A stretch of DNA of 64,000 nt, taken from positions 3,505,001 through 3,569,000 of the forward strand of contig NZ_CP107902.1 in assembly GCF_036013935.1 (NCBI RefSeq), in the 5' to 3' direction. The number at the start of each line of letters is the position of its first letter. The first letter of the stretch is position 1. The position numbers and the translations under genes were made by a program. The stretch comes from Streptomyces sp. NBC_00461. Its GTDB lineage: Bacteria; Actinomycetota; Actinomycetes; Streptomycetales; Streptomycetaceae. The notes below the pieces were generated by a model. The model was given only the letters and a program-made list of their open reading frames with translations. It was not told where the DNA came from and did no database searches. Positions 1 to 64,000 of the stretch are shown here, in pieces.

Positions 1-433
1 GATGCGGTGCCGAGGCTGTCGTACCCGTCCCCGTCCCCATCCCTGCGCCCATCCCCATCCCCGTCCCTGTTTCCGGCCTGCCAGTGCGCCGGAAGGCCGA
101 CGTCCCCCGCGACAGGTCGTGGCCGATCGACACCGCGTCGAGATCCGCCGAGGTCCGGTTCTGCCCCTCGCGCGTCTCCGAACGGACCTTGAGCCTGCCC
201 TGCACGATGACGGGGTCGCCCACATTGAGCGACGACGACACGTTCAGGGCCAGCTGGCGGTTCGCCCACACCGTGAAGAAGCTGGTGTGACCGTCGGTCC
301 ACTCGTTCTTCTCCCGGTCCAGATAGCGCGCGGTCACCGCCAGCCGGAACCGCGCCGAAGGTCCCGACGCCAGCTCCCGGAACACCGGCTGCGTCGCCAC
401 GTTCCCCACGGCACAGATGGTCGTCTCGTTCAT
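1..433 (-). CDS. ssb: single-stranded DNA-binding protein, 3' end outside window
   Basis: Binds single-stranded DNA during replication, repair or natural transformation. The protein opens MNETTICAVGNV and continues through an OB-fold with the family pattern FRLAVTARY...FFTVWANRQLALNVSSSLNVGDPVIVQGRL (interrupted here), then a low-complexity tail of Met-Gly and Thr-Gly dipeptides that leaves the window before any stop. The ATG at 433 is the only sensible start. The N-terminal motif and the neighbouring dynamin genes fit the shorter SsbB-type paralogue of Streptomyces rather than the replicative SsbA, but the C-terminal acidic tip that would distinguish them is not visible. Confidence 0.9.
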   Translation of the reverse strand, partial: MNETTICAVGNVATQPVFRELASGPSARFRLAVTARYLDREKNEWTDGHTSFFTVWANRQLALNVSSSLNVGDPVIVQGRLKVRSETREGQNRTSADLDAVSIGHDLSRGTSAFRRTGRPETGTGMGMGAGMGTGTGTTASAPH

Positions 434-756
434 CACGAACCCCTCCCTCGCCCGGCCGCCGAGGCCGGACGGACATGCCGACGGGCCCGTCCCGTACGGC
501 TGCGTCTGCCGCCGCGACCGCGCCCCTCGCGATCGCCGCACAACCAGACTGCCTCCGCCGGGCTGAGCCCGCTGAGCCCTGTGGACCGCCCCCCACCTGT
601 GGAAAACTCCGTCACCCGGACGAGTGGCGCCAGGACGCCCCTGACGAGTGATGACCCACCGATGGCCCCGCCGTCACGCTCAGAGAGACACCGTCCCCCT
701 CCGGGAACCATCGCCCCATTCGGGCCGTCGGGCACCCTCCCCCACAGGCCCCCGAG
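434..756. other. intergenic region between ssb and dynB
   Basis: No credible gene. It should hold the ssb promoter on the minus strand and the 3' end of the dynamin operon. Two weak TGTGGA-type words (580-607) resemble DnaA-box halves but are not convincing. I see no strong terminator hairpin. Confidence 0.5.
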
Positions 757-2898
757 TCACCGGGCCACGGCCCCCGCTCCCGTAACCCGCCCGTACTGCT
801 CCCGAACCTCCCGGTACCGCAGCAGCTCCGCCGCCACTGGATCCAGCACCCGGGCCCTCCCGCACCCGGCGGCCGCCTCCCGCAATCGCCGCTCCGCATC
901 GGTGCCGTAGCGCCGGGCCGGCCCGCGTGCGGCCATCCGGCAGCTCCACTCGACGAGCGGGCCGCCGACGATGCCGGTCAGCATCAGCAGCACCGGCACC
1001 CCCAGGTTCGGCACCATGAACCCGATGATCTGCCCCAACAGCCACAGCCCTCCGACGATTTGAAGGAGCGTCATGGCGGCCTGGGCCAGCACGGCCACGG
1101 GCCACCAGCCCGGTCGCGGTGGCCGGCCCGGCGGCAGACCCGCCCGTGCCGCCAGGTCGTCGAGCGCCTCCGGCAGCCCCTGGGAGCCACGTGCGGCCGC
1201 CTCGCGCACCGCCTGCGCCCACGGCGCGGGCAGCCCGGTGGAGGCCCGGTCGGCCAGCGTCCGTACCGCCTGCTCGACGCGCTGGCGCGCCGTGGCCTCC
1301 TCGTCCGCCTGGGAGCGCAACGGCAGCCGTCCCGTCGCCGGTTCGTACCGGTCCTGGTACCACCGCCACAGCCGCAGCCATGGGGTCCCGCACGCGCGGT
1401 TGGCGTTGCGCAGCCACGCGCGTTCGGCCGCCTCCCCCGCGGCGGAGGCCCCCACCGCGTCCGCGAGCCGGGCGGCGAACTCGTCGCGCGCCTCCTCGCT
1501 CAGACCGGTCCGCCGCCGCGTGGCGTACACGGGCCTGAGCCCCGCCGCCGCGCTGTCCAGATCGGCCGAGATCCGTCGCGCGGGAGCCCCGCGCTCCGCC
1601 ACGAACTGGCCGAGTGCCTCGCGCAGTTCACCGACGCCGTCGCCGGTGAGCGCGGACAGTGCGAGCACGGTGGCACCGGGTTCGCCGTACTCGCCCAGGG
1701 CGATCCCGTCCTCGTCGAGCAGCCGCCGAAGGTCGTCGAGGACCTGGTGGGTGGCCTCGCCGGGCAGCCGGTCGATCTGGTTCAGCACGACGAACATGAC
1801 TTCCGCGTGCCCCGCCATGGGCCGCAGATAGCGCTCGTGGAGCATGGCATCCGCGTACTTCTCGGGATCGACGACCCAGATGACGGCGTCGACGAGGGCC
1901 AGGACGCGGTCCACCTGCTCGCGGTGCTGTACGGCCGCCGAGTCGTGGTCGGGCAGGTCGACCAGGACGAGCCCGCGCAACTGGGCCTCGGCCTCCGGGT
2001 TCTGCAACGGGCGCCGCCGCAGCCGGGGCGGAATGCCGAGCCGCTCGATGAGGCTGGCCGCGCCGTCGCTCCAACTGCACGCGATGGGCGTCGCCGTGGT
2101 GGGCCGCCGTACGCCGGTCTCCGAAATGGGAACCCCGGCCAGCGCGTTGAAGAGCTGCGACTTGCCGCTGCCCGTCGCGCCCGCGATGGCGACGACGGTG
2201 TGCTGCCCGGAGAGCCTGCGCCGCGCCGCGGCCTCGTCGAGCACCCGGCCGGCCTCCGCGAGCGTCCGGCTGTCGAGCCGAGCGCGCGAGAGCCCGACGA
2301 GTTCCCGCAGCGCCTCCAGTCGCGACCGCAGGGGGGCGTCGTACGCGAGGGGGCCCACGCTCTGGGCAGCACTGTGCACGCGGGTCTCCACCACGGCGAC
2401 GTGCTCGGCGCCCGCGCCCTCTTCGGTCACGCGTCGCGCGATCAGCCCGTCGTCCCAGGCACCCGCGGGGTCCGTACGACCGCCCGCGCGGTCGTCCGTA
2501 CGACCGTCCGAGCGCCTGTCCGTACGACTGCCGGCGTCCCCGCCCTCCACGCGCGCCTCCACGCGCGCGTGGTCGTCGTTCCCGTGTGTGTCGGCCGTGC
2601 CCGAACCGCCACCACCCTCGGACTCGTCGCCCACAGCGTCACCCTCTGCAGGCAGCCCCTTCCCACGTTTCCCGCCCTTACGGCCCTTCCCGCCCTTTCC
2701 GGAGGTGCCCCCATCGGGGAGGCGCTCTTCGGAACGCCCACCCCCGGCACCCTGTTCACCCGCATGATCGACGCGCTCCGCATGATCGGCGCGTTCCGCG
2801 TGATCGGCGTGTTCCGCGTGATCGGCGTGTTCCGTGCGATCCGCAGGGCTCTTACGGTCCGTATGGTCCGTGTGGTCCTGGTCAGTGACGGCAGTCAC
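757..2898 (-). CDS. dynB: dynamin-like GTPase DynB, membrane-bound
   Basis: Dynamin-like GTPase, predicted membrane partner of DynA at sporulation septa. The 713-aa protein has a disordered N-terminus (about residues 1-170) rich in HADHAE-type repeats and Gly/Lys, a P-loop GATGSGKS at about 240-247, a G3-like DLPDHD and G4-like NQID motif, and two hydrophobic segments near the C-terminus (about 600-665) expected to cross the membrane. The GTG start at 2898 follows GAAGGAGAGG and lies 3 nt after the dynA stop, so the two are co-transcribed and probably coupled. In S. venezuelae such a pair stabilises FtsZ rings during sporulation. The long acidic/His-rich N-terminal extension is the variable part. 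Confidence 0.85.
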   Translation of the reverse strand: MTAVTDQDHTDHTDRKSPADRTEHADHAEHADHAERADHAERVDHAGEQGAGGGRSEERLPDGGTSGKGGKGRKGGKRGKGLPAEGDAVGDESEGGGGSGTADTHGNDDHARVEARVEGGDAGSRTDRRSDGRTDDRAGGRTDPAGAWDDGLIARRVTEEGAGAEHVAVVETRVHSAAQSVGPLAYDAPLRSRLEALRELVGLSRARLDSRTLAEAGRVLDEAAARRRLSGQHTVVAIAGATGSGKSQLFNALAGVPISETGVRRPTTATPIACSWSDGAASLIERLGIPPRLRRRPLQNPEAEAQLRGLVLVDLPDHDSAAVQHREQVDRVLALVDAVIWVVDPEKYADAMLHERYLRPMAGHAEVMFVVLNQIDRLPGEATHQVLDDLRRLLDEDGIALGEYGEPGATVLALSALTGDGVGELREALGQFVAERGAPARRISADLDSAAAGLRPVYATRRRTGLSEEARDEFAARLADAVGASAAGEAAERAWLRNANRACGTPWLRLWRWYQDRYEPATGRLPLRSQADEEATARQRVEQAVRTLADRASTGLPAPWAQAVREAAARGSQGLPEALDDLAARAGLPPGRPPRPGWWPVAVLAQAAMTLLQIVGGLWLLGQIIGFMVPNLGVPVLLMLTGIVGGPLVEWSCRMAARGPARRYGTDAERRLREAAAGCGRARVLDPVAAELLRYREVREQYGRVTGAGAVAR
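2765..2835. repeat. 18-bp imperfect tandem repeat inside dynB
   Basis: Repeats of the word GTGATCGGCGTGTTCCGC, with decayed copies on both sides, encode HADHAE-like units in the disordered N-terminus of DynB. In-frame length variation between strains is likely. Confidence 0.7.
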
Positions 2899-2901
2899 CG
2901 G

Positions 2902-4509
2902 TCACCTCTCCTTCTGCAGTACGGACAGCGCGGCGATGAGTTCGGCCTGGGGTTCGGGGTGGACGTCGAGGGCGTCGAGCGGCGCGAGACGGCGCTCCCG
3001 TTCGGTGTGCATCACCCGGTCGACGTGCTCGGCGAGCAGCCGCCCGCCCCGGTCCCGCAGCCGCAACGCCCCGTGGGCGCCGATCCGCTCGGCGAGTCCC
3101 TCACCGGCCGAGCGCGCCCGGCGGCCGCCCAGCAGCACGGTGGCGACAAGGACGGCGACGACCTCCGGGTCCGGCGCGACATTGCGGTCGAGGTCACGGA
3201 CCTCCTCCTCGGCGAACTCCTCAAGCTCGCGCCGCCACCTCCGCACGGCCATCCCGATGCGGTGCTCGGCGCTCTCCAGGGACGGGTCGCGGTCCGTCAG
3301 CTCCGGGGCGAGCGCCGCGGGTTCGCGTCGCCAGGCCTCCTCGACGCGCTCGTCGGCGGCCGTGACGGCGCACAGCAGGAGGGAGGCCAGGCTCTCCACG
3401 AGCGCCTCCAGCAGCTCACCGGCGGCGCAGTCGAGCGGAAATGCGCGCCACCGCTTCAGCGCGTCCCCGGCGAGCACGGCACCGGCCTGCAACCGCCCTC
3501 GTACGCGCGCGTGCTCGCTGTCGTACGCCGAGTCGACGGCTGAGGTGAGCCGGAGAGCGGCCGCGTACTGGGCGGCGGCGGCGCTTGCGAGTTCGGGCAT
3601 GCGGGCCTTGAGGGAGTTGAGCATCCCGTGTGCGGTACGGACCATGGCGTGCTGGCGGGCGGCCGGGTCCTGCGCCAGGTGGACCAGCCAGGTCCGCAGC
3701 GAGGCCACGGCGCTGGCCGGCAGCAGCCCGCTTCCCCAGGCGGACTCGGGCAGTTCGGGCACCGTGAAGCGCGGTACGTCGCCGAGACCGGCCTTGGTGA
3801 GCAGCGCGCCGTACTGCCGGGACACCTCGGACACGACCTGGTGCGGCACCCGGTCGAGCACCGTCACGAGCGTGGCGTCGTACTCCTTGGCGGTACGCAG
3901 CAGATGCCAGGGGACGGCGTCGGCGTACCGGGCGGCCGTGGTCACCATGACCCAGATGTCGGCCGCGCAGACGAGTTCGGCGGCCAGGACTCGATTGTCG
4001 GCCACCAGGGAGTCGATGTCGGGGGCGTCCAGGAGGGCGAGGCCGCGCGGCATCGTGTCGGCGGTCTCGACGCGCACCACGCGCGCGGGGTCCTCTCCCG
4101 GGAGCAACAGGTCGTCCCCGCCTTCCTGATGGGGAACCCACACGCGCGTGAGATCGGGCAGCACCCTCATCCCGCTGAACCAGTGATGGTCCTCCGGATG
4201 GCACACCAGTACCGGCGTCCGCGTGGTCGGCCGCAGCACGCCCGCCTCGCTGACCCGCCGCCCGACAAGGGAGTTGACGAGAGTCGACTTGCCGGCTCCC
4301 GTAGAGCCGCCCACGACGGCCAGAAGCGGCGCTTCGGGCTCCTTCAACCGGGGCACCAGATAGTCGTCGAGTTGCGCGAGCAGTTCGTCGCGGTTGGCAC
4401 GCGCGCGTGGAGCCCCCGCCAGGGGCAGCGGGAAGCGTGCGGCGGCGACACGGTCGCGCAGGGCGGATAGTGCGTCGAGCAGCTGAGGCCGTACGTCCAA
4501 GGTCACCAC
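2902..4509 (-). CDS. dynA: dynamin-like GTPase DynA
   Basis: First gene of the dynamin pair. The 535-aa protein has an N-terminal GTPase domain with P-loop GGSTGAGKS at about 67-75, the G3-type stretch LLDAPDIDS and a switch region LRPTTRTPV that mirrors VRRPTTATP of DynB. A long helical region without clear transmembrane helices follows, so it is probably recruited to the membrane by DynB. I chose GTG at 4509, giving [10 protein letters not shown], which matches the start I recall for Streptomyces orthologues; no good Shine-Dalgarno precedes it. An ATG at 4548 would add 13 residues. The gene ends 3 nt before dynB. Confidence 0.85.
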
Positions 4510-4830
4510 ATGCGAAGAATGCCCAATTTTAGGGGAATTCTGAAGCATATGAGCATGTCTGCGCGCCGATAGGACACAAGGGACGGAAGGGATGACTGGG
4601 ACGCAGGCACAGTCCAGGCATAACGAGTGCACAACACCCGGTGCGTGAGAGCCCAAAAGCGATGCACGATTCGTACCTGCCTGCGATTATCAGGACCGCT
4701 TCACCGAACCTCCACATCGAGCCACGGAGGCGAAGCAACAGGGACATGGACGCAGGAGCCCTATCCTTGTCCCCGGCAACGTCACGGTTCGGCCCACACC
4801 CGGCCACCCACGACAGAGGCCACACACCCG
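4510..4830. other. intergenic promoter region between dynA and tRNA-Arg
   Basis: No gene seen. A local AT-rich stretch at 4520-4560, including TTTTAGGGGAATTC, is the likely dynA promoter on the minus strand. The right part should carry the tRNA promoter. Confidence 0.5.
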
Positions 4831-4903
4831 GCCCCCGTAGCTCAGTGGATAGAGCAGGCGCCTTCTAAGCGCTTGGCCGCAGGTTCGAGTCCTGCCGGGG
4901 GCG
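4831..4903 (+). tRNA. tRNA-Arg (anticodon TCT)
   Basis: Complete cloverleaf: acceptor GCCCCCG pairs with CGGGGGC, the anticodon stem GGCGC/GCGCT encloses loop CTTCTAA with anticodon TCT, and the T arm is GCAGG-TTCGAGT-CCTGC. No CCA is encoded. The 3' part from 4858 is supplied by the integrated element, which restores the gene on integration; the displaced native 3' end lies at 27187-27249. Confidence 0.95.
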
Positions 4904-4920
4904 CACGTCTCCGCCCTCCC
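4858..4920 (+). repeat. left attachment site (63-bp direct repeat)
   Basis: Identical base for base to 27187-27249. It begins inside the anticodon stem of the tRNA and ends in the first arm of the terminator. Upstream of 4858 the copies diverge, which marks the core boundary. Confidence 0.95.
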
Positions 4921-4937
4921 TTTGGGAGGGCATTTTT
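4913..4937 (+). terminator. terminator downstream of tRNA-Arg
   Basis: 8-bp stem GCCCTCCC/GGGAGGGC with a TTT loop, followed by ATTTTT. The left arm belongs to the att repeat; loop and right arm belong to the element, which therefore carries its own replacement terminator. Confidence 0.85.
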
Positions 4938-5048
4938 GCTGCTCAGAGCACGTTTCACCCGCCACGCCGAAGCCCCGGGCACTCCCCCGACGATCAAGGG
5001 AAGGTTCCGGGGCTGTCCGGCTGTCACCGGGTTTTCGCGGGTGGCCCT

Positions 5049-5065
5049 GTCGAATACGTGTCGAA
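5049..5065 (+). promoter_or_regulatory. possible integrase arm-type site (left)
   Basis: GTCGAATACGTGTCGAA matches 27100-27116 with one mismatch and in the same orientation. In the circular form the two copies would flank the core at about 84 and 128 bp, the arrangement of arm sites for a tyrosine recombinase. Inference from position and repetition only. Confidence 0.5.
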
Positions 5066-5082
5066 ATTCTTGGCGCGAAGCC

Positions 5083-6477
5083 TCAGTCGGTGTCGGCCGA
5101 CTCGGGGAGATCTCCGGCAGCCTCCAGGCGCCGTTTCAGGTCAGGCAGCTGCCCCTCGACGCACCGCGCGTAAGTGGCCAACAGCACCGGCACGCTGTTC
5201 CCGGCCCATTCGGCCACCTGGGCAGGTGGGATCCCGTCGTTGAGCCACTTCGTGAGGCGCGTGTGCCGGTTGTCGTACACCCGCCTCCCCGTGGGCGAGT
5301 CGAAGACGTGCGGGGGCAGGACGGCCTTGCGCGCACTGCGCCAAGCCCGGCGGATGACCGAGCCCGCGAGGATGCCACCTGTCTCCCCCTGGAACAGCAG
5401 ATCACCTGGCTTGAGCTGTTCATCCTCGATGTGCTGCCGCAGGATGCGCGTCAGGGCGGGATGCCCCGGCACGGTGCGCGTCTCGCCCTCGGCACGGCCC
5501 TTCAGGTCGCGTTCCTCGTGGATCTCTCCGGTGTCGGTCCACTGCTTGCCGACTTCCGGAGTCGCCGTGTGGATCAGCAGCTCGCACCACTGGTCCCTGA
5601 CGTCGGAAGCGGGAAGCGTCACGTCCTGCACCCGCATGGCTACGGCTTCCTCCGGCCGCAGAGCGCAGTAGTACAGCGTGGCGAAGAACGCGTGCAGCCG
5701 ATTCCCTCCACGCGGCCGGCGGCGAATCCAGTCGAGGAGTGCCGCCGCCTGGTCCGTGTTCATCAAGGACCGCTTGTCCACGGCATTGCTGGTCTTGGTG
5801 ACAGTCGTCGACTCCTTCCCCTTGGGGAGAGGGTTGGTCCGCAGGATGCGCCGCCTGATCCCATGCTTCATGACGACGTTGAGGATCCGGCGGTGGCGCT
5901 TCCTGGACCAGGCCGCCGCCTGCTTACCGTCGAGGCGCGTGTCGACGGCTCGCAGGACCTCATCGACCCTTTCCGCCTCCTCCCAGGCCGAGACCGGCAG
6001 GGAGTTGCGCTCCACCCATCTGAGGATCGTCACCACGTCTCGCGGGGCGTCCTCACGGCGGGTCGCATTGAACGCCCATTCGCGCAGCGCGGTCCGCACG
6101 GCCACCGGCGTGAACTGGGTCGGTTGGACCCGCAGCAGTGCGATGGTGACCGCTGTCAGGGTCTTGGCGATGTTCTTACGGCTGTTGCCCCCGAGCTCCG
6201 GCCAGCGGGCATCCACATACCCAACGGCGAACGCGTACCAGGTCATCGAAGCCGACTTGGAGCGGTGGGACACCGGCAGCCCGGTGGCGATGACGAAGGC
6301 CTCGCCCTTCCCCATTGCCCGGATCAGTTCGGAGCGGAAGCCCTCAGCGAGTGCGACGGTACTGAAGGGCTCACGCCAGCGCTTGCCTGCGACCTCCCAA
6401 CGCACGGTGTACGTGGTCTTTCGGGCGCCCTTGTACGTGAGGATCTTGTACACCTTCACGTCGTACGTGGTCTCCAT
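5083..6477 (-). CDS. int: tyrosine-type site-specific integrase
   Basis: Catalyses integration of the element into tRNA-Arg and, with Xis, its excision. The 464-aa protein has an N-terminal DNA-binding/SAM-like region (about 1-240) and a C-terminal catalytic domain. Visible catalytic residues are Arg274 in ALRPEEAVAM, the YDNRHTRL box (Arg404, His405) and nucleophile Tyr436 in LLATYARC. The box usually written AGHS reads AGNS (Asn427), a change seen in many actinobacterial integrases. The ATG at 6477 overlaps the xis stop by 1 nt (TGATG), so int, xis and rep form one coupled unit. It ends 163 bp from the att core, as expected. Confidence 0.95.
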   Translation of the reverse strand: METTYDVKVYKILTYKGARKTTYTVRWEVAGKRWREPFSTVALAEGFRSELIRAMGKGEAFVIATGLPVSHRSKSASMTWYAFAVGYVDARWPELGGNSRKNIAKTLTAVTIALLRVQPTQFTPVAVRTALREWAFNATRREDAPRDVVTILRWVERNSLPVSAWEEAERVDEVLRAVDTRLDGKQAAAWSRKRHRRILNVVMKHGIRRRILRTNPLPKGKESTTVTKTSNAVDKRSLMNTDQAAALLDWIRRRPRGGNRLHAFFATLYYCALRPEEAVAMRVQDVTLPASDVRDQWCELLIHTATPEVGKQWTDTGEIHEERDLKGRAEGETRTVPGHPALTRILRQHIEDEQLKPGDLLFQGETGGILAGSVIRRAWRSARKAVLPPHVFDSPTGRRVYDNRHTRLTKWLNDGIPPAQVAEWAGNSVPVLLATYARCVEGQLPDLKRRLEAAGDLPESADTD

Positions 6478-6674
6478 CAGGCGGCGTCCTCACGGTCGTC
6501 GAGCCAGTGGTCGAGATCGCTCCGCCGGATCCTGAGGTCGCCGTTCGGGAGCTTGATGCAGCGGGGCGCACGGCGTTTGGCGCGCCAGTCGTAGAAGGTC
6601 GAGCGCGAGACGGCCAGTTCGTCGCAGACCTCCGCGAGGGTGAGCATGGTGCGTGACCGGATGGCCGTGGTCAT
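6477..6674 (-). CDS. xis: excisionase, MerR-type helix-turn-helix (Xis)
   Basis: Directionality factor for excision. The 65-aa protein is a single winged helix-turn-helix of the MerR/excisionase (HTH_17) type: LTLAEVCDELAVSRSTFYDW is the helix-turn-helix, followed by the wing PRCIKLPNGDLRIRRSDLD. It sits between rep and int with an ATGA overlap to the rep stop and a 1-nt overlap to int, so its level is probably tied to both. Confidence 0.9.
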   Translation of the reverse strand: MTTAIRSRTMLTLAEVCDELAVSRSTFYDWRAKRRAPRCIKLPNGDLRIRRSDLDHWLDDREDAA

Positions 6675-8080
6675 TCCGTGCTCCCTTCGGTCAGGAGGGC
6701 GTCGCGGGCGGTCTCGCGGTTGGTCTGGAGGTCGCGGGCGATGGTCGCAGCGAGGGCGGCTTCGCCGGGTGTGTGGCCGTGGCCGGCGTACTGCCAGTCG
6801 GTCAGCACGAGGACGGTGTCCGGCTCGCGGTCGTCCAAGCCGAGGACGGAAGCCTCCTGTGCGGCGCGGTAGTCGGCGCGTTCCTGGCGGAGGGCGGCGA
6901 GGGTGGTGGAGTACATGCGCGACTTGGACGAGAAGTGCCCGCGGAAGCCGAGCATGTGTGCCCAGGCCCAGAGGCGCCGGTCCGGATAGAGGCTGTCCAG
7001 GTCGCGGCACGCAGTGATGAGCCATCGGGTGTGGTCGGGCACTTGGTGACGGTCGAGTTCGGCGAGTTCGCCGATACGGCGGTCCAAAGTGCCGGTGTTC
7101 TCGGCGGCCTTGGTGGCGTACTTGGCCACGTACGAGGCGACTGCCTGTTCGGTGATGTCGGAGCCGTCGCCGAAGGCTTTGACCGGGCGGACGTCGAGCT
7201 GTCGGCCCCATCGGAATGTTCGGCCGGGTTGGTCGTCGGCAGCCGGGACCGAGACGGACGTGTAAGAGTGCGCGGCAGCGGCACGTATCGCATCCGTGAG
7301 CAGGTCGACGGTGGCCCAGGCGGGAGGCGGTGTCCCGGGACCCTCGGGGCCGTCGAGGCGTACGACTGCATGGAAGTGGAGGGCCCCGCGCTTCTGGAAC
7401 TCGGCGACCTTGCCGTACGAGACACGCAGGTGGTCACCGAGTTCCCGACGGGCCAGGCCGCCGCGGGCAGCGAGTTCGCGGCGGAGCCGGGTGGTGAAGC
7501 GCTGCCAGAGCTGGCCGGCGTGGTTGTTGAACAGAACGGCGCCCGCGTAGTCGTAGGTGTTCGGGTCGAGGGCGGTGCCCAACTCCGGGGCGTCGGAGGC
7601 ATGTCGGGTGCCGCAGCGGCAGGAGCTCCCGTGATCGGGCCGGTTGTGGACCGGGCCGAACGAGGGGGCCGTGAGGGTGGCGAAGACGCGCGGGTGATCG
7701 CGGACGGCGGCGGGAATGTCTCGGCGGTCGTCCCCTGCGAGGCCGGTGCGGATCAGGTGGTAGGTGTCGCCCGCGTAGGTCCAGGCGCAGGACGGGCAGC
7801 GGGAGGCACGGCGGTTGCCGCAGGCAAGGCGCAGGCGTCCGCCCGGCTCGCTCTCGGTGGAGTAGTGGTGCAGCGTCTCGCCGGTGGTCTTGTCCTTGGT
7901 GAGCGTCCAGCCGGTCAGGTGGATCGGGTCGGAGCAGCCGCCGGTGCGGCGGATCTGGTCTTCCCAGCGGAGGTAGTCGGAGGCCGAGGCCACCCGGAGG
8001 ATGTCTCCGAGGGTGATCGGGTCGAGCGATTGGGCGGGCGTGGGCATCTTCAGTGCCGCAGGTGGGGCCCGGTGGGCCAT
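6671..8080 (-). CDS. repSA: RepSA-like replication initiator, HUH family
   Basis: Starts rolling-circle replication of the excised element. The 469-aa protein carries the HUH motif ALHFHAVVRL (His235 and His237) and the catalytic tyrosine motif SYVAKYATK (Tyr317/Tyr321). Upstream are Cys pairs (CGNRRASRCPSCAW, about 87-99) that may bind zinc. I chose ATG 8080 (MAHRAPPAAL), preceded by GGAAGG at moderate distance; the open frame continues upstream but without family-like sequence. The double-strand origin is expected in or beside this gene; I could not place it. Confidence 0.9.
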   Translation of the reverse strand: MAHRAPPAALKMPTPAQSLDPITLGDILRVASASDYLRWEDQIRRTGGCSDPIHLTGWTLTKDKTTGETLHHYSTESEPGGRLRLACGNRRASRCPSCAWTYAGDTYHLIRTGLAGDDRRDIPAAVRDHPRVFATLTAPSFGPVHNRPDHGSSCRCGTRHASDAPELGTALDPNTYDYAGAVLFNNHAGQLWQRFTTRLRRELAARGGLARRELGDHLRVSYGKVAEFQKRGALHFHAVVRLDGPEGPGTPPPAWATVDLLTDAIRAAAAHSYTSVSVPAADDQPGRTFRWGRQLDVRPVKAFGDGSDITEQAVASYVAKYATKAAENTGTLDRRIGELAELDRHQVPDHTRWLITACRDLDSLYPDRRLWAWAHMLGFRGHFSSKSRMYSTTLAALRQERADYRAAQEASVLGLDDREPDTVLVLTDWQYAGHGHTPGEAALAATIARDLQTNRETARDALLTEGSTE

Positions 8081-8171
8081 GCTGGGGGTTCCTTCCGGTT
8101 GCGAGATCGATCGGTGGGGACGGCTCCCGGGCGGCGGATGCTTGGCGGTATCAGGGCCGCCCGGGGGCCGG

Positions 8172-8495
8172 TCAGCGTCGCTTGGCCTCGGAGGTGAGCA
8201 GGGAGCGCAGGACGACGGCGCAGACGGCGACGGACGCGCCGGTGACGGCGACCGCGAGGAGCATCGAGACGAGAACCGCGCCGACGACCAGGACCACGGC
8301 TGTACCGCCGGCGACCAGGGCAAGCACGGATCCCGGAGTGAGCTGCACCGTGGGCCGCGAGGACGCCGGGGCCGCGACCGGCGAGGCGACGGGAGCGGGC
8401 TGTTGCTGGATGACGGCGGTCGGCTCGATGCCCCGGGCGGGCGGGGTGAGGAGGCCGGTCGGCTGAGGCATGACCGGGATCTTGGGACGGAGCAT
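8172..8495 (-). CDS. small transfer-associated membrane protein (SpdA/SpdB-like)
   Basis: A 107-aa protein with a Pro/Gln/Ala-rich N-terminal half and a hydrophobic C-terminal half (about residues 56-98) that fits two membrane segments, ending in a basic tail. Its position between rep and further small transfer genes is that of the spd (plasmid spread) genes, which aid movement of the element within the recipient mycelium. Identity rests on context more than on sequence. Confidence 0.65.
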   Translation of the reverse strand: MLRPKIPVMPQPTGLLTPPARGIEPTAVIQQQPAPVASPVAAPASSRPTVQLTPGSVLALVAGGTAVVLVVGAVLVSMLLAVAVTGASVAVCAVVLRSLLTSEAKRR

Positions 8496-8518
8496 GGCGG
8501 ATCTCCTTTCTCAGGTGG

Positions 8519-8674
8519 CTACTTGACGGCGGTGTCGATGACGGGGGCGAGCAGGCTGTCGGCGATGAGGTAGCCGCCGAGGAGGAGGACCAAGACCAGC
8601 CAGAGCGGCGGGCGGAAGAGCTTGCAGCCGAGGTAGCCGACGACGGCGAGGGCGAACCAGAGCGGAACCTGCAT
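8519..8674 (-). CDS. 51-aa membrane protein in the transfer region
   Basis: Reads MQVPLWFALAVVGYLGCKLF and onward to a TAG stop at 8519. It is almost entirely hydrophobic with a short PPLW break, giving two membrane segments. ATG 8674 is preceded by GGAGACACC. It lies between two other small genes of the spd region with only 11-23 nt gaps, so it is very likely translated. No function is known to me. Confidence 0.65.
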   Translation of the reverse strand: MQVPLWFALAVVGYLGCKLFRPPLWLVLVLLLGGYLIADSLLAPVIDTAVK

Positions 8675-8685
8675 GGCGGTGTCTC

Positions 8686-8877
8686 CTAGCGGACGCGGCA
8701 GCGGTGGGTGCGGGCGGCGAGCTGGGCGGCGGTCTGGCTGGAGTAGTCGGCGGACCAGCCGCAGCGGTCGGCGGTGCAGACGGCGGCGTGCATGGTCCGG
8801 CCGTTGCGGTCGCGGTGGGTGCCGATCTGCACGGGGCCGATCCGCATCACCGAGTGGAAGTTGTCGCGAGCGGGCAT
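8686..8877 (-). CDS. 63-aa mobile element transfer protein
   Basis: Small basic protein with two Cys (VCTADRCGW), a C-terminal Cys, and several His, resembling the short 'mobile element transfer' proteins found next to spdB in AICEs and Streptomyces plasmids. No membrane segment. Role inferred from its fixed position between the 51-aa membrane protein and the DUF2637-type SpdB. Confidence 0.7.
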   Translation of the reverse strand: MPARDNFHSVMRIGPVQIGTHRDRNGRTMHAAVCTADRCGWSADYSSQTAAQLAARTHRCRVR

Positions 8878-8899
8878 GGCGGTGGTTCTCCCTTCGAGG

Positions 8900-9553
8900 T
8901 CAGGCGAGCTGGGCGGCGATGGCTTCGGCGAGGTGGGGCGGGACGCCGAGGCGGGCGCGCAGGGTGTCGGTGTCGATCGGAGCCCCGTTGCGGTCGCGGT
9001 ACTCGTCGGCGACCTTGCGGGCGTGGTCGACCAGAACGGCGGGGACCGGCGGAGCGGGCGTCGAGGCGGGAGCCGTGGCCGTGGGCGGGGCCGGGATCGC
9101 GTCAGGCTCGGGCACGGCTTCCGGCGGCGGGCGCTCGTCGTTCGGGGCGTCCGGGACGGGCGCCGGCGGAACCGGCTCCGGCTCCGCAGCCGACGAGTGA
9201 GCGAGGAGCGTGCCGCCGAGGAAGGCGAGTGCGGGCCATCCTGCGATGCCGAGGCGGAGCAGGGCGGGCGGGTCGGCAAGGTCGAGGAACCCGGCGGTGG
9301 CGATGTTCGCGCCGAGCGAGGCGAACAGGGCAATGAGGAACCAGCACCAGGCCAGCCGAGACGGGCCCTCGGAGCGCAGTCGTCGCCAGGCGGCGACCAA
9401 GAGCAGGTCGACACTGACCGGGTAGGCCCACGCCTTCCAGCCGTCCTGTCCGGCAGCGGCGGCCAGGTCGTGCAGGTGCGCGAAGGACAAGGCACCGGCG
9501 ATCACGGCTTGGACCAGGACCGCGTCAACTCGGAGACCGTGCCGGGCGCCCAT
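8900..9553 (-). CDS. spdB: SpdB-like protein (DUF2637 type)
   Basis: Plasmid-spread protein, thought to help intramycelial movement of the element. The 217-aa protein has four hydrophobic segments in the first 115 residues (for example VLVQAVIAGALSFAHLHDLA and WCWFLIALFASLGANIATAG), then a long Pro/Glu-rich linker and a C-terminal helix-turn-helix-like tail (DTDTLRARLGVPPHLAEAIA). The ATG at 9553 overlaps the stop of the preceding gene. The layout, membrane part plus DNA-binding-like tail, is typical of SpdB2 proteins. Confidence 0.85.
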   Translation of the reverse strand: MGARHGLRVDAVLVQAVIAGALSFAHLHDLAAAAGQDGWKAWAYPVSVDLLLVAAWRRLRSEGPSRLAWCWFLIALFASLGANIATAGFLDLADPPALLRLGIAGWPALAFLGGTLLAHSSAAEPEPVPPAPVPDAPNDERPPPEAVPEPDAIPAPPTATAPASTPAPPVPAVLVDHARKVADEYRDRNGAPIDTDTLRARLGVPPHLAEAIAAQLA

Positions 9554-9774
9554 CAGATGTCGCCCGGGTAGGCAGGGCCGCCGTCCGGGTCGTAGTCGTC
9601 CGGGAACATGCCGGGCGGCGGCTCGGGCAACGAGACGGCGAGGGACGTGCTGACCGCTTCGACGAAGTCGAGGTCGGCACCGGCCATATCGGCGTACAGG
9701 GCGAGTTGGCCGAGGAGGAGCACGGTCCGAGCGAAGTCCTCGCAGTTCGGGCACATGCCGAGTTCTCCCTTCAT
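9553..9774 (-). CDS. 73-aa AICE hypothetical protein
   Basis: Begins MKGELGMCPNCEDFARTV, so it has one CxxC pair, then a short helical region and an acidic Pro-rich tail (FPDDYDPDGGPAYPGDI). ATG 9756 (MCPNC) is an alternative start. It overlaps spdB by 1 nt and lies downstream of tra, so it belongs to the transfer operon. Function unknown. Confidence 0.65.
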   Translation of the reverse strand: MKGELGMCPNCEDFARTVLLLGQLALYADMAGADLDFVEAVSTSLAVSLPEPPPGMFPDDYDPDGGPAYPGDI

Positions 9775-9841
9775 CAGACATGGCGGGGGTAGGGACTTGG
9801 CGCGAAGGTGGTCGCGCCGACCGATGGGGACGAGCGAGAGA

Positions 9842-11197
9842 TCAGGCGGTGGCCGGAGAAGCCTTGGCCGAAGGCACGGGAGCGGCAGCGGGGCCGGAGA
9901 GGGCGGGCCGGAACGGCGCCAGCTCAGGTAGGTCCGGGGTCCGGTCGGCGTGCCGGTTGCAGAGGTTCACAGCCTGGCGGAGCGATGTGTGCGGGGCACG
10001 GATACGGTGCCAGCCTCCGGAGGAGTCGCCCGCGATGGCGATCCCCCGCATCTCCGCCGGGATCTGGATGGCGGCGAGGACGGCGTCCGGGGAGATGTCG
10101 CCGAAGGCCATGTTGGCGGAGGTCTCGTCATTGACACGGTGAGCGGTACGGCCCGTGAGCTGGGCACGGAGCATGGTGATGCCCTTGCCGAGTTCGGATC
10201 CGAAACGCTGCCCGCAGATTTCGAGATAGATGCCGGCCGCGCGGCCGAGCTGGGCGAGGCGGACCAAGGCCGTGATGATCCGATCTCGCCGCTTCTCCTC
10301 CTCCTTGCTGGCGTACAGGGCGAGTTCGGCAACCTCGTCTACCAGGACGACGACCGGGGTCGGACGCAGTCCGTCTGGCAGGTCCCAGATGTCGGCGGCG
10401 ATCTCCGCGTCCGGTACGTCGACGGTGATCCGCTGCTGGGCACGGATGAGCTGATAGACGTCTGCCATCCGAGCCACGAGCGCGTCGAGCAGTTCGACGG
10501 CCGTGTCCGGGTTGTCGGCCAGCGCGGAGAACCTGCGGGCCAGCGGGAACAGCTCAACCCCTTGCTTGCAGTCGATACCGACGAGGGCGACGTCCATCGG
10601 GGCGAGTCCGGCGACCAGATTGCGTTGGTAGACGGACTTGCCGGATTCCGTGGCGCCGAGGGTGAGGGCGTGGGGTATCGCCCGGTAGTCGCGGTAGTGC
10701 ACCGAGCCGTCCTGCCGCAGGGCGACCGGTACCCGCATGGGCCGAGTGTCGGACGCTGCGGGCATCTGCACCCGTTTGAGCACGTCGTAGCCGGTCATCC
10801 GCACTTCAATGACGCCGGACCGCAGCTCACGCGAGGTCACGCCGTACATCGAGAACGAGTGGCGGAGCCTGTCCGAGGCTGCGGCGATGTCGAAGGCGTC
10901 CTGGCCGGGGCGCAGCTTGAGCCGCAGAACCAGGCCGGTGCGAGTCGGCCGCAGCCGCAGGATGCGCGGCGGACGGGACTCCGGCATCGGGCGGTTGGTG
11001 GCCCGTGCCAGGGCGAGCCGCCATCTCGCGGGCGGTACGGTCAGCCCGCACGCGTCCATGACGGAGCCGTACCGGACCAGGACGCGCAACGTGGCCAGGG
11101 TGACCCCGAAGGCCAGCCAGTACCAGGCGGGACGCCGCCACCGCAGGAGACCTGCGGCAGCGACGACCAGCACCAGAGCGACCGTGAATCCGGTCAT
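9842..11197 (-). CDS. traSA: TraSA/TraB-like FtsK-type DNA translocase
   Basis: The conjugation motor: it assembles at hyphal tips and pumps double-stranded element DNA into the recipient. The 451-aa protein has two N-terminal membrane segments (residues about 3-45), Walker A GATESGKS at 181-188, Walker B VVVLVDE at 282-288, and the FtsK/SpoIIIE-type stretch GIYLEICGQRF followed by LGKGITMLRAQLTGRTAHRV. The Pro/Ala-rich C-terminus may hold the clt-binding winged helix, but I cannot see it clearly. It starts 3 nt after the preceding gene. Confidence 0.95.
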   Translation of the reverse strand: MTGFTVALVLVVAAAGLLRWRRPAWYWLAFGVTLATLRVLVRYGSVMDACGLTVPPARWRLALARATNRPMPESRPPRILRLRPTRTGLVLRLKLRPGQDAFDIAAASDRLRHSFSMYGVTSRELRSGVIEVRMTGYDVLKRVQMPAASDTRPMRVPVALRQDGSVHYRDYRAIPHALTLGATESGKSVYQRNLVAGLAPMDVALVGIDCKQGVELFPLARRFSALADNPDTAVELLDALVARMADVYQLIRAQQRITVDVPDAEIAADIWDLPDGLRPTPVVVLVDEVAELALYASKEEEKRRDRIITALVRLAQLGRAAGIYLEICGQRFGSELGKGITMLRAQLTGRTAHRVNDETSANMAFGDISPDAVLAAIQIPAEMRGIAIAGDSSGGWHRIRAPHTSLRQAVNLCNRHADRTPDLPELAPFRPALSGPAAAPVPSAKASPATA

Positions 11198-11199
11198 GA

Positions 11200-11562
11200 T
11201 CAGGCCGCCTTCGGCCCGGCGGTGGCGTTGACGTTGGCGAGCGAGGTGACCGCGACCGCGCGGAACGCAATGCCGTGTCGCTTCTGGCCGTTGAAGTCGT
11301 TCTCCCAGGGCCGGGCGATCAGGCCGGTGAGCGCGACCGGTGTACCCATGGCCAGTTCACCGCTGATCCCGGGCTCGGGAACGGTGATCGACAGGATCTC
11401 CACCTCCTCGTTCGCCGCGAACATCACGTCGACCGTCATCAGCTTCGCGCCGGACTCGATGTCCATGGCGATCTCACCCGTCCGGCGGTCCTTGACCTTG
11501 GGCTGCGGGGTCTTGGCGACCATCACGATCGCGGCGGAGGTGTCGACAGGAATCTGACGCAC
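11200..11562 (-). CDS. conserved AICE hypothetical protein (upstream of tra)
   Basis: A 120-aa soluble, beta-rich protein starting GTG (MRQIPVDTSAAIVMVAKTPQ) after GGAGTGATC. The stretch FAANEEVEILSITVPEP...GTPVALTGL is OB-fold-like in rhythm and recalls single-strand-binding or regulatory proteins upstream of tra in plasmids, but I do not recognise the family. It is the first gene of the leftward operon, immediately downstream of the palindromic operators, so it is the direct target of the KorSA-like repressor. Confidence 0.75.
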   Translation of the reverse strand: MRQIPVDTSAAIVMVAKTPQPKVKDRRTGEIAMDIESGAKLMTVDVMFAANEEVEILSITVPEPGISGELAMGTPVALTGLIARPWENDFNGQKRHGIAFRAVAVTSLANVNATAGPKAA

Positions 11563-11597
11563 AGCAGATCACTCCTCTATAGATGCTGAACTCCGCC

Positions 11598-11649
11598 ACT
11601 CATGTACATGAGTGACATGAAGAAGAGTGCATCACTCCTGTACATGAGT
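11598..11649. promoter_or_regulatory. two KorSA-type operator palindromes
   Basis: ACTCATGTACATGAGT (11598-11613) is a perfect 16-bp palindrome; ACTCCTGTACATGAGT (11634-11649) differs by one base. They are 36 bp apart, between the leftward transfer operon and the GntR gene, and a third copy overlaps the start of the Nudix gene (12502-12517). They are the probable sites of the GntR repressor next door. Confidence 0.8.
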
Positions 11650-11701
11650 CAACCCGCCGCGAAGAAGAACTCGCGACGGGTTGCGGTGAGTTGAGCGGGC
11701 G

Positions 11702-12481
11702 TCAGTCGTCGGCAGGGATCCGGTACTCGAAAACGAACTGGTCAGCGGCCATGAGCGTGTCGCACACCTCGACCACGAGACCTGCGGTCGTACGAGCTTC
11801 ACGGATCAGATGAACCACAGGGGCACCCGGGCTCAGCGCCAGCTCCGAGGCCTCCGACTTCGAGGCCGGCCGCGCTTGCAGCGTCTCGACGAACTCCGCG
11901 AACTCATGTCCGTGGTCTTCGAGTCGGGCGTAAATGCCACCGCCGCCCGGGTTCTCGGCGAAGAGCTCCGGGATCTCCTTCACGACGTCCCACGGCAGGT
12001 AGGACGCGGCAGTCTCGACCGGAACGCCGTTGCGGAAGTACAGGCGCCGCCGAGCCAGCACCTGCGCACCAACGGGGACGCCCAGCCGTTGGGCGGCATC
12101 CTCGGGAGCCTCCATGGGCCCGATGTAGAGGACGCTGACCTTTGCGGTGGCGCCGGACTGCGCGGACTCCGCAATGTAGGCAGCCTGCCCTCCCTGCCGC
12201 AGCGAGCGCCGGAAGCGATCGGAGGAGCGGTGCCGCACAGGAGGCCGGTTCTTGACGATCGAACCCTTGCCATGCCGGGTCTCGACGAGCCCACTCGCCC
12301 GCACCTCGACCATGGCCTTACGGATCGTGCCGCCAGACACGCCGTAGCGATCCACCAGGTCCGCTTCACTCGGCACCATGTCACCGGGCTTCAGAACCCC
12401 CGCCCGGATCTGCTGCACGATCTCTTCCGCGATCTGAACGTACCGAGGGCCAGCCGCGCCCCCTCCAGCAGCAGTTCCCAT
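11702..12481 (-). CDS. korSA: GntR-family repressor, KorSA-like
   Basis: Predicted master repressor of excision, replication and transfer. The 259-aa protein has an N-terminal winged helix-turn-helix (YVQIAEEIVQQIRAGVLKPG then DMVPSEADLVDRYGVSGGTI) and a C-terminal UTRA effector domain (ATAKVSVLYIGPMEAPEDAA to the end). ATG 12481 is preceded by AGGAGG. The gene shares a short divergent region with the Pif-like Nudix gene, and operator copies flank both ends of the pair, so it should control the tra operon and the Nudix gene. In pSAM2, KorSA represses pra; no pra-like activator gene was recognised here. Confidence 0.9.
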   Translation of the reverse strand: MGTAAGGGAAGPRYVQIAEEIVQQIRAGVLKPGDMVPSEADLVDRYGVSGGTIRKAMVEVRASGLVETRHGKGSIVKNRPPVRHRSSDRFRRSLRQGGQAAYIAESAQSGATAKVSVLYIGPMEAPEDAAQRLGVPVGAQVLARRRLYFRNGVPVETAASYLPWDVVKEIPELFAENPGGGGIYARLEDHGHEFAEFVETLQARPASKSEASELALSPGAPVVHLIREARTTAGLVVEVCDTLMAADQFVFEYRIPADD

Positions 12482-12501
12482 AGTGCTTCTCTGCCTCCTA
12501 A

Positions 12502-12517
12502 GCTCCTCTACATGAGT
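12502..12517. promoter_or_regulatory. third KorSA-type operator, over the Nudix start
   Basis: GCTCCTCTACATGAGT matches the 11634 operator at 14 of 16 positions and includes the ATG of the Nudix gene. A bound repressor would block both promoter and ribosome access. Confidence 0.7.
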
Positions 12518-12964
12518 CAACCACAGGAAGCGACACCGTCTCCCCTGCACTCCGTGTCCGTAGCCGGAGTAGTGGTGCGCGAGGACGGCCGCCTCCTGGC
12601 GATCCGCCGAGCCGACAACGGCACCTGGGAGCTCCCGGGCGGCATCCTCGAACTCAACGAGACTCCAGAGGCCGGCGTCGCCCGCGAGGTCCTGGAGGAG
12701 ACCGGCATCCACGTCGAGGTGGACGAGCTCACCGGCGTCTACAAGAACATGGCCCGCGGCGTCGTCGCCCTGGTCTTCCGCTGCAAGCCTTCAGGCGGCA
12801 CGGAACGCACCTCCAACGAGTCCACGGCGGTCTCGTGGCTTACACCCAACGAGGTCAGCGAGCGCATGTCCGAAGCCTTCGCCATCAGACTCCTGGACGC
12901 CTTGGACGGCAACGGCCCCCACGTACGGAGCCATGACGGACAGCACCTCATCACAGCGGGATAA
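12512..12964 (+). CDS. pif: Nudix hydrolase, Pif-like immunity factor
   Basis: The 150-aa protein matches the Nudix box exactly (GGILELNETPEAGVAREVLE then ETGI, about residues 45-68), so it should hydrolyse a nucleoside-diphosphate-linked substrate. In pSAM2 the gene beside korSA is pif, a Nudix protein that stops redundant transfer between cells already holding the element; the same position supports that role. ATG 12512 lies inside an operator copy. No strong ribosome-binding site is seen, only CTCCT-rich sequence. Confidence 0.85.
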   Translation: MSQPQEATPSPLHSVSVAGVVVREDGRLLAIRRADNGTWELPGGILELNETPEAGVAREVLEETGIHVEVDELTGVYKNMARGVVALVFRCKPSGGTERTSNESTAVSWLTPNEVSERMSEAFAIRLLDALDGNGPHVRSHDGQHLITAG

Positions 12965-12997
12965 GACTTTCTCTCCTTCATCAAGGCTCGCTGCGCT

Positions 12998-13107
12998 CGC
13001 TCGTCCGGTGGCCGACGGCGCTTCGATCTTCGGGCCGCATGGTCCGCCCAGGCGCATCAAGGGCCGCCGCTCTGGCCCACATGCCACCGCCACCACGATC
13101 CGGCCTC
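12998..13107 (-). repeat. inverted partial copy (C) of the 240-bp repeat
   Basis: Read on the minus strand, 13107-13080 matches 13393-13420 at 27 of 28 positions (GAGGCCGGATCGTGGTGGCG and onward), and weaker similarity continues to about 12998. With copy A it could form arms of a large hairpin with a loop near 285 nt. Confidence 0.65.
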
Positions 13108-13263
13108 AGGAGGGGAAAAGAGCAACAGCAGCTAGACCCCAACGCCCCGCTTCAGGGGCCACGCCGCACCCCTTTCCACCCGGTTGCCTACACCAGTAGG
13201 TCGGATCAAACCGAGGGCCGCACCAACGCGGCGGCGCCTGCCGGTCGCCGCCGCGCCGCCTCC

Positions 13264-13503
13264 ATGTCTTCGCCACCGGCCGCACGTCGCCGCCCGTCCG
13301 TCGCCGCCACAGCGGCCACATTCCAACACGGGCACGGGGAACTAACGGTGATCCCCAACGGTGCAGGTCAAAGACGCTTTGTGTTACCGAAAGAGGCCGG
13401 ATCGTGGTGGCGGCGGCATGCGGACCGACGCTGCCAGATGCGCAGGCGTCCATGCGACCCGCTGATCCCGCACCGGGCCACCGACCGGACTGCGAACGCG
13501 GCC
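13264..13503 (+). repeat. 240-bp non-coding repeat, copy A
   Basis: Aligns along its whole length with 21247-21487. The best-conserved block is CCCCAACGGTGCAGGTCAAA through GACGCTTTGTGTTACC and GAGGCCGGATCG. Indels of 1-3 nt in several places break all shared frames, so the unit is not a gene. Both copies are followed by TGGCTGGGGCGGTCGGCTCC (about 13524 and 21632). Confidence 0.8.
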
Positions 13504-13751
13504 GTGAACGGGGCGAACCCCGCTGTGGCTGGGGCGGTCGGCTCCACGACTTTAGCCAGCCACTTTGGCGCGAGCCTCGAAGATCATGGCCCCAACGTCG
13601 TGCTTTAACGGGCAGGTCCACAGACTGCCCGACGCGCCGGGAGCTTACGGGGCCATGATCACTCGCGCCAAAGCAGCTCCCGGCCAAAGTCGCTCCGCCG
13701 ACCGCTCTCGTGACCAGGGGCTGAGAAGCCCTAGTGCCTCACAATGCACTC

Positions 13752-14408
13752 ATGGATGCAGGTCTCGCAGCACTCCTCGGCGCCGCTGTCGGAGCATGCG
13801 GCACAGCTCTCGCAGCGGGAGTCGCCGGGTTCTTCACGCGATCTCAGACGATGGTTCAAGTAGCAGCGCAACTACAACAAACGGAACGCCAGATACGTGC
13901 TGATCTCGCAACACAGCTGCGGGAACCACGGCGGCAGGCTTATGCCGATTACGGAGCAGAGGTCTCAGCGAGATTGGACGCGCTCTGGTGGGTCGGCCAG
14001 GCGCTCTCTCACACTCCGCCAAGGTGCGATGTGGCCGAAGAGCGCATACGAGACAGCATCGCAACGTCTTTGAGCACCGCCTACGAGCGGGTCCTGCTTG
14101 AAGGGCCCGAAGAAGTTGCTGGCGCTGCCGCAGAGCTAGGAGTGGCTGTCGAGGACGCGACACACGTCGCCCTCACGTGGCTGATGGAGGTTCAGGCAGA
14201 TTCAGCGCTTGATCAGCGTGACTTCGCGAGCGAACTGAGACGAGCCCGGGAGTCCGCAAGCCGCCGCCGACTGCAGTTTCGTATGATCGCGATGGACGTT
14301 GTTCGGTCGGATGGCGGGGGACCGGAATCAGAGCAGGCCCAGCTCCGTACCGCCATCATCGCTGAGCAGCTTCGTCAGCAGTCTGCAGATTCGCAGTCGA
14401 GTAGTTGA
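13752..14408 (+). CDS. membrane-anchored coiled-coil hypothetical protein
   Basis: A 218-aa protein with one N-terminal membrane helix (LAALLGAAVGACGTALAAGVAG), then a long charged helical region rich in Gln, Arg and Glu (QLQQTERQIRADLATQLREP and later RRARESASRRRLQ). It looks like a small membrane-tethered coiled coil facing the cytoplasm. The start is uncertain: ATG 13752, or GTG 13734 which adds MPHNAL; neither has a clear ribosome-binding site. It precedes the restriction genes in the same direction. Similar proteins occur in Streptomyces elements and phages; function unknown. Confidence 0.65.
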   Translation: MDAGLAALLGAAVGACGTALAAGVAGFFTRSQTMVQVAAQLQQTERQIRADLATQLREPRRQAYADYGAEVSARLDALWWVGQALSHTPPRCDVAEERIRDSIATSLSTAYERVLLEGPEEVAGAAAELGVAVEDATHVALTWLMEVQADSALDQRDFASELRRARESASRRRLQFRMIAMDVVRSDGGGPESEQAQLRTAIIAEQLRQQSADSQSSS

Positions 14409-14451
14409 CGATCACGGGTTCCCTCGATCATGTGACCATTTGCGAGCCAAG

Positions 14452-14490
14452 TGCAGTACAGCAGAGAAGTACAGCAACCACAGCAACCGA
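14452..14490 (+). repeat. GTACAGCA repeat, copy 1 (short)
   Basis: GTACAGCAGAGAAGTACAGC then AACCACAGCAACC. The pattern GTACAGCAG(N4-5)GTACAGCAAC recurs at 18326 and 22950. Each copy follows the 3' end of a cargo gene. This copy lacks the longer downstream part shared by the other two. Confidence 0.75.
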
Positions 14491-14655
14491 CCATGGCTCC
14501 GGGCGTCCATCGACATCCTTCGAACGACCTGTATGACCGTCAAAGCCTGATCTATATAGAACTACGGAACAGAAGGTCATCCGTCCCCCTGCCTCATTCG
14601 TCATCGTGCCTGGCAAAATCACTGGCACAACGACAGCGAGGCGGGGGGATGCTCG

Positions 14656-16425
14656 GTGGGTAGCCAGTTGCGGGTCGGTGAGGTGCTGCGGTCCTCGCAG
14701 AACAGGGATCCGTCCGTCGAGGTCATGAACGGCTACCCGAACATCCACCATTTCACGGCTTCACAGATCCTTGCTCCGATACAGCTGAGCAAGGGGATCA
14801 ACCCGATCGCCGAGGTCAAGGTCGCACGCGTCGCACGGCGACCGGCGATCCTCATACGTTCGAGCCCGTGGAAGGCCGGCTCTGTCGAGACGCCCTGGCA
14901 CGACGAGTTCGACCTAGGAAGCGGGCGCGTTACCTACTTTGGAGATCATCGCGTTGATCACACCGTTCCCGTGGGAGAAACGCAGGGCAACAAGGTGCTG
15001 CGGAAGGCATGGACAAGCCATCGCGCGACGACCGTGCAGGAGCGGACCTTGGCGGCGCCACTGCTCGTCTTCGCAACGGTCACGCGCAACAAGACTCCCA
15101 AGGGATACGTAAAGTTTTGCGGCTTGGCGGTCATCGAGGACGTCGAAGAGATCGAGCAGAGCGACAAGGGACGGCCGTTCCCCAACTTCCGCTATGAACT
15201 GGCCCTTCTCGACCTGAGTACAGAAGATGACCTACTGAACTGGGCCTGGATCGAAGCACGCAGCGATCAGAGGCTCTCGACGGCTGAGGCGCTGAAACAC
15301 GCGCCGCGCTCTTGGCGTCGTTGGGTGGAAGGTGGCACTGCCGTCTTGTCGGAGGTACGCCAACGTCCCCTTCAGCTTGAGGAGCCCGAAGCAAGCCCTC
15401 GATCCGTCAACCGCCCTGCGGATGAAGACACGTTGTTCCCCACTCCTCCGCAGCCGCAGAGCGGGCCTGTATCCAGCGTCGAGCACGACGACCGGCAGCC
15501 AAAACTCACGGCAGCTCTGCTCATGGAGAGGCTAAGGAGTCTCAAGGTTCATCGCCAGGACGGACGCCCGAGCCGGCACAAACCCTTGGCGTTGATGTGG
15601 GCCATCGCGAGAAACGCCCGAGGAGAGTCGCGACTCTCTCCCTGGCCAGAGTTTCGTGACGAGGTGGGCAAGCTATTGATCGAGTTCGGCCGTCCCCAGT
15701 CGCCCCCGACTCCGGAGAAAGCATTCTGGCATCTGCGGACGAGCGGCTTGTGGGACATTGATGGCCTCCCGGCGGAGCAGGCAGGCAAGATCAGCGTCCC
15801 GGCGCTCGATAGATCCAAGCCTCAAGCAGGGTTCACTCACCAGGCTGACCGTCTGTTGAGGGATCCGTTCGTACGGTCCCAGGCGATCGCCGTCCTGCGA
15901 GAGACCTACTTCGCCGAGTTCGCTCAGCACAAACTGATGGAGCAACTTGGGCTGGCCGGCTACGAGAACGCAAGCGGCGTCGATGCACTGCCAGAAGAGC
16001 AAGAACAACAAGGTCCTGCCACTCGCCGCGCCACGAACACGTCCCGCATAGTGCGCGATATCGGACTGGCCAACAAGGTCAAGGAGATGCACTCCGACCA
16101 CTGTCAAGTCTGTGGAAAGCAGCTAGCGAAACGGTTCGGCACATACAGCGAAGCGGCCCACATCCGCGGCCTCGGGCAACCGCACAACGGACCCGACGAG
16201 CTTGCCAACCTCCTTGTGCTATGCCCCAACCACCACGTGCAATTCGACACTCTGGCGATCTACATCGATCCACACGGGATCATCCGCTCGACCGCGGACG
16301 GCCGTCGCAGAGGGGAGCTACGACGACTCCCGGCGCATCCCATCAGCGAAGCTCACCTGCGCTACCACCGGGCGCTATGCGGAAGAGACATACAGGTCGA
16401 GTCGGACGATCAAACAGGGATTTAA
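14656..16425 (+). CDS. ScoMcrA-like type IV restriction endonuclease (SRA-like + SBD + HNH)
   Basis: Predicted to cut DNA with modified bases or phosphorothioate backbone. The 589-aa protein has an N-terminal SRA/AspBHI-N-like domain (about 10-190), a linker, a sulfur-binding-type domain (about 290-400) recognisable by SRHKPLALMWAIAR and FWHLRTSGLWDI, and a C-terminal HNH nuclease: CQVC at 483, EAAHI at about 499, and ELANLLVLCPNHHVQFD. This layout matches ScoMcrA of S. coelicolor and relatives. GTG 14656 follows GGCGGGGGG. No methyltransferase is nearby, as expected for type IV. Domain boundaries come from motif recognition, not a search. Confidence 0.85.
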   Translation: MGSQLRVGEVLRSSQNRDPSVEVMNGYPNIHHFTASQILAPIQLSKGINPIAEVKVARVARRPAILIRSSPWKAGSVETPWHDEFDLGSGRVTYFGDHRVDHTVPVGETQGNKVLRKAWTSHRATTVQERTLAAPLLVFATVTRNKTPKGYVKFCGLAVIEDVEEIEQSDKGRPFPNFRYELALLDLSTEDDLLNWAWIEARSDQRLSTAEALKHAPRSWRRWVEGGTAVLSEVRQRPLQLEEPEASPRSVNRPADEDTLFPTPPQPQSGPVSSVEHDDRQPKLTAALLMERLRSLKVHRQDGRPSRHKPLALMWAIARNARGESRLSPWPEFRDEVGKLLIEFGRPQSPPTPEKAFWHLRTSGLWDIDGLPAEQAGKISVPALDRSKPQAGFTHQADRLLRDPFVRSQAIAVLRETYFAEFAQHKLMEQLGLAGYENASGVDALPEEQEQQGPATRRATNTSRIVRDIGLANKVKEMHSDHCQVCGKQLAKRFGTYSEAAHIRGLGQPHNGPDELANLLVLCPNHHVQFDTLAIYIDPHGIIRSTADGRRRGELRRLPAHPISEAHLRYHRALCGRDIQVESDDQTGI

Positions 16426-16480
16426 CTGCGTCACGCAATTCAGGCCCGCCGTAAGTCATCACGATCCGAGAGAGGTCGCC

Positions 16481-17170
16481 ATGATTCCCGTAACAGACTA
16501 CGAACCAACAGTCGAAATACCCGAGCAAGCCAGCTTTTGGATGCCAACAGAGGATGACATTCCAGACGATGAAGGGTTGGGGTATTTTCGTGACGTTTGG
16601 ATGATCCTGAATGAGCCATTAAAATATAGTCAACCTCTCATAAAATCCGAAACGGAATTTATCGAGATCGTTGATAGCGTCGCAAAGTCAGTCGAGGACT
16701 ACGAAACTCTAGCTAGTCTGATCGAAAACGGCGAAACGGGCCGAGTCGATCTCGGTTCACTCCAACACCGCTTCGAGGTGGAAGCGCCGGCAATCTTCGA
16801 TCGAGCAGAAGAGGACGAACTACCTCTGCGAAGCCTGGAGCTCGGCGTCGCCGGCCTCTCGTATGCCTTGTCGACGATCGGAGCTGTGCCCGTCGCGAGC
16901 TGTCGGGGCCACATCGGCGGGTGGTCAGACCAACCCGTAGTTTACGCCGCGATAGACGAACAACGGGCCCATTGGCTTCAACCGCTGGTGCGAGAGGCGG
17001 GATGCGGATTCCACATTGGCGTAAATCGGGAAGAATTCTTGGCCATTGATGGGCCATCCATCCGTCACACGAATGATCTAGCGCGAGCTGTCATATCAAA
17101 GTTTGACGGGCGAGCGAAAATCTTTGATAGGTGGCTCGACGTAGAATCGATTTACCATCGCTACGAGTGA
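16481..17170 (+). CDS. hypothetical protein with SCRGH motif, in restriction cluster
   Basis: 229-aa protein of unknown function between two nuclease genes, 56 bp after the first. The acidic N-terminal half is helical; the C-terminal half holds the notable segment LSYALSTIGAVPVASCRGHI (Cys141, His144), then QPVVYAAID and REAGCGFHIG (Cys175). The invariant-looking Cys/His residues suggest metal binding or catalysis, but I assign no activity. Codon 47 is TTA (16619-16621), so translation may depend on bldA. GC is visibly lower than the surrounding genome, a sign of transfer. The ribosome-binding site is a modest GAGAGG. Confidence 0.75.
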   Translation: MIPVTDYEPTVEIPEQASFWMPTEDDIPDDEGLGYFRDVWMILNEPLKYSQPLIKSETEFIEIVDSVAKSVEDYETLASLIENGETGRVDLGSLQHRFEVEAPAIFDRAEEDELPLRSLELGVAGLSYALSTIGAVPVASCRGHIGGWSDQPVVYAAIDEQRAHWLQPLVREAGCGFHIGVNREEFLAIDGPSIRHTNDLARAVISKFDGRAKIFDRWLDVESIYHRYE

Positions 17171-17332
17171 CGTCGTCGTCCTTGATTTCCGAGGACGACA
17201 AGGGCCACCAGGATGCCAGTCGAAGCCAAACGGTCGACCTCGCAAAGTCAAGCACACCACACACGTAGAGTATCTAGCGGGAATTACCACGCTACCGCCG
17301 CACACTTAGAATTGAGAGCTAAGGAATTTTCC

Positions 17333-18136
17333 ATGCCCCAAATGAAAGATTGGAAAGAGTATCAGATCAAGGTATCCGAAACACTCGCGGAATTCGGCTT
17401 CACGACAAAGGTTGAGGAGGTAATCGAAGGAGCCAGGGGACGGCATGAGATTGATGTCACAGCGCGAATTAGATACGCAGGAGTCGATCAACTATGGATC
17501 ATAGAGTGCAAGAAATGGAAGCGCCCAGTGCCGAAGGAACGCATACTGGCCTTTACTTCGATTGTCGAAGACGTTGGAGCAGACCGTGGACTGATTTTCG
17601 CGGAAGGCGGATTTCAGGCTGGCGCAGTACGCGCATCCCGCAATACCAGCATCACACTCACAAACCTGACTGACTTCGTCAGTAATTCTGAAGATGAACT
17701 TTCCTCAATCAAGATAGGCGGCCTGATGAGAAGAATCGCCGAGCTTGAAAACAAATACCATTCCATTTGGAATCTCGACGAGAAAGAGAGGGGGAGAGTT
17801 CAGTCTCGATATGTAGGTCCAGAGGCCTTCGGCTTGAAAGAACCGATCGCAGTAATGGCCTGTCTCTCCACCATGAAGGATTCGCTTGAAGCGGCAAGTT
17901 TCGGGCGGTGGCCTGTACCCTACCGCGCGCTAGACCAGGATGACTCAAACGGGCTGATCGATGTTAAAAACTGGGATGGCCTCCTCTTCGTTACCGAACA
18001 AACCCTTGAGACATGCTCTCGGATTTACGAACACATGGTGGGTAATGGAAGTAGCGTTAGCCGTTGGCAAGATCTACAACCGTCGGATCTGACAGACCTT
18101 TTGTCTGCGCTTCGCAACGGGCGCTCTCCTAGATAA
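17333..18136 (+). CDS. Mrr-like restriction endonuclease
   Basis: 267-aa protein with an N-terminal PD-(D/E)xK nuclease domain of the Mrr_cat type: GRHEIDVTARIRYAGVDQLW supplies Asp41 and IIECKKWKRP supplies Glu58-x-Lys60, followed by the typical helix DRGLIFAEGGFQAGAVRAS. The C-terminal 150 residues are not recognised and may bind DNA or a partner. Start ATG 17333 (MPQMKDWKEY) has AAGGAA upstream; the frame is open further upstream without homology. Low GC, same strand as the two preceding genes. Likely a methyl-directed (type IV) or accessory nuclease. Confidence 0.8.
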   Translation: MPQMKDWKEYQIKVSETLAEFGFTTKVEEVIEGARGRHEIDVTARIRYAGVDQLWIIECKKWKRPVPKERILAFTSIVEDVGADRGLIFAEGGFQAGAVRASRNTSITLTNLTDFVSNSEDELSSIKIGGLMRRIAELENKYHSIWNLDEKERGRVQSRYVGPEAFGLKEPIAVMACLSTMKDSLEAASFGRWPVPYRALDQDDSNGLIDVKNWDGLLFVTEQTLETCSRIYEHMVGNGSSVSRWQDLQPSDLTDLLSALRNGRSPR

Positions 18137-18510
18137 TGCGGAACCGTAGCTCCGGGAGCCTAAGATCTCGCCGAGCGCGTAATAATCCACCCCACATCCC
18201 TTGGTTTCCCAGCCGTTTACGCTCCAGACCTATGCGCCACGAGAATGTTTATCGTCCGCAACGCCCTGTGGCTCGCTCAAGCAGACGTGCGCGGCACCGA
18301 TCAGGGCTTGGTGCGGCGCATGGTCGTACAGCAGCAAAGTACAGCAACTGCGCCAACCAGCATCAACCGTGAATGGCTCCCACAGGATCCCTGACCAGCC
18401 CGGGAGACCTCAGCAACCCTCCCGCCCGTAGTTCGCACCGAGGGGCGCGCAAGGCGGCCATCCCATCATCAATCGCCGGGGTATACTGCAGGTTTCCATG
18501 TCGGGTCCTC
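18137..18510. other. non-coding region with GTACAGCA repeat copy 2
   Basis: No gene. Holds repeat 18326-18452 between the convergent Mrr-like and TIR genes. No clear terminator hairpin noticed. Confidence 0.6.
18326..18452 (+). repeat. GTACAGCA repeat, copy 2 (long form)
   Basis: Starts GTACAGCAGCAAAGTACAGC and ends with GACCTCAGCAACCCTCCCGC followed by CCGTAGTTCGCACCGAGGGG. The last 45 bp match 23027-23070 with only a few changes. Middle parts are more diverged. Confidence 0.8.
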
Positions 18511-19578
18511 TCACCAATCGACCCGAGTTACTCGATATCCTGGTAGTTCGACCAATAGGGCCGCTCGTTCGACATTGGTCAAACCCTCATGGGATGACTC
18601 GTATGTCTCAATGAAGGCATTGACACCCTTCGATTTTGCGGCCTCTATAAACTTCACTCTCTCGGTGGTGTCTGAGGACTGATCCAAAGCGCGTTTACTC
18701 ATTGCGCTCTCGATCATCTTTACACCCATGCACTCTAGCACTTTCGCGGCTCGGAATCGCGGAATGAAACTAACACCATCCAGGATCAATTGCGTCAACG
18801 CGACAGCCGCCTTGGGATTTGTCAAGTTTCGACGGACCCAGAAAGGCGCGCCATCGGCGGTACGATGAATTGCCGATACTAGAGCGAACGCAAGAATGTC
18901 CCGGTCCACAGGTGGGGTGCTCCGCAATTTTGCTAGCTGGTGCGGGGTGAGCAGGTAATCTTCATCCCATTCGTCGTTCCACAACTCGTATAGCCGCCTA
19001 GGTGAATCCTCAAAGTCTCCGGCGGTTTTCCATCCGGTCTTCGGTCTAACTGAGCACTTGATGGCTTCGAGTGCGCGCTTCAGATCTTCCCGACCTGCCT
19101 TTGTGTCGAGCGATACGCGATTAACGCCGTCGATGTCAGAAAATACGCGTCCCACGCCTACGGAGGCGATTATGGTTTTCCCGGGATAAAGAGCGCTAGC
19201 CATACCAGCTTCGAAGATTACGTTCGGCCGAGACTGTCCCGCTGGATGCAGCAACGAGGCGTCGTCGTGCGCCTGGTTGAAAAATTCCTTCTTTAGCGCT
19301 GCGTCTTCGTCAGGTGTCATCAAGACGATAATTGCTTGGACGGGCTTCATCCCCGCTTCGACTATTTGGAGATTCGTGGGGAGGCCACGCCCGGTATCCT
19401 CAATTGCTGCGTGTCGAGCGTCTGCCCAGCTGAATTCTTTGAGCCCGAACAGAGCAAGAAGCGATGTGAGGGAATCCTTAGCCACGTAGTTGCGGCCATG
19501 AACGACGAAATATCTTTTCCGCTGTTCATCTGCTGGGTTCATGTTAGGAGACGTGTTACGCCTAGGCCTAGAGCTCAT
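18511..19578 (-). CDS. TIR-like nucleotide-binding effector with helical C-terminus
   Basis: Predicted NAD-consuming defence effector. The 355-aa protein has an N-terminal TIR-like domain of the predicted nucleotide-binding type (PF10137-like): KRYFVVHGRN at about 21-30, IIVLMTPDEDA at 83-93, and RPNVIFEAGM with the presumed catalytic Glu123. The C-terminal 190 residues are helical and HEAT-like (PKAAVALTQLILDGVSFIPR, RFRAAKVLECMGVKMIESAM). ATG 19578 has GGAGAGG 8 nt upstream; 19605 is an alternative. No cyclase or CBASS partner lies beside it, so trigger and partner are unknown. Low GC relative to the backbone. Confidence 0.8.
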   Translation of the reverse strand: MSSRPRRNTSPNMNPADEQRKRYFVVHGRNYVAKDSLTSLLALFGLKEFSWADARHAAIEDTGRGLPTNLQIVEAGMKPVQAIIVLMTPDEDAALKKEFFNQAHDDASLLHPAGQSRPNVIFEAGMASALYPGKTIIASVGVGRVFSDIDGVNRVSLDTKAGREDLKRALEAIKCSVRPKTGWKTAGDFEDSPRRLYELWNDEWDEDYLLTPHQLAKLRSTPPVDRDILAFALVSAIHRTADGAPFWVRRNLTNPKAAVALTQLILDGVSFIPRFRAAKVLECMGVKMIESAMSKRALDQSSDTTERVKFIEAAKSKGVNAFIETYESSHEGLTNVERAALLVELPGYRVTRVDW

Positions 19579-19969
19579 GTTTCCGCCTCTCCAATGAAGC
19601 CCCAACTTCTGGCTGAACCGAGAGATCCCTCGTCTTCAAGGCTAGGACCCAAGGAGTTGCGTCGCACGTCAGGCCTCGCAGCCGCAGCCGACCGCGCCTG
19701 TCCGGTCCCGCCGGGATAAGGCCCTGGCCTGCCCGAGGGCTACCCGAGGGCTACCCGAGGATTACCGAGTCCAACAAGGCTCCTCACAACGGCAGCATGT
19801 CGGTGACTGTGCCACCCAGGAGACCGACCGGGCGGCTTACATCCGCACTGTCGCGGAGGACTGAGTCCAAGAGTGCGGACCATCTGTGGACTGGATCCGC
19901 CTGACCTACCGCGGTTGAGCCCGTGGCCTGCTGCGTTCCGTGGGTGCCAAAGGCCTCCGGAGCCGTGTG
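19579..19969. other. intergenic region upstream of the TIR gene
   Basis: No gene seen. Contains a small tandem repeat, CCCGAGGGCTA three times with decay (about 19733-19765), and the TIR gene promoter region on the minus strand (ACGTGTTACGCCTAGGCCTA near 19550-19570). Confidence 0.5.
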
Positions 19970-20182
19970 CTAGTCGGCTGGCTTACCAGTAGACAACACC
20001 GCAGATGTGGCGGCATGCTCCGCGCAAACAGCCCACCAGCTCTCGCCACCCGAGTCCGTGACAAGAGCGCTCCACATTGCGGGCTTGGGGCATGGTGCTG
20101 CCCACGAACACTCACCCCGCGCTGATGCCGTGTTGGCCTGGTGACGGCTTGCCTCCCACGGGCCCAACCACTGAAGTTCCAT
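19970..20182 (-). CDS. 70-aa hypothetical protein with Cys/His zinc-finger look
   Basis: Reads MELQWLGPWEASRHQANTAS and later ECSWAAPCPKPAMWSALVTD...WWAVCAEHAA. The spacing C-x5-C ... C-x2-H resembles short zinc-binding hypothetical proteins frequent in Streptomyces elements. No strong ribosome-binding site is visible, so it may be a decayed gene. Called because its composition and Cys/His pattern look selected. Confidence 0.4.
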   Translation of the reverse strand: MELQWLGPWEASRHQANTASARGECSWAAPCPKPAMWSALVTDSGGESWWAVCAEHAATSAVLSTGKPAD

Positions 20183-20513
20183 GTCTCACAGTGAAGCGGA
20201 GGTTCAACCAGCATCGCCATGTGTGTGCCAGACCCGTGCCAGATCGTACGGGGAACACCGGGGAACCGGCCGACGGCGCACCAAGCGCCGACACCGGTCA
20301 GCCGCAGGTCAGCACCGAAGCAGGCCCCGAATACCCTCAGCTTCCCAAGCTCATGTCTTCGTGAGCTGCTCGGAGCCGTACGCGACGGATCTCGCTGTCA
20401 GACCGTCCCTGTACGGTCCGCTCCATGGCTGAGAGACCGACAATGAGTTGGCGCAGAGGCGTAGCTGAGGAAGCCCAAGAGCTTGCCGCCGGCACCCTGG
20501 ATTCCGACTGCGC
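20183..20513. other. non-coding region, nothing recognised
   Basis: Short overlapping frames only; none has a start signal or familiar sequence. Perhaps the remains of an older gene. Confidence 0.4.
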
Positions 20514-20825
20514 ATGCATGGCGCCCTCTTTCCGGATGAGTTGCTGGTGGCCACCGATGCTGTCCTCGGCACCTTCGAGGCCGAGTTGCCTGCGCTGGCC
20601 GAGGACGACGACGCACAGATCTTCGCAGTGGTGGAGCGCGTCGTCCTCGCTCTGAACGCCGTGAACGACGCCCGTAACGGATGCGCCTTCGAAACCGGCG
20701 AGCGCGAAGAGTTGTGCGCCTACATCGACGAGGCGCTCACCGAGCGCGGCGTCGACGTCGCAGCGCTGACCGCCCGACACGGAATCGGCCGGTACGAGCT
20801 CACCGACAAGTGGCGGAAGTGGTGA
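20514..20825 (+). CDS. 103-aa hypothetical protein, left of the tRNA-Ser scar
   Basis: Acidic helical protein: LFPDELLVATDAVLGTFEAE, then DAQIFAVVERVVLALNAVND, ending GREELCAYIDEALTERGVDV-like helices and YELTDKWRKW. The sequence has the look of small immunity or regulatory proteins common in Streptomyces, but I do not know its function. ATG 20514 (MHGALFPDE) has no clear ribosome-binding site; the true start may lie slightly upstream in another initiation codon. It ends 169 bp before the tRNA-Ser fragment. Confidence 0.6.
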   Translation: MHGALFPDELLVATDAVLGTFEAELPALAEDDDAQIFAVVERVVLALNAVNDARNGCAFETGEREELCAYIDEALTERGVDVAALTARHGIGRYELTDKWRKW

Positions 20826-20993
20826 GTAACTCGTCGACATGGCCGGTCACCCCAGGACCGGCCGTCTCAATTTCCGTCTCATCTGCGTTCAAGAGCGTTC
20901 AGGCGCGTTCTGCGGCAGGCTTGACAGAGTCGATCAGTCGCCCATGAACCCAGGTGAACGCCCCCGCACTGAACCCACCACCCCACCACCACA

Positions 20994-21050
20994 GTTGGAA
21001 AGCGTGTTGGGGGCAACCCCTCACGAGTTCGAATCTCGTATCCTCCGCCA
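20994..21050 (+). pseudogene. orphan 3' fragment of tRNA-Ser(GGA), old att scar
   Basis: Holds the 3' part of a tRNA-Ser: remains of an anticodon loop with GGA (TTGGAAA), the 3' anticodon stem GCGTG, a long variable arm TTGGGGGCAACCCCTC, T arm ACGAG-TTCGAAT-CTCGT, acceptor half ATCCTCC and GCCA. The 5' half is absent. The break lies in the anticodon loop, the same place where the present element's att core starts in tRNA-Arg, so this is best read as the attachment-site remnant of another integrative element. Confidence 0.85.
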
Positions 21051-21067
21051 GTGCCTCACCGGGTGAT

Positions 21068-21105
21068 GTCGAAGGGCCCCACCGTTCGCGGTGGGGCCCT
21101 TCGAC
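21068..21105. terminator. very strong bidirectional hairpin after the tRNA-Ser fragment
   Basis: Perfect 17-bp stem GTCGAAGGGCCCCACCG with loop TTCG. Probably the former tRNA-Ser terminator carried along with the fragment. No T-run follows. Confidence 0.85.
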
Positions 21106-21246
21106 GTGTTCCGTCTCAGTTCGCTTTGGGCAGCTCCCAGAGCGCGTCGCCAACTTGCTGCGCGACTTTTCGGAGATGGTCCCGGTCACGTGCATGTAGC
21201 GGGCTCGCATCCGGGCCGCTCCCCCGGGCTCCCAACCCATGATCGA

Positions 21247-21487
21247 GTCTGTCTCCGCCACCGGCGCACGCCGCCGCCCGCCCGTCACCGCACGCAGCGG
21301 CCAAACTCCAACAAGAGCACGGGGGCGAACGATGATCCCCAACGGTGCAGGTCAAAGACGCTTTGTGTTACCTAAAAGAGGCCGGATCGCGGTGGCGGCG
21401 GCATACGGTCCGACGCTGCCAGATACGCGGGCGTCCGAACGGTCCGCTGATCCCGCACCAGGACACCGGCCGTACGGCGAACGCGGC
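21247..21487 (+). repeat. 240-bp non-coding repeat, copy B
   Basis: Partner of 13264-13503 (see there). Differences include small indels such as CCGAAAGAGG versus CCTAAAAGAGG, which argue against a coding role. Confidence 0.8.
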
Positions 21488-21794
21488 CAAAGAGCACCCC
21501 ACAACCGACCACGGACCAGCGCAGGCCCCCACCATCCGCAGCGGCCAAGCATCCCCCGACATGCGACCAGCACGGACGCGAGCAACCTGACGACGGCGAG
21601 AAGAGTGAAGGTGGCGGGGTGAGGGGTGAGTGGGTGGCTGGGGCGGTCGGCTCCGCCACGAGAACACCAAAGGGGCACGCTGGATCCTCAAGTTCTCCTC
21701 AGAACACCGATCTTCTAATTGTCGCGGACATGCCCTGCACATAATGTCCAAGTGCTCGATCGCCACGGGGGCGGTCCACCAGCAAAGGTGTCAC

Positions 21795-22445
21795 ATGGGC
21801 ATCAGCTCACGGCGCGCACTGACCGGCGCTGCCACTGCACTGCTTCTCTGCCTCACGACTGCGGGCACTGCCGCCGCTGATGAGGCGCCGTCCGACAGCG
21901 CAGCATCCGCCAGCACGGCGATATCCGCCGACCAAACGACGGATATCAACGACAGACAGGATTGGGAAGACACCGACTATCAGCCGCTCGACGAAAAGTC
22001 ACCGACCATGTGTGACAGGGCGGAGACGTGGTACACCATCACCTCGAAGAAGAAGGTTCACGTTCCTTCCTGGTGGAACGGAACCGAGTACCAGGACGGT
22101 CCGGGCGGCACCATGAGCGGGACTGTCACCAAAAGCGGCACCATCTCAGCCGATGTGACGGGCACTGGGGGGGTTGACGTTGACGCCATCATCCTGACGG
22201 CCAAGGTCAGCGTCAGCACCAAGATCGGCGGCAGCGTGAGCATTAGCACCGGGCACACCTACTCTCACCCAGTCAGCAGAAACAAGTACGGCCATCTGCA
22301 GTACGGTTCGTGGGGTTGGAAGACGACCTGGAAGAGGTGGCGTTCCAGTAGCGGCAGCAGCTGCAACACCGTCGAGATCGGTCACGGATCAGCAACCTTG
22401 CCCACGTCCTCGACCGGCTGGAAGTATTGGGAAACCTCGTCATGA
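21795..22445 (+). CDS. secreted beta-rich hypothetical protein
   Basis: 216-aa exported protein. Signal peptide MGISSRRALTGAATALLLCL ending near GTAAADEA; the twin Arg hints at Tat or Sec. The mature part has a Ser/Thr/Gly-rich alternating stretch (GTMSGTVTKSGTISADVTGT to KVSVSTKIGGSVSISTGHTY) that looks like amphipathic beta-hairpins, then an aromatic, basic region (WGWKTTWKRW) and two Cys. This resembles the insertion loops of aerolysin-type pore-formers, but that is an impression only. ATG 21795 has AAGGTG upstream. It overlaps the next gene by ATGA, so the pair is translated together. Confidence 0.75.
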   Translation: MGISSRRALTGAATALLLCLTTAGTAAADEAPSDSAASASTAISADQTTDINDRQDWEDTDYQPLDEKSPTMCDRAETWYTITSKKKVHVPSWWNGTEYQDGPGGTMSGTVTKSGTISADVTGTGGVDVDAIILTAKVSVSTKIGGSVSISTGHTYSHPVSRNKYGHLQYGSWGWKTTWKRWRSSSGSSCNTVEIGHGSATLPTSSTGWKYWETSS

Positions 22446-22933
22446 CCAGTTTCAAGCCGCGGGCCTGGTTCGCTGGATCCGCTATGGCAGTGTCGGCATT
22501 GCTGCTGACCTCGTGTACGTCCAGTAGCAGTGAAGGTGGGGCCGCCAACAAGACGTCGTCACCGCCCACGGTGAGCGCGTCTCAGGCTGCGGCCAAGCAG
22601 GAGAAGAAGCTCACCGACCAGGCCCAGGCGGCCCTTGCCGCCGTTCACAGCGGGACGATGATTGAGGCTGGCGCGGAGCGCGTGACCGACGGCATCCACA
22701 CTGAGCCCACCCTGAAACAGGGCAAGTCGTACAAGCTGAACCTGGTGTGCTTCGGCAGCGGCAGCGCGCACTTGACATTTACACCGGCGAGCACCGGGCC
22801 GAAGGGCGAGGTGCCGTGCGATCAGTCAGTGGTGGAGCAACGGATCACCGCGCACAAGCTGCCGGTATACATCGATGTCGATGGTGCCAAAGGATCTACA
22901 GGCATGATCGCATGGCAGATCGACACCGTCTGA
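22442..22933 (+). CDS. lipoprotein paired with the secreted beta-rich protein
   Basis: 163-aa lipoprotein with lipobox LLLTSC (cleavage before Cys at about residue 25). The mature part has a Ser-rich linker, a Gln/Lys-rich helix (AAKQEKKLTDQAQAALAAVH) and a beta domain with two Cys (NLVCFGSGSAHLTF and GEVPCDQSV) likely forming a disulfide. ATGA overlap with the upstream gene implies joint function at the cell surface, for example a surface partner or an immunity factor for the secreted product. Function not known. Confidence 0.75.
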   Translation: MTSFKPRAWFAGSAMAVSALLLTSCTSSSSEGGAANKTSSPPTVSASQAAAKQEKKLTDQAQAALAAVHSGTMIEAGAERVTDGIHTEPTLKQGKSYKLNLVCFGSGSAHLTFTPASTGPKGEVPCDQSVVEQRITAHKLPVYIDVDGAKGSTGMIAWQIDTV

Positions 22934-23295
22934 TCGAAGCAGCCAGTGCGTACAGCAGTGACGTACAGCAACCGCAGCAGCCACGAGTGACCGCCCGAAG
23001 CCGTTAATACCCCCTTGAGTAGGGCGGATGACCTCAGCGACCTACCCGCCCGTAGTTCGCATCGAGGGGCGGCCTGAGTGTCTAACTGCGTGACAATGCC
23101 CGCGAACGGCTCCGAACAACCGCGGACGCCAGGGAACTATCGCAGCAGGCCAGCAGCACATGCCGCCCAGCTCAGTCCCTGAACCAAGTTGCTTCGGGAC
23201 GAAGAGGTCGTGAGCTAAACGCCGTCGTTCTCGATCCGCCGGGCACGATAGGGGCACCGCCGACGCTGGTCGACGGTGCCCGGGGTGGCGCGGGG
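22934..23295. other. non-coding region with GTACAGCA repeat copy 3
   Basis: No gene; the repeat fills 22950-23073. The remainder shows nothing recognisable. Confidence 0.5.
22950..23073 (+). repeat. GTACAGCA repeat, copy 3 (long form)
   Basis: Starts GTACAGCAGTGACGTACAGC, then AACCGCAGCAGCC; ends GACCTCAGCGACCTACCCGC and CCGTAGTTCGCATCGAGGGG, nearly the same as copy 2. The segment between copies 2 and 3 holds the TIR gene, the tRNA-Ser scar and the secreted pair. Confidence 0.8.
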
Positions 23296-23748
23296 TCAGC
23301 AGGCGTCGTACTTCCAGGCGCCGCCCTCAACCGTCCACGGCTGCCCCTGCTGGTCAAACTTCGGCAGGCCCTTCACCTTGTACGAGACGCGGCCCATGTC
23401 TCCTGAAACCGTCGCGTGCACGTCCGTCGCCGGATGGTCGGGGCCGTAGTCCTTCGCGGCCTGCCCCACGGTGGCCGCGTACGTGGCCGGGTCTGCCTTG
23501 GCGCGGCAGCGCTTCGACAGGAAGGCGTACGCCCCCTCCCCGGCCCCTCCGAAGTAGAGGTTCACGTACGTGTCCGCGACGCGCTCCAGTTCGATGGCGC
23601 CGGGCGGCGTCGGGGTGGTGTTCGGCGTCTCGGCAGCCGTGGTGGGGCTGCTGTTCGGGGTGTCGGCTTTGTCGTCGCTGGACGAGGAGCAGGCGGCGAG
23701 GGTGGCGAGCAGGGCGGTGGTGAGTGCGATGGTGGCGCGGGTGCGCAT
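23296..23748 (-). CDS. small lipoprotein with NTF2/Mce-like C-terminal domain
   Basis: 150-aa lipoprotein: signal MRTRATIALTTALLATLAAC with lipobox LAAC, then a Ser/Thr/Pro linker and a compact domain (AIELERVADTYVNLYFGGAG, KRCRAKADPATYAATV, VSGDMGRVSYKVKGLPKFDQ, ending WKYDAC). Such domains in actinobacteria resemble DUF4878/NTF2-like folds, which fits but was not tested. ATG 23748 defines a proper signal peptide. It stands alone between cargo modules of the element. Confidence 0.75.
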   Translation of the reverse strand: MRTRATIALTTALLATLAACSSSSDDKADTPNSSPTTAAETPNTTPTPPGAIELERVADTYVNLYFGGAGEGAYAFLSKRCRAKADPATYAATVGQAAKDYGPDHPATDVHATVSGDMGRVSYKVKGLPKFDQQGQPWTVEGGAWKYDAC

Positions 23749-23859
23749 GTGTCCCCCATGAACGGTGTGCTGGAGGGGGCATGGTGCCACGCCGGGCAGG
23801 GCTAGGGCCCCGCCCGGGGGAATTCGGCGGGGCCGTGGGACCAGTCTGCGGCCGCTGTT

Positions 23860-24162
23860 TCAGAAGCTGTGCAGTGCGCTCACCCCCAGGAGGTGACCGC
23901 GGCTGGTAGCCACGCGGAGCACGTCTCGGAGAGTCCCGGTCAGTTCCCCGGTCAACCGTCGTAGGTCCTCCGGGTTCGCGTCCTGGTCGTCGAGGGTGGC
24001 CGAAGCGTGCTCCAACAGGAGCGCCGCCGCGTCGAGTTGGTCCGCTTCGATGTTGTCGGCCAGGCGGGACATGTAGCCGCCCTTGTCATCCGTACTCAGG
24101 TAGCAGGGCTTGCCCTCCGGGCCCGACCACGGGAGGAGGCGCAGTTCGTTCCGTGCTGTCAT
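23860..24162 (-). CDS. hypothetical protein, last gene of GntR-linked operon
   Basis: 100-aa helical protein, DKGGYMSRLADNIEADQLDA then ALLLEHASATLDDQDANPED. The ATG at 24162 overlaps the GntR stop (ATGA), so it is co-translated with the regulator. Composition suggests a small soluble helical bundle. Such proteins often sit beside GntR regulators in Streptomyces accessory DNA; function unknown. Confidence 0.7.
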   Translation of the reverse strand: MTARNELRLLPWSGPEGKPCYLSTDDKGGYMSRLADNIEADQLDAAALLLEHASATLDDQDANPEDLRRLTGELTGTLRDVLRVATSRGHLLGVSALHSF

Positions 24163-24902
24163 CCTGCCGTCTGCCTCTCGTCGGGCGTGTGGTGGGTGGT
24201 GAAAACCGCGTCGGCTCGATCCCCTGGGAAGACCAGGAGGGCCGCCTCGACCACTCGGCCGGTGCGGTCGGTTGCGACGCGCGTGATCGCCAGAACTGGC
24301 GTGATGGAGTTGGTTCGTAGGATCGATGACTCGTCCGGCGTCGGCGGACGGGCGCAGAGCGTTTCCCGGACAGCGGCCGGCGGAGGGCCAAGTACGGCGA
24401 ATCTCCTGGCTGCCTCCGGGCCCAAGGATTCGTCGTCGAGCACTCCGGCCGGCGCCAGGTCGCGTGGGATGTAGATACGGGCCAGTCCGTGCGGTGACTC
24501 CCCCTCGTGGCTGACGCAGAAGAACTCCGCGAGAGGGCTGCCCGTCGGCACCCTCAGCAGAGTCGTCAGGTGCCCGTCGGCCTGGACCGTAGCGGTGCGA
24601 ACGGTGACGCGCAGCGCTGCTTCGGCGGCGGTCCACGGGTCCAGCGTTCCCCAGCCACCGACGTACATGATCCGGCTGAGGGGGCGGCGGACGAAGTTGC
24701 CCTTGCCGTGGATCTTCTCGACTAGGCCTTCGCCCTGGAGCACCGCAAGGGCCCTCCGCAGGGTCACTGTGCTGACCTTGTACCGGTCGGCCAAGCCGGT
24801 CTCAGACGGGAGTCGTTCGCCGGGCTTGAGGTGGCCGGTCGTGATCTGGTTCCGGAGGTCGTCGGCGATGTCGTGGTGGCGAGGAGACATGGACCGGATC
24901 AC
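24159..24902 (-). CDS. GntR-family regulator with UTRA domain
   Basis: 247-aa regulator. The N-terminal winged helix reads ADDLRNQITTGHLKPGERLP and SETGLADRYKVSTVTLRRAL; the wing is VEKIHGKGNFV. The C-terminal UTRA domain (about 85-240) should bind a small ligand. GTG 24902 overlaps the upstream stop (GTGA); ATG 24890 (MSPRHHD) is the alternative start. Fifth of six overlapping genes read from 25952, so it may regulate its own operon together with the divergent GntR at 26004. Confidence 0.85.
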   Translation of the reverse strand: MIRSMSPRHHDIADDLRNQITTGHLKPGERLPSETGLADRYKVSTVTLRRALAVLQGEGLVEKIHGKGNFVRRPLSRIMYVGGWGTLDPWTAAEAALRVTVRTATVQADGHLTTLLRVPTGSPLAEFFCVSHEGESPHGLARIYIPRDLAPAGVLDDESLGPEAARRFAVLGPPPAAVRETLCARPPTPDESSILRTNSITPVLAITRVATDRTGRVVEAALLVFPGDRADAVFTTHHTPDERQTAG

Positions 24903-25123
24903 CGCCGCCTCATCATCCGCACGGCAGCGAGCCGGGTTCGCGTGTGTATGGTCAGCAACTCGCCCGAGTCGAAGAGGATTTGCTTCGCGCCCTGGGAGAG
25001 CTGGAAGAGGTCTTGTACCCGGCAGGCCCGGCCTCCGAGTTGGATGATGTCGCCGCGCTGCACGGTGGCCGCGGTCACCTCGACGTTGGATGCCAGCGTG
25101 CCGCCGGGCACTCGCTCCCTCAC
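24899..25123 (-). CDS. 74-aa hypothetical protein in GntR-linked operon
   Basis: Begins GTG (VRERVPGGTLASNVEVTAAT), a compact beta-rich protein with VQRGDIIQLGGRACRVQDLF and ILFDSGELLTIHTRTRLAAV, which looks like a small SH3-like barrel. I placed the start at 25123 because the longer upstream frame is composition-biased and overlaps another gene completely. It overlaps both neighbours by 4 nt. Similar small proteins recur in Streptomyces accessory operons; function unknown. Confidence 0.65.
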   Translation of the reverse strand: MRERVPGGTLASNVEVTAATVQRGDIIQLGGRACRVQDLFQLSQGAKQILFDSGELLTIHTRTRLAAVRMMRRR

Positions 25124-25323
25124 CGTTGCACCTCCGAAGACGCCGTCTGGCCGGACATCGAATGACACGGGCAGTCGCACGCCTCGTAGACCACCGGGAG
25201 GTCGACCGGCGCCGAGGCCGGGGAGGACTCCGCGCAGGCGTGGTGGGTGCCGATCCGGCATGCGGTCGATCGGTAGGGGACGGCCGAGGCGTCCGTGACG
25301 CGGGTCTGTCCTCGGGGAGGCAT
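25120..25323 (-). CDS. 67-aa Cys-rich protein with CDCPCH motif
   Basis: Reads MPPRGQTRVTDASAVPYRST, then CRIGTHHACAES and VVYEACDCPCH. Six Cys/His in two clusters suggest a small metal-binding fold. ATG 25323 overlaps the preceding stop by 1 nt, and its stop overlaps the following GTG by 4 nt. I recall this CDCPCH type from other Streptomyces element operons with GntR genes, but no function. Confidence 0.7.
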   Translation of the reverse strand: MPPRGQTRVTDASAVPYRSTACRIGTHHACAESSPASAPVDLPVVYEACDCPCHSMSGQTASSEVQR

Positions 25324-25634
25324 CAGTGGGCCCCCACCAGGGCCGACCACGCGTCGGCCGGCAGGTAGGGAGCGACAACCACTTCGCGCGTTCTCACGAG
25401 CTTCTCCCAGGCGAGCACGTACGGGCGGACGAGCGCGATGTCATCACCCCTGAGCGTTTGCCGGTGGTCCACGTCGTCGGAGGCACACCAGCGCGCTGCC
25501 GTCCTCCTGTCCGAAGACAGGGAGGAGGCGGGGGTGGCGGACGGCCCGGAGGTCGCTAAGGGGCGGCGGTGCCTGCCCCTGGGGAAGTGCCGTTCTCTGG
25601 TGAGCGAGACGGCACGGCGGATACGGTTGAGCAC
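25323..25634 (-). CDS. 103-aa hypothetical protein in GntR-linked operon
   Basis: GTG start at 25634 with GGAG upstream. The N-terminal half is basic and low-complexity (REHFPRGRHRRPLA-like), and the C-terminal half has the conserved-looking segment LRGDDIALVRPYVLAWEKLV ending YLPADAWSALVGAH. It overlaps the next gene by 1 nt. Unknown function. Confidence 0.6.
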   Translation of the reverse strand: MLNRIRRAVSLTRERHFPRGRHRRPLATSGPSATPASSLSSDRRTAARWCASDDVDHRQTLRGDDIALVRPYVLAWEKLVRTREVVVAPYLPADAWSALVGAH

Positions 25635-25646
25635 GCTGCTCAGCTC

Positions 25647-25952
25647 CTATCGCTGATGGCCCGGTCCCCCGACATCGCCCGTCGTGGGGGCCTTTTTGCG
25701 TACGACCGCCCAGAGGGTGCGGCCGTTCATGCTGGTGGCCAGGAGCCCGAATCGATCGGCCTCCGCCACCACGTCCAGGACCGCCCGCCACGACTCGGCG
25801 GAGAGCGCGTCCGGCACTTCTGCTTCCACCGACGTGTGCTGGGGGTGTTCCTCCACTCGCGTGAGCAGCCCGAGGGCGGACAGCCGGGCGGCGAGGGCCG
25901 CCGCGCTAACTCCCGAAGCGGGCACAGGGCAGCCTCCGTCACGAGCGATCAC
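25647..25952 (-). CDS. 101-aa hypothetical protein, first gene of GntR-linked operon
   Basis: GTG start at 25952 (MIARDGGCPVPASGVSAAAL). The protein has an alpha/beta rhythm: LAARLSALGLLTRVEEHPQH, VEAEVPDALSAESWRAVLDV, RFGLLATSMNGRTLWAVVRK, as in small ACT- or ferredoxin-like folds. It is the first gene downstream of the shared operator (25962-25997) and therefore most directly controlled by the divergent GntR regulator. Function unknown. Confidence 0.65.
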   Translation of the reverse strand: MIARDGGCPVPASGVSAAALAARLSALGLLTRVEEHPQHTSVEAEVPDALSAESWRAVLDVVAEADRFGLLATSMNGRTLWAVVRKKAPTTGDVGGPGHQR

Positions 25953-25961
25953 TTTGAGTAA

Positions 25962-25997
25962 AGCTAGTTAACTAGATTAGAGCTAGTGGACTAGATT
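25962..25997. promoter_or_regulatory. GntR operator: two CTAGTNNACTAG palindromes
   Basis: AGCTAGTTAACTAGATT (25962-25978) and AGCTAGTGGACTAGATT (25981-25997) are direct repeats 19 bp apart; the first holds the perfect palindrome CTAGTTAACTAG. They fill the 51-bp gap between the divergent starts at 25952 and 26004, so one regulator can control both directions. Confidence 0.85.
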
Positions 25998-26003
25998 TTC
26001 CAT

Positions 26004-26759
26004 ATGCCTGAGCAGCCGCCCTATCTCCGCATCGCCGATGAACTCCGGCGGCGGATCGCGGAACATGTCTGGGAGCCGGGAGACCGCCTGCCCTCCCGTG
26101 CCCAGATCGGCGAAGAGTGCGGCGTGGGCGAGAACGTGGTCCGCCGGGCTCAGGAGTTGCTGATCTCTCAGGGCGTCCTGGAGGGTCGCGCCGGATCGGG
26201 CACGTACGTCGCCGAGCCGCGGCAGCGAGTGCGGGTGGTCCGTTCCTCGGCGCGCGAGCAGCCCACCGGCTCACCATTCCGCGCGGACATGAAGGCCGTT
26301 GGCAGGCAAGGGGATTGGGAGAGCCGGACCGACGCCAAGGTGCCGGCCCCGGCGGAGATCGCCGCTCGGCTGGGCATCGTCGAGGGCGAGCCGTGCGTCC
26401 GGACGACGTACGAGTTCCTGGCGGACGGCAGGCCCGTGCAGTTGTCGACGAGTTGGGAGCCGTACGACCTCACGGCCGGCACTCTCGTCATCCTCCCTGA
26501 GGGAGGGCCGCACGCCGGGGCGGGCGTCGTGAACCGCATGGCCGAGATCGGCATCACCGTCGGACACGCCGTGGAGCAGCCGGAGCCGAGGCAGGCGACC
26601 GCCGAGGAGGCGTCGCTACTCGGCATCCAGAAAGCCGCGCTTGTCACGCACATCCGGCGGACCTACTACAGCGACGAGGGGCGGCCCGTGGAGACGGCGG
26701 ACATCGTTGTGCCCGCCGCCCACTGCGAGATCGTCTATGAGATCCCGATCAACCGGTAG
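26004..26759 (+). CDS. GntR-family regulator with UTRA domain (divergent)
   Basis: 251-aa regulator: winged helix PPYLRIADELRRRIAEHVWE, then GDRLPSRAQIGEECGVGENV and wing LEGRAGSGTYV; UTRA effector domain from about residue 80 (CVRTTYEFLADGRPVQLSTS and THIRRTYYSDEGRPVETADI). The start ATG 26004 lies 7 bp after the second palindrome and has no ribosome-binding site, so the mRNA may be leaderless. Autorepression through 25962-25997 is likely. Confidence 0.9.
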   Translation: MPEQPPYLRIADELRRRIAEHVWEPGDRLPSRAQIGEECGVGENVVRRAQELLISQGVLEGRAGSGTYVAEPRQRVRVVRSSAREQPTGSPFRADMKAVGRQGDWESRTDAKVPAPAEIAARLGIVEGEPCVRTTYEFLADGRPVQLSTSWEPYDLTAGTLVILPEGGPHAGAGVVNRMAEIGITVGHAVEQPEPRQATAEEASLLGIQKAALVTHIRRTYYSDEGRPVETADIVVPAAHCEIVYEIPINR

Positions 26760-26841
26760 CCGACGCACGCATGACGACAGCTCGGCAGTTCGGCCAGCCG
26801 CCCCAGGGTCACGCAGCTGTCGCTCCGCTAGGGTCCGCCGC

Positions 26842-27042
26842 ATGACCAACGACGCTCCCGCCTGTCCCGATTGCGGCCAGCCCACGGAGTTCGGTGGCCT
26901 CCTACTGTCCAGGCGGGAGGACGACGGCCGACGGGTCTGCCGGTCGCTGTGGAGATGTGCCGGTCCGCATGGCTGGTGGAACTGGGCCGACCGGCCGGAG
27001 GAACCATTGGAGGCCTGCCCAGTGCCGCAGCTGTTCCGCTGA
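26842..27042 (+). CDS. 66-aa zinc-ribbon-like hypothetical protein
   Basis: Starts MTNDAPACPDCGQPTEFGGL with a CPDCG knuckle, followed by a second Cys pair (VCRSLWRCAG) and an aromatic stretch HGWWNWADRPEEPLEACP. Likely a small zinc-binding protein. Last gene before the right attachment site. Small genes of this type are common at the ends of Streptomyces elements; function unknown. Confidence 0.65.
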   Translation: MTNDAPACPDCGQPTEFGGLLLSRREDDGRRVCRSLWRCAGPHGWWNWADRPEEPLEACPVPQLFR

Positions 27043-27099
27043 CATCCAAGTGCGCCCGGGATGCGTGGACGTAGCCGAAGCGCGTTCGTATCCTCGTCG

Positions 27100-27116
27100 G
27101 TCGAATGCGTGTCGAA
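27100..27116 (+). promoter_or_regulatory. possible integrase arm-type site (right)
   Basis: GTCGAATGCGTGTCGAA, one mismatch from 5049-5065, 70 bp inside the right core. See the left copy. Confidence 0.5.
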
Positions 27117-27186
27117 GTCGCCGAACGTCCGGAGTCGATGCCCGGAAAGCGCCAGGTCAGACCCGCTCACCCAGTGGTCCGCTCAA

Positions 27187-27249
27187 GCGCCTTCTAAGCG
27201 CTTGGCCGCAGGTTCGAGTCCTGCCGGGGGCGCACGTCTCCGCCCTCCC
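27187..27249 (+). repeat. right attachment site (displaced tRNA-Arg 3' end)
   Basis: Perfect copy of 4858-4920. It lacks the 5' half of the tRNA and is not a functional tRNA gene. This is the native chromosomal 3' end displaced by insertion. Confidence 0.95.
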
Positions 27250-27265
27250 GCCGGGAGGGCGTTCT
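27242..27265 (+). terminator. native tRNA-Arg terminator at the right end
   Basis: Stem GCCCTCCC/GGGAGGGC with loop GCC, followed by GTTCTT. Differs from the left copy only in the loop and tail. Confidence 0.8.
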
Positions 27266-27332
27266 TACTGTTCAGGTCCGCGCCGATCCAGACCAATCCA
27301 GCAGGGACTGTCCGGGGCCGCGCAGCGTGCCG

Positions 27333-27737
27333 TCAAGCTCCGATCCGTCCTCCGTCTCGTCCCGCAGACGCGATCACGGCCGAAACAACGGCGGTCGCGA
27401 CGAAGCTCCCCATCATGACCAACCCCACGCCGACCACGAAGAGGCCGCTGGAGTCGTCCGACCAATCGGCATAGGCGGCAACGGTGAGGCCGGCCGTGGT
27501 GCCGAGCACAGCGCCCGCGATGTGGCGTCGGTATGCCGCCCAGCACACCGGTGCCAGCAGAGTCAGCACCAGCCCGATCACCTGCCACGCCTCGTACGGT
27601 CCGGTCGTCGAGCCATCGGGTTGCACGTCGCGATGCTGGTCCCAGCCCAGCCAGGCGGCCCAACCCGCCAGCGACACCCCGGCCAGCACGAGGATCGACA
27701 GCAGTTGGGGAACAGGTTTCAGTAGTCCTTGACGCAT
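27333..27737 (-). CDS. four-helix membrane protein
   Basis: 134-aa protein with about four membrane segments: LLSILVLAGVSLAGWAAWLG, WQVIGLVLTLLAPVCWAAY, IAGAVLGTTAGLTVAAYA and LFVVGVGLVMMGSFVATAVV. Start ATG 27737 (MRQGLLKPVP). First chromosomal gene right of the element; not part of the mobile DNA. Function unknown. Confidence 0.75.
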   Translation of the reverse strand: MRQGLLKPVPQLLSILVLAGVSLAGWAAWLGWDQHRDVQPDGSTTGPYEAWQVIGLVLTLLAPVCWAAYRRHIAGAVLGTTAGLTVAAYADWSDDSSGLFVVGVGLVMMGSFVATAVVSAVIASAGRDGGRIGA

Positions 27738-27857
27738 GACCCAAGCGTTGCCGCTCACCCCGTCACCGACCAGAGCGCACGTACTCAACTCGGCCCGAGT
27801 ACATCAGTCCTGGGCGGAGTTGAGTACGACACGGCTGGGCCCGGCACAAGCCGGCTC

Positions 27858-29591
27858 CTACGGCGCCGAGTCCCTCTTCCCCGCTGCCGCCGCGTACGCC
27901 TGAGTCGGTGTCATTGCCACCCCGTTGATCTGGACCGTCTTGTAGGGGCTGACCTCCGCGCAGTTCTTGGCCTTGTCGGCGGTCTGGGCGTGGGCGTCGG
28001 CGACGGCGGCGTGGGTGTCGGCGGGGGCTGCGGAGCCGTACGACGTGCCGCTCGGCCAGTCGCTGCCGATGACGAGGACGATCCCGCTCGCGCTCCCCTG
28101 GGTGAGGTGCGAGGTGGGCAGTCCGAGGGCGGAGGCCGCCGTCCGGGCCTCGTCCTGCTGCCCGGGGCCGTAGGTGATCGTCGTCCTCGACGACTGCTCG
28201 GAGGCGTTGCCCGAGGTGGTGCCCGAGCCGAAGCCCTTGGCGAGGAGGCCGTCGGCGATCGCTGAGGCGCGTCCGCCGGTGGTGGTGCCGTTCTCGACCC
28301 GTACGGCCACCTGGGAGGCCGGGACGGTCGCCGACGCAGACGCAGACGCAGACGCGGACGGGGAGGCGGAGGCCTTCTTGTCGCCGCTCGCCTTCTTGCC
28401 GCTGCTCGACGTCAGCGACTGGTCGTCGGCGATGGTCGCGAACAGTGCCTTCGCGGCGGCCGCGGGCACGACGCGCTCCTTGTTGGTCGGGTCGGCCCCG
28501 GTCTGCATCGTGGTGAACGTCATCCGCTGCGAGGGCACCTTGTTCAGGTCCGTCGCCAGATCGACGAGCTTACCGACGCTGCCCAGACCGGTGTCCACGG
28601 TCAGCGCGTTGGTGGCCGCGTCGGCGAGCGAGTAGACCTTGGCCGGGTTCCCCAGCGTGCCCGCGCTCTTGAACTTGCGGATCATGGCGCCGAGGAAGAG
28701 ATGTTGGGAGACCGTACGGCCCAGGTCGCTGCCGTCCCCGAAGCCGTGCCGGGAGCGGACGAACTCGAGCGCCGCCTCGCCCTGGAGGGTGTGCGTGCCC
28801 TTGGCGAGCTTCAGATGCGAGTAGGTGTCGTAGACGTTGTCGCTGACACACACCGACACGCCGCCCACCGCGTCGGACATCTTCACCACGCCGGAGAAGT
28901 CGAGCATCACGAAGTGGTCGATGGGGATGCCGGTGAGCTGGTGCACGGTCTTGACCTGGCAGGCCGCGCCGTACTGGAGGGCGCTGTTGATCTGCCCGTA
29001 GTAGCCGCCCGTCGACTGGCCGCTGCCGGGATCCTTGCAGGCGGGGACGTTGGTCATGGTGTCGCGCGGCACGCTCATCACGGTGGCGTTGGAGCGGTCG
29101 GCCGAGACGTGGACCACCATCTCCACGTCCGCGTTGTGCCCGGCGGTCGAACTCGCGGAGCCGCAGCCGCCGCCCAGTTTGCAGTCGGCCGCGTTGTTCC
29201 TGCCGTCCGAGCCGATCACCAGGAGGTTGATCGGGGTCCGGCCGAAGGCGTCCGCCTTCTCCTTGCCGTCGGCACCGTCGTCGATGGCGACGCTCTTGAT
29301 GTTGCCGTTCAGATGCTCGTACAGCCAGGCGCCTGCTCCGGCGGTGACCAGGATCAGCACCGACACCGTGAACAGGGCTGTGCGGGCTATTCGTTTGCGC
29401 CGGGTGACGAGCTTGGCCCGGCGGCCCGAGCGGTGGCCCTTGGAGCGTGCCGCCTGCCGGGCGGCCGCCCGGCCGCCGTGCGACGGTCGAGGCGGTCCGT
29501 CGTCGGTCTCGCGCTGGCGGGGAACGCTCTTCGAGCGATCACGTGTGACGGAATGGCCGCGAGTTCTGCCCTCGCCCCAGGGATCGCTCAA
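27858..29591 (-). CDS. LytR-CpsA-Psr family cell-wall ligase
   Basis: Transfers teichoic-acid-type or capsular glycopolymers from lipid carrier to peptidoglycan. The 577-aa protein has a basic cytoplasmic N-terminus, one membrane helix (RTALFTVSVLILVTAGAGAW), the LCP domain (INLLVIGSDGRNNA, SVPRDTMTNVPAC, HFVMLDFSGVVKMSDAVGGV, FVRSRHGFGDGSDLGR with the key Arg residues), and a C-terminal LytR_C domain (QVAVRVENGTTTGGRASAIA to the end) after a Ser/Ala-rich linker. No ATG/GTG lies upstream; TTG 29591 with GGGAGTGGGAG just before it is the best start, TTG 29684 the alternative. A TTGCGCAA palindrome lies 78 nt upstream. Confidence 0.9.
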   Translation of the reverse strand: MSDPWGEGRTRGHSVTRDRSKSVPRQRETDDGPPRPSHGGRAAARQAARSKGHRSGRRAKLVTRRKRIARTALFTVSVLILVTAGAGAWLYEHLNGNIKSVAIDDGADGKEKADAFGRTPINLLVIGSDGRNNAADCKLGGGCGSASSTAGHNADVEMVVHVSADRSNATVMSVPRDTMTNVPACKDPGSGQSTGGYYGQINSALQYGAACQVKTVHQLTGIPIDHFVMLDFSGVVKMSDAVGGVSVCVSDNVYDTYSHLKLAKGTHTLQGEAALEFVRSRHGFGDGSDLGRTVSQHLFLGAMIRKFKSAGTLGNPAKVYSLADAATNALTVDTGLGSVGKLVDLATDLNKVPSQRMTFTTMQTGADPTNKERVVPAAAAKALFATIADDQSLTSSSGKKASGDKKASASPSASASASASATVPASQVAVRVENGTTTGGRASAIADGLLAKGFGSGTTSGNASEQSSRTTITYGPGQQDEARTAASALGLPTSHLTQGSASGIVLVIGSDWPSGTSYGSAAPADTHAAVADAHAQTADKAKNCAEVSPYKTVQINGVAMTPTQAYAAAAGKRDSAP

Positions 29592-29667
29592 CTCCCACTC
29601 CCTACGCTGTGACCGACGCCGACGGATGCCAACCGACGGCGCTACGGCGCGCCCCTCGGATTGGATG

Positions 29668-29677
29668 ATTGCGCAAT
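29668..29677. promoter_or_regulatory. ATTGCGCAAT palindrome upstream of the LCP gene
   Basis: Perfect 10-bp palindrome in an AT-rich patch (TTGCTATATTGCGCAATCAT on the minus strand). The core recurs at 30126 and 33584, each time upstream of a minus-strand gene near the ArsR gene. Confidence 0.55.
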
Positions 29678-29807
29678 ATAGCAAGTGTTACTGCGGGCGC
29701 AGTTGCTGGGCCGCGCCCCGCCCCCGGGCTCCCGGCGACGCGTCGCGACCCTGGTCAAGGACCCCCTGGCCTCAGATCTCGGTCCGCCTCTGCGTCTGCG
29801 TCTACGT

Positions 29808-30035
29808 CTAGGCCCTCGACTGCATCGACTCCACCGACTCCACCGACTGCGTCTGCTGCGCCGGATCCTGCGAGCTGCCGCCCTCGTCCTTCATCGCCTT
29901 CGCCTCGCTCTTGAGGATGCGCATCGACTTGCCCAGCGCACGCGCCGTGTCCGGCAGCTTCTTCGATCCGAACAGCACGATGATGACGATCGCCACGATC
30001 AGCAGGTGCCAGGGTTCCAGTCCGTTGCGGAGCAT
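29808..30035 (-). CDS. tatA: TatA/E family twin-arginine translocase subunit
   Basis: 75-aa protein: N-terminal membrane helix EPWHLLIVAIVIIVLFGSKK, the hinge FGSKKLPDTARALGKSMRIL and an amphipathic helix, ending in a short acidic/Ser tail. Builds the size-variable pore of the Tat pathway. Streptomyces usually has its main tatA and tatC elsewhere, so this looks like a second TatA paralogue. ATG 30035; the TTGCGCAA palindrome sits 91 nt upstream, so transcription is probably separate from mgtA. Confidence 0.85.
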   Translation of the reverse strand: MLRNGLEPWHLLIVAIVIIVLFGSKKLPDTARALGKSMRILKSEAKAMKDEGGSSQDPAQQTQSVESVESMQSRA

Positions 30036-30120
30036 CCCGCCCACCCCATTCTTCTTCGCATGACGGCCTGATGCGCGGGAGCGCGGGACACCGTCTTGAT
30101 GGTCGCCACCTTGATGGTTG

Positions 30121-32811
30121 CTACATTGCGCAACTGTATAACCGAGAGCGCCCCCTGACGGCAAGCAACCCGATCGTGTACATGACGAGCACGGCGCCCA
30201 GCAGCAGGTAGTACAGAGGCGGCAACGGTGTGAAGCCAAGCAGCGAGCCGAACGGGGAGACCGGCAGCAGCAGTCCTACGGCGGCCAGCGCGCCCGCCGC
30301 CCAGCCGATCGGCCCCGGCCCGCGCCCGGCCGCAGCGCTCCCGGCGCGCAGCAACAGCATCACCAGGCCCTGGGTGAGCAGGTTCTCGGTGAACCAGCCG
30401 GAGTGGAACACGGCCGCGTCGTCGAGACCGTCGGACCCGTGCAGGGCGAGCGCCAGCACGCCGAAGGTGGCGAGGTCGGCGACCGCGTTGAGGAGGCCGA
30501 AGCCGGTGATGAAACGCAGCATGTCGCGCGGGCGCAGGACGATCGGGCGGCGCAGCACGGACGGATGCGGCCGGTCGTGGGCGAAGGCGAGCTGGGCGGC
30601 GTCGAAGCACAGGTTCTGCACCAGCACCTGGGCCGGGAGCATCGGCAGGAAGGGCAGCAGCAGGCCCGCGGCGAGCATCGCGATGACGTTGCCGACGTTC
30701 GAGGAGAGGCTGACGCGCAGATACGTGGCGATGTTGCCGCCCGAGTACCGTCCGGCCGCGATGCTGTGGTCGATCGCGGTGAGGTCCTTCTCGGCGAGGA
30801 CCACGTCCGCGCTCTCCCGGGCGACGGCCACGGCGTCCCGGGGTGCGATACCGACGTCGGCGGCGCGCAGGGCGGGCAGGTCGTTGACCCCGTCGCCCAG
30901 GTAGCCGACGGTGTGCCCGCTCGTACGCAGGGCGGTGGCGATACGGGCCTTGTGCTCGGGGGCGCAGCGGGCGAAGACGACGGTGCGGGCGGCGGCCTCG
31001 GCGAGTTCGGGATCGGTGAGGCCGTCGATGCGGTCCGCGGTGAGGACGGCGTCCGCGGGCACGGGGACACCCAGGTCGCGGCAGGCGCGCACGGCGGTGC
31101 CCGGGTGGTCGCCGGTGAGGATCCGGACGGTGACGCCCCGCTCGGCGAGCGCCCTCAGCGCTTCGGCGGCGGTGGGGGCGAGGGCGTCCTTGAAGGTGAC
31201 GAAACCCCGGAAGTCCAGGCCGCGTTCGTCGACGGGCGTGTAGTCGCGGGTGCGCGCGGGACGCTCGGCGGTGGCGACGGCCAGCACCCGCAGCCCCTCG
31301 TCCGCCTGTCGTGCCGCGAGCGCGAGCAGCTCCGCGCGCTCCTGGTCCGCCAGGACACAGCGTTCGAGTACGGCCTCGGCGGCTCCCTTGACGACCAGGG
31401 AGTGCGTGCCGAGCCGGCCCGGCGTGCGCACTACGGCGGTCGCGAGACGTCGTAGCGGATCGAACGGAAGGGCCGCCACCCCGTCGTACGCCATGACGTC
31501 GTCCTCGTCGGCCGCGTCCAGGACCGCGTCGTCGAGGGCGTCCGGGGCGGGCAGGTCGGCGAGCTGGAGGGTCCACCAGGCGTTGACCGCGGCCCAGCGC
31601 AGCACCTCGGGATCGTCGTGGCCGCCCGGGGCGAGGGCGCGGTCGAGGACCGGCCGGTCCTGGGTGAGGGTGCCGGTCTTGTCGAGGCACAGGACGTCGA
31701 CGGCGCCGAGGTCGTGCAGCGAGGGCAGCCGCTTGACGATCACCCCGTGGCCGCGGGCCAGCAGCGAGGCGCCGCGCGCGAGGCACATGGTGACGATGAC
31801 CGGCAGCATCTCCGGCGTCAGCCCGACCGCCACCGCCACGGCGAACGGCAGCGTCTCCAGGCCCCGGTCGCGCAGGGCGGCGCCCGCCATGAGGACCAGC
31901 GGCGGGGTCAGCAGCATGAACCGGATGAGGATCCAGGAGATGCCGTGCACGGACCGGTCGAAGGCGCTGGCCTCGGGCCGGGCGTCCTCCCCCGGCCCGT
32001 GCGCCGCCGCGAACCGCGTCCGCGCGCCGGTCGCCACGACGACCGCGGTGGCGCTGCCGGAGGCGACGCTGCTGCCCTGGAAGCACAGCTGGGACCGCTC
32101 GAAGTCTCCGCCGCCCGCCTCCGCCCCGTCAGCGGCGTCCTTGGCCACGGGCGCCGACTCGCCCGTGAGCACCGCCTGATGCACGGTCAGCCCCTGCGCC
32201 CGCAGCAGCCGTACGTCCGCCGCGACGAGATCGCCCGGCCCGAGCCGGATCACATCGCCCGGCACCAGCTCCTCCACCGGGATCTCCCGGACGTCCGGGG
32301 GCAGGTCCTCCTCGGGGCGGCGCAGGACGGTGGCCGTGCTGGCGACCAGGCCGCGCAGAGCGGCCATGGACCGGTTCGCCCGGTGCTCCCCCGACGTGCG
32401 CAGCACGCAGCTCACCACGACCAGCAGGAGGATCACGCAGGCGGTTCCCCAGGAGGCGACGGCCGCCGACACCAGCCCGAGGCAGAGCAGTACGGCGGTG
32501 AACGGGTCGCGCAGGCTGCGCAGCAGCGCCGTCGGCCAGGAGGCCTCCCGCCGGCTCGGCAGCGTGTTCGCCCCGAACCGCGCCTGGCGTTCCTCGGCCT
32601 CCGCCTCCGTCAGACCGCGAGGACCGCTGTCCAGGTGCCGCAGCGTCTGCAGCACGGTCAGCGCGTCGAGACCCGATCCGGACACGGGCACCGCTCCGGA
32701 CTGCGCACCCACTCCGGACTCCGGATCCGCGCCGGGCTGCGTACCCGCGTCGGGGGGCCGTCCAGCGGCTGTTCCGGGGTCCGGTGCCGAGGCCGCGGCC
32801 CTGTCAGCCAC
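30121..32811 (-). CDS. mgtA: magnesium-translocating P-type ATPase (MgtA-like)
   Basis: P3B-type ATPase for Mg2+ uptake. The 896-aa protein shows the cation ATPase N-domain (EAEERQARFGANTLPSRREA), the actuator loop VLTGESAPVAKD, the phosphorylation motif DKTGTLTQD, the hinge GDGVNDLPALRAADVGIA and about ten membrane helices, with a disordered Pro/Gly N-terminus. I chose GTG 32811, which overlaps the ArsR stop by 8 nt; the open frame to 32856 is inside arsR. Cotranscription with the ArsR regulator suggests metal-dependent control. Confidence 0.9.
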   Translation of the reverse strand: MADRAAASAPDPGTAAGRPPDAGTQPGADPESGVGAQSGAVPVSGSGLDALTVLQTLRHLDSGPRGLTEAEAEERQARFGANTLPSRREASWPTALLRSLRDPFTAVLLCLGLVSAAVASWGTACVILLLVVVSCVLRTSGEHRANRSMAALRGLVASTATVLRRPEEDLPPDVREIPVEELVPGDVIRLGPGDLVAADVRLLRAQGLTVHQAVLTGESAPVAKDAADGAEAGGGDFERSQLCFQGSSVASGSATAVVVATGARTRFAAAHGPGEDARPEASAFDRSVHGISWILIRFMLLTPPLVLMAGAALRDRGLETLPFAVAVAVGLTPEMLPVIVTMCLARGASLLARGHGVIVKRLPSLHDLGAVDVLCLDKTGTLTQDRPVLDRALAPGGHDDPEVLRWAAVNAWWTLQLADLPAPDALDDAVLDAADEDDVMAYDGVAALPFDPLRRLATAVVRTPGRLGTHSLVVKGAAEAVLERCVLADQERAELLALAARQADEGLRVLAVATAERPARTRDYTPVDERGLDFRGFVTFKDALAPTAAEALRALAERGVTVRILTGDHPGTAVRACRDLGVPVPADAVLTADRIDGLTDPELAEAAARTVVFARCAPEHKARIATALRTSGHTVGYLGDGVNDLPALRAADVGIAPRDAVAVARESADVVLAEKDLTAIDHSIAAGRYSGGNIATYLRVSLSSNVGNVIAMLAAGLLLPFLPMLPAQVLVQNLCFDAAQLAFAHDRPHPSVLRRPIVLRPRDMLRFITGFGLLNAVADLATFGVLALALHGSDGLDDAAVFHSGWFTENLLTQGLVMLLLRAGSAAAGRGPGPIGWAAGALAAVGLLLPVSPFGSLLGFTPLPPLYYLLLGAVLVMYTIGLLAVRGRSRLYSCAM
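30126..30133. promoter_or_regulatory. TTGCGCAA palindrome upstream of tatA
   Basis: Lies within GGTTATACAGTTGCGCAATG (minus strand), at the very 3' end of mgtA and 91 nt from the tatA start. Candidate ArsR operator. Confidence 0.5.
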
Positions 32812-33166
32812 CGGCCCCGCGCAGGCTGCGCACGGATACGGACGTCCCCTCGGCACGCGCGGCGAGCTGACCCACCATCACCCGGACCACGGTCACGACG
32901 TCGGGGTCGTCGACGAAGTAGATCTGGCGCCGCCCCTCCCGGCGGGACCGCACGAGCCCCGCGAGCTTCAGCTTCGCCAGATGCTGGCTGACCGCGGGCA
33001 GCGCCCCGCCGACCCGGTCCGCGAGGTGGGTGACGTCGCTCTCGCCCTGGGCCAGCGCCCACACGAGGTGCAGCCGGGCCGAGGACGCCAGCAGTCCGAA
33101 GGAGGCGGCCGCCTCCGCGAGCACCTCGGCGGACGGATCCTCGAAGCCACCGATGTCTGCCGCCAC
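32804..33166 (-). CDS. ArsR/SmtB-family regulator
   Basis: 120-aa winged helix protein: EAAASFGLLASSARLHLVWA, ESDVTHLADRVGGALPAVSQ (recognition helix) and wing RSRREGRRQIYFVDDPDVVT. No CxC metal motif is seen in the helix; an alpha-5 type site could be formed by the C-terminal acidic and His residues, but this is unclear. Its stop is inside the mgtA start region, so it probably senses a metal and regulates its own operon. Confidence 0.9.
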   Translation of the reverse strand: MAADIGGFEDPSAEVLAEAAASFGLLASSARLHLVWALAQGESDVTHLADRVGGALPAVSQHLAKLKLAGLVRSRREGRRQIYFVDDPDVVTVVRVMVGQLAARAEGTSVSVRSLRGAGG

Positions 33167-33214
33167 TGTCCTTCTCCTGTCCCACCCTGGTCCGCGCGCC
33201 GCACTCGCGCCGCC

Positions 33215-33511
33215 TCAGTCTAGGTGCCCGCCCGCGGCCGACTCCTCGTCCGGACCGGGCCGGTCGCGGGCCGCCAGGAGAAACCATCCGAGGTCCCCGA
33301 CCGCCGCCCCCGCGGCCGCGGCCCCCGCGATCAGCCCCGCCGTGATCAGCCCCTGTCCGACGTAGGGCCGCCCGGCGTAGGCGCTCAGGCCGAAACCGAG
33401 GACCAGGAACAGGGCCGCGGCGACGGCCGGCACGCCCGTGAGGAGCAACGCCCGCGCGCACACGAACCCGCCGGCCCGGCGCGCACCTGCAGCCTGCTGA
33501 GGATCCGGCAC
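33215..33511 (-). CDS. small membrane protein upstream of arsR
   Basis: 98-aa protein with two or three membrane segments (ARALLLTGVPAVAAALFLVL, VGQGLITAGLIAGAAAAGAA). Start at 33511 (MPDPQQAAGAR). It ends 48 bp before arsR on the same strand and has a TTGCGCAA palindrome 73 nt upstream, so it is probably the first gene of the arsR-mgtA operon. Function unknown. Confidence 0.7.
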   Translation of the reverse strand: MPDPQQAAGARRAGGFVCARALLLTGVPAVAAALFLVLGFGLSAYAGRPYVGQGLITAGLIAGAAAAGAAVGDLGWFLLAARDRPGPDEESAAGGHLD

Positions 33512-33583
33512 GTGTCTCCCCCGATGGATGAAGCCGTCTGTGGATGAAGCCCGTATGGGGTGGCGAGTGTAATGGTTCTCGAC

Positions 33584-33591
33584 TTGCGCAA
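33584..33591. promoter_or_regulatory. TTGCGCAA palindrome upstream of the arsR operon
   Basis: In minus-strand sequence TTTAAAGATTGCGCAAGTCG. Third member of the shared motif; likely operator at the operon promoter. Confidence 0.5.
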
Positions 33592-33643
33592 TCTTTAAAG
33601 GCTTGATGATCCGCCCTCATCCACCCTCATCCACACCAGAGGC

Positions 33644-34156
33644 TCACCTGATCTGCTCGGCCGCCCACTCGGCCCACTCCCGCCTCATGGCGTTGAACCG
33701 CAGCCCGTACTCCAACGCGATCCTTCCGTAGACCGACAGACTGCCGTCGTCCCAGTCGATGGACTCCGACAGCCGGCTCAGGCTCTCCACCCCTTGCTCG
33801 GACATCTCCATCAGCTCGGCCAGATAACCCCGCGCCTGCTCGGGCGTCAGCACTCCGAGGAAGAAGACCCGCAGCAGGATGTCGCTACGGGTGTTCCGCT
33901 GAGGCTTGGTCTCGGTCAGCCAGTGCCGCAGTTCGGCCAGCCCCTCGCCGGTGATGGCGTACTCCTTGCGGCCCCGTGGCCCCTCCGCGGCGACCGCGAT
34001 GTGGCCGGAGTCCGCGAGCTTGGTCAGCTCGGTGTAGATCTGGCTCTGCGTCGCGGGCCAGACCGTGGCCAGCGACGTCTCGAAGAATTTCAGCAGGTCG
34101 TACCCGCTGGCGGTGCGTTCGGAGAGAAGCCCGAGCAGGGCGTGTCGAAGGCTCAT
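33644..34156 (-). CDS. PadR-family regulator
   Basis: 170-aa regulator with an N-terminal winged helix (MSLRHALLGLLSERTASGYD, QSQIYTELTKLADSGHIAVA, GRKEYAITGEGLAELRHWL) and a C-terminal helical dimerisation domain (PadR_C/Vir_Act_alpha_C). ATG 34156; the frame continues to 34186 but the family start MSLRHALL is clear. It is divergent from a membrane-protein gene, and a repeated operator lies in the 57-bp gap. Confidence 0.9.
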   Translation of the reverse strand: MSLRHALLGLLSERTASGYDLLKFFETSLATVWPATQSQIYTELTKLADSGHIAVAAEGPRGRKEYAITGEGLAELRHWLTETKPQRNTRSDILLRVFFLGVLTPEQARGYLAELMEMSEQGVESLSRLSESIDWDDGSLSVYGRIALEYGLRFNAMRREWAEWAAEQIR

Positions 34157-34170
34157 GCCTCCCAGCCTAC

Positions 34171-34219
34171 CTTCCACTATTGACATGTCACAGGGTGACC
34201 TTCTACTTTCGACATGTCA
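34171..34219. promoter_or_regulatory. PadR operator: duplicated 20-bp site with ACATGT core
   Basis: CTTCCACTATTGACATGTCA (34171-34190) and CTTCTACTTTCGACATGTCA (34200-34219) are direct repeats 29 bp apart. The first contains the perfect palindrome TGACATGTCA; the second overlaps the ATG of the membrane-protein gene. Confidence 0.8.
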
Positions 34220-34825
34220 GAAGAGGAACTTAAAGAGCTCGAAGAGCTTGAAGACCCGGGGGTCCCCATGTCGTACCTGCGCACTTTCCTGCCGTGGATC
34301 GTCTTCGCCGTCATCCCCTCGGGTGACTGGCAGTGGGGAGCCCTGGCAGCCCTGGTGGTGGCGGTGGCGGTCATCATCGGGCAGAGGCGGTCTGGCGCCG
34401 GGTTCGACGCACTCATCATCGAAACGGGCTCGGCGGCCTTCTTCGCCGCACTGGCGGCCATCGCCTTCGCCGACCCGCACTCCGGCGTCCACGACTACTC
34501 GGCGGCGCTGTCCTCCGCAGTCCTCGCGGTCATCGCCGGGGCCTCGCTGGCCATCGGGCGGCCGTTCACACTGGGCATCGCCAAGCGCACCACGCCCCGT
34601 GAACTGTGGGAGCTCAAGCCGTTCATCCGCGTCAACGTCGTCATCACCGCCGTATGGACGGCCGCCTTCACCCTCACCGCCCTCGCACTCACCTACGAGG
34701 CCCACACCGGACACGGCCACTCCACCCCTGCCACTGTCATCCAGATCGCCGGTTTCGTGGTCCCGATGCTCTTCACGGTCCGCTACGTCGCCCACATGCA
34801 GGCCAAGGCAAGCCAGATCGCCTGA
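34214..34825 (+). CDS. PadR-controlled membrane protein
   Basis: 203-aa protein, acidic N-terminal helix (SEEELKELEELEDPGVP) then five or six membrane segments (TFLPWIVFAVIPSGDWQWGA, LAALVVAVAVIIGQ, LSSAVLAVIAGASLAIG, VNVVITAVWTAAFTLTALAL, VIQIAGFVVPMLFTVRYVAH). The start ATG 34214 lies inside the second operator copy. An alternative start is ATG 34268 (MSYLRTF). It resembles integral membrane proteins often under PadR control, whose role is unknown. Confidence 0.75.
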   Translation: MSEEELKELEELEDPGVPMSYLRTFLPWIVFAVIPSGDWQWGALAALVVAVAVIIGQRRSGAGFDALIIETGSAAFFAALAAIAFADPHSGVHDYSAALSSAVLAVIAGASLAIGRPFTLGIAKRTTPRELWELKPFIRVNVVITAVWTAAFTLTALALTYEAHTGHGHSTPATVIQIAGFVVPMLFTVRYVAHMQAKASQIA

Positions 34826-34880
34826 TCGGTAGGGTGATCACGAGCGTCCTGACCGGACACGCCGAAGAAAGGGGACCGCC

Positions 34881-35840
34881 GTGCGGCTGCGCTGCGCTGT
34901 GCTCGACGACTTCCAGCAGGTGGCGACGGAAGTCGCCGACTGGTCACCCGTGGCCGACCGGGTGGAGACCGTCACCTTCTCCGAACACTTCGGCAGCGAG
35001 GACGAACTCGCCACGGCCCTCCTTGACTTCGACATCGTCGTCACCCTGCGCGAGCGCGTGCCCTTCCCGGGCTCCCTGCTCGCCCGCCTGCCCCGGCTGA
35101 AGCTGCTCGTCGCCTCCGGTATGCGCAACAGCGTCATCGACTACGCCGCCGCCGAGGCCCAGGGCGTCACCGTGTGCGGGACGGCGAGCACCTCGACGCC
35201 GCCCGTCGAACTGACCTGGGCCCTGCTGCTCGGCCTGGCCCGCGGCATCGTCGAGGAGAACAACTCCCTGCGTTCCGGCGGCCCTTGGCAGCAGACGGTC
35301 GGCGCCGACCTGCACGGCCGCCGCCTCGGACTGCTCGGCCTCGGCAAGATCGGCAGCCGGGTGGCACACGTGGGCCTCGCGTTCGGCCTGCACGTCAGCG
35401 CATGGAGCCAGAACCTCACCAAGGAGTACGCCGACGAGGTGGGCGTCGAACTCGCCGCATCCAAGGAGGAGTTGCTGTCCACCAGCGACTTCGTCTCCGT
35501 CCACCTGGCCCTCGGCGACCGCACCCGCGGACTGCTCGGCCCCGCCGAACTCGCCCTGCTCAAGCCCACCGCGTACCTGGTCAACACCTCCCGCGCCGCG
35601 ATCGTCGACCAGGACGCCCTGCTCGCCGCGCTGCACGAGGGCCGCATCGCCGGCGCCGGCATCGACGTCTTCGACATCGAGCCCCTCCCTGCCGACCACC
35701 CGATGCGCACGGCTCCCCGCCTGCTCGCCACACCCCACCTCGGCTATGTGTCCCGGTCGAACTTCGAGACGTACTACCGGGAGGCCGTGGAGGACATCCG
35801 AGCGTTCCTGGACGGGACGCCCGTGCGGCGGCTGGGCTGA
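34881..35840 (+). CDS. D-isomer 2-hydroxyacid dehydrogenase
   Basis: NAD(P)-dependent oxidoreductase, 319 aa. The N- and C-terminal catalytic segments surround a Rossmann domain with LGLLGLGKIGSRVAHVGLAF. Active-site features: Arg near NTSRAAIVDQDALLAALHEG, Glu in IDVFDIEPLPADHP and His in LATPHLGYVS. The substrate cannot be told from sequence; the closest pattern is the phosphoglycerate-dehydrogenase-like group. GTG 34881 follows AAAGGGGACC. Monocistronic. Confidence 0.9.
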   Translation: MRLRCAVLDDFQQVATEVADWSPVADRVETVTFSEHFGSEDELATALLDFDIVVTLRERVPFPGSLLARLPRLKLLVASGMRNSVIDYAAAEAQGVTVCGTASTSTPPVELTWALLLGLARGIVEENNSLRSGGPWQQTVGADLHGRRLGLLGLGKIGSRVAHVGLAFGLHVSAWSQNLTKEYADEVGVELAASKEELLSTSDFVSVHLALGDRTRGLLGPAELALLKPTAYLVNTSRAAIVDQDALLAALHEGRIAGAGIDVFDIEPLPADHPMRTAPRLLATPHLGYVSRSNFETYYREAVEDIRAFLDGTPVRRLG

Positions 35841-35860
35841 GGAGCCGTGCGTGAAGCCGG

Positions 35861-36733
35861 TCAGGCGTACCGGTAGATCCCGCTCACGTCGTCCATCTGC
35901 TCCGGCGTCACACCCCACGGCGGCATGGGCTCGTGCCGGGCGAGGATCCGCCCGCGCTGCTCGTTGCCGGGGCCGGGCGGGCTCGCCGGCAGATAGCGGG
36001 CGCCCTTCTTCTTGTGTCGGCGCTGCCATCGGGACCACTGCAGGTCGACGAAGGCGTGGTGCAGCCAGAAGACGGGGTCGTTGACGGAGGCGCCGCCGAG
36101 CATGGCGCCGCCGACCCAGCGGTGGACGCGGTTGTGATTGCGCCAGGCGACCTTGTCCTTCCCGGTCCCCCACCCCTCCAGTTTGTTGCGGAACCCCTTG
36201 GTGCAGGTGGAGTCCCAGGGCGAGGTGTCGTAGACCGGTTCGGCGAGCGCCGACTCCAGCTCCTTCTTCGTCGGCAGGGCGATGGGGTTCGAGGCGCGTC
36301 CGAGGTCACGGGTGAGGAACCCGCCGTCGGTGATGCCCTGCCTGATGGGCCAGTAGCCCTGCGCGTAGGCGAACGGCCCAGTGACGACCTGGCGGTCGGG
36401 GCTGCGCCCGTTGCCGCCCAGAAGGTCGTCGGTCCAGGGCACGGCCGTCGTCGAACGGTCCCGCGTCCAGTCCCAGTACGGCACCGTCACCGACGGGTCG
36501 ACCCGTTGCAACGCCCACTCCAGGTCCAGCAGGAAGCGGCGGTGCCAGGGCAGGAAGGAGGGGCCCATGTGGGCCGCCCGCAGGCCGTTCTCGCCGTCGG
36601 AGGTGTAGTACGCGATGTGCAGCCGCACGAACTCGTCGTACACACCCCGCCATTTGATCTCCAGCAGCGCGTTGACGAACCGCCGCCGCTCGTCGCGCGT
36701 CAACTTGCTGACGTCCTTACGCACGTACACCAT
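35861..36733 (-). CDS. melC2: tyrosinase (MelC2/MelD2 family)
   Basis: Binuclear copper monophenol oxidase that makes melanin precursors. The 290-aa protein has CuA ligands His39, His55 (RAAHMGPSFLPWHRRFLLDL) and His64, and CuB ligands in WRNHNRVHRWVGG and FWLHHAFVD. There is no signal peptide; export, if any, rides on MelC1. The sequence differs enough from classic secreted MelC2 that it could be the intracellular MelD2 type. ATG 36733 overlaps the melC1 stop by 17 nt. Confidence 0.9.
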   Translation of the reverse strand: MVYVRKDVSKLTRDERRRFVNALLEIKWRGVYDEFVRLHIAYYTSDGENGLRAAHMGPSFLPWHRRFLLDLEWALQRVDPSVTVPYWDWTRDRSTTAVPWTDDLLGGNGRSPDRQVVTGPFAYAQGYWPIRQGITDGGFLTRDLGRASNPIALPTKKELESALAEPVYDTSPWDSTCTKGFRNKLEGWGTGKDKVAWRNHNRVHRWVGGAMLGGASVNDPVFWLHHAFVDLQWSRWQRRHKKKGARYLPASPPGPGNEQRGRILARHEPMPPWGVTPEQMDDVSGIYRYA

Positions 36734-37229
36734 GCTGCTCCCCCATGTGCGCGTATCCCTCGCCGAGCGGGCCGGGTGCCAGGTCGCGCAGCCGCTGGCC
36801 GGGGCCGAGTTCGTCGACCGCCGCCCGGGTCGCCGCCAGCGAGGTCCGGTACGAGCTGTAGTGGTCGACCATGGTCAGCCAGGTGCCGTCGGCGCGGCGC
36901 ATCAGATGCAGCGGGTGGCCGTCCACGGTGACCTGCCAGGCACAGCCGTCGTCGCCGCAGCCGTCGGCGCGGAGCAGGGTTCCCCGGATGCGGCGCCCGC
37001 GGTAGATCTCGTCGAAGGCCGGCTCCTTGGTGTCCGCGGGGCTCACGGCGTCGTCCCCGCTCCGCCGCGGGCGCGAGGCCCCGACCAGAGGGGTGAGCGC
37101 CAGACCCACGGCGGAGGCGAGCAGCCCGCGCCTTATCACCCACCAGGTCCGCCGCTCGGACCCGCTTCCCGCCCGGCCCTCGGCATTCGGCTCCGCGACC
37201 GTCGGCGCCCCGTCAGCACTGATCACCAT
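36717..37229 (-). CDS. melC1: tyrosinase copper chaperone MelC1
   Basis: Cofactor that delivers copper to the tyrosinase and assists its export. The 170-aa protein has a twin-arginine-like signal (WVIRRGLLASAVGLALTPLV) after an unusually long N-terminal lead, then the MelC1 core EIYRGRRIRGTLLRADGCGD, WQVTVDGHPLHLMRRADGTW, LTMVDHYSSYRTSLAATRAA and C-terminal His-rich GEGYAHMGEQHGVRA. Translated together with melC2. Confidence 0.9.
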   Translation of the reverse strand: MVISADGAPTVAEPNAEGRAGSGSERRTWWVIRRGLLASAVGLALTPLVGASRPRRSGDDAVSPADTKEPAFDEIYRGRRIRGTLLRADGCGDDGCAWQVTVDGHPLHLMRRADGTWLTMVDHYSSYRTSLAATRAAVDELGPGQRLRDLAPGPLGEGYAHMGEQHGVRA

Positions 37230-37362
37230 GCTTCACTCCCTGGGGACAGACTCGTATGACCGCAGCGTCAACTCCGGTCGCGCCGTACGGTCACGACCGA
37301 TTCGGCCGTACGGACCTGTGTTCCCACTCGGGAGAGTCAGCCCGGGAGAGCCGGCCCGGGAG

Positions 37363-37944
37363 TCAGTTGGTCCAGAAGTCCCACCAACGCGTCAGGACCA
37401 GCATGCCCACGACGCCGATGTGCAGCAGCGGCAGCACCCAGGTGAACTCCGCGAAGAAGGACTTCACCGGAGTCGGCACGGGCAGGAAGCCGCCCCGTAC
37501 GTTGAAGGAGGTGACGTACCAGAACAGCAGGATCGTCGCGACCCAGGCCAGACAGCACCACAGGCACAGCGCGTTGATCCGGTACAGCGACTCGTACTGC
37601 AGCCAGGACACGAACCCGATCCCGAACAGACAGCCCGCCTCGAAGACGAGCCAGTACCAGCCGGGGAACGTCGCCCCGGCCAGCACGCTCATCCCGACGC
37701 AGACCACGACGCCGTAGGCCACCAGGCCCAGCATCGGGTTGGGGAAGCCGAAGACCGAGGCCTGGGCGCTCTTCATCACGCTGCCGCAGGACACCACCGG
37801 GTTCAGGCTGCTTCCCGGGACGAAGCCGGGGTCCTTGAGCAGCTTGAACTCGTCGATGGTGATGACCCAGGAGGCCAGCAGCCCGGCCGCGCCCGTGATC
37901 ACCAGCAGCAGGGCGTAGGCGGGGCCGCCCCCGGCCCTGCGCAT
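37363..37944 (-). CDS. vitamin K epoxide reductase (VKOR) family protein
   Basis: Quinone-linked disulfide-forming membrane enzyme. 193 aa with five membrane segments, the redox pair in INALCLWCCLAW (CxxC) and the loop cysteine in NPVVSCGSVMKS. Oxidises periplasmic-side thiol oxidoreductases, supporting folding of exported proteins. ATG 37944 overlaps the stop of the upstream gene (TGATG). Confidence 0.9.
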   Translation of the reverse strand: MRRAGGGPAYALLLVITGAAGLLASWVITIDEFKLLKDPGFVPGSSLNPVVSCGSVMKSAQASVFGFPNPMLGLVAYGVVVCVGMSVLAGATFPGWYWLVFEAGCLFGIGFVSWLQYESLYRINALCLWCCLAWVATILLFWYVTSFNVRGGFLPVPTPVKSFFAEFTWVLPLLHIGVVGMLVLTRWWDFWTN

Positions 37945-38444
37945 CAGCCGCGCGGGCGCTGGGCCGGCAGGACGACGTGCGCGGCGGCGCTGAGGGTCTT
38001 TTCGGCGCCCACGAAGGCGGCCAGCGCGCCCGGCTCGATCGGTTGCCCCGGCCTGCCCTCGGGCCACGGACGGGTGGTGAACACCAGGTAGGCGTAGCCG
38101 CGTTCGTCGACCGCCGTCAGCCAGGCAGGCGGCGCGGTGCACTGGGCGCCCAGCTGCGGCATGCCGACGACAGCCTGATCCGCCTCGACATGCAGGGTGA
38201 GAGCCAGGTCGGCCCCGGTGGTGCCGTCGACGAGATCCGCGCCGACCGTCAGCCCGTTGCTCGCCAGCAGGCCCTCGACCGCGGCGGACGTCATCTCCGG
38301 GCCGCCCTCGGCATCCCCGAGGGAATAGGCCAGCAGATATGGCATGTCGGTGCCGTCGGGTGCCGCGCCGCTCCAGGGCAGCAAGACGAGCGTGCCGAGC
38401 TCGGCGACGCGGAAGGGGCTCGTTTCGCTTGAGGTCGAGGTCAC
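37944..38444 (-). CDS. DUF5949-like hypothetical protein
   Basis: 166-aa soluble protein: LGTLVLLPWSGAAPDGTDMP, YLLAYSLGDAEGGPEMTSAA, VVGMPQLGAQCTAPPAWLTA, AYLVFTTRPWPEGRPGQPIE. This pattern is the actinobacterial DUF5949 family as I recall it; function unknown. GTG 38444 (VTSTSSETSPF) is the family-like start, although the frame is open to 38576. It overlaps the VKOR gene by 1 nt, so the two are coupled. Confidence 0.75.
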   Translation of the reverse strand: MTSTSSETSPFRVAELGTLVLLPWSGAAPDGTDMPYLLAYSLGDAEGGPEMTSAAVEGLLASNGLTVGADLVDGTTGADLALTLHVEADQAVVGMPQLGAQCTAPPAWLTAVDERGYAYLVFTTRPWPEGRPGQPIEPGALAAFVGAEKTLSAAAHVVLPAQRPRG

Positions 38445-38622
38445 GCCCCGCTCAACGAGCCCCGACCGGGGCGGAAACTCCGCGTCCGGAAGACATATGA
38501 GATCCCCGAAGGGTCCCGGACCGGAAAACTCCGTCGTCGGAACGGCCATGACGGCCGGTCCGACGGCGGAGTGCACGGTCCATGTCAGATCGTCACAAGG
38601 TCACCGCGGACTCACCGGAGGC

Positions 38623-39104
38623 TCACCCCACCGGCAGCGGCAGCGGCAGCGGCAGCGGCAGCGGCAGCGGCAGCGGCAGCGGCAGCGGCAGGGTGGGCAG
38701 GCCCGGCAGGTTGGCCGCGGGCAGCCCGCCGCCGAGCAGTGTCGCGGCGAGGAAGTTGACCAGGGCGGTCAGCACACCGGTGACCGCCGGGACGACCTGG
38801 CCCACGTCGCCGGAGGTGACGGCCGCGAGCAGGGCGTCGACCGCCTTCTGCAGGGCGGCGAGCGCATCGGCCTTGAGGTCCTTGGGCGCAGGCGTCTTGC
38901 TGTCACCCTGCTTCGCCGGCGAGGGCAGCTTGATCGGCGCGGCCGGCGAGACCACCGTGGAACCCGACGGCGCATTTCCGGCTCGGTCACGGCACCGGGG
39001 GTGAGTCCGGGCGTGGTCGGGGCCGCCGCGGTGATGTTGGCGATGGCGTTCTTCACGGCGGTGAATCTTGAGCCCACCGTGAAATCGCCTGTCGCCGTCT
39101 GCAA
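38623..39104 (-). pseudogene. frameshifted secreted-protein gene with (Leu-Pro)n tail
   Basis: Two frames together make one sensible protein. The first frame gives QTATGDFTVGSRFTAVKNAI...TPGAVTEPE and stops making sense near 38980; the other then gives APSGSTVVSPAAPIKLPSPA, ALQKAVDALLAAVTSGDVGQ, NLPGLPTL and a long Leu-Pro repeat. A 1-nt shift at about 38965-38985 joins them. No start or signal peptide precedes the first frame. Either a decayed gene or a sequencing error at one base. Confidence 0.65.
38633..38691. repeat. hexanucleotide tandem repeat (GGCAGC)9
   Basis: Nine perfect GGCAGC units and a partial tenth. On the minus strand it codes for alternating Leu-Pro at the C-terminus of the frameshifted gene. 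Copy number is expected to vary. Confidence 0.9.
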
Positions 39105-39237
39105 CCGCTCGCACTCTCTCCGTCACCGCCCGGTTCCCGGGCAGGCAGCATCGTGCCTGGTGAGGCTGCCTGTTCTGACGCCCCGTCGGAGCCGGACGGT
39201 GACCCCGTCAGGGGGGAAAGGCCGTTGGGCCGACCGC

Positions 39238-39993
39238 TCAGCGGTAGACGCGGAGGTGGTGGGCGGCGAAGGTGACCGGCCCGTGGCCGGACGGGGCCGG
39301 GTGGTACTCCCCCGCGCACAGCGACAGGTTCAGGATCAGGTACGCCGACCAGTCGGCACCCACGCCGGTGCCGTCGCGGTAGACCCGCTCGCCGTCGACG
39401 TACCAGTCGACGGAGTCCTCGCCGCAGGAACTGCCGATGGTCACCCACCCGTCCGGGACGATCGCGTCGGCGTCGGTGTGGTAGGTGCAGGCGTCGTTGA
39501 CGTGGTTGGACAGCTCCAGCAGGTTCGGGTTGTCCGGGTGGTACTCGAAGGTGTCGATCTCGTTCCCGCCGTCCTTCCAGGTCCACAGCGCCGGCCAGGC
39601 ACCGGGCCGGGAGGGCAGTTTGACGCGCGCCTCGATGTAGTCGCCGGTCCTGACCTGGAAGCCCTCGGCGGAGTACTCGGTGGTGAGCAGCCCGGTGCGC
39701 CAGGCCTGCCGGCCGCCCCTGAGGATGTGGCCGGCCGGGGTGGCGGTGAAGGTGGCCACGCCGCCGGAGACGGTCACACAGCCCGGGTCGAGCCAGTCGA
39801 GCTTGTTGTCGTCCGGGTTGTGGTTGCCGTATCGGTAGGCGCTGGTTCTGTCGCCGACCCATTTGGCGCCCCAGGCGATCGGGGCGTTGAACTCCTCCGA
39901 CCAGACGAGTGATTTGCCGGGGGCCGATCGGGTGGCACCGATGGCGAGGGCGGCGGATGCGGTCGGCGTGAACCTGGGGCTGTCGGCGGTCAT
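39238..39993 (-). CDS. GH16-family beta-glucanase-like enzyme
   Basis: Beta-jelly-roll endo-glycosidase, probably acting on beta-1,3/1,4-glucan or a related polymer. The 251-aa protein has the catalytic motif GNEIDTFEYHPD (nucleophile Glu145, Asp147, acid/base Glu150), the entry WSEEFNAPI and WPALWTWKDG. ATG 39993 (MTADSPRF) gives no signal peptide, and the upstream in-frame extension to 40149 does not supply one either, which is odd for a GH16 enzyme. Confidence 0.85.
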   Translation of the reverse strand: MTADSPRFTPTASAALAIGATRSAPGKSLVWSEEFNAPIAWGAKWVGDRTSAYRYGNHNPDDNKLDWLDPGCVTVSGGVATFTATPAGHILRGGRQAWRTGLLTTEYSAEGFQVRTGDYIEARVKLPSRPGAWPALWTWKDGGNEIDTFEYHPDNPNLLELSNHVNDACTYHTDADAIVPDGWVTIGSSCGEDSVDWYVDGERVYRDGTGVGADWSAYLILNLSLCAGEYHPAPSGHGPVTFAAHHLRVYR

Positions 39994-40269
39994 GGCGGCG
40001 AGGGTAGGGCCGCACCGCACCGGCCCGGCCGAAGTACCGGCCGCCCGCCGGAATTCTCTTTCAGACAACCCGCTTGGCCGAATCCGGGCGCACCATACGA
40101 TCAATTGATTCACCGACCATGCGAACTCCTCCGACGCGTCCGCACGCAAAGCATTGTTTCACCCCTCCGACTTTCACGCGTATGGCGTAACGCATCGCAT
40201 TTGCATAGGGCATCGACTGCTATGTTCTCCAGCCGTCGGATCAGAGGTAACTTTCAACCGAGGTGATTC

Positions 40270-40662
40270 ATGAAGAAGGCAGTTTTCACCACTGCGGCGT
40301 TGGCCATCGGCGCGAGTCTGGTAGGTGGCGCCGCCGCCGCTGCGTCGGCCGCGCCGGCGCCGGCACCGGCGCCCGCATCAGGTCTGCTCGGTGTCATGTC
40401 TCCGACCAAGGTGACCCCGGCGGTCGTGCCCGCGGCCGACGTCGTCACGCACCTGGCCCGCGACGGCAAGATCGCCAACGGCAGCGCGTTCGACCAGAAG
40501 CGCCCGGACGGCGGCTCCGGCGTTTACCTGGACGGCATGGACCCCAACTCCGCCAAGAAGCCCACGATCCCGGTGAAGAACCCGGCCGGCCGGGGTGACG
40601 TTCAGGTCCACCCGCTGCAGGCGCCGACCGCCGTCGGCCTCGGCAGCCTCCTGGGCAAGTGA
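40270..40662 (+). CDS. 130-aa secreted hypothetical protein
   Basis: Signal peptide MKKAVFTTAALAIGASLVGG with an Ala-Pro linker (APAPAPAPAS), then GLLGVMSPTKVTPAVVPAAD, GSAFDQKRPDGGSGVYLDGM and a C-terminus VQVHPLQAPTAVGLGSLLGK. Small, polar, no Cys. ATG 40270 has GAGGTG upstream. A strong hairpin ends the transcript. Resembles small wall-associated secreted proteins of Streptomyces; function unknown. Confidence 0.75.
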   Translation: MKKAVFTTAALAIGASLVGGAAAAASAAPAPAPAPASGLLGVMSPTKVTPAVVPAADVVTHLARDGKIANGSAFDQKRPDGGSGVYLDGMDPNSAKKPTIPVKNPAGRGDVQVHPLQAPTAVGLGSLLGK

Positions 40663-41053
40663 CACGACGGAAGCCGTAGGAGTCGGCCGCACCGACCCGC
40701 ACCCGGTCTCGGCGCACCGAACACCGCGGAGACCCACGAAGCATCTCTCCGGCCCACCGGCCCTCCCTCTTCCGGTGGGCCGGACACGCGTCGGCCCTCG
40801 TTCCGTACGGGCCGATGCGGGCAGGCACGGCGGAATTTTCTCCGAGTTGCGGGCGGCCGCCGCCTTTCGGATTGTCGTTCATATGAGCCACAAGGATTCC
40901 ACGCCCATTACAGATCGGCCTGCCGGGGCGCATCCCATTGCGCCATCCGATGGAATAATCCCTGTTTAGCCCCTCTTCCCGTGACTTATGCGCGCATATC
41001 AAGGTTTCCTGGTATGCAAGCGTGCGCAACCGTGAATTGAGGAAGGAACCGAG
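40663..41053. other. intergenic region with terminator and promoter
   Basis: Hairpin CCGGCCCACCGG/CCGGTGGGCCGG at 40749-40783 ends the upstream gene. The right part is AT-richer (40870-41040) and should hold the promoter of the tandem secreted genes. No gene seen. Confidence 0.6.
40749..40783 (+). terminator. terminator after the 130-aa secreted protein gene
   Basis: 12-bp perfect stem with an 11-nt pyrimidine loop. No T-run, as is usual in this genome. Confidence 0.7.
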
Positions 41054-41374
41054 TTGCCCAGGAAGTTCGCGGTCATCACTGCCCTCACCCTCGGCGCTGT
41101 GGTCAGCAGTGTCGGCATTGCCTCGGCGAGTGACAACAACACCGAAATCAAGGGTGGCGGCGGCTTCTCGTCGTCCCCGGTCGTGGTGAACGCCCCGCAG
41201 CAGGGCGTTCTCATCGTCAACGGCACGGTCGTCGACGGCCGGTGCATCGCACCGTGGTCCAACGGAGCAGTCCTCGCCGGCGTCCTCGCGCCGAACTCGC
41301 ACTACTCCGCGTGCAACACCGACAAGGTCGACCAGTCGCAGAACGCCGGTTACAAGGGCGGCCTGCTCTTCTGA
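41054..41374 (+). CDS. small secreted protein, tandem paralogue 1
   Basis: 106-aa exported protein. Start TTG 41054 with GGAAGGAACC upstream; signal FAVITALTLGAVVSSVGIAS. The mature part has the shared core GGGGFSSSPVVVNAPQQGV, VNGTVVDGRCIAPWSNGAVL, NSHYSACNTDKVDQSQNAGY and ends GGLLF. Two conserved Cys suggest one disulfide. This copy has a different signal peptide from the other two, so it is the oldest or a separate branch. I do not recognise the family; it is not a chaplin. Confidence 0.8.
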   Translation: MPRKFAVITALTLGAVVSSVGIASASDNNTEIKGGGGFSSSPVVVNAPQQGVLIVNGTVVDGRCIAPWSNGAVLAGVLAPNSHYSACNTDKVDQSQNAGYKGGLLF

Positions 41375-41438
41375 CCCCTTGCCCCGAGTAACTCGGAGCA
41401 GGTGCACCACCCCATTACAGCCCCGAAAGGCGCAACTC

Positions 41439-41756
41439 ATGCGTAACAAGGTTACGGCCATCTCCGCCCTCGCCGCGGGCATCGTTCTCGCGGCGGCCGG
41501 CAGCGCCGCTGCCGACAACTGCACCACCGTCAAGGGTGGTGACGGCTTCTCGTCGTCCCCGGTCGTCGTGAACGCCCCCCAGCAGGGCGTCGCTGTCGTC
41601 AACGGCACGGTCGCCGACCTCCGTTGCGTCGCGCCGTGGTCCAACGGTGCCGTCCTCGGCGGTGTTCTCGCCACGAACTCGCACTACGCCGCGTGCAACA
41701 CGGCGGACATCGACCAGTCGCAGAACGCCGGTTACAAGGGCGGCCTGCTCCTCTGA
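41439..41756 (+). CDS. small secreted protein, tandem paralogue 2
   Basis: 105-aa paralogue: signal MRNKVTAISALAAGIVLAAA, mature core GGDGFSSSPVVVNAPQQGVA, LRCVAPWSNGAVLGGVLATN, ending GGLLL. It has a third Cys (DNCTTVKG) lacking in the neighbours. The leader CCGAAAGGCGCAACTC is nearly the same as that of copy 3, so the duplication included the ribosome-binding site. Confidence 0.8.
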   Translation: MRNKVTAISALAAGIVLAAAGSAAADNCTTVKGGDGFSSSPVVVNAPQQGVAVVNGTVADLRCVAPWSNGAVLGGVLATNSHYAACNTADIDQSQNAGYKGGLLL

Positions 41757-41816
41757 CCTGCTCCGAGCAATTCGGAGCACGGAAATCCCCAACCGCCCCA
41801 CCGAAAGGCGCATCAC

Positions 41817-42137
41817 ATGCGTAACAAGGTTACGGCCATTTCCGCCATCGCCGCGGGCATCGTTCTCGCGGCCGGCGGCGCCGCCGCGGCCGACGACAAC
41901 AACACCACCGTCAATGGCGGTGGCGGCTTCTCGTCGTCCCCGGTCGTCGTCAACGCCCCCCAGCAGGGTGTCGCTGTCGTCAACGGCACGGTCGTCGACG
42001 GCCGTTGCATCGCCCCGTGGTCCAACGGTGCCGTTCTGGGTGTCATCCTCGCCCCGAACTCGCACTACGCCGCGTGCAACACCGACAAGGTCGACCAGTC
42101 GCAGAACGCCCCGACCGTGGGCGGCCTGCTCTTCTGA
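41817..42137 (+). CDS. small secreted protein, tandem paralogue 3
   Basis: 106-aa paralogue: signal MRNKVTAISAIAAGIVLAAG, core GGGGFSSSPVVVNAPQQGVA, DGRCIAPWSNGAVLGVILAP, C-terminus KVDQSQNAPTVGGLLF. Nearly the same DNA as copy 2 over the signal and core, so a recent duplication with likely gene conversion. Followed by a 16-bp-stem terminator. Confidence 0.8.
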   Translation: MRNKVTAISAIAAGIVLAAGGAAAADDNNTTVNGGGGFSSSPVVVNAPQQGVAVVNGTVVDGRCIAPWSNGAVLGVILAPNSHYAACNTDKVDQSQNAPTVGGLLF

Positions 42138-42153
42138 GTCACGCTTCTCTCCC

Positions 42154-42189
42154 GTTGGCGGCCCACCGGAACTCCGGTGGGCCGCCAAC
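42154..42189 (+). terminator. terminator after the tandem secreted genes
   Basis: Perfect 16-bp stem GTTGGCGGCCCACCGG/CCGGTGGGCCGCCAAC with loop AACT. Confidence 0.85.
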
Positions 42190-42205
42190 GGCATTTCCGC
42201 AGAGG

Positions 42206-42269
42206 GACGGGCCCCGAGGTCGTAAAAAGCCTCGGGGCCCGTCTGCGTCCCATGCAGACGGGCCCCGAG
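42206..42269. other. three-segment alternative hairpin
   Basis: Segment A GACGGGCCCCGAGG (42206-42219) pairs with B CCTCGGGGCCCGTC (42230-42243), and B also pairs with C GACGGGCCCCGAG (42257-42269). B extended gives a 16-bp stem with C (42231-42246 with 42254-42269). A:B and B:C exclude each other. Confidence 0.7.
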
Positions 42270-42566
42270 CTGAGGAGATGACCGACGAAAGCCGGCAGGA
42301 AGACCGCCGGTCGAGCAGAGCGCGCCAACAAGGAGGAAAGGCGCTCCGCCGCCTACGGAATTCCTGCCGGCGCGCCGTAATGCGAGCGACGCCGGGCTGT
42401 TCCAATGGGACCAACGGCATCGCGCCGCCGACGGTCACCCTGAATCGTTCGTTTGGCCCAGCGCACGTGGAGTGCGCTCCCCCTGCAGTGCATTGCGCTC
42501 CCCCCACATATGACGAAGGGCCGGCTCCCAGGAATGCGGAGCCGACCCGAATCGTCGAGTCATTGC

Positions 42567-42899
42567 CTACTTGCCGACGGGAAGGCCGCCGAGGAGCTGG
42601 CCGTCGACGGAGCCCGGCAGGGCGGACTTCGGCAGGGCGCCGCCGACGATCGGGGTCTTCACGACTCCCGTGTTCTTCACGCCGCCCTTCACGCTGTTGT
42701 TCACACTCTGCGCCATCTGCTCGACGTTGTTGCCCACGTAGCCCGCCGACACCTTGGCTGCCGTGGGGACACCGCCCGCGACCGTCTTTCCGCTGTCCAC
42801 GAGGCCCTGCGCCGGCATGTCCGCCGCGATGGCGGGCACGGCGACGCCGGCGATGGCAAGGGAACCAGCGACGACGACGGCAGCCTTCAGAGTCTTCAT
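42567..42899 (-). CDS. 110-aa secreted hypothetical protein
   Basis: Signal MKTLKAAVVVAGSLAIAGVA then PAIAADMPAQGLVDSGKTVA, SAGYVGNNVEQMAQSVNNSV and C-terminus KSALPGSVDGQLLGGLPVGK. Cys-free, Gly/Val/Asn-rich, like small secreted surface proteins. ATG 42899 has GAAAGGCACACC upstream. Convergent to the tandem secreted genes. Function unknown. Confidence 0.75.
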   Translation of the reverse strand: MKTLKAAVVVAGSLAIAGVAVPAIAADMPAQGLVDSGKTVAGGVPTAAKVSAGYVGNNVEQMAQSVNNSVKGGVKNTGVVKTPIVGGALPKSALPGSVDGQLLGGLPVGK

Positions 42900-43258
42900 G
42901 GTGTGCCTTTCTTTTGTAAGCCTGACTTCTCCCGGCCTAACGAGAGGGCGACCTCCTGGAAACCCTGTTGCCGCCAGTTCGGGGAACTCATACGAAAGGA
43001 CCCGGGTCGATCAATGCTCCAAACGAGTGACTCAAGGTGACAAATAGCCCATGGAAACGCCACCATTCCGACACAGTTCACCGGTCCGCAGATAAATACG
43101 GCGGAGCAGCTAGAGTGGCTCACCTCGTGATTCCAGCGATGCCGCTTGAACAACGGACCTCACGCCCTCGAACGGGTGCGGGATCTTATATCAAGAACAC
43201 GAGCCGCACGTCCTGGCCCCCGGCTCGCACTCTTTTGTTCGGAAGGGCAGCGTCGCTC
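42900..43258. other. divergent promoter region before the polysaccharide operon
   Basis: No gene. Several AT-rich patches (CCGCAGATAAATACGG near 43085, TTATATCAAGAAC near 43185) can serve the secreted gene to the left and the operon to the right. The glycosyltransferase frame is open back to 43037 but has no start context there. Confidence 0.5.
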
Positions 43259-44413
43259 ATGCGTAATTCCCCATGCGTGCCGCACATTTTGCATGTCACC
43301 CAGCCCGTCGAGGGCGGTGTCGCGCGGGTCGTGACGGACCTGGTGGCGGCCCAACTCGCCGCGGGACTGCGGGTCACCGTCGCCTGTCCGCAGGACGGCA
43401 TGCTGTCGGACGCGCTGCGCGCGCAGGGCTGCACGGTGCTGCGCTGGGACGCGACCCGCTCGCCGGGGCGTCGGCTTCCCGGCGAGGTACGGCAGTTGGC
43501 ACGGATCGCACGCGACGTACAGCCGCACCTGGTGCACGCGCACAGTGCGAAGGCGGGACTCGCGGCCCGGCTCGCGGTACGCGGCCGTATCCCCACCGTC
43601 TTCCAGCCGCACGCCTGGTCGTTCGAGGCCGCGGACGGTGTCGTCGCACGCCTGGCACTGGGCTGGGAGCGGTTAGGGGCCCGGTGGGCGACGCGCATCG
43701 TGTGCGTGAGCGAGGCGGAGCGGCGTACCGGGGAGCGCTGCGGAATCAACGCCCTGTGGCGTGTCGTCCCCAACGGCGTCGACACGCTCAGGTTCCGGCC
43801 GGAGGGGCCGGAGGAGGACCACGGGTCCGGCACGGGCCCCCTCGTCGTGTGCGTCGGCCGGCTGTGCCGCCAGAAGGGGCAGGACGTGCTCCTCAGGGCC
43901 TGGCCCGAAGTGGAACGGCAGGTGCCCGGCGCACGGTTGGCGCTGGTCGGCGACGGCCCGGACGCGGAACGGCTGCGCTCAGGCGCGCCCGATTCGGTGC
44001 GGTTCACCGGCGCCGCGCCCGACGCCGCCCCCTGGTACCGGGCCGCCGACGTCATGGTCCTGCCGTCTCGCTGGGAAGGCATGGCGCTCGCTCCGCTGGA
44101 GGCCATGGCATGCGCCCGGCCGGTCGTGGTCACCGACGTGGACGGGGCGCGCGAGAGCCTGCCGCCGGAGCATCCGCCGTACTGCCTGGTGCCGCCGGAG
44201 GACTCCGACGCGCTGGCCCGGGCGCTGTCGGCGCTGTTGCGGGACGAGCAACTGCGCGCGGCGCTGGGCGCACAGGGTCGTAGGCACGTGCTCGCCGCTC
44301 ACGATCTGCGGCACGCGGCGGACGCCGTGATCGACGTCTACCGCGAATTGCTCGGCGTCGTTGTCGCGCCGGTCGTCGTACTCAACCAGAGCAGGAAGTG
44401 CATCACCAGATGA
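43259..44413 (+). CDS. GT4-family glycosyltransferase, first gene of polysaccharide operon
   Basis: Adds a sugar to a lipid-linked glycan in the cytoplasm. 384-aa GT-B enzyme: N-terminal LHVTQPVEGGVARVVTDLVA, linker HAHSAKAGLAARLAVRG, C-terminal VVPNGVDTLRFRPEGP, VVCVGRLCRQKGQDVLLRAW and the donor-site motif PSRWEGMALAPLEAMACARP (E-x7-E). Codon 139 is TTA (43673-43675), so the whole operon may wait for bldA tRNA. ATG 43259; GGAAGGG lies about 13 nt upstream. Its stop overlaps the next start (ATGA). Confidence 0.9.
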   Translation: MRNSPCVPHILHVTQPVEGGVARVVTDLVAAQLAAGLRVTVACPQDGMLSDALRAQGCTVLRWDATRSPGRRLPGEVRQLARIARDVQPHLVHAHSAKAGLAARLAVRGRIPTVFQPHAWSFEAADGVVARLALGWERLGARWATRIVCVSEAERRTGERCGINALWRVVPNGVDTLRFRPEGPEEDHGSGTGPLVVCVGRLCRQKGQDVLLRAWPEVERQVPGARLALVGDGPDAERLRSGAPDSVRFTGAAPDAAPWYRAADVMVLPSRWEGMALAPLEAMACARPVVVTDVDGARESLPPEHPPYCLVPPEDSDALARALSALLRDEQLRAALGAQGRRHVLAAHDLRHAADAVIDVYRELLGVVVAPVVVLNQSRKCITR

Positions 44414-45873
44414 CTGCGGAAAGTACCGTTCCCCCTCCCGCGGGGCAGCAGCCGCGGGCGGCAGGGCGCGCTGTCTCCGTTCTCGCCCCTCGCCGCCCCG
44501 CAGCCGGACGCCGACTGCCCGCCGGACGGAGAGGCCGCCCTCCGCGGCGCGCCTCCCGGGTGCCCTTGCCCCTCGTCGACGCCGGCGCCACCGTGCTGGG
44601 CGCCCTGGTCGTGCCCCGGGCCGTCGCCTACCCGTTGGTCGTCGTTGTGCTGGCCCTCGGTGTGATGCTGCTGAACCGGCGCGCGGGCCTGTACGACGCC
44701 TCCGTCACGCGCGGCGCGCTGGACGAACTCCCCGCCGTCTGCGGCCGGATCGCCGTCGGCTGGGCGGCCGTGGCGGCGCTCTCCCCGCTGCGACCGCTGC
44801 CGCTGACCGTGCTGGTCACCGCGTTCGCCGTGCACTGTGCGGCGGGCTGCGCGGGTCGCGCGGCGGTGCACGGACACCGTGCGCGGCGGCGTCGGCCCAG
44901 TCCCGCGCTGGTGGTCGGGCCGGTCACGGCGGCCCGGCCGGTCGCGGCCGCGCTGCTGCGCCAACCCGGCTGCGGTGTGCGGCCGGTGGGCCTGGTCAGC
45001 GACTCCCTGGACGTGCTCACCGGTTCCGGTGACGGTCGCGGGTGTCCGGTGCTCACCACGGATCAGGAGACGCATCGGGCGGTCATCCAGAACGGTGTGG
45101 AGACGGTGCTGGTGGTGGGCGCCGCCACTCGGGTGGAGAAGGCCGCACTGCTGCGGGACCTCGCCGCGTACGGCTGCCTGGTGTGGGAGCTGGACACGGA
45201 CCCGCCGTCGTACGGCTCCGGCGGGCTGCGTGAAGGAACCGGGCATCTGGCGGGCTACCCGCGCCGACTGCTGTCTCCGGGCGGCGGACGGCAGCGGGTC
45301 AGCGCGGGCAAGCGGGTGCTCGACATGGTGCTGTCCGGCTCGCTGCTGCTGCTGGCCTGCCCGGTGCTGCTGGTGTGCGCGGTCGTGCTGCGGGTCGTGG
45401 AAGGGCCCGGAGTGATGTTCCGGCAGGAGCGCATCGGCAAGGACGGGCGGCCGTTCACCCTGCTGAAGTTCCGCACCCACCGGCCCGCCAGCGCGCACGA
45501 GGCGGCGACCCGCTGGAGCGTGGCGAACGAGCACGAGATGAGCCGCTTCTGCCAGTTCCTGCGCCGCACCTCGCTGGACGAGCTGCCGCAGCTGTGGAAC
45601 GTCTGCCGCGGCGACATGAGCCTGGTCGGTCCGCGACCCGAACGGCCCTACTTCGTGGCCGTGTTCAGCCAGACCCATCCGGGCTACCGGGAGCGTCACC
45701 GGATGCCTACCGGGATCACCGGGCTCGCCCAGGTCCACGGGCTGCGCGGCGACACCTCCATCGAGGACCGGTGCCGCTTCGACAACGCCTACATCGACAA
45801 CTGGTCGCTGTGGCAGGACATCTGCATCCTGGTGCGTACGGCGGTGCTGTTCGTGCGCCCGACGGGGAGCTGA
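44410..45873 (+). CDS. undecaprenyl-phosphate sugar phosphotransferase (priming enzyme)
   Basis: Starts polysaccharide synthesis by moving a sugar-1-phosphate to the lipid carrier. 487 aa: disordered N-terminus, four membrane helices (for example YPLVVVVLALGVMLLNRRAG), a cytoplasmic nucleotide-binding-like domain, a fifth helix (RVLDMVLSGSLLLLACPVLL) and the bacterial sugar transferase domain with RQERIGKDGRPFTLLKFRTH, RRTSLDELPQLWNVCRGDMS, LVGPRPERPYF. Same family as WbaP/CpsE; the usual KFRTM reads KFRTH. ATGA overlap with the upstream gene. Confidence 0.9.
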   Translation: MTAESTVPPPAGQQPRAAGRAVSVLAPRRPAAGRRLPAGRRGRPPRRASRVPLPLVDAGATVLGALVVPRAVAYPLVVVVLALGVMLLNRRAGLYDASVTRGALDELPAVCGRIAVGWAAVAALSPLRPLPLTVLVTAFAVHCAAGCAGRAAVHGHRARRRRPSPALVVGPVTAARPVAAALLRQPGCGVRPVGLVSDSLDVLTGSGDGRGCPVLTTDQETHRAVIQNGVETVLVVGAATRVEKAALLRDLAAYGCLVWELDTDPPSYGSGGLREGTGHLAGYPRRLLSPGGGRQRVSAGKRVLDMVLSGSLLLLACPVLLVCAVVLRVVEGPGVMFRQERIGKDGRPFTLLKFRTHRPASAHEAATRWSVANEHEMSRFCQFLRRTSLDELPQLWNVCRGDMSLVGPRPERPYFVAVFSQTHPGYRERHRMPTGITGLAQVHGLRGDTSIEDRCRFDNAYIDNWSLWQDICILVRTAVLFVRPTGS

Positions 45874-45879
45874 GCGCGG

Positions 45880-47217
45880 GTGAGCTCTCCCTCGGCGGCC
45901 TCCGTACCGCTCGTACCGCGGCCGGCGGCGCTGTCGGCCCTGCGCCGGGCGGCTCCCGTGCTGCCCGTCGTGGCGGTGATCGCCCTGCTGGGGCTGCCGG
46001 GCGCGCCGGACAGCGGTGCCTCGCCCGCCGACCTGGCCTGCGGGCTGGTCGTGCTCTGGGCCGCCGTGACCACCGTACGAGAGGCGCGGCGCCCGCTGAC
46101 GCGGTCGGCGGCGGTCGTGCTCGGTCTGCCCGTGGTGGGCATCGCGGCCGCCGCGACCGGGGCGGTGACGCCCGGCGACGGGATCACCGGCCTTGCCCGC
46201 TACCTGCAGGTGTTCGTGCTGTTCCCGCTCGCGGTGGTGCTGCTGGTGCGCGACCGGCGCGACGCCCGGCTTGTGCTGTGGTCGCTGGCCGGCCTCGCGC
46301 TGTGGCAGGGGGCCGTCGGGGTGCACCAGTTCCTCACCGGAACCGGGGCCTCGTACCAGGGGGCGGACATCCGGGCGGTGGGCACGTTCGGGCCGTCCGA
46401 CGTGATGGGGATGGCGAGCGTCGTCGCGTGCGGAGTGGTGGCCCTGACCGGTCTCGCCCTCGGGACGCGTGCGCGGCGCCGGCGGCTCGTGGCGGCCGGC
46501 TGTGCGCTGGCGCTGCTCGTGCCGCTCGCACTGTCCTTCAGCCGGGGTGCCTGGATCGCCACGGCCGTGGCCTGCGGGACGCAGCTGCTGCTGGCCGGGG
46601 TACGGCGGGCGGTGACGGTGTTCGCGGCGGCGGTCGCGGCCGCGGTGGTGCTGGTGGGCGGGCTCGGCGTGGGCGCCGCGGCGCTGCAGGAGCGGCTGAC
46701 CAGCATCACCCAGGTCACCGACACCCCGGACCAGTCGGTCGTCGACCGCTACACGATGTGGGCGGCGGCCACCGACATGTGGCACGAGCATCCGGTGACG
46801 GGCGTCGGCCTGAAGGCCTTCCCCGCCTACCGGGACGCCCATGCCTCGCTCGCGCTGTCGTCGGGCAGCGACACCGGAGGAGCGGGCCAGGCCTACCGGC
46901 GCCAGCCGCTGCTCTCCCCGCACAACATGTACCTGCTGCTCCTCAGCGAGCAGGGCCTGCTGGGTCTGCTGACGGTGGCGGGCAGCTGGCTGGCGCTGCT
47001 GGTCTGCGCGCTGCGCGGGCTGCGGCGGGCGGGACGCGCCCGGGACTGCGCGCTCGCGGCCCTCGGTCTGCTGCTGTGGCAGCTCGTGAACTTCCTGTAC
47101 TCCGACATCGGCGGACCCTCCACCACGCTGACGGCCGTCTGCTTCGGCCTCGTCGCCTGGTGGTCGCTGGCAGGCGGGGCGCCGACCGGCCCGGGCGCCG
47201 AATCGGGCACGTGGTGA
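45880..47217 (+). CDS. O-antigen ligase/Wzy-type polymerase
   Basis: Membrane enzyme that polymerises or ligates lipid-linked repeat units outside the cell. 445 aa with about eleven membrane segments, the large external loop with FLTGTGASYQGADIRAVGTF and GTMASV-like segment MGMASVVACGVVALTGLALG, and the Wzy_C pattern VVDRYTMWAAATDMWHEHPV, TGVGLKAFPAYRD, SPHNMYLLLLSEQGLLGLLT. GTG 45880, six bases after the preceding stop. Confidence 0.85.
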   Translation: MSSPSAASVPLVPRPAALSALRRAAPVLPVVAVIALLGLPGAPDSGASPADLACGLVVLWAAVTTVREARRPLTRSAAVVLGLPVVGIAAAATGAVTPGDGITGLARYLQVFVLFPLAVVLLVRDRRDARLVLWSLAGLALWQGAVGVHQFLTGTGASYQGADIRAVGTFGPSDVMGMASVVACGVVALTGLALGTRARRRRLVAAGCALALLVPLALSFSRGAWIATAVACGTQLLLAGVRRAVTVFAAAVAAAVVLVGGLGVGAAALQERLTSITQVTDTPDQSVVDRYTMWAAATDMWHEHPVTGVGLKAFPAYRDAHASLALSSGSDTGGAGQAYRRQPLLSPHNMYLLLLSEQGLLGLLTVAGSWLALLVCALRGLRRAGRARDCALAALGLLLWQLVNFLYSDIGGPSTTLTAVCFGLVAWWSLAGGAPTGPGAESGTW

Positions 47218-48899
47218 GGCCCGGCCCCGCGAGGACGGCGGGCGCCACTCGCCACGCGACCGGCATCTACCGCGCCCGCCCGGCGAGTGCGGGGCGGCCG
47301 GCCACCCGGCCGGCGGGCAGCTCACCCTCGCGCCGCTTCATCGCCCGGGCGACGCTGCTCTCCGCCGCCCTGTCCATCGCCGGGGCGGTCCTCGGCCTCG
47401 GACGCGACCAGGCACTCGCCCACCTCTTCGGTGCCGGCGCGGAGACCGACGCGTTCCTGGTGGCCTGGACCGTGCCCGAACTCGCGGCGACCCTGCTGAT
47501 CGAGGACGGCCTGGCGTTCGTGCTCGTGCCCGCGTTCAGCGCGGCGCTGGCCCGGCGGGCGCTCGGGAAGGACACTCCCGACCCGGTGCGCGCCCTGGTC
47601 GCCGCTTCGTTGCCACGGCTGTGCCTCGCCTTCGCCGCCACGGCCGCCGTCCTGGTGGCCGGGGCGCCGCTGCTGGTCTCCGCCCTCGCGCCCGGTCTGT
47701 CCGACCCGTCCCTGGCCGTCTCCTGCACACGGCTGACCGCGACCTGCGTACTGAGTTTCGGGCTGGCCGGGTACTGCAGCGCGGCGCTGCGCGCCCACCG
47801 CTCCTATCTCGCCCCCGGCGCGATCTACATCGCCTACAACGTCGCGATCATCGCCACGATGTTCGTCCTGGGTGAGCACTGGGGCGTGCGCTCGGCCGCG
47901 CTCGGGGTCGCCCTCGGCGGGTGCCTCATGGTCGCCGTACAGGCTCCGTCCCTGGGCCGGCGCATCGCCAGGCGGCCCGGCCGCAACGCCTTCGCCTACG
48001 ACGGGGACGGCGGCCGCCCCCTTGCGCCCGCCCTCGTCTGCGCGGTCCTGCTGTTCGCCCTGTGCCGGCAGTCGCAGGTCCTCATCGAGCGCTACCTCGC
48101 CTCCACGCTGCCCGCCGGCGCCATCTCGCACCTCAACTACGCGCAGAAGATCGCCCAGTTGCCGATGTCGCTGTCCACGATGGTGTGCGTCGTCACCTTC
48201 CCGGTGGTGGCGCAGGCCGTCGCCGAGGGCGACACCCGGCGAGCCAGGGACCGGGTCGAGCGGGACGTGGCGCTGATGGCCGGCCTCGTGCTGCTCGGCG
48301 CCGCGGTGGTCGTCGCCGGAGCGCCGCAGATCGTCGAACTCCTCTTCCAGCGCGGGGCGTTCACGGCGCAGGACACCGCCGCCACCGCCGCCGTGATGCG
48401 GGTGTACGCGACCGGACTGCTCGGGCAGACCCTGGTCGGGGCGCTCGCACGGTCGTACTTCGCGGGTGGCCGTGCCACCTGGTTCCCGCTGGGGGCGATG
48501 GGCGTGGGCGCTCTCGCCACCGTCAGCATCGGCGCCCTGGCCGTCGGCCCCTGGGGGGCGTGCGGCATCGCCGCCGCCAACGCGGCCGGCATCACCGTCA
48601 CCGCTCTGCTCCTGCTGCACGGCCTGGGGCCGGGCAGCGTACCCGTGCGCGTGCGCCGGGTGCTCGCCGAACTGGCCCGACCGGTGTGCGCGGCCGTGTG
48701 CGCCACCGCAGCCGGGCTCCTGTGTGCGGGGCTGTTCGCCTCGCCCGCGGCCTCCGTGGCCGCCTGCTGCACCGGCGTGACCGTCGTCTTCCTGCTCCTG
48801 GCCTGGATCCTCGACGCAGCGAACGCCCGGTCCCTCGTGCTTCCCGCCGTGCAGTTCCTCCGCCACTCCGTCACACGAAAGCTGGGCCATGGTCGCTGA
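47214..48899 (+). CDS. MurJ/Wzx-like lipid-linked oligosaccharide flippase
   Basis: MOP-family flippase expected to turn the undecaprenyl-linked repeat unit outward. 561 aa, fourteen membrane segments: RFIARATLLSAALSIAGAVL, GLGRDQALAHLFGAGAETDA, FLVAWTVPELAATLLIEDGL, PAFSAALARRALG, VAQAVAEGDTRRARDRVERD. The strongest resemblance is to MurJ (MviN), but the operon context points to a polysaccharide-specific copy. GTG 47214 overlaps the preceding stop (GTGA). Confidence 0.85.
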   Translation: MRPGPARTAGATRHATGIYRARPASAGRPATRPAGSSPSRRFIARATLLSAALSIAGAVLGLGRDQALAHLFGAGAETDAFLVAWTVPELAATLLIEDGLAFVLVPAFSAALARRALGKDTPDPVRALVAASLPRLCLAFAATAAVLVAGAPLLVSALAPGLSDPSLAVSCTRLTATCVLSFGLAGYCSAALRAHRSYLAPGAIYIAYNVAIIATMFVLGEHWGVRSAALGVALGGCLMVAVQAPSLGRRIARRPGRNAFAYDGDGGRPLAPALVCAVLLFALCRQSQVLIERYLASTLPAGAISHLNYAQKIAQLPMSLSTMVCVVTFPVVAQAVAEGDTRRARDRVERDVALMAGLVLLGAAVVVAGAPQIVELLFQRGAFTAQDTAATAAVMRVYATGLLGQTLVGALARSYFAGGRATWFPLGAMGVGALATVSIGALAVGPWGACGIAAANAAGITVTALLLLHGLGPGSVPVRVRRVLAELARPVCAAVCATAAGLLCAGLFASPAASVAACCTGVTVVFLLLAWILDAANARSLVLPAVQFLRHSVTRKLGHGR

Positions 48900-49680
48900 C
48901 GTCTCCGCTGCATCGCGTACGGCCGAACCCGTCCCCGGACCGCCCGCGCGAAGACTCGCGGCGCGGGGGCCGGCCGCCTGGGTCGCCATGTACCACTCCG
49001 TCTCGGACTGCCCTGACGACCCCTACAACGTCACCGTCACTCCCGCACGTCTCGACCGGCAGTTCGCCTGGATGTCCGCGCGCGGCCTGCGCGGGGTGAG
49101 CATGCGGGAGCTGCTCACGGCCCGCGCCCGCGGCGCGGAGCGCGGCCTGGTGGGGCTCACCTTCGACGACGGGTACGCCGACTTCGCGAGCACCGCGCTG
49201 CCCGTGCTGCACCGCTGGGGATTCACCTCGACCGTGTTCGTGCTGCCGGGGCGCCTCGGCGGCGACAACGGCTGGGAGCCGCAGGGGCCGCGCAAGCCGC
49301 TGCTCGACGTGGACGGCATCCGCCGGGTCCTGGCCGCGGGCATGGAGGTCGCCTCGCACGGACTGACCCATGTCGATCTGACCAAGGCCACCGACCAGGA
49401 GCTGCACACCGAGGTCGACGACAGCCGTCACCGTCTCGCCGGGATCACCGGCGGCGACATCGAGGGCTTCTGCTACCCGTACGGGTACATCGACGAGCGC
49501 GCCGCCGCCGCAGTGCGCTCCGCCGGTTACCGCTACGCCTGCTCGATCTGGCCCGGCCCGGCCGGCTGCGGCGACTTCGCGCTGCCCCGCATCCACGTCG
49601 GGCAGAGCGACACCGCGCCCCGCTTCGAGCTGAAGAGACGTCTGGCCCGGGTCTACGGCCGCGCTGTGGGGGCCGCGTGA
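48889..49680 (+). CDS. polysaccharide deacetylase (NodB/CE4 family)
   Basis: Removes N-acetyl groups from amino-sugars in the polymer or precursor. 263 aa: VAMYHSVSDCPDDPYNVTVT, catalytic LTFDDGYADFASTALPVLHR, metal-binding His in VASHGLTHVDLTKATDQELH, and GFCYPYGYIDERAAAAVRSA. No signal peptide is evident, so it may act in the cytoplasm or leave by another route. ATG 48889 overlaps the flippase gene by 11 nt. Confidence 0.85.
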   Translation: MVADVSAASRTAEPVPGPPARRLAARGPAAWVAMYHSVSDCPDDPYNVTVTPARLDRQFAWMSARGLRGVSMRELLTARARGAERGLVGLTFDDGYADFASTALPVLHRWGFTSTVFVLPGRLGGDNGWEPQGPRKPLLDVDGIRRVLAAGMEVASHGLTHVDLTKATDQELHTEVDDSRHRLAGITGGDIEGFCYPYGYIDERAAAAVRSAGYRYACSIWPGPAGCGDFALPRIHVGQSDTAPRFELKRRLARVYGRAVGAA

Positions 49681-50819
49681 GGGCCCTGCACGTCATCACC
49701 GGCCTCGGCGTCGGTGGAGCGGAACAGCAGCTGCGCCTGTTGCTGCGTCACCTTCCCGCGCAGTGCGACGTGGTGGCCCTGACCAACCCCGGCCCGGTCG
49801 CCGCGGGCCTGACCGCCGACGGCGTCCGGGTCACCCACCTCGGGATGGGCGGCAACCGCGACCTGGGCGCGCTGCCCCGGCTGACCGGGCTGATCCGCGC
49901 CGGCGGCTACGACGTCGTACACACCCATCTGTACCGGGCCTGTCTCTACGGCCGGATCGCCGCGCGGCTCGCGGGCGTGCGGGCGGTCGTGGCCACCGAG
50001 CACTCGATCGGTGAGACCCGGCTGGAGGGGCGGCCGCTGACCGCGGGCGTCCGCGCGCTGTACCTGGCCGGCGAGCGCCTCGGCCGCGCCACCGTCGCCG
50101 TCTCACCGGCGGTGGCCGAGCGGCTGCGGCACTGGGGTGTCCCCGGGCCACGCATCCGCGTCATCCCGAACGGCATCGACGCGCACCGTTTCCGCTTCGA
50201 CGAGGTGGGCCGCAAGGAGGCCCGGAACCACTACGGGCTGCCGGAGGACGCGTACGTCGTCGGCGGGGTGGGCCGTCTCGCCCCGGGCAAGCGGTTCGAC
50301 CTGCTGCTGCGCGCGCTGTCCCGGCTGCCCGGCGACGTACGGCTGCTGCTGGTCGGTGGCGGGCCCGAGGAGGCGGCGCTGCGGCAGACCGCCCGCGGGC
50401 TGGGGATCGCGGACCGGGTGGTGCTGACGGGCGAGCGGCCGTATCTCCCGGAGGCCGTCGACGCCGCACCCGGCCTGGTCGACCTGCTGTCCGCGATGGA
50501 CGTGCTCGTCTCACCGTCGGCGGAGGAGGCCTTCGGGCTGGCCGTGGTGGAGGCGCTGGCGGCCGGGCTGCCCGTGCTGTACGCGAGCTGCCCCGCCGTC
50601 GAGGACCTGCCGCCGGACGCGGCACCCGGCGCCCTGCGTGTCACCGGCGGCGCCGGGGCGTACGTACGGGAGCTGCTGCGGCTGCGGGCGGTGGGACCGG
50701 GTGAGCGGACCGCCCCGGAAGCCGTGCGCCGCTACGACATCGCGTGCAGCGCCCGGCAGTTGATGGATGTGTACACGGCCGCTGTGACCGGCTCGACCCT
50801 GGAAGTGAGTTCTCCATGA
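49677..50819 (+). CDS. GT4-family glycosyltransferase
   Basis: 380-aa GT-B enzyme: LHVITGLGVGGAEQQLRLLL (acceptor-side Gly-rich loop), VVHTHLYRACLYGRIAARLA, VIPNGIDAHRFRFDEVGR, GVGRLAPGKRFDLLLRALSR and SPSAEEAFGLAVVEALAAGL (E-x7-E). GTG 49677 overlaps the deacetylase stop (GTGA). Second glycosyltransferase of the operon, so the repeat unit probably has at least three sugars counting the priming one. Confidence 0.9.
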   Translation: MRALHVITGLGVGGAEQQLRLLLRHLPAQCDVVALTNPGPVAAGLTADGVRVTHLGMGGNRDLGALPRLTGLIRAGGYDVVHTHLYRACLYGRIAARLAGVRAVVATEHSIGETRLEGRPLTAGVRALYLAGERLGRATVAVSPAVAERLRHWGVPGPRIRVIPNGIDAHRFRFDEVGRKEARNHYGLPEDAYVVGGVGRLAPGKRFDLLLRALSRLPGDVRLLLVGGGPEEAALRQTARGLGIADRVVLTGERPYLPEAVDAAPGLVDLLSAMDVLVSPSAEEAFGLAVVEALAAGLPVLYASCPAVEDLPPDAAPGALRVTGGAGAYVRELLRLRAVGPGERTAPEAVRRYDIACSARQLMDVYTAAVTGSTLEVSSP

Positions 50820-51490
50820 CCGACACCCCCACTCGGCGTGACCGGCAGTCAGGCCGTTCGCGCCCACGCGCGAGGCGGCTGCCCTCCTGGTGGCTGCTGC
50901 CGGCCGGCGCGCTGCTCGGTGCCGTGGCCGGCGGCGCGTACGGAGTGGCGAAGCCGCCGCAGTACACGGCGACCAGCTCCGTCGTCGCCGTGGCGGCCGG
51001 CCGGTCCGACGTCGACTGCGCCGACGCGCTCGGCTTCGCGCAGGCGTACGGGAGGGTGGCCCCGCAGCTCGCGGTGCTCGGGGACGCGCAGGTGACGGCG
51101 GGTGTGCCGGTCGCGCAGCTGCGTGACAGCGTGCAGGTCGCGACCTCGCCGGACGCGCCGATGGTCGCGGTCTCGGCGACCTCGTCGAACCCTGCCCAGG
51201 CCGTCGAGATCGCCAACGCCGTGTCCGGCGCGCTGGTCACCCAGGCGGATCACACCAAGGCCGGCACGGGCATCCGGCTGGAGCGTCTGTCCCGGGCTCT
51301 GCGGCCCACCGAGCCGTCGTCCCCGTCGTGGAAGCTGACCTCGCTCGTGGGCGCGAGTGCCGGCGGGCTGCTGGGCGGCCTCGCGCTGCTGGCACGTCCG
51401 CGGCGGGCGAGGCAGGACGACGACGGGCCCGGCCAGGCGACGGTGCCCGCCCCGACCCACGCCGTCGACGCCCACGGGGCGCTCGGATGA
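50816..51490 (+). CDS. Wzz-like chain-length/co-polymerase protein
   Basis: 224-aa membrane protein with two helices (PSWWLLPAGALLGAVAGGAY and LTSLVGASAGGLLGGLALLA) flanking an external region (QYTATSSVVAVAAGRSDVDC, YGRVAPQLAVLGDAQVTAGV, AVEIANAVSGALVTQADH). This is the Wzz/Wzc N-terminal arrangement without a kinase domain, shorter than enterobacterial Wzz. ATGA overlap with the upstream gene. Confidence 0.8.
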   Translation: MTDTPTRRDRQSGRSRPRARRLPSWWLLPAGALLGAVAGGAYGVAKPPQYTATSSVVAVAAGRSDVDCADALGFAQAYGRVAPQLAVLGDAQVTAGVPVAQLRDSVQVATSPDAPMVAVSATSSNPAQAVEIANAVSGALVTQADHTKAGTGIRLERLSRALRPTEPSSPSWKLTSLVGASAGGLLGGLALLARPRRARQDDDGPGQATVPAPTHAVDAHGALG

Positions 51491-52596
51491 CCGCGCCCGG
51501 CCGTGCCCTGGCGGTGGAGCTGTGCACCGACGAGCGGACCTTCGCCGCGCTGGCCGAGGAGTGGGGACGGCTGCACGCGTCCTGCCCGTCGGCGACACCG
51601 TTCCAGACCCATGCCTGGCTGCACTCGTGGTGGCTGTCGTACGGCACGCCCGACGGGCTGCGGCTCTTCCTGGTGCGCCGGGGCGGTGAACTGGTGGGCG
51701 CCGCACCGCTGATGCGCGTGCGGCGCCCACTGCCCAAGCTGGTGCCGATCGGCGGCGCCATCTCCGACTTCCGTGACGTGCTCCTCGACGCGGAGGTGAC
51801 CGAGGAGGGCAGCCTGGTCCTGGCGGACGCGCTGTACGACGCGGCCCGTACCGCTCTGATCGACTTCCGGGACGTCCGGCCGGGCAGCGCCGTGGAACAG
51901 ATCTACCGGCACTGGCAGGGCCCGCGCTGCCGGCTGCGCGACTCGACCTGCCTGGAGCTGCCCGCGCTGCCCATGACCGAGCTGGTCAAACGGCTGCCGA
52001 CGGCGCGCGCCCAGCGGGTGCGCAACAAGGTCAACAGGCTGGGCCGACTCGGTGTCGAGTGGCGTGTCGTGAACCACGACGAGACCGAGACGGCGCTGCG
52101 TCGGATGCTTGAGCTGCACCAACTGCAGTGGCAGGACAAGAAGGTGACGCCCGAACACATCCGGCCGCGGTTTCTGGAGCACCTGGTCCGGTCGGTGGGC
52201 CCGATGGCCCGCTCCGGACAGGCCGCGGTGACGGAGTTCCTGTACGAGGGCACGGTGGTCGCGGTCAATCTGCTGCTGCTGTCGGGAGGGCTGACGGGCG
52301 AGTACCTGTACGGCTTCCACCCGCGGCTGCGGGAGAGCAAGCTGGACGTGGCGACGATGCTGCTGCGGGCGTCCAGCGAGGTCGCGTCCGGTCGTGAGGG
52401 CGGGATCCTGAGCCTGCTGCGCGGCGACGAGCCGTACAAGTACCGCTGGTGCCCCGAGACGGTCCACAACCAGCGTTTCCTGCTGGCCGGTCGACGCACG
52501 GTGCCGCTCCTTGCGGCCAGCGCCTGCCACTCCGGGGCCCGGCACGGGGCCAAGAAGGTCCTGCGCAGGAAGGCCGCGGCACAGGACCACGGGTAG
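51487..52596 (+). CDS. GNAT/FemAB-like acyltransferase (CelD/BcsL type)
   Basis: Probably decorates the polymer by acyl or aminoacyl transfer. 369 aa with a tandem GNAT fold: FQTHAWLHSWWLSYGTPDGL, LVGAAPLMRVRRPLPKLVPI, TARAQRVRNKVNRLGRLGVE, GTVVAVNLLLLSGGLTGEYL, YGFHPRLRESKLDVATMLLR and YKYRWCPETVHNQRFLLAGR. Matches the CelD/BcsL family seen in polysaccharide clusters. ATGA overlap; last gene of the operon. Confidence 0.85.
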   Translation: MTAPGRALAVELCTDERTFAALAEEWGRLHASCPSATPFQTHAWLHSWWLSYGTPDGLRLFLVRRGGELVGAAPLMRVRRPLPKLVPIGGAISDFRDVLLDAEVTEEGSLVLADALYDAARTALIDFRDVRPGSAVEQIYRHWQGPRCRLRDSTCLELPALPMTELVKRLPTARAQRVRNKVNRLGRLGVEWRVVNHDETETALRRMLELHQLQWQDKKVTPEHIRPRFLEHLVRSVGPMARSGQAAVTEFLYEGTVVAVNLLLLSGGLTGEYLYGFHPRLRESKLDVATMLLRASSEVASGREGGILSLLRGDEPYKYRWCPETVHNQRFLLAGRRTVPLLAASACHSGARHGAKKVLRRKAAAQDHG

Positions 52597-52612
52597 CGGT
52601 CCGGCGGTCCCC

Positions 52613-53914
52613 TCAGTGCGCGCAGCCGGCGCGTCGACCCTCCGCCGGTTGCGCCGCCCCGTTCGCCGCGCCGGCCGGCGTGCACTCGGGCGGCCGGGCG
52701 GGCGTGGCCGGTTGCGCCGGCGGCAGTGGCACGGGCGGCGGCACCGGTGTCGGCAACGGCACGGCGGGCGGCGTGGGCGCGGCCGGGATCGGCATCGGGA
52801 CCGGAATCGACGGTTCCGGTGTCGGCGGCGGCGCGGGGGCGCTGGACAGCACCTCGCGGTACAGGGCCGAGGAGCGGGGGTTGGTGGCGCACTGCCACAC
52901 CCCGTGCGGGCAGTAGTCGGTGATCGTGTTGTACAGCGGCTTGTGCTCCTCCATCCAGGCGAGCATGCGCAGCATGTACGTGGGGTTGTCGCCGTTGCGG
53001 AACAGACCCCACTCGGGATACGAGATCGGCTTGCCGTGGGCCTGCGCGAAGTCGACGTGGAACTGCAGTCCGTAGGGCTCGGACACCTCCCCGTCGAACG
53101 ACATTCCGTGCGGCTGGTCGTAGGAGTCCATGCCGACGATGTCGACCACGTCGTCGCCGGGATAGCACTCCGGCCACGGAATCGCGTCCGCGCCCCTGTT
53201 CGGGGCGAAGTCGAACTGGAACTTCTGGCCGGGGACCGAGCGCATGACGGTGACGATGCGCCTCCAGTACTCCTTCCAGTCCTCCGGGTCGGGGGCGCAG
53301 CGGTGGGTGTACGTGCTGCCGTTCATCTCCCAGCCGAGCACGAGGACCGTGTCCGTCGCGCCCAGGTCGACCAGTCGCTGCGCCAGCACCCGGAAGTGCT
53401 CGTCGAACGCGCCTGCCGCGGCGTGCCGCAGGAGCCTTCTGACGGCCGTGTCGGAGACCTCCGCCTCGTTGTGCTCCATCAGCGGGACGTTGAGCACGAA
53501 CATCCGGTCCTTCTCGGCCCGCCGCCACTCGGCCCAGCTGTCGAGGAAGCCGTTCCCGCCCTCGATGTTGCTCCACACGTCCCCCGGCAGATACGTGTGC
53601 CCGACGCGCAGTTCGGTGCCGTCCAGCCAGCCGCTGAACCTCTTCAGGAGCGCGAGGCCTTCGGGTTCGGAGTCGAGGAAGGCACCGAAGGCGTCCCGCT
53701 GTCCGTCCGCTCCCGCGGGGGGCCCGCCCTCCGGGGGCGAGGGGGTGGGGCCGGGTGCGGTGGGCACCACGAGCGGGGGGCGCGGCGGGTCGGGATGCCG
53801 TGCGTCGTCGACCGGGGAGGGGGTCGGCGCACAGGCGAGCAGGGCCGCCGAGAGGAGTCCCGCAGTCACGAGCGCCAGTCGCACGAGGGCGGAACGGCGG
53901 CGATGAGGGGCCAC
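52613..53914 (-). CDS. GH26-like glycoside hydrolase lipoprotein
   Basis: Surface glycosidase, perhaps beta-mannanase-like. 433 aa: lipoprotein signal LALVTAGLLSAALLAC, Pro-rich linker, TIM-barrel domain with LVLGWEMNGSTYTHRCAPDP (acid/base Glu), FQFDFAPNRGADAIPWPECY, DIVGMDSYDQPHGMSFDGEV and ISYPEWGLFRNGDNPTYMLR (nucleophile Glu), then a long Pro-rich C-terminal tail ending in Cys. Convergent to the polysaccharide operon, 16 bp apart, so it could trim that polymer. The family call rests on motif spacing only. Confidence 0.8.
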   Translation of the reverse strand: MAPHRRRSALVRLALVTAGLLSAALLACAPTPSPVDDARHPDPPRPPLVVPTAPGPTPSPPEGGPPAGADGQRDAFGAFLDSEPEGLALLKRFSGWLDGTELRVGHTYLPGDVWSNIEGGNGFLDSWAEWRRAEKDRMFVLNVPLMEHNEAEVSDTAVRRLLRHAAAGAFDEHFRVLAQRLVDLGATDTVLVLGWEMNGSTYTHRCAPDPEDWKEYWRRIVTVMRSVPGQKFQFDFAPNRGADAIPWPECYPGDDVVDIVGMDSYDQPHGMSFDGEVSEPYGLQFHVDFAQAHGKPISYPEWGLFRNGDNPTYMLRMLAWMEEHKPLYNTITDYCPHGVWQCATNPRSSALYREVLSSAPAPPPTPEPSIPVPMPIPAAPTPPAVPLPTPVPPPVPLPPAQPATPARPPECTPAGAANGAAQPAEGRRAGCAH

Positions 53915-53942
53915 TCGTCCTCCTTCGCCGCAGCTCCACTAA

Positions 53943-53964
53943 GTGACATATAGTCATATATCAC
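53943..53964. promoter_or_regulatory. AT-rich inverted repeat upstream of the GH26-like gene
   Basis: GTGACATATAGTCATATATC then AC: outer arms GTGA/TCAC and inner ATAT/ATAT, symmetric at 16 of 22 positions. 29 bp before the start codon at 53914. Likely operator or promoter element. Confidence 0.5.
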
Positions 53965-54317
53965 TCAAATCTAACATTCCGGACAGGCAGCTCGCCGTCG
54001 TACAGCGCCTCTATCTCCTTCGAGTACGCCGTCGTCACCGCGTGCCGCTTGATTTTCAACGACGGAGTGAGCAGTCCGTTGTCCTCTGGCACCTTCTCGG
54101 CCTTGAAGGCGCGGATCGACTCGGCCCGGGAGACGGCCTCGTCGGCGTGGTCCACGGCCCGCTGGACGTCTTCGCACATCCGGGGGTCCCGTACGACCTC
54201 TGACATGGGAGTGTCGGCCGGCAGCCCGCGGACCGTCAGCCAGTGGGCGACGGCCTCCGGTTCGAGGGTGATCAGGGCGCCGACGAAGGGGCGGTTGCCG
54301 CCGACGAACTTACTCAC
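53961..54317 (-). pseudogene. C-terminal remnant of a long-chain acyl-CoA synthetase
   Basis: 118 codons matching the last part of FadD15-like enzymes: RPFVGALITLEPEAVAHWLT, SEVVRDPRMCEDVQRAVDHA, EAVSRAESIRAFKAEKVPED and NGLLTPSLKIKRHAVTTAYS with the catalytic Lys region. The AMP-binding and adenylation core (some 480 residues) is absent, so the gene is truncated. No substitute start signal is apparent. Confidence 0.8.
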
Positions 54318-54360
54318 AGGTAAGGAAAGGTCAATGGGGCCGGCGATGTCGGGACTGGTG

Positions 54361-54417
54361 TTCTAGTCCTGGCCCCGGTTTCTAGTCCTGGCCGCGGTTT
54401 CTAGTCTTGGCCGCGGT
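54361..54417. repeat. three 19-bp tandem repeats over the VWA gene stop
   Basis: TTCTAGTCCTGGCCCCGGT, TTCTAGTCCTGGCCGCGGT and TTCTAGTCTTGGCCGCGGT in direct tandem. Read on the minus strand each encodes Arg-Gly-Gln-Asp-stop in its own frame; the CDS uses the stop in the third copy. Confidence 0.85.
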
Positions 54418-55960
54418 CGGCCTGTTCGATCGCGGCGGCGAGCTGCCGTACGTCCTTGTCCTCGGTCTTCCTCGCCAACTCGTGGGCGCGGTCGCCGAGT
54501 TCACCGAGGCCCGGGTCGCCGGGGAGGCTGCTCCAGCGGTGGTCGCCCTGGCGCAGGGAGTCGGCGAAGTAGGCGGCCACGGCCGTGACCTGGAAGCGGG
54601 GGCTCGCGTCCCAGAGGGAGTCGTGGAGGGCTCCGGTCTCCAGTTCGCCCGACTGCTCGTGCGGGTCGCGGGTGTCGGGGTCGAGCCAGCGGACGGTCGC
54701 CGTGGCGAGGTGGCCGTCGGCGCCGGGCTTGGTGCGCACGGCGTACAGGGCGGTGACGGTGTGGCCGGGGCCGACCTCGCCGCCGTCGACGCGGTCGTTG
54801 CGGAAGTCGTCGTCGGCGACCCGGCGGTCGTCGTAGCCGACGAGGCGGAACTCGGCGACCGTCCCGGGATCGAAGGCGACCTGGGCCTTGGCGTCACGGG
54901 CGGTCAGGTCGATGTTCTGCGGGAGCTGGTCGCAGAAGACCTTGCGGGCGTCGTCCTCCCGCGACACGTACACGGTGTGGCCGTCGCCCTTGTCGGCGAG
55001 GCGTTCCATGAGTGCGTCGCCGTAGTCACTGCCGACGCCGACGCCGAAGAGGGTGATGCCGTACTCGCGGCGGGCCGTGGAGATGCGGTCGAGGATGGAG
55101 TCGGGGTCGGTGTCGCCGTCGTTGGCGAGGGCGTCCGAGATGAGGACGACACGGTTGGTGGCGTTCTCGCGGCGGCCCTCGACGGCGGTGGCGTAGCCGG
55201 TCTCGACACCCGCGCCGAGGTTGGTGGAGTAGGTCGGCTCCAGGCTGTCGATCGCGTCATGGATCTTGGCCCGGTGGCTGCCGAGGCGGGTCATCGGCAG
55301 GACCGTCTCGGCCTTGTCGCTGAAGGTGACGATGGCGACCGAGTCGTCCTCGCGGAGCCGGTCCGTCATCGTGTCGAGGGACTGCTGGGCGAGGTCGAGA
55401 CGGCCGGGCTCGGACATCGAGCCGGAGATGTCGATGACGAAGGTGAGCGCGGCCGGCGGGCGTTCGCCGGACTGGTGGGCGGGGCGGGTGGCCAGGCCGA
55501 CGCGGACCAGCGACCAGTTCTTCCGGTCGGTGCGGGCGCCGTCGACGGTGACCGTGAAGCCGTTGCCGTCGGGGCGTTCGTAGTCCTGGCGGAAGCTGTT
55601 GACGAACTCCTCGGGGCGGATGGTCGAGGGGTCGGGGCGCCGTCCCTCGGCGAGAGTGCGGCGGGCGTAGCCGTACGAGGCCGTGTCCACGTCGAGGGCG
55701 AAGGTGGAGAGGTAGTCGGGGGACGGGCTCTCGAACGACTCGTCACCCTTGTTCTCACCGGCCGTCGGGGCGGCCGGCGCCGGGAAGCCGGTCCTGTCCC
55801 GGCCGTCCGAGGCCTTGCTGCTGCTGTTGTCGGAGCCGCCGCCCGCGCTGCAGGCCGTGAGCAGCAGGCCGCTCGCCGCCGTGAGGGCGAGAAGGCCGGC
55901 GCGCAGCCGTCGTGTGCGGCGCTGCGATGTGCCCGGCCGTGGTGTTCGGTACCGCTCCAT
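54401..55960 (-). CDS. von Willebrand factor A domain lipoprotein (YfbK-like)
   Basis: 519-aa surface lipoprotein: signal with lipobox LLLTAC, N-terminal VWA_N-type region (DYLSTFALDVDTASYGYARR), VWA domain with MIDAS motif FVIDISGSMSEPG and Thr/Asp sites (VVLISDALANDGDTDPDSIL), and a C-terminal DUF3520-like domain (AQVAFDPGTVAEFRLVGYDD, SPRFQVTAVAAYFADSLRQG). Metal-dependent protein binding at the cell surface is likely; function otherwise unknown. Monocistronic. Confidence 0.9.
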   Translation of the reverse strand: MERYRTPRPGTSQRRTRRLRAGLLALTAASGLLLTACSAGGGSDNSSSKASDGRDRTGFPAPAAPTAGENKGDESFESPSPDYLSTFALDVDTASYGYARRTLAEGRRPDPSTIRPEEFVNSFRQDYERPDGNGFTVTVDGARTDRKNWSLVRVGLATRPAHQSGERPPAALTFVIDISGSMSEPGRLDLAQQSLDTMTDRLREDDSVAIVTFSDKAETVLPMTRLGSHRAKIHDAIDSLEPTYSTNLGAGVETGYATAVEGRRENATNRVVLISDALANDGDTDPDSILDRISTARREYGITLFGVGVGSDYGDALMERLADKGDGHTVYVSREDDARKVFCDQLPQNIDLTARDAKAQVAFDPGTVAEFRLVGYDDRRVADDDFRNDRVDGGEVGPGHTVTALYAVRTKPGADGHLATATVRWLDPDTRDPHEQSGELETGALHDSLWDASPRFQVTAVAAYFADSLRQGDHRWSSLPGDPGLGELGDRAHELARKTEDKDVRQLAAAIEQADRGQD

Positions 55961-56107
55961 CTTCCGTGCCCCCTCGGTGCGTTGACGTCGACGTCTGTGA
56001 CTGTGACGGCGCGGGGGGCCGGAACGTGCGGCACGGGGTGTTGCGGATGAGTCTCAAGACGGCCACGATCATGGCCGGTCGAGACCGGTAGGTGATCCTC
56101 CGTTGAC

Positions 56108-56971
56108 CTAGGACACCACGTCCTTGCGGGCGAAACCGCGGAAGGCCAGGGCGAACAGCACGAGCGCGTACGTTATGGAAATCGCCGTGCCCTGGATCAT
56201 GCCGGACCATTCGAGGTTCGGCTGGACGGCGTCAGCCCAGGCGAACTGCCAGTGCGCGGGAAGGAAGTCGCGCCAGTGGCCGAGGGCGGTCACGGCGTCC
56301 AGGACATTGCCGACGATGGTGAGGCCGACCGCGCCGCCGACCGCGCCCAGGGGTGCGTCGGTCTTCGTCGACAGCCAGAACGCCAGGCCCGCGGTGACCA
56401 GTTGGGACACGAAGATGAACGCCACGACCACCAGCAGGCGCTGGGCCGCCGTCCCCGAGTCCAGCGACCCGCCGGTGGGGATCTGCAGCGGCCCCCAGCC
56501 GTACGCCGCCGTGCCGACGGCGAGCGCCACCACCGGCAGCAGGATCATCGCGGCCAGGCTCATTCCCAGTCCGACGACGAGCTTGGACCACAGCAGGCGC
56601 GCCCGCGGCACGGGTGCGGCCAGCAGATAGCGCAGGGAGGACCAGCCGGCCTCCGAGGCGACCGTGTCCCCGCAGAACAGGGCGACCGGGATGACGAGCA
56701 GGAAGCCCGCGGAGACGAAGAGGTTGACGGCGGCGAAGTTCGCCCCGGAGGCGGTGGCCGTGTCCATCAACGTCACCGTGTTGTTGCGGCCGTCCGGAGT
56801 GCCGCCGATCGCGAACGCGATGAGCAGCACGAACGGCAGGGCGGCGAGAATGCCGCCCATGACCAGCGTGCGGCGCCGCTTCACCTGCCGGGCCAGTTCC
56901 ACCCGCAGGGGCAGGGTGTGGCCCGCCTTGTACCCGGAGGCGGTCTCGGTGCGCTCGACGAGCGTGCTCAT
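56108..56971 (-). CDS. ABC transporter permease
   Basis: 287-aa membrane protein of the ABC-2 type with six membrane helices (LVMGGILAALPFVLLIAFAI, FVSAGFLLVIPVALFCGDTV, LVVGLGMSLAAMILLPVVAL, LLVVVAFIFVSQLVTAGLAF, AVGLTIVGNVLDAVTALGHW). ATGA overlap with the stop of the fused hydrolase-ATPase gene, with which it must form the transporter. Confidence 0.85.
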   Translation of the reverse strand: MSTLVERTETASGYKAGHTLPLRVELARQVKRRRTLVMGGILAALPFVLLIAFAIGGTPDGRNNTVTLMDTATASGANFAAVNLFVSAGFLLVIPVALFCGDTVASEAGWSSLRYLLAAPVPRARLLWSKLVVGLGMSLAAMILLPVVALAVGTAAYGWGPLQIPTGGSLDSGTAAQRLLVVVAFIFVSQLVTAGLAFWLSTKTDAPLGAVGGAVGLTIVGNVLDAVTALGHWRDFLPAHWQFAWADAVQPNLEWSGMIQGTAISITYALVLFALAFRGFARKDVVS

Positions 56972-59751
56972 GCGGAACCTCCGATCAGGGTGAGGAAGGC
57001 GTCTTCCAGGCGGCGGTGGGGGCCGAGCGAGGCGACCGGGACTTCGAGGCGCACCAGCTCGACCAGGAGGTGGGCGGCGGCGCTGCCCGTGCGGGCGGCC
57101 GCGGGGGGTTCGGCGGGGAGTGCCACGGTTTGCAGCATTTCGTCCGCGGCAGCGTCGTGGCTGGTCGCGCCCCGCGGCGGAGCCGCCGATGGAGGCAGCC
57201 CCGCGCCCCTGAGGGACGTTGGTGCCAGCCGGACCAGCAAGCCGCCGTCGGTTCGGGTCGCCGACTCGACGCCCGGTAGGGACGCCACCTTCTCCACCAT
57301 CGGGTCCGGGATGTTGGCGGCCAGGCCGACGAGCAAGGTGTCACCGGAGCCGATGATCTCGGCGACCGGGCCCGCCTGGACGAGGCGGCCGCGGTCCATG
57401 ACGACCAGGTGGGTGCAGGACTGCTCGACCTCCGCCAGGAGGTGGCTGGAGACGATCACCGTGCGGCCGGCCGCCGCGTACCGGATCAGCACCTCGCGCA
57501 TCTCGCGGATCTGCGGCGGGTCGAGGCCGTTGGTCGGTTCGTCGAGGATGAGCAGGTCCGGGAGGCCGAGCATGGCCTGGGCGATGGCGAGGCGCTGGCG
57601 CATGCCCTGGGAGTAGGTGCGCACGGCCCGGGCGAGTGCGTCGCCGAGGCCCGCGATCTCCAGGGCCTCCTCCAGGTGCGCGTCCTCGGGCGGGCGGCCC
57701 GTCGCCTGCCAGTACAGCTCCAGGTTGTCGCGGCCCGAGAGGTGCGGGAGGAAGCCCGCGCCCTCCACGAACGCGCCGACCCGGGACAGCACCGGGGCGC
57801 CGGGGCGGATGGCGTGCCCGAAGACGCGGATCTCGCCTTCGTCCGGCTTGATCAGGCCCATCAGCATGCGCAGGGTGGTGGTCTTGCCCGCGCCGTTCGG
57901 TCCGAGGAGGCCCAGGACCTGGCCCTTGGCCACGCGGAAGGACAGGTCCCGTACCGCGTAACGGTCCGTCGACCTGGCGTACCGCTTGCTCAGGTCCGTG
58001 ATCTGGAGGGGGACTTCGGTGAGCGCCGGGTCCGGTGGCACAGCGGTCGTGCGACGGCGGCCGCTCAGCAGCAGGGCCAGGGCGATCACCGCTCCGGCCA
58101 GCGGGAGCCACCACACCCAGGACGGCAGCGGGGCGGCAGCGGTGGTCACGCCGGGTGCCGTCGGCACCTTCAGGTCGCCCTTGAGGGAGACGGTGTACGT
58201 CGCCGGGGTGGCCGGGGAGGCGTAGCCCAGGTCGGTGGAGGCGAGGACCAGGCGCAGGCGGTGCCCCGGCTCGACCTCGTGGTCGACGGCCGGCAGCGTG
58301 ATCGTCACGTCCTTGCCCGCCTTCGCGCCCTCGACGCGGACGGGCGTCACCAGCTGCGAGGGCAGCACGGGCGTCCCGCCGCCGGGAGAGACGTCGTACA
58401 CCTTCCCGAACAGCACGGCGTCGTCGCTCGTGGACTTGACGTGGACGGTGACCGTCGGCGATCCGGTGATCCGCACATGGCCGGACATCGGCGCCGACTC
58501 GAACCGCGCGTACTGGCCGGGGAAGTCCAGCGACACCCCGACGCCGAGCGAGGACAGCTGGGCGAGTCCGCCGGAGCCGCCGAGGCCGGGCAGGGCGGAG
58601 ACGGCGGGCGGGGTGGCGCCCGCCGGGTTGTCGAAGGTCTGCCGCGTGCCCCTCAGCGGCACGGAGCGCTGCCCGCTCTCCAGGCCCGGGTAGGTGTCGT
58701 CGCTCGCTCCTCGCAGCAGGGCCGAGCCGGTCGTGGAGTCGACTCCTCCGGTGCGGCTGACGCGGAAGGCCGGGCCCGTGTCCGTGGTCTTCTCGTCCTT
58801 GAGGTAGCGGTCGAACCAGGCACGCACGCGTGTCTGTACGCGGCTCGTCTCCATGTCGCCGCCGTCGTGCCCCCCGGCGATCCAGTCGACGTCCACGGGG
58901 GCTCCGTTCGCCCGGATGGCTTTCGCCGCCGCGTCCGCCTGGCCGAGCGGGAAGAGGGAGTCCGTCTGGCCCTGCAGCAGGAGGGTGGGCACCTTGATGC
59001 GGTCGGCGACGGCGGACGGGGAGCGGGCGGACAGCAGCTCACGCGCCTGCGCGTCCGGCCTGCCCGACTCCGCGACCCGCTGGTACATCCGGCACAGCTC
59101 GGTCTGGAAGCTGTCGCATCCGCCGCCGGAGTTGACGAAGATGCCCGCCCACAGCTTCTTGAAGACGTCGTTCGGGAAGAGGGCGTCCGCCAGGTTCCAG
59201 TACGTGATCGCCGGGGCGATGGCGTCCACGCGGTGGTCGTATCCCGCCGCGAGCAGCGAGATCGCGCCGCCGTACGAGGCGCCCGCGACGCCCACGCGCG
59301 GGTCGCCGGGCTTGTCGAGCCGGACCTGGGGCTGCTTCGCCAGCCAGTCGATCAGCTGGGAGACGTCGGCGACCTCGCCCTTGGGGTCGTTCAGTCCGAT
59401 CTTGCCGGTGGACCTGCCGAATCCGCGTGCCGACCAGGTCAGGACCGCGTAGCCGTCCCTGGCCAGGTCCTGCGCCTGCTGCCGTACGTCGTCCTTGTTC
59501 CCGCCGAAGCCGTGGGCAAGCAGGACGGCGGGGCGGCGTGCGGCGCTTGAGCCGGACGTGAAGAACGAGGTGTCGATACGGACGCCGTCCACGGCCATGA
59601 CCCGGTTGGTCCGGTGCACCGCGGGTGCGTCGTCGGAGGCGGCGGCCGTCCATGTCCCGGCACCGGCGAGCACGACGACGGCGGCCCCGGCGGCCAGCAG
59701 GCGCCGGGGCCTCCGAAGCAGCCCTCGCAGGCGGGGCATTCGAAGATCCAT
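56968..59751 (-). CDS. fusion: extracellular X-Pro-peptidase-like hydrolase + ABC ATPase
   Basis: 927 aa in one frame. Residues about 1-40 hold a signal anchor; 45-540 form an alpha/beta hydrolase of the CocE/X-Pro dipeptidyl-peptidase type with nucleophile Ser in GVAGASYGGAISL, Asp near LLLQGQTDSLFPL, His in GGHDGG and a C-terminal jelly-roll; then a helix WVWWLPLAGAVIALALLL; then a cytoplasmic ABC ATPase (LLGLLGPNGAGKTTTLRMLM, signature YSQGMRQRLAIAQA, LLILDEPTNGLDP). So hydrolase and transport motor are on opposite membrane faces. ATG 59751; overlaps the permease gene by ATGA. Confidence 0.9.
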   Translation of the reverse strand: MDLRMPRLRGLLRRPRRLLAAGAAVVVLAGAGTWTAAASDDAPAVHRTNRVMAVDGVRIDTSFFTSGSSAARRPAVLLAHGFGGNKDDVRQQAQDLARDGYAVLTWSARGFGRSTGKIGLNDPKGEVADVSQLIDWLAKQPQVRLDKPGDPRVGVAGASYGGAISLLAAGYDHRVDAIAPAITYWNLADALFPNDVFKKLWAGIFVNSGGGCDSFQTELCRMYQRVAESGRPDAQARELLSARSPSAVADRIKVPTLLLQGQTDSLFPLGQADAAAKAIRANGAPVDVDWIAGGHDGGDMETSRVQTRVRAWFDRYLKDEKTTDTGPAFRVSRTGGVDSTTGSALLRGASDDTYPGLESGQRSVPLRGTRQTFDNPAGATPPAVSALPGLGGSGGLAQLSSLGVGVSLDFPGQYARFESAPMSGHVRITGSPTVTVHVKSTSDDAVLFGKVYDVSPGGGTPVLPSQLVTPVRVEGAKAGKDVTITLPAVDHEVEPGHRLRLVLASTDLGYASPATPATYTVSLKGDLKVPTAPGVTTAAAPLPSWVWWLPLAGAVIALALLLSGRRRTTAVPPDPALTEVPLQITDLSKRYARSTDRYAVRDLSFRVAKGQVLGLLGPNGAGKTTTLRMLMGLIKPDEGEIRVFGHAIRPGAPVLSRVGAFVEGAGFLPHLSGRDNLELYWQATGRPPEDAHLEEALEIAGLGDALARAVRTYSQGMRQRLAIAQAMLGLPDLLILDEPTNGLDPPQIREMREVLIRYAAAGRTVIVSSHLLAEVEQSCTHLVVMDRGRLVQAGPVAEIIGSGDTLLVGLAANIPDPMVEKVASLPGVESATRTDGGLLVRLAPTSLRGAGLPPSAAPPRGATSHDAAADEMLQTVALPAEPPAAARTGSAAAHLLVELVRLEVPVASLGPHRRLEDAFLTLIGGSA

Positions 59752-59955
59752 GCCTCAACGGTACGGGGCGTCTCTGACAGTTGGAGCAGCCTCGGGGGTG
59801 AGGGGGGCGCCCTCCCGCGGGAGTACCGGGCGATCAGCGTGTACCGCGGTTGCTGTACGGCTACTGGCTCGGTCTGTCCTGTGCTTTGCCGGGTGCGGGT
59901 TCGTCGAGGCTTGTCGTGCGGTTCCCCGCGCCCCCAGGGCGCCCCTGCGGGGCGA

Positions 59956-61356
59956 TCAAGGCTGGGCGTCCTCCGGGACGGAGACCAGCCACCGCGTGTC
60001 CTTGCGCGGCCGAAGGTAGAAGGCCCAGTACAAGGTGGCCACTGCCGTGATGCCGCCTGTCCAGAGCAGGTAGCTCGTCTCCTGCTGGCTGAGGATGTAC
60101 GCCAGTACCGCGATCAGCAGGACCGGCATCGCGGGCCACAGGGGCATGCGCCAGGCCGGGGTGTGCTTGTGGGAGGCGCGGCGGGAGAGGAGGGCGGCCA
60201 CGGCGACCAGGAGGTACATGCCGGTCACCGAGACGCCCGTGACGCCGTACAGGGTGTCGAGGTTCACGAAGCAGAGCACGGCGCCGGGGATGCCGACGGC
60301 GAGGGTGGCGACCCAGGGGGAACCGAAGCGGCCGAGCTTGGCGAAGACGTGGTTGACCGGCTCGGGCCAGGCCTTGTCGCGCGCCGAGGCGAACAGGACG
60401 CGGGAGTTCTGGATGACCATCACGATGCCGGCGTTGATGATCGCGAGGGCCACGCAGAGGCTGACGAAGGTGCCGACCGCCGAGTTGGACCAGGCGGTGA
60501 CCATGGAGCTGATGTCGCCGCCGGTCAGCTCCGTGAGGTCGGAGGCGCCCAGGGTGATGGCGACGACCGGGACCAGGATGATCACGGTGGAGATGGCGAG
60601 GGTGGCCAGGACGGTGCGGGCGACGTTGCGGCGCGGGTGCTCCAGCTCCTCGGAGAGGTAGACGGCGGTCGAGAAGCCCTGGGTGACGAAGAGGGCGATC
60701 GCCAGGCCGGAGACGACCAGCATCGCCGTCACCGTGTCCGTGTGGCCGCCGGTACCGGCCACCTGCATGGCCACCAGGCTGCCCGCGCCCCGCTCGCTGT
60801 GTGCGAAGCCCAGGACGGCCACGACGGCTGCGGCGATGACCTCCAGGACCAGGAAGATGCCGGTGATCCAGGCGTTGGCGCGCAGGTCGAGCAGGCCGGC
60901 CAGGGTGGCGAGCAGCATCACGCCGGCGCCGGCGATCGACGGGTCGAGATGCACGACCGGTGCCAGGTAGTCCGCCGTGCCCATCGCGATCACCGGCGGG
61001 ACGATCATGACGACCAGGAGAGAGAGGACGAAGACCAGCCAGCCCGCGAGGCGGCCCGCCAGCGTCGAGACCATGGCGTACTCGCCACCCGCGCTGGGGA
61101 TGAGGGTGCCCAGCTCCGAGTAGCAGAAAGCCACGGCGATACAGAGCAGGGAGCCGATGGCGATCGTCAGGGCGGTGGCGGTGCCGAGCGAGCCGAACAG
61201 GTCCGGGACGACCACGAACAGCGTGGAGGCGGGGGTCACGCAGGAGAGGGTCAGCAGTGTCCCGCCGACCACTCCGATGGAGCGCTTGAGCGTCCGGGGA
61301 CTGCTGTCCGCTGACTCTGCGACGTCGGTGGCGACAGGGCGGAGCGTGTCGGTCAT
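59956..61356 (-). CDS. APC-family amino acid permease
   Basis: 466-aa transporter with twelve membrane helices: IGVVGGTLLTLSCVTPASTL, AVAFCYSELGTLIPSAGGEY, LVFVLSLLVVMIVPPVIAMG, FVTQGFSTAVYLSEELEHPR, AIINAGIVMVIQNSRVLFAS. The conserved EYAM and the SEE...P motif mark the APC superfamily. Substrate unknown, possibly GABA- or ethanolamine-like. ATG 61356 (MTDTLRPVAT). Convergent to nothing; upstream of mmsA's terminator. Confidence 0.9.
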   Translation of the reverse strand: MTDTLRPVATDVAESADSSPRTLKRSIGVVGGTLLTLSCVTPASTLFVVVPDLFGSLGTATALTIAIGSLLCIAVAFCYSELGTLIPSAGGEYAMVSTLAGRLAGWLVFVLSLLVVMIVPPVIAMGTADYLAPVVHLDPSIAGAGVMLLATLAGLLDLRANAWITGIFLVLEVIAAAVVAVLGFAHSERGAGSLVAMQVAGTGGHTDTVTAMLVVSGLAIALFVTQGFSTAVYLSEELEHPRRNVARTVLATLAISTVIILVPVVAITLGASDLTELTGGDISSMVTAWSNSAVGTFVSLCVALAIINAGIVMVIQNSRVLFASARDKAWPEPVNHVFAKLGRFGSPWVATLAVGIPGAVLCFVNLDTLYGVTGVSVTGMYLLVAVAALLSRRASHKHTPAWRMPLWPAMPVLLIAVLAYILSQQETSYLLWTGGITAVATLYWAFYLRPRKDTRWLVSVPEDAQP

Positions 61357-61556
61357 ACGGCGGGTTCCGATCGACTCGTGCGGATGCCTCCGGCGGCTGC
61401 GGCGGTGCTGCATCGAACCCCGACGAAAACCGGCGCGTCAATAGGTGTTTACCTACGGAATCCGTAGATCGAAAGGCTTTCTGGGCGCGTTTACGGCAGT
61501 GGGGTGTGGACTGTTCGGCTCTGTTCGGTCGTACGGGAACCGCAGCACGAGCTCGC

Positions 61557-61592
61557 AAAAAAATGGGGCCGTCCGTATGACGGACGGCCCCA
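61557..61592 (-). terminator. intrinsic terminator of mmsA
   Basis: 13-bp stem TGGGGCCGTCCGT/ACGGACGGCCCCA with loop ATG (61564-61592), followed on the minus strand by a run of seven T. One of the few classic rho-independent terminators in the window. Confidence 0.95.
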
Positions 61593-61611
61593 TCAGGGGA
61601 TCAGGTCACCC

Positions 61612-63114
<1,503 letters not shown>

Positions 63115-63128
63115 GCCCAGATACTCCT

Positions 63129-64000
63129 TCACAGATGGCGGCGTCGGGTGGAGACGTGCCGTTCGTACAGCTCTCGGGCCTTCACCGCTGACGGTCGGGT
63201 CGCGGTCTCGGCCACAGGTACATCCCACCAGGCCTGCGCCGGTGGCGGGCCCGACACAGTGTCGGCCGTTTCGGTCTCGACGTAGACACATGTGGGCGTG
63301 TCGGCGGCGCGGGCCTCGGCGAGCGCCTCCCGAAGATCGGCCACGGTCTTCGCCCGCAGGACGCGCATGCCCAGGCTGGCGGCGTTCGCGGCGAGATCCA
63401 CGGGCAGCGGCGCCCCCGTGTACGTGCCGTCGTGCGACGGGAAGCGGTACGCGGTGCCGAACCGCTCGCCGCCCACCGACTCGGACAGGCCGCCGATGGA
63501 CGCGTACCCGTGGTTCTGCACGAGCAGCACCTTGATCGCGATGCCCTCCTGTACGGCGGTCACGATCTCCGTCGGCATCATCAGGTACGTGCCGTCGCCG
63601 ACCAGCGCCCACACGGGCCGGTCCGGGGCGGCCATCTTCACGCCGATGGAGGCCGGGATCTCGTAGCCCATGCAGGAGTAGCCGTACTCCAGGTGGTACT
63701 GGTCCCGCGAGCGCGCCCGCCACAGTTTGTGCAGGTCGCCGGGGAGGGAGCCGGCCGCATTGATGATCACGTCCGTCTCGTCGACGATCGCGTCCAGCGC
63801 GCCGAGCACCTGCGGCTGCGTCGGCCGTACGTCCGGCTCGTCGGCCTCGTAGCAGGCGTCGACGCGCTGCTCCCAGCGCTCCTTGTCCTCGGTGTACTCC
63901 GTGACGTAGGGCGACTCGACCCGGTGCGCGTGCGTGTCCAGGGCCGCCGTCAGTTCCTGCAGGCCGCTGCGGGCGTCCGCGATCAGCGGCTGACCGGCGA
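63129..64000 (-). CDS. iolD: IolD, trihydroxycyclohexanedione hydrolase, C-terminal part
   Basis: ThDP-dependent ring-opening enzyme of myo-inositol breakdown. About 290 C-terminal residues are in the window; the start lies beyond the right edge. Visible: DVIINAAGSLPGDLHKLWRA, YHLEYGYSCMGYEIPASIGV, the ThDP motif VWALVGDGTYLMMPTEIVTA with QNHGYASIGGLSESVGGERF, and VYVETETADTVSGPPPAQAW. Same operon as mmsA. Confidence 0.95.
   Translation of the reverse strand, partial: AGQPLIADARSGLQELTAALDTHAHRVESPYVTEYTEDKERWEQRVDACYEADEPDVRPTQPQVLGALDAIVDETDVIINAAGSLPGDLHKLWRARSRDQYHLEYGYSCMGYEIPASIGVKMAAPDRPVWALVGDGTYLMMPTEIVTAVQEGIAIKVLLVQNHGYASIGGLSESVGGERFGTAYRFPSHDGTYTGAPLPVDLAANAASLGMRVLRAKTVADLREALAEARAADTPTCVYVETETADTVSGPPPAQAWWDVPVAETATRPSAVKARELYERHVSTRRRHL

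What the first reader, a model, noticed from the sequence alone, without database searches (positions are those of the whole stretch)
14656..18136. Candidate three-gene anti-foreign-DNA module: ScoMcrA-like enzyme, SCRGH protein, Mrr-like nuclease
Seen: three same-strand genes inside a conjugative element, low in GC, with type IV nuclease domains at both ends (SRA-like/SBD/HNH and PD-(D/E)xK) and an unrecognised protein between them; no methyltransferase. Known: ScoMcrA recognises phosphorothioated or methylated DNA, and Mrr cuts modified DNA. Inference: the three may form one defence system with the middle protein as a regulator, sensor or partner. I know of no described system of this composition.
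Basis: partly seen in the sequence, partly recalled or inferred. Interest (0 to 1): 0.75.

Follow-up and report, generated by a model that had tools for sequence, protein, structure and literature searches.

The report
Mobile element carrying modified-DNA nucleases
A mobile DNA element in a Streptomyces chromosome carries two nucleases that look built to cut modified DNA and, between them, a little-known protein whose relatives mostly sit beside cytosine-methylation genes and whose predicted shape resembles a tRNA-modifying enzyme.

The parts
14656..16425 (+). P1: MspJI-type SRA + SBD + HNH modification-dependent nuclease, 589 aa
   Evidence: 101-sequence family
14776..15336 (+). P1 aa 41-227, AspBHI/MspJI N-terminal (5mC-reading type) domain
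   Evidence: PF18062 3.8e-29; MspJI 4f0p E 1.6e-50 over aa 7-241
15523..15954 (+). P1 aa 290-433, sulfur-binding domain (SBD)
15718..15723 (+). codons Lys355-Ala356, where 97 of 101 family members have Tyr-Pro (sulfur pocket)
16102..16269 (+). P1 aa 483-538, HNH nuclease with H502, N518, H527, D531 present
16481..17170 (+). P2: SCRGH-family protein, 229 aa, possible TYW3-like fold
16898..16912 (+). SCRGH motif of P2 (aa 140-144)
17333..18136 (+). P3: Mrr_cat PD-(D/E)xK-type nuclease, 267 aa (ATG 17333 preferred to 17213)
14456..14488 (+). 33-bp direct repeat, left of P1
18326..18358 (+). 33-bp direct repeat, right of P3
4858..4920 (.). left attachment repeat (starts in the tRNA-Arg 3' end, 63 bp)
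27187..27249 (.). right attachment repeat
5083..6477 (-). AICE integrase
   Evidence: PF00589 2.6e-5, under its cut-off
6671..8323 (-). AICE replication initiator RepSA
   Evidence: PF20199 3.8e-148
9842..11197 (-). AICE TraB/FtsK transfer protein
   Evidence: PF01580 5.5e-44

Best explanation
The region is defence cargo of a pSAM2-type AICE, made of genes that also live apart. P1 most likely reads 5mC/5hmC through its MspJI-type SRA and cuts with its HNH domain; its SBD is recognisable but this copy has lost the Tyr-Pro of the sulfur pocket, so it probably no longer responds to phosphorothioate. P3 is an independent Mrr-type nuclease. P2 is not a nuclease part: it belongs to an actinobacterial family whose members mostly sit in 5mC writing or reading loci, with a possible TYW3-like fold. 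The mechanism I commit to for P2 is binding of S-adenosylmethionine and a modified nucleic acid, as a modifying enzyme or reader that tunes the neighbouring 5mC system. Shown: the genes, domains, neighbourhoods and pocket change. Supported by model: the fold. Inferred: substrates, SAM binding, and any P1-P2 interaction.
Confidence: 0.55

Rival explanations
1. P1 and P2 form a two-gene unit in which P2 assists or restrains an MspJI-type 5mC reader; P3 is separate.
For: P2 starts 55 bp after P1. In two other AICEs P2 lies with an MspJI-type nuclease and a MORC-like ATPase: L002 (about 2.5 kb away; nuclease cut by the contig end) and L003/L075 (about 12.5 kb).
Against: P1 relatives in L065-L068 lack P2. 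12 of 16 P2-family loci have a methyltransferase and no MspJI-type enzyme in the stretches read.
Confidence: 0.25
2. The first reader's three-gene defence system.
For: Same strand, 55-bp and 162-bp gaps, bracketed by 33-bp direct repeats.
Against: No other of 392 Streptomyces genomes holds P3 with P1 or P2; GC falls stepwise among the three genes; P3 relatives sit beside GmrSD_N (L069) or near TniQ-type and OLD-like genes (L070).
Confidence: 0.06
3. P2 is a passenger of defence islands with an unrelated job (for example RNA modification), and its closeness to 5mC genes is hitch-hiking.
For: Orientation and place of P2 relative to the methyltransferase vary; AICEs and islands pick up cargo (established knowledge).
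Against: 12 of 16 loci beside a C5 methyltransferase and 3 of the other 4 beside an MspJI-type reader is narrow for random cargo. In L021, L022 and L073 the P2-family ORF ends 8 bp from the end of the convergent methyltransferase ORF, though these three are close relatives.
Confidence: 0.2

Closest known systems
ScoMcrA and SBD-HNH phosphorothioate-dependent nucleases
   Same: SBD plus HNH; HNH catalytic residues kept
   Different: Order SRA-SBD-HNH with an MspJI-type SRA instead of SBD-SRA-HNH (order from a section heading of PMC7461809); Tyr-Pro of the sulfur pocket replaced. The same genome holds a separate 572-aa ScoMcrA-like protein whose sequence reads LHRP and YPFWAL at the pocket.
MspJI family (MspJI, AspBHI, SgeI)
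   Same: N-terminal domain PF18062; 49% identity to SgeI over 47% of P1
   Different: HNH nuclease and an SBD in place of the Mrr-type C-terminal nuclease
TagI / SRA-HNH
   Same: HNH region similar, E 4.9e-28
   Different: P1's SRA matches MspJI, not TagI's, in that search, and an SBD is added
TYW3/Taw3 SAM-dependent tRNA methyltransferases
   Same: Predicted fold of a P2 relative; S-C-x-G core of the SSCSGR motif put in register by profile alignment
   Different: No significant sequence similarity; Arg of the motif is His or another residue; actinobacterial restriction loci instead of the archaeal/eukaryotic wyosine pathway

Membership tests
ScoMcrA-type PT-dependent nuclease (P1) | SBD present | tested here: met
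   7ccd E 9e-14, 5zmo 1.7e-9
ScoMcrA-type PT-dependent nuclease (P1) | sulfur pocket H116, R/K117, Y164, P165 | tested here: not met
   H308 and K309 kept, Y and P replaced by K355 and A356; residues from PMC6224610
ScoMcrA-type PT-dependent nuclease (P1) | NCBIfam NF045808 cut-off | tested here: not met
   89.8 bits against 180
ScoMcrA-type PT-dependent nuclease (P1) | cleavage of PT-DNA | not testable with these tools
   bench test needed
MspJI family (P1) | AspBHI/MspJI N-terminal domain over gathering score | tested here: met
   102 bits against 27
MspJI family (P1) | C-terminal Mrr-type PD-(D/E)xK nuclease | tested here: not met
   HNH_2 instead
HNH nuclease (P1) | catalytic and zinc residues | tested here: met
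   C483, C486, H502, N518, C523, H526, H527, D531 each in 100 or 101 of 101
Mrr-type nuclease (P3) | Mrr_cat over gathering score | tested here: met
   43.3 bits against 21
Mrr-type nuclease (P3) | modified-DNA dependence | not testable with these tools
   bench test needed
TYW3 (P2) | match to PF02676 | tested here: not met
   no TYW3 among families matched by 39 members at E <= 10; second subgroup not scanned, its precomputed Pfam column is empty
TYW3 (P2) | TYW3 fold | tested here: inconclusive
TYW3 (P2) | SSCSGR motif | tested here: inconclusive
   S-C invariant in A3, the rest varies; alignment in register but not significant
three-gene system | co-occurrence of the three genes | tested here: not met
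   only this genome of 392; few carriers, low power

The most novel reading that the evidence does not exclude
The SCRGH/SCSGG family is a bacterial branch of the TYW3 (SHS2 plus RAGNYA) class that acts on DNA: a small SAM-dependent enzyme or reader serving 5-methylcytosine restriction systems (Mza-like loci, Dcm/Vsr, MspJI-type nucleases) and spread in part by AICEs.
Probability: 0.28. Interest if true: 0.8.

Novelty: new variant of a known kind. Interest (0 to 1): 0.5.

Why it matters
If P2 is a TYW3-fold protein that serves 5mC restriction, a methyltransferase class described from archaeal and eukaryotic tRNA modification has a DNA-defence branch in bacteria, and Mza-like loci have an overlooked component. 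The loss of the sulfur pocket in an otherwise intact SRA-SBD-HNH enzyme, in a genome that keeps a separate ScoMcrA-like protein with that pocket, gives a natural test of what the SBD contributes in double-sensor restriction enzymes.

Tried and rejected
Three-gene system: tested by co-occurrence in 392 genomes and by neighbourhoods; not kept. P2 as a known defence part: no PADLOC match; mzaA is described as a sigma factor (PMC9523054, section 11). TYW3 by sequence: Pfam, PDB profile search and hhalign did not reach significance, and this genome has no TYW3-family match. P2 in plasmids, phages and IMG/VR: none; P0206 in plasmids: none. P2 in a draw of 396 genomes of the phylum: only this genome; in a first genus draw 9 of 295. 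P1 in plasmids at E <= 1e-30: none. P3 in plasmids: 39 records, all under 60% identity. Loss of the pocket as adaptation to a PT-modified host: no DndC match here (accession recalled; none of the 14 control genomes passed that family's cut-off, so the test had no strong positive control), so not supported; other PT systems were not sought. The 33-bp repeat as a hairpin recombination site: single-strand folds are not unusual (z -0.21, -1.34, 1.50); none in IMG/VR. Promoter scan 2 found against 1.6 expected, terminators 0.

Papers: PMC6224610 passages and section 12; PMC7461809, PMC7470945, PMC6212794, PMC7761594 and PMC2292703 passages; PMC9409253 one passage (a reference entry); PMC9523054 section 11 and one passage; PMC12923530 abstract and outline; every other paper only in a search listing. 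Literature absence rests (TYW3 with restriction-modification: two papers, one a mere reference, the other, PMC9974470, seen only in the listing), in an open-access library only.

Full report
Place and genes. The window is G000:C1:3505001-3569000 of a 10.37-Mb one-contig genome. The three ORFs lie in a pSAM2-like AICE: integrase, RepSA, TraB/FtsK and three GntR/UTRA regulators, bounded by an exact 63-bp repeat that begins in the tRNA-Arg end, at 4858-4920 and 27187-27249.

P1. The N-terminal part matches MspJI (4f0p, E 1.6e-50) and PF18062; the middle matches SBD structures; the end matches TagI and HNH_2. Relatives: 203 proteins at E <= 1e-30, 120 listed; the first 101 rows (own included, P0042-P0142) are the three-domain kind, and those with an organism name are all Streptomyces. 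HNH residues are kept in 100 or 101 of 101. ScoMcrA's pocket residues H116, R117, Y164 and P165 (PMC6224610) map to H308, K309, K355 and A356 by the alignment; the family has Y in 98 and P in 97 of 101 at the last two places. Four of 101 lack the Y-P pair: this one, P0121, P0131 and P0137. P165N gave no DNA shift with ScoMcrA, while Y164 is conserved in only 7 of 23 SBD homologues (PMC6224610). So PT sensing is probably lost here, while the block RSSPWKAG...PWHDEFD shared with MspJI is intact. A second SBD protein of the genome, 572 aa, reads LHRP and YPFWAL at the pocket.

P3. Mrr_cat, 43.3 bits. Matches in 5 of 392 genomes at E <= 1e-8, own included: an 81% one (G130) beside GmrSD_N, a 55% one near both ends of a linear chromosome (G108) near TniQ-type and OLD-like genes, a weak one (G701) and a partial one (G050) that was not followed.

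Co-occurrence. In draws of 392 genomes each (same request, taken to be the same genomes) P2 (A1, E <= 1e-3) is in 12, P1 (E <= 1e-60) in 31, P3 in 5. Overlaps: P1-P2 in G000 and G248; P1-P3 and P2-P3 in G000 only. Both ends of P1 are found in G000, G280, G770, G706 and G759 (the last in two frames); the other 26 match only the SRA or only the SBD-HNH part. About 0.15 P1-full/P2 overlaps would be expected by chance, so their absence is weak evidence; that P1 and P3 live alone elsewhere is stronger (4 of 4 and 3 of 3 loci). One P1 relative (L065) lies beside MzaC- and MzaD-like genes.

Mechanism. Entering DNA with 5mC or 5hmC would be bound by the SRA of P1 and cut by a paired HNH (by analogy with TagI and MspJI; inference). 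The genome's own C5-methyltransferase matches (two places) mean that P1 would need a sequence-context limit if these are active. P3 would act alone on other modified DNA (family knowledge). P2 would act beside such systems, on SAM and a modified nucleic acid (inference from fold and neighbours).

Cassette repeat. A 33-bp direct repeat lies at 14456, 18326 and 22950, bracketing P1-P3 and then the TIR gene. Its 23-bp core (up to 2 mismatches) occurs in 4 of 7 genomes searched (G000 5, G126 3, G754 6, G130 6 copies; none with the pattern read backwards), not in G280, G770 or G248. I looked at the neighbours of 7 of the 17 copies outside the window: one is 0.5 kb from an MspJI-type gene (G126), one beside a PIN_8 gene and one at an OGG-like gene (G130), one 3 kb from a P2-family gene (G754), one 1.6 kb from the ScoMcrA-like gene (G000); the two in L102 (G130) lie by a lipoprotein-like match only. 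Of 17 P1-, P2- or P3-homologue stretches scanned, 16 hold no copy. It may be a boundary of cargo cassettes; this is an observation made after the fact.

Verdict.

Noticed in passing
14456-14488, 18326-18358, 22950-22982: 33-bp direct repeat bracketing P1-P3 and then the segment with the TIR gene; its core is dispersed in 4 of 7 Streptomyces genomes searched, some copies near restriction or other defence-type genes.
   Followed up: partly
18511-19605 (-): 364-aa protein with a CAP12/Pycsar-type TIR domain (PF10137, 1.7e-17; PADLOC PDC-S35), in the next repeat-bounded segment; a partner gene was not sought.
   Followed up: no
L002:10812-14179, L075:5868-9326: Divergent pair of a MORC-like HATPase_c_3 protein and an MspJI-type nuclease in two AICEs; no paper of the library searched holds both words MORC and MspJI.
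   Followed up: partly
L021-L023, L072, L073, L019/L076: Streptomyces loci with C5 methyltransferase, Mza-like genes and mostly Vsr, plus a P2-family gene: a possible extra component of Mza-like systems.
   Followed up: partly
L104:5160-6878 (-) (G000:C1 about 5.935 Mb): Second SBD-HNH (ScoMcrA-like) protein of the same genome, with the sulfur-pocket residues present.
   Followed up: partly
13281-13550 and 21265-21659: Duplicated stretches inside the AICE (a 114-nt pair 87% alike and neighbours, spacing about 7984-8109), suggesting an older duplication around the cargo region.
   Followed up: no
L070:7257-8165 and the other end of G108:C1: P3 relative present near both ends of a linear chromosome, as in terminal inverted repeats.
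   Followed up: no
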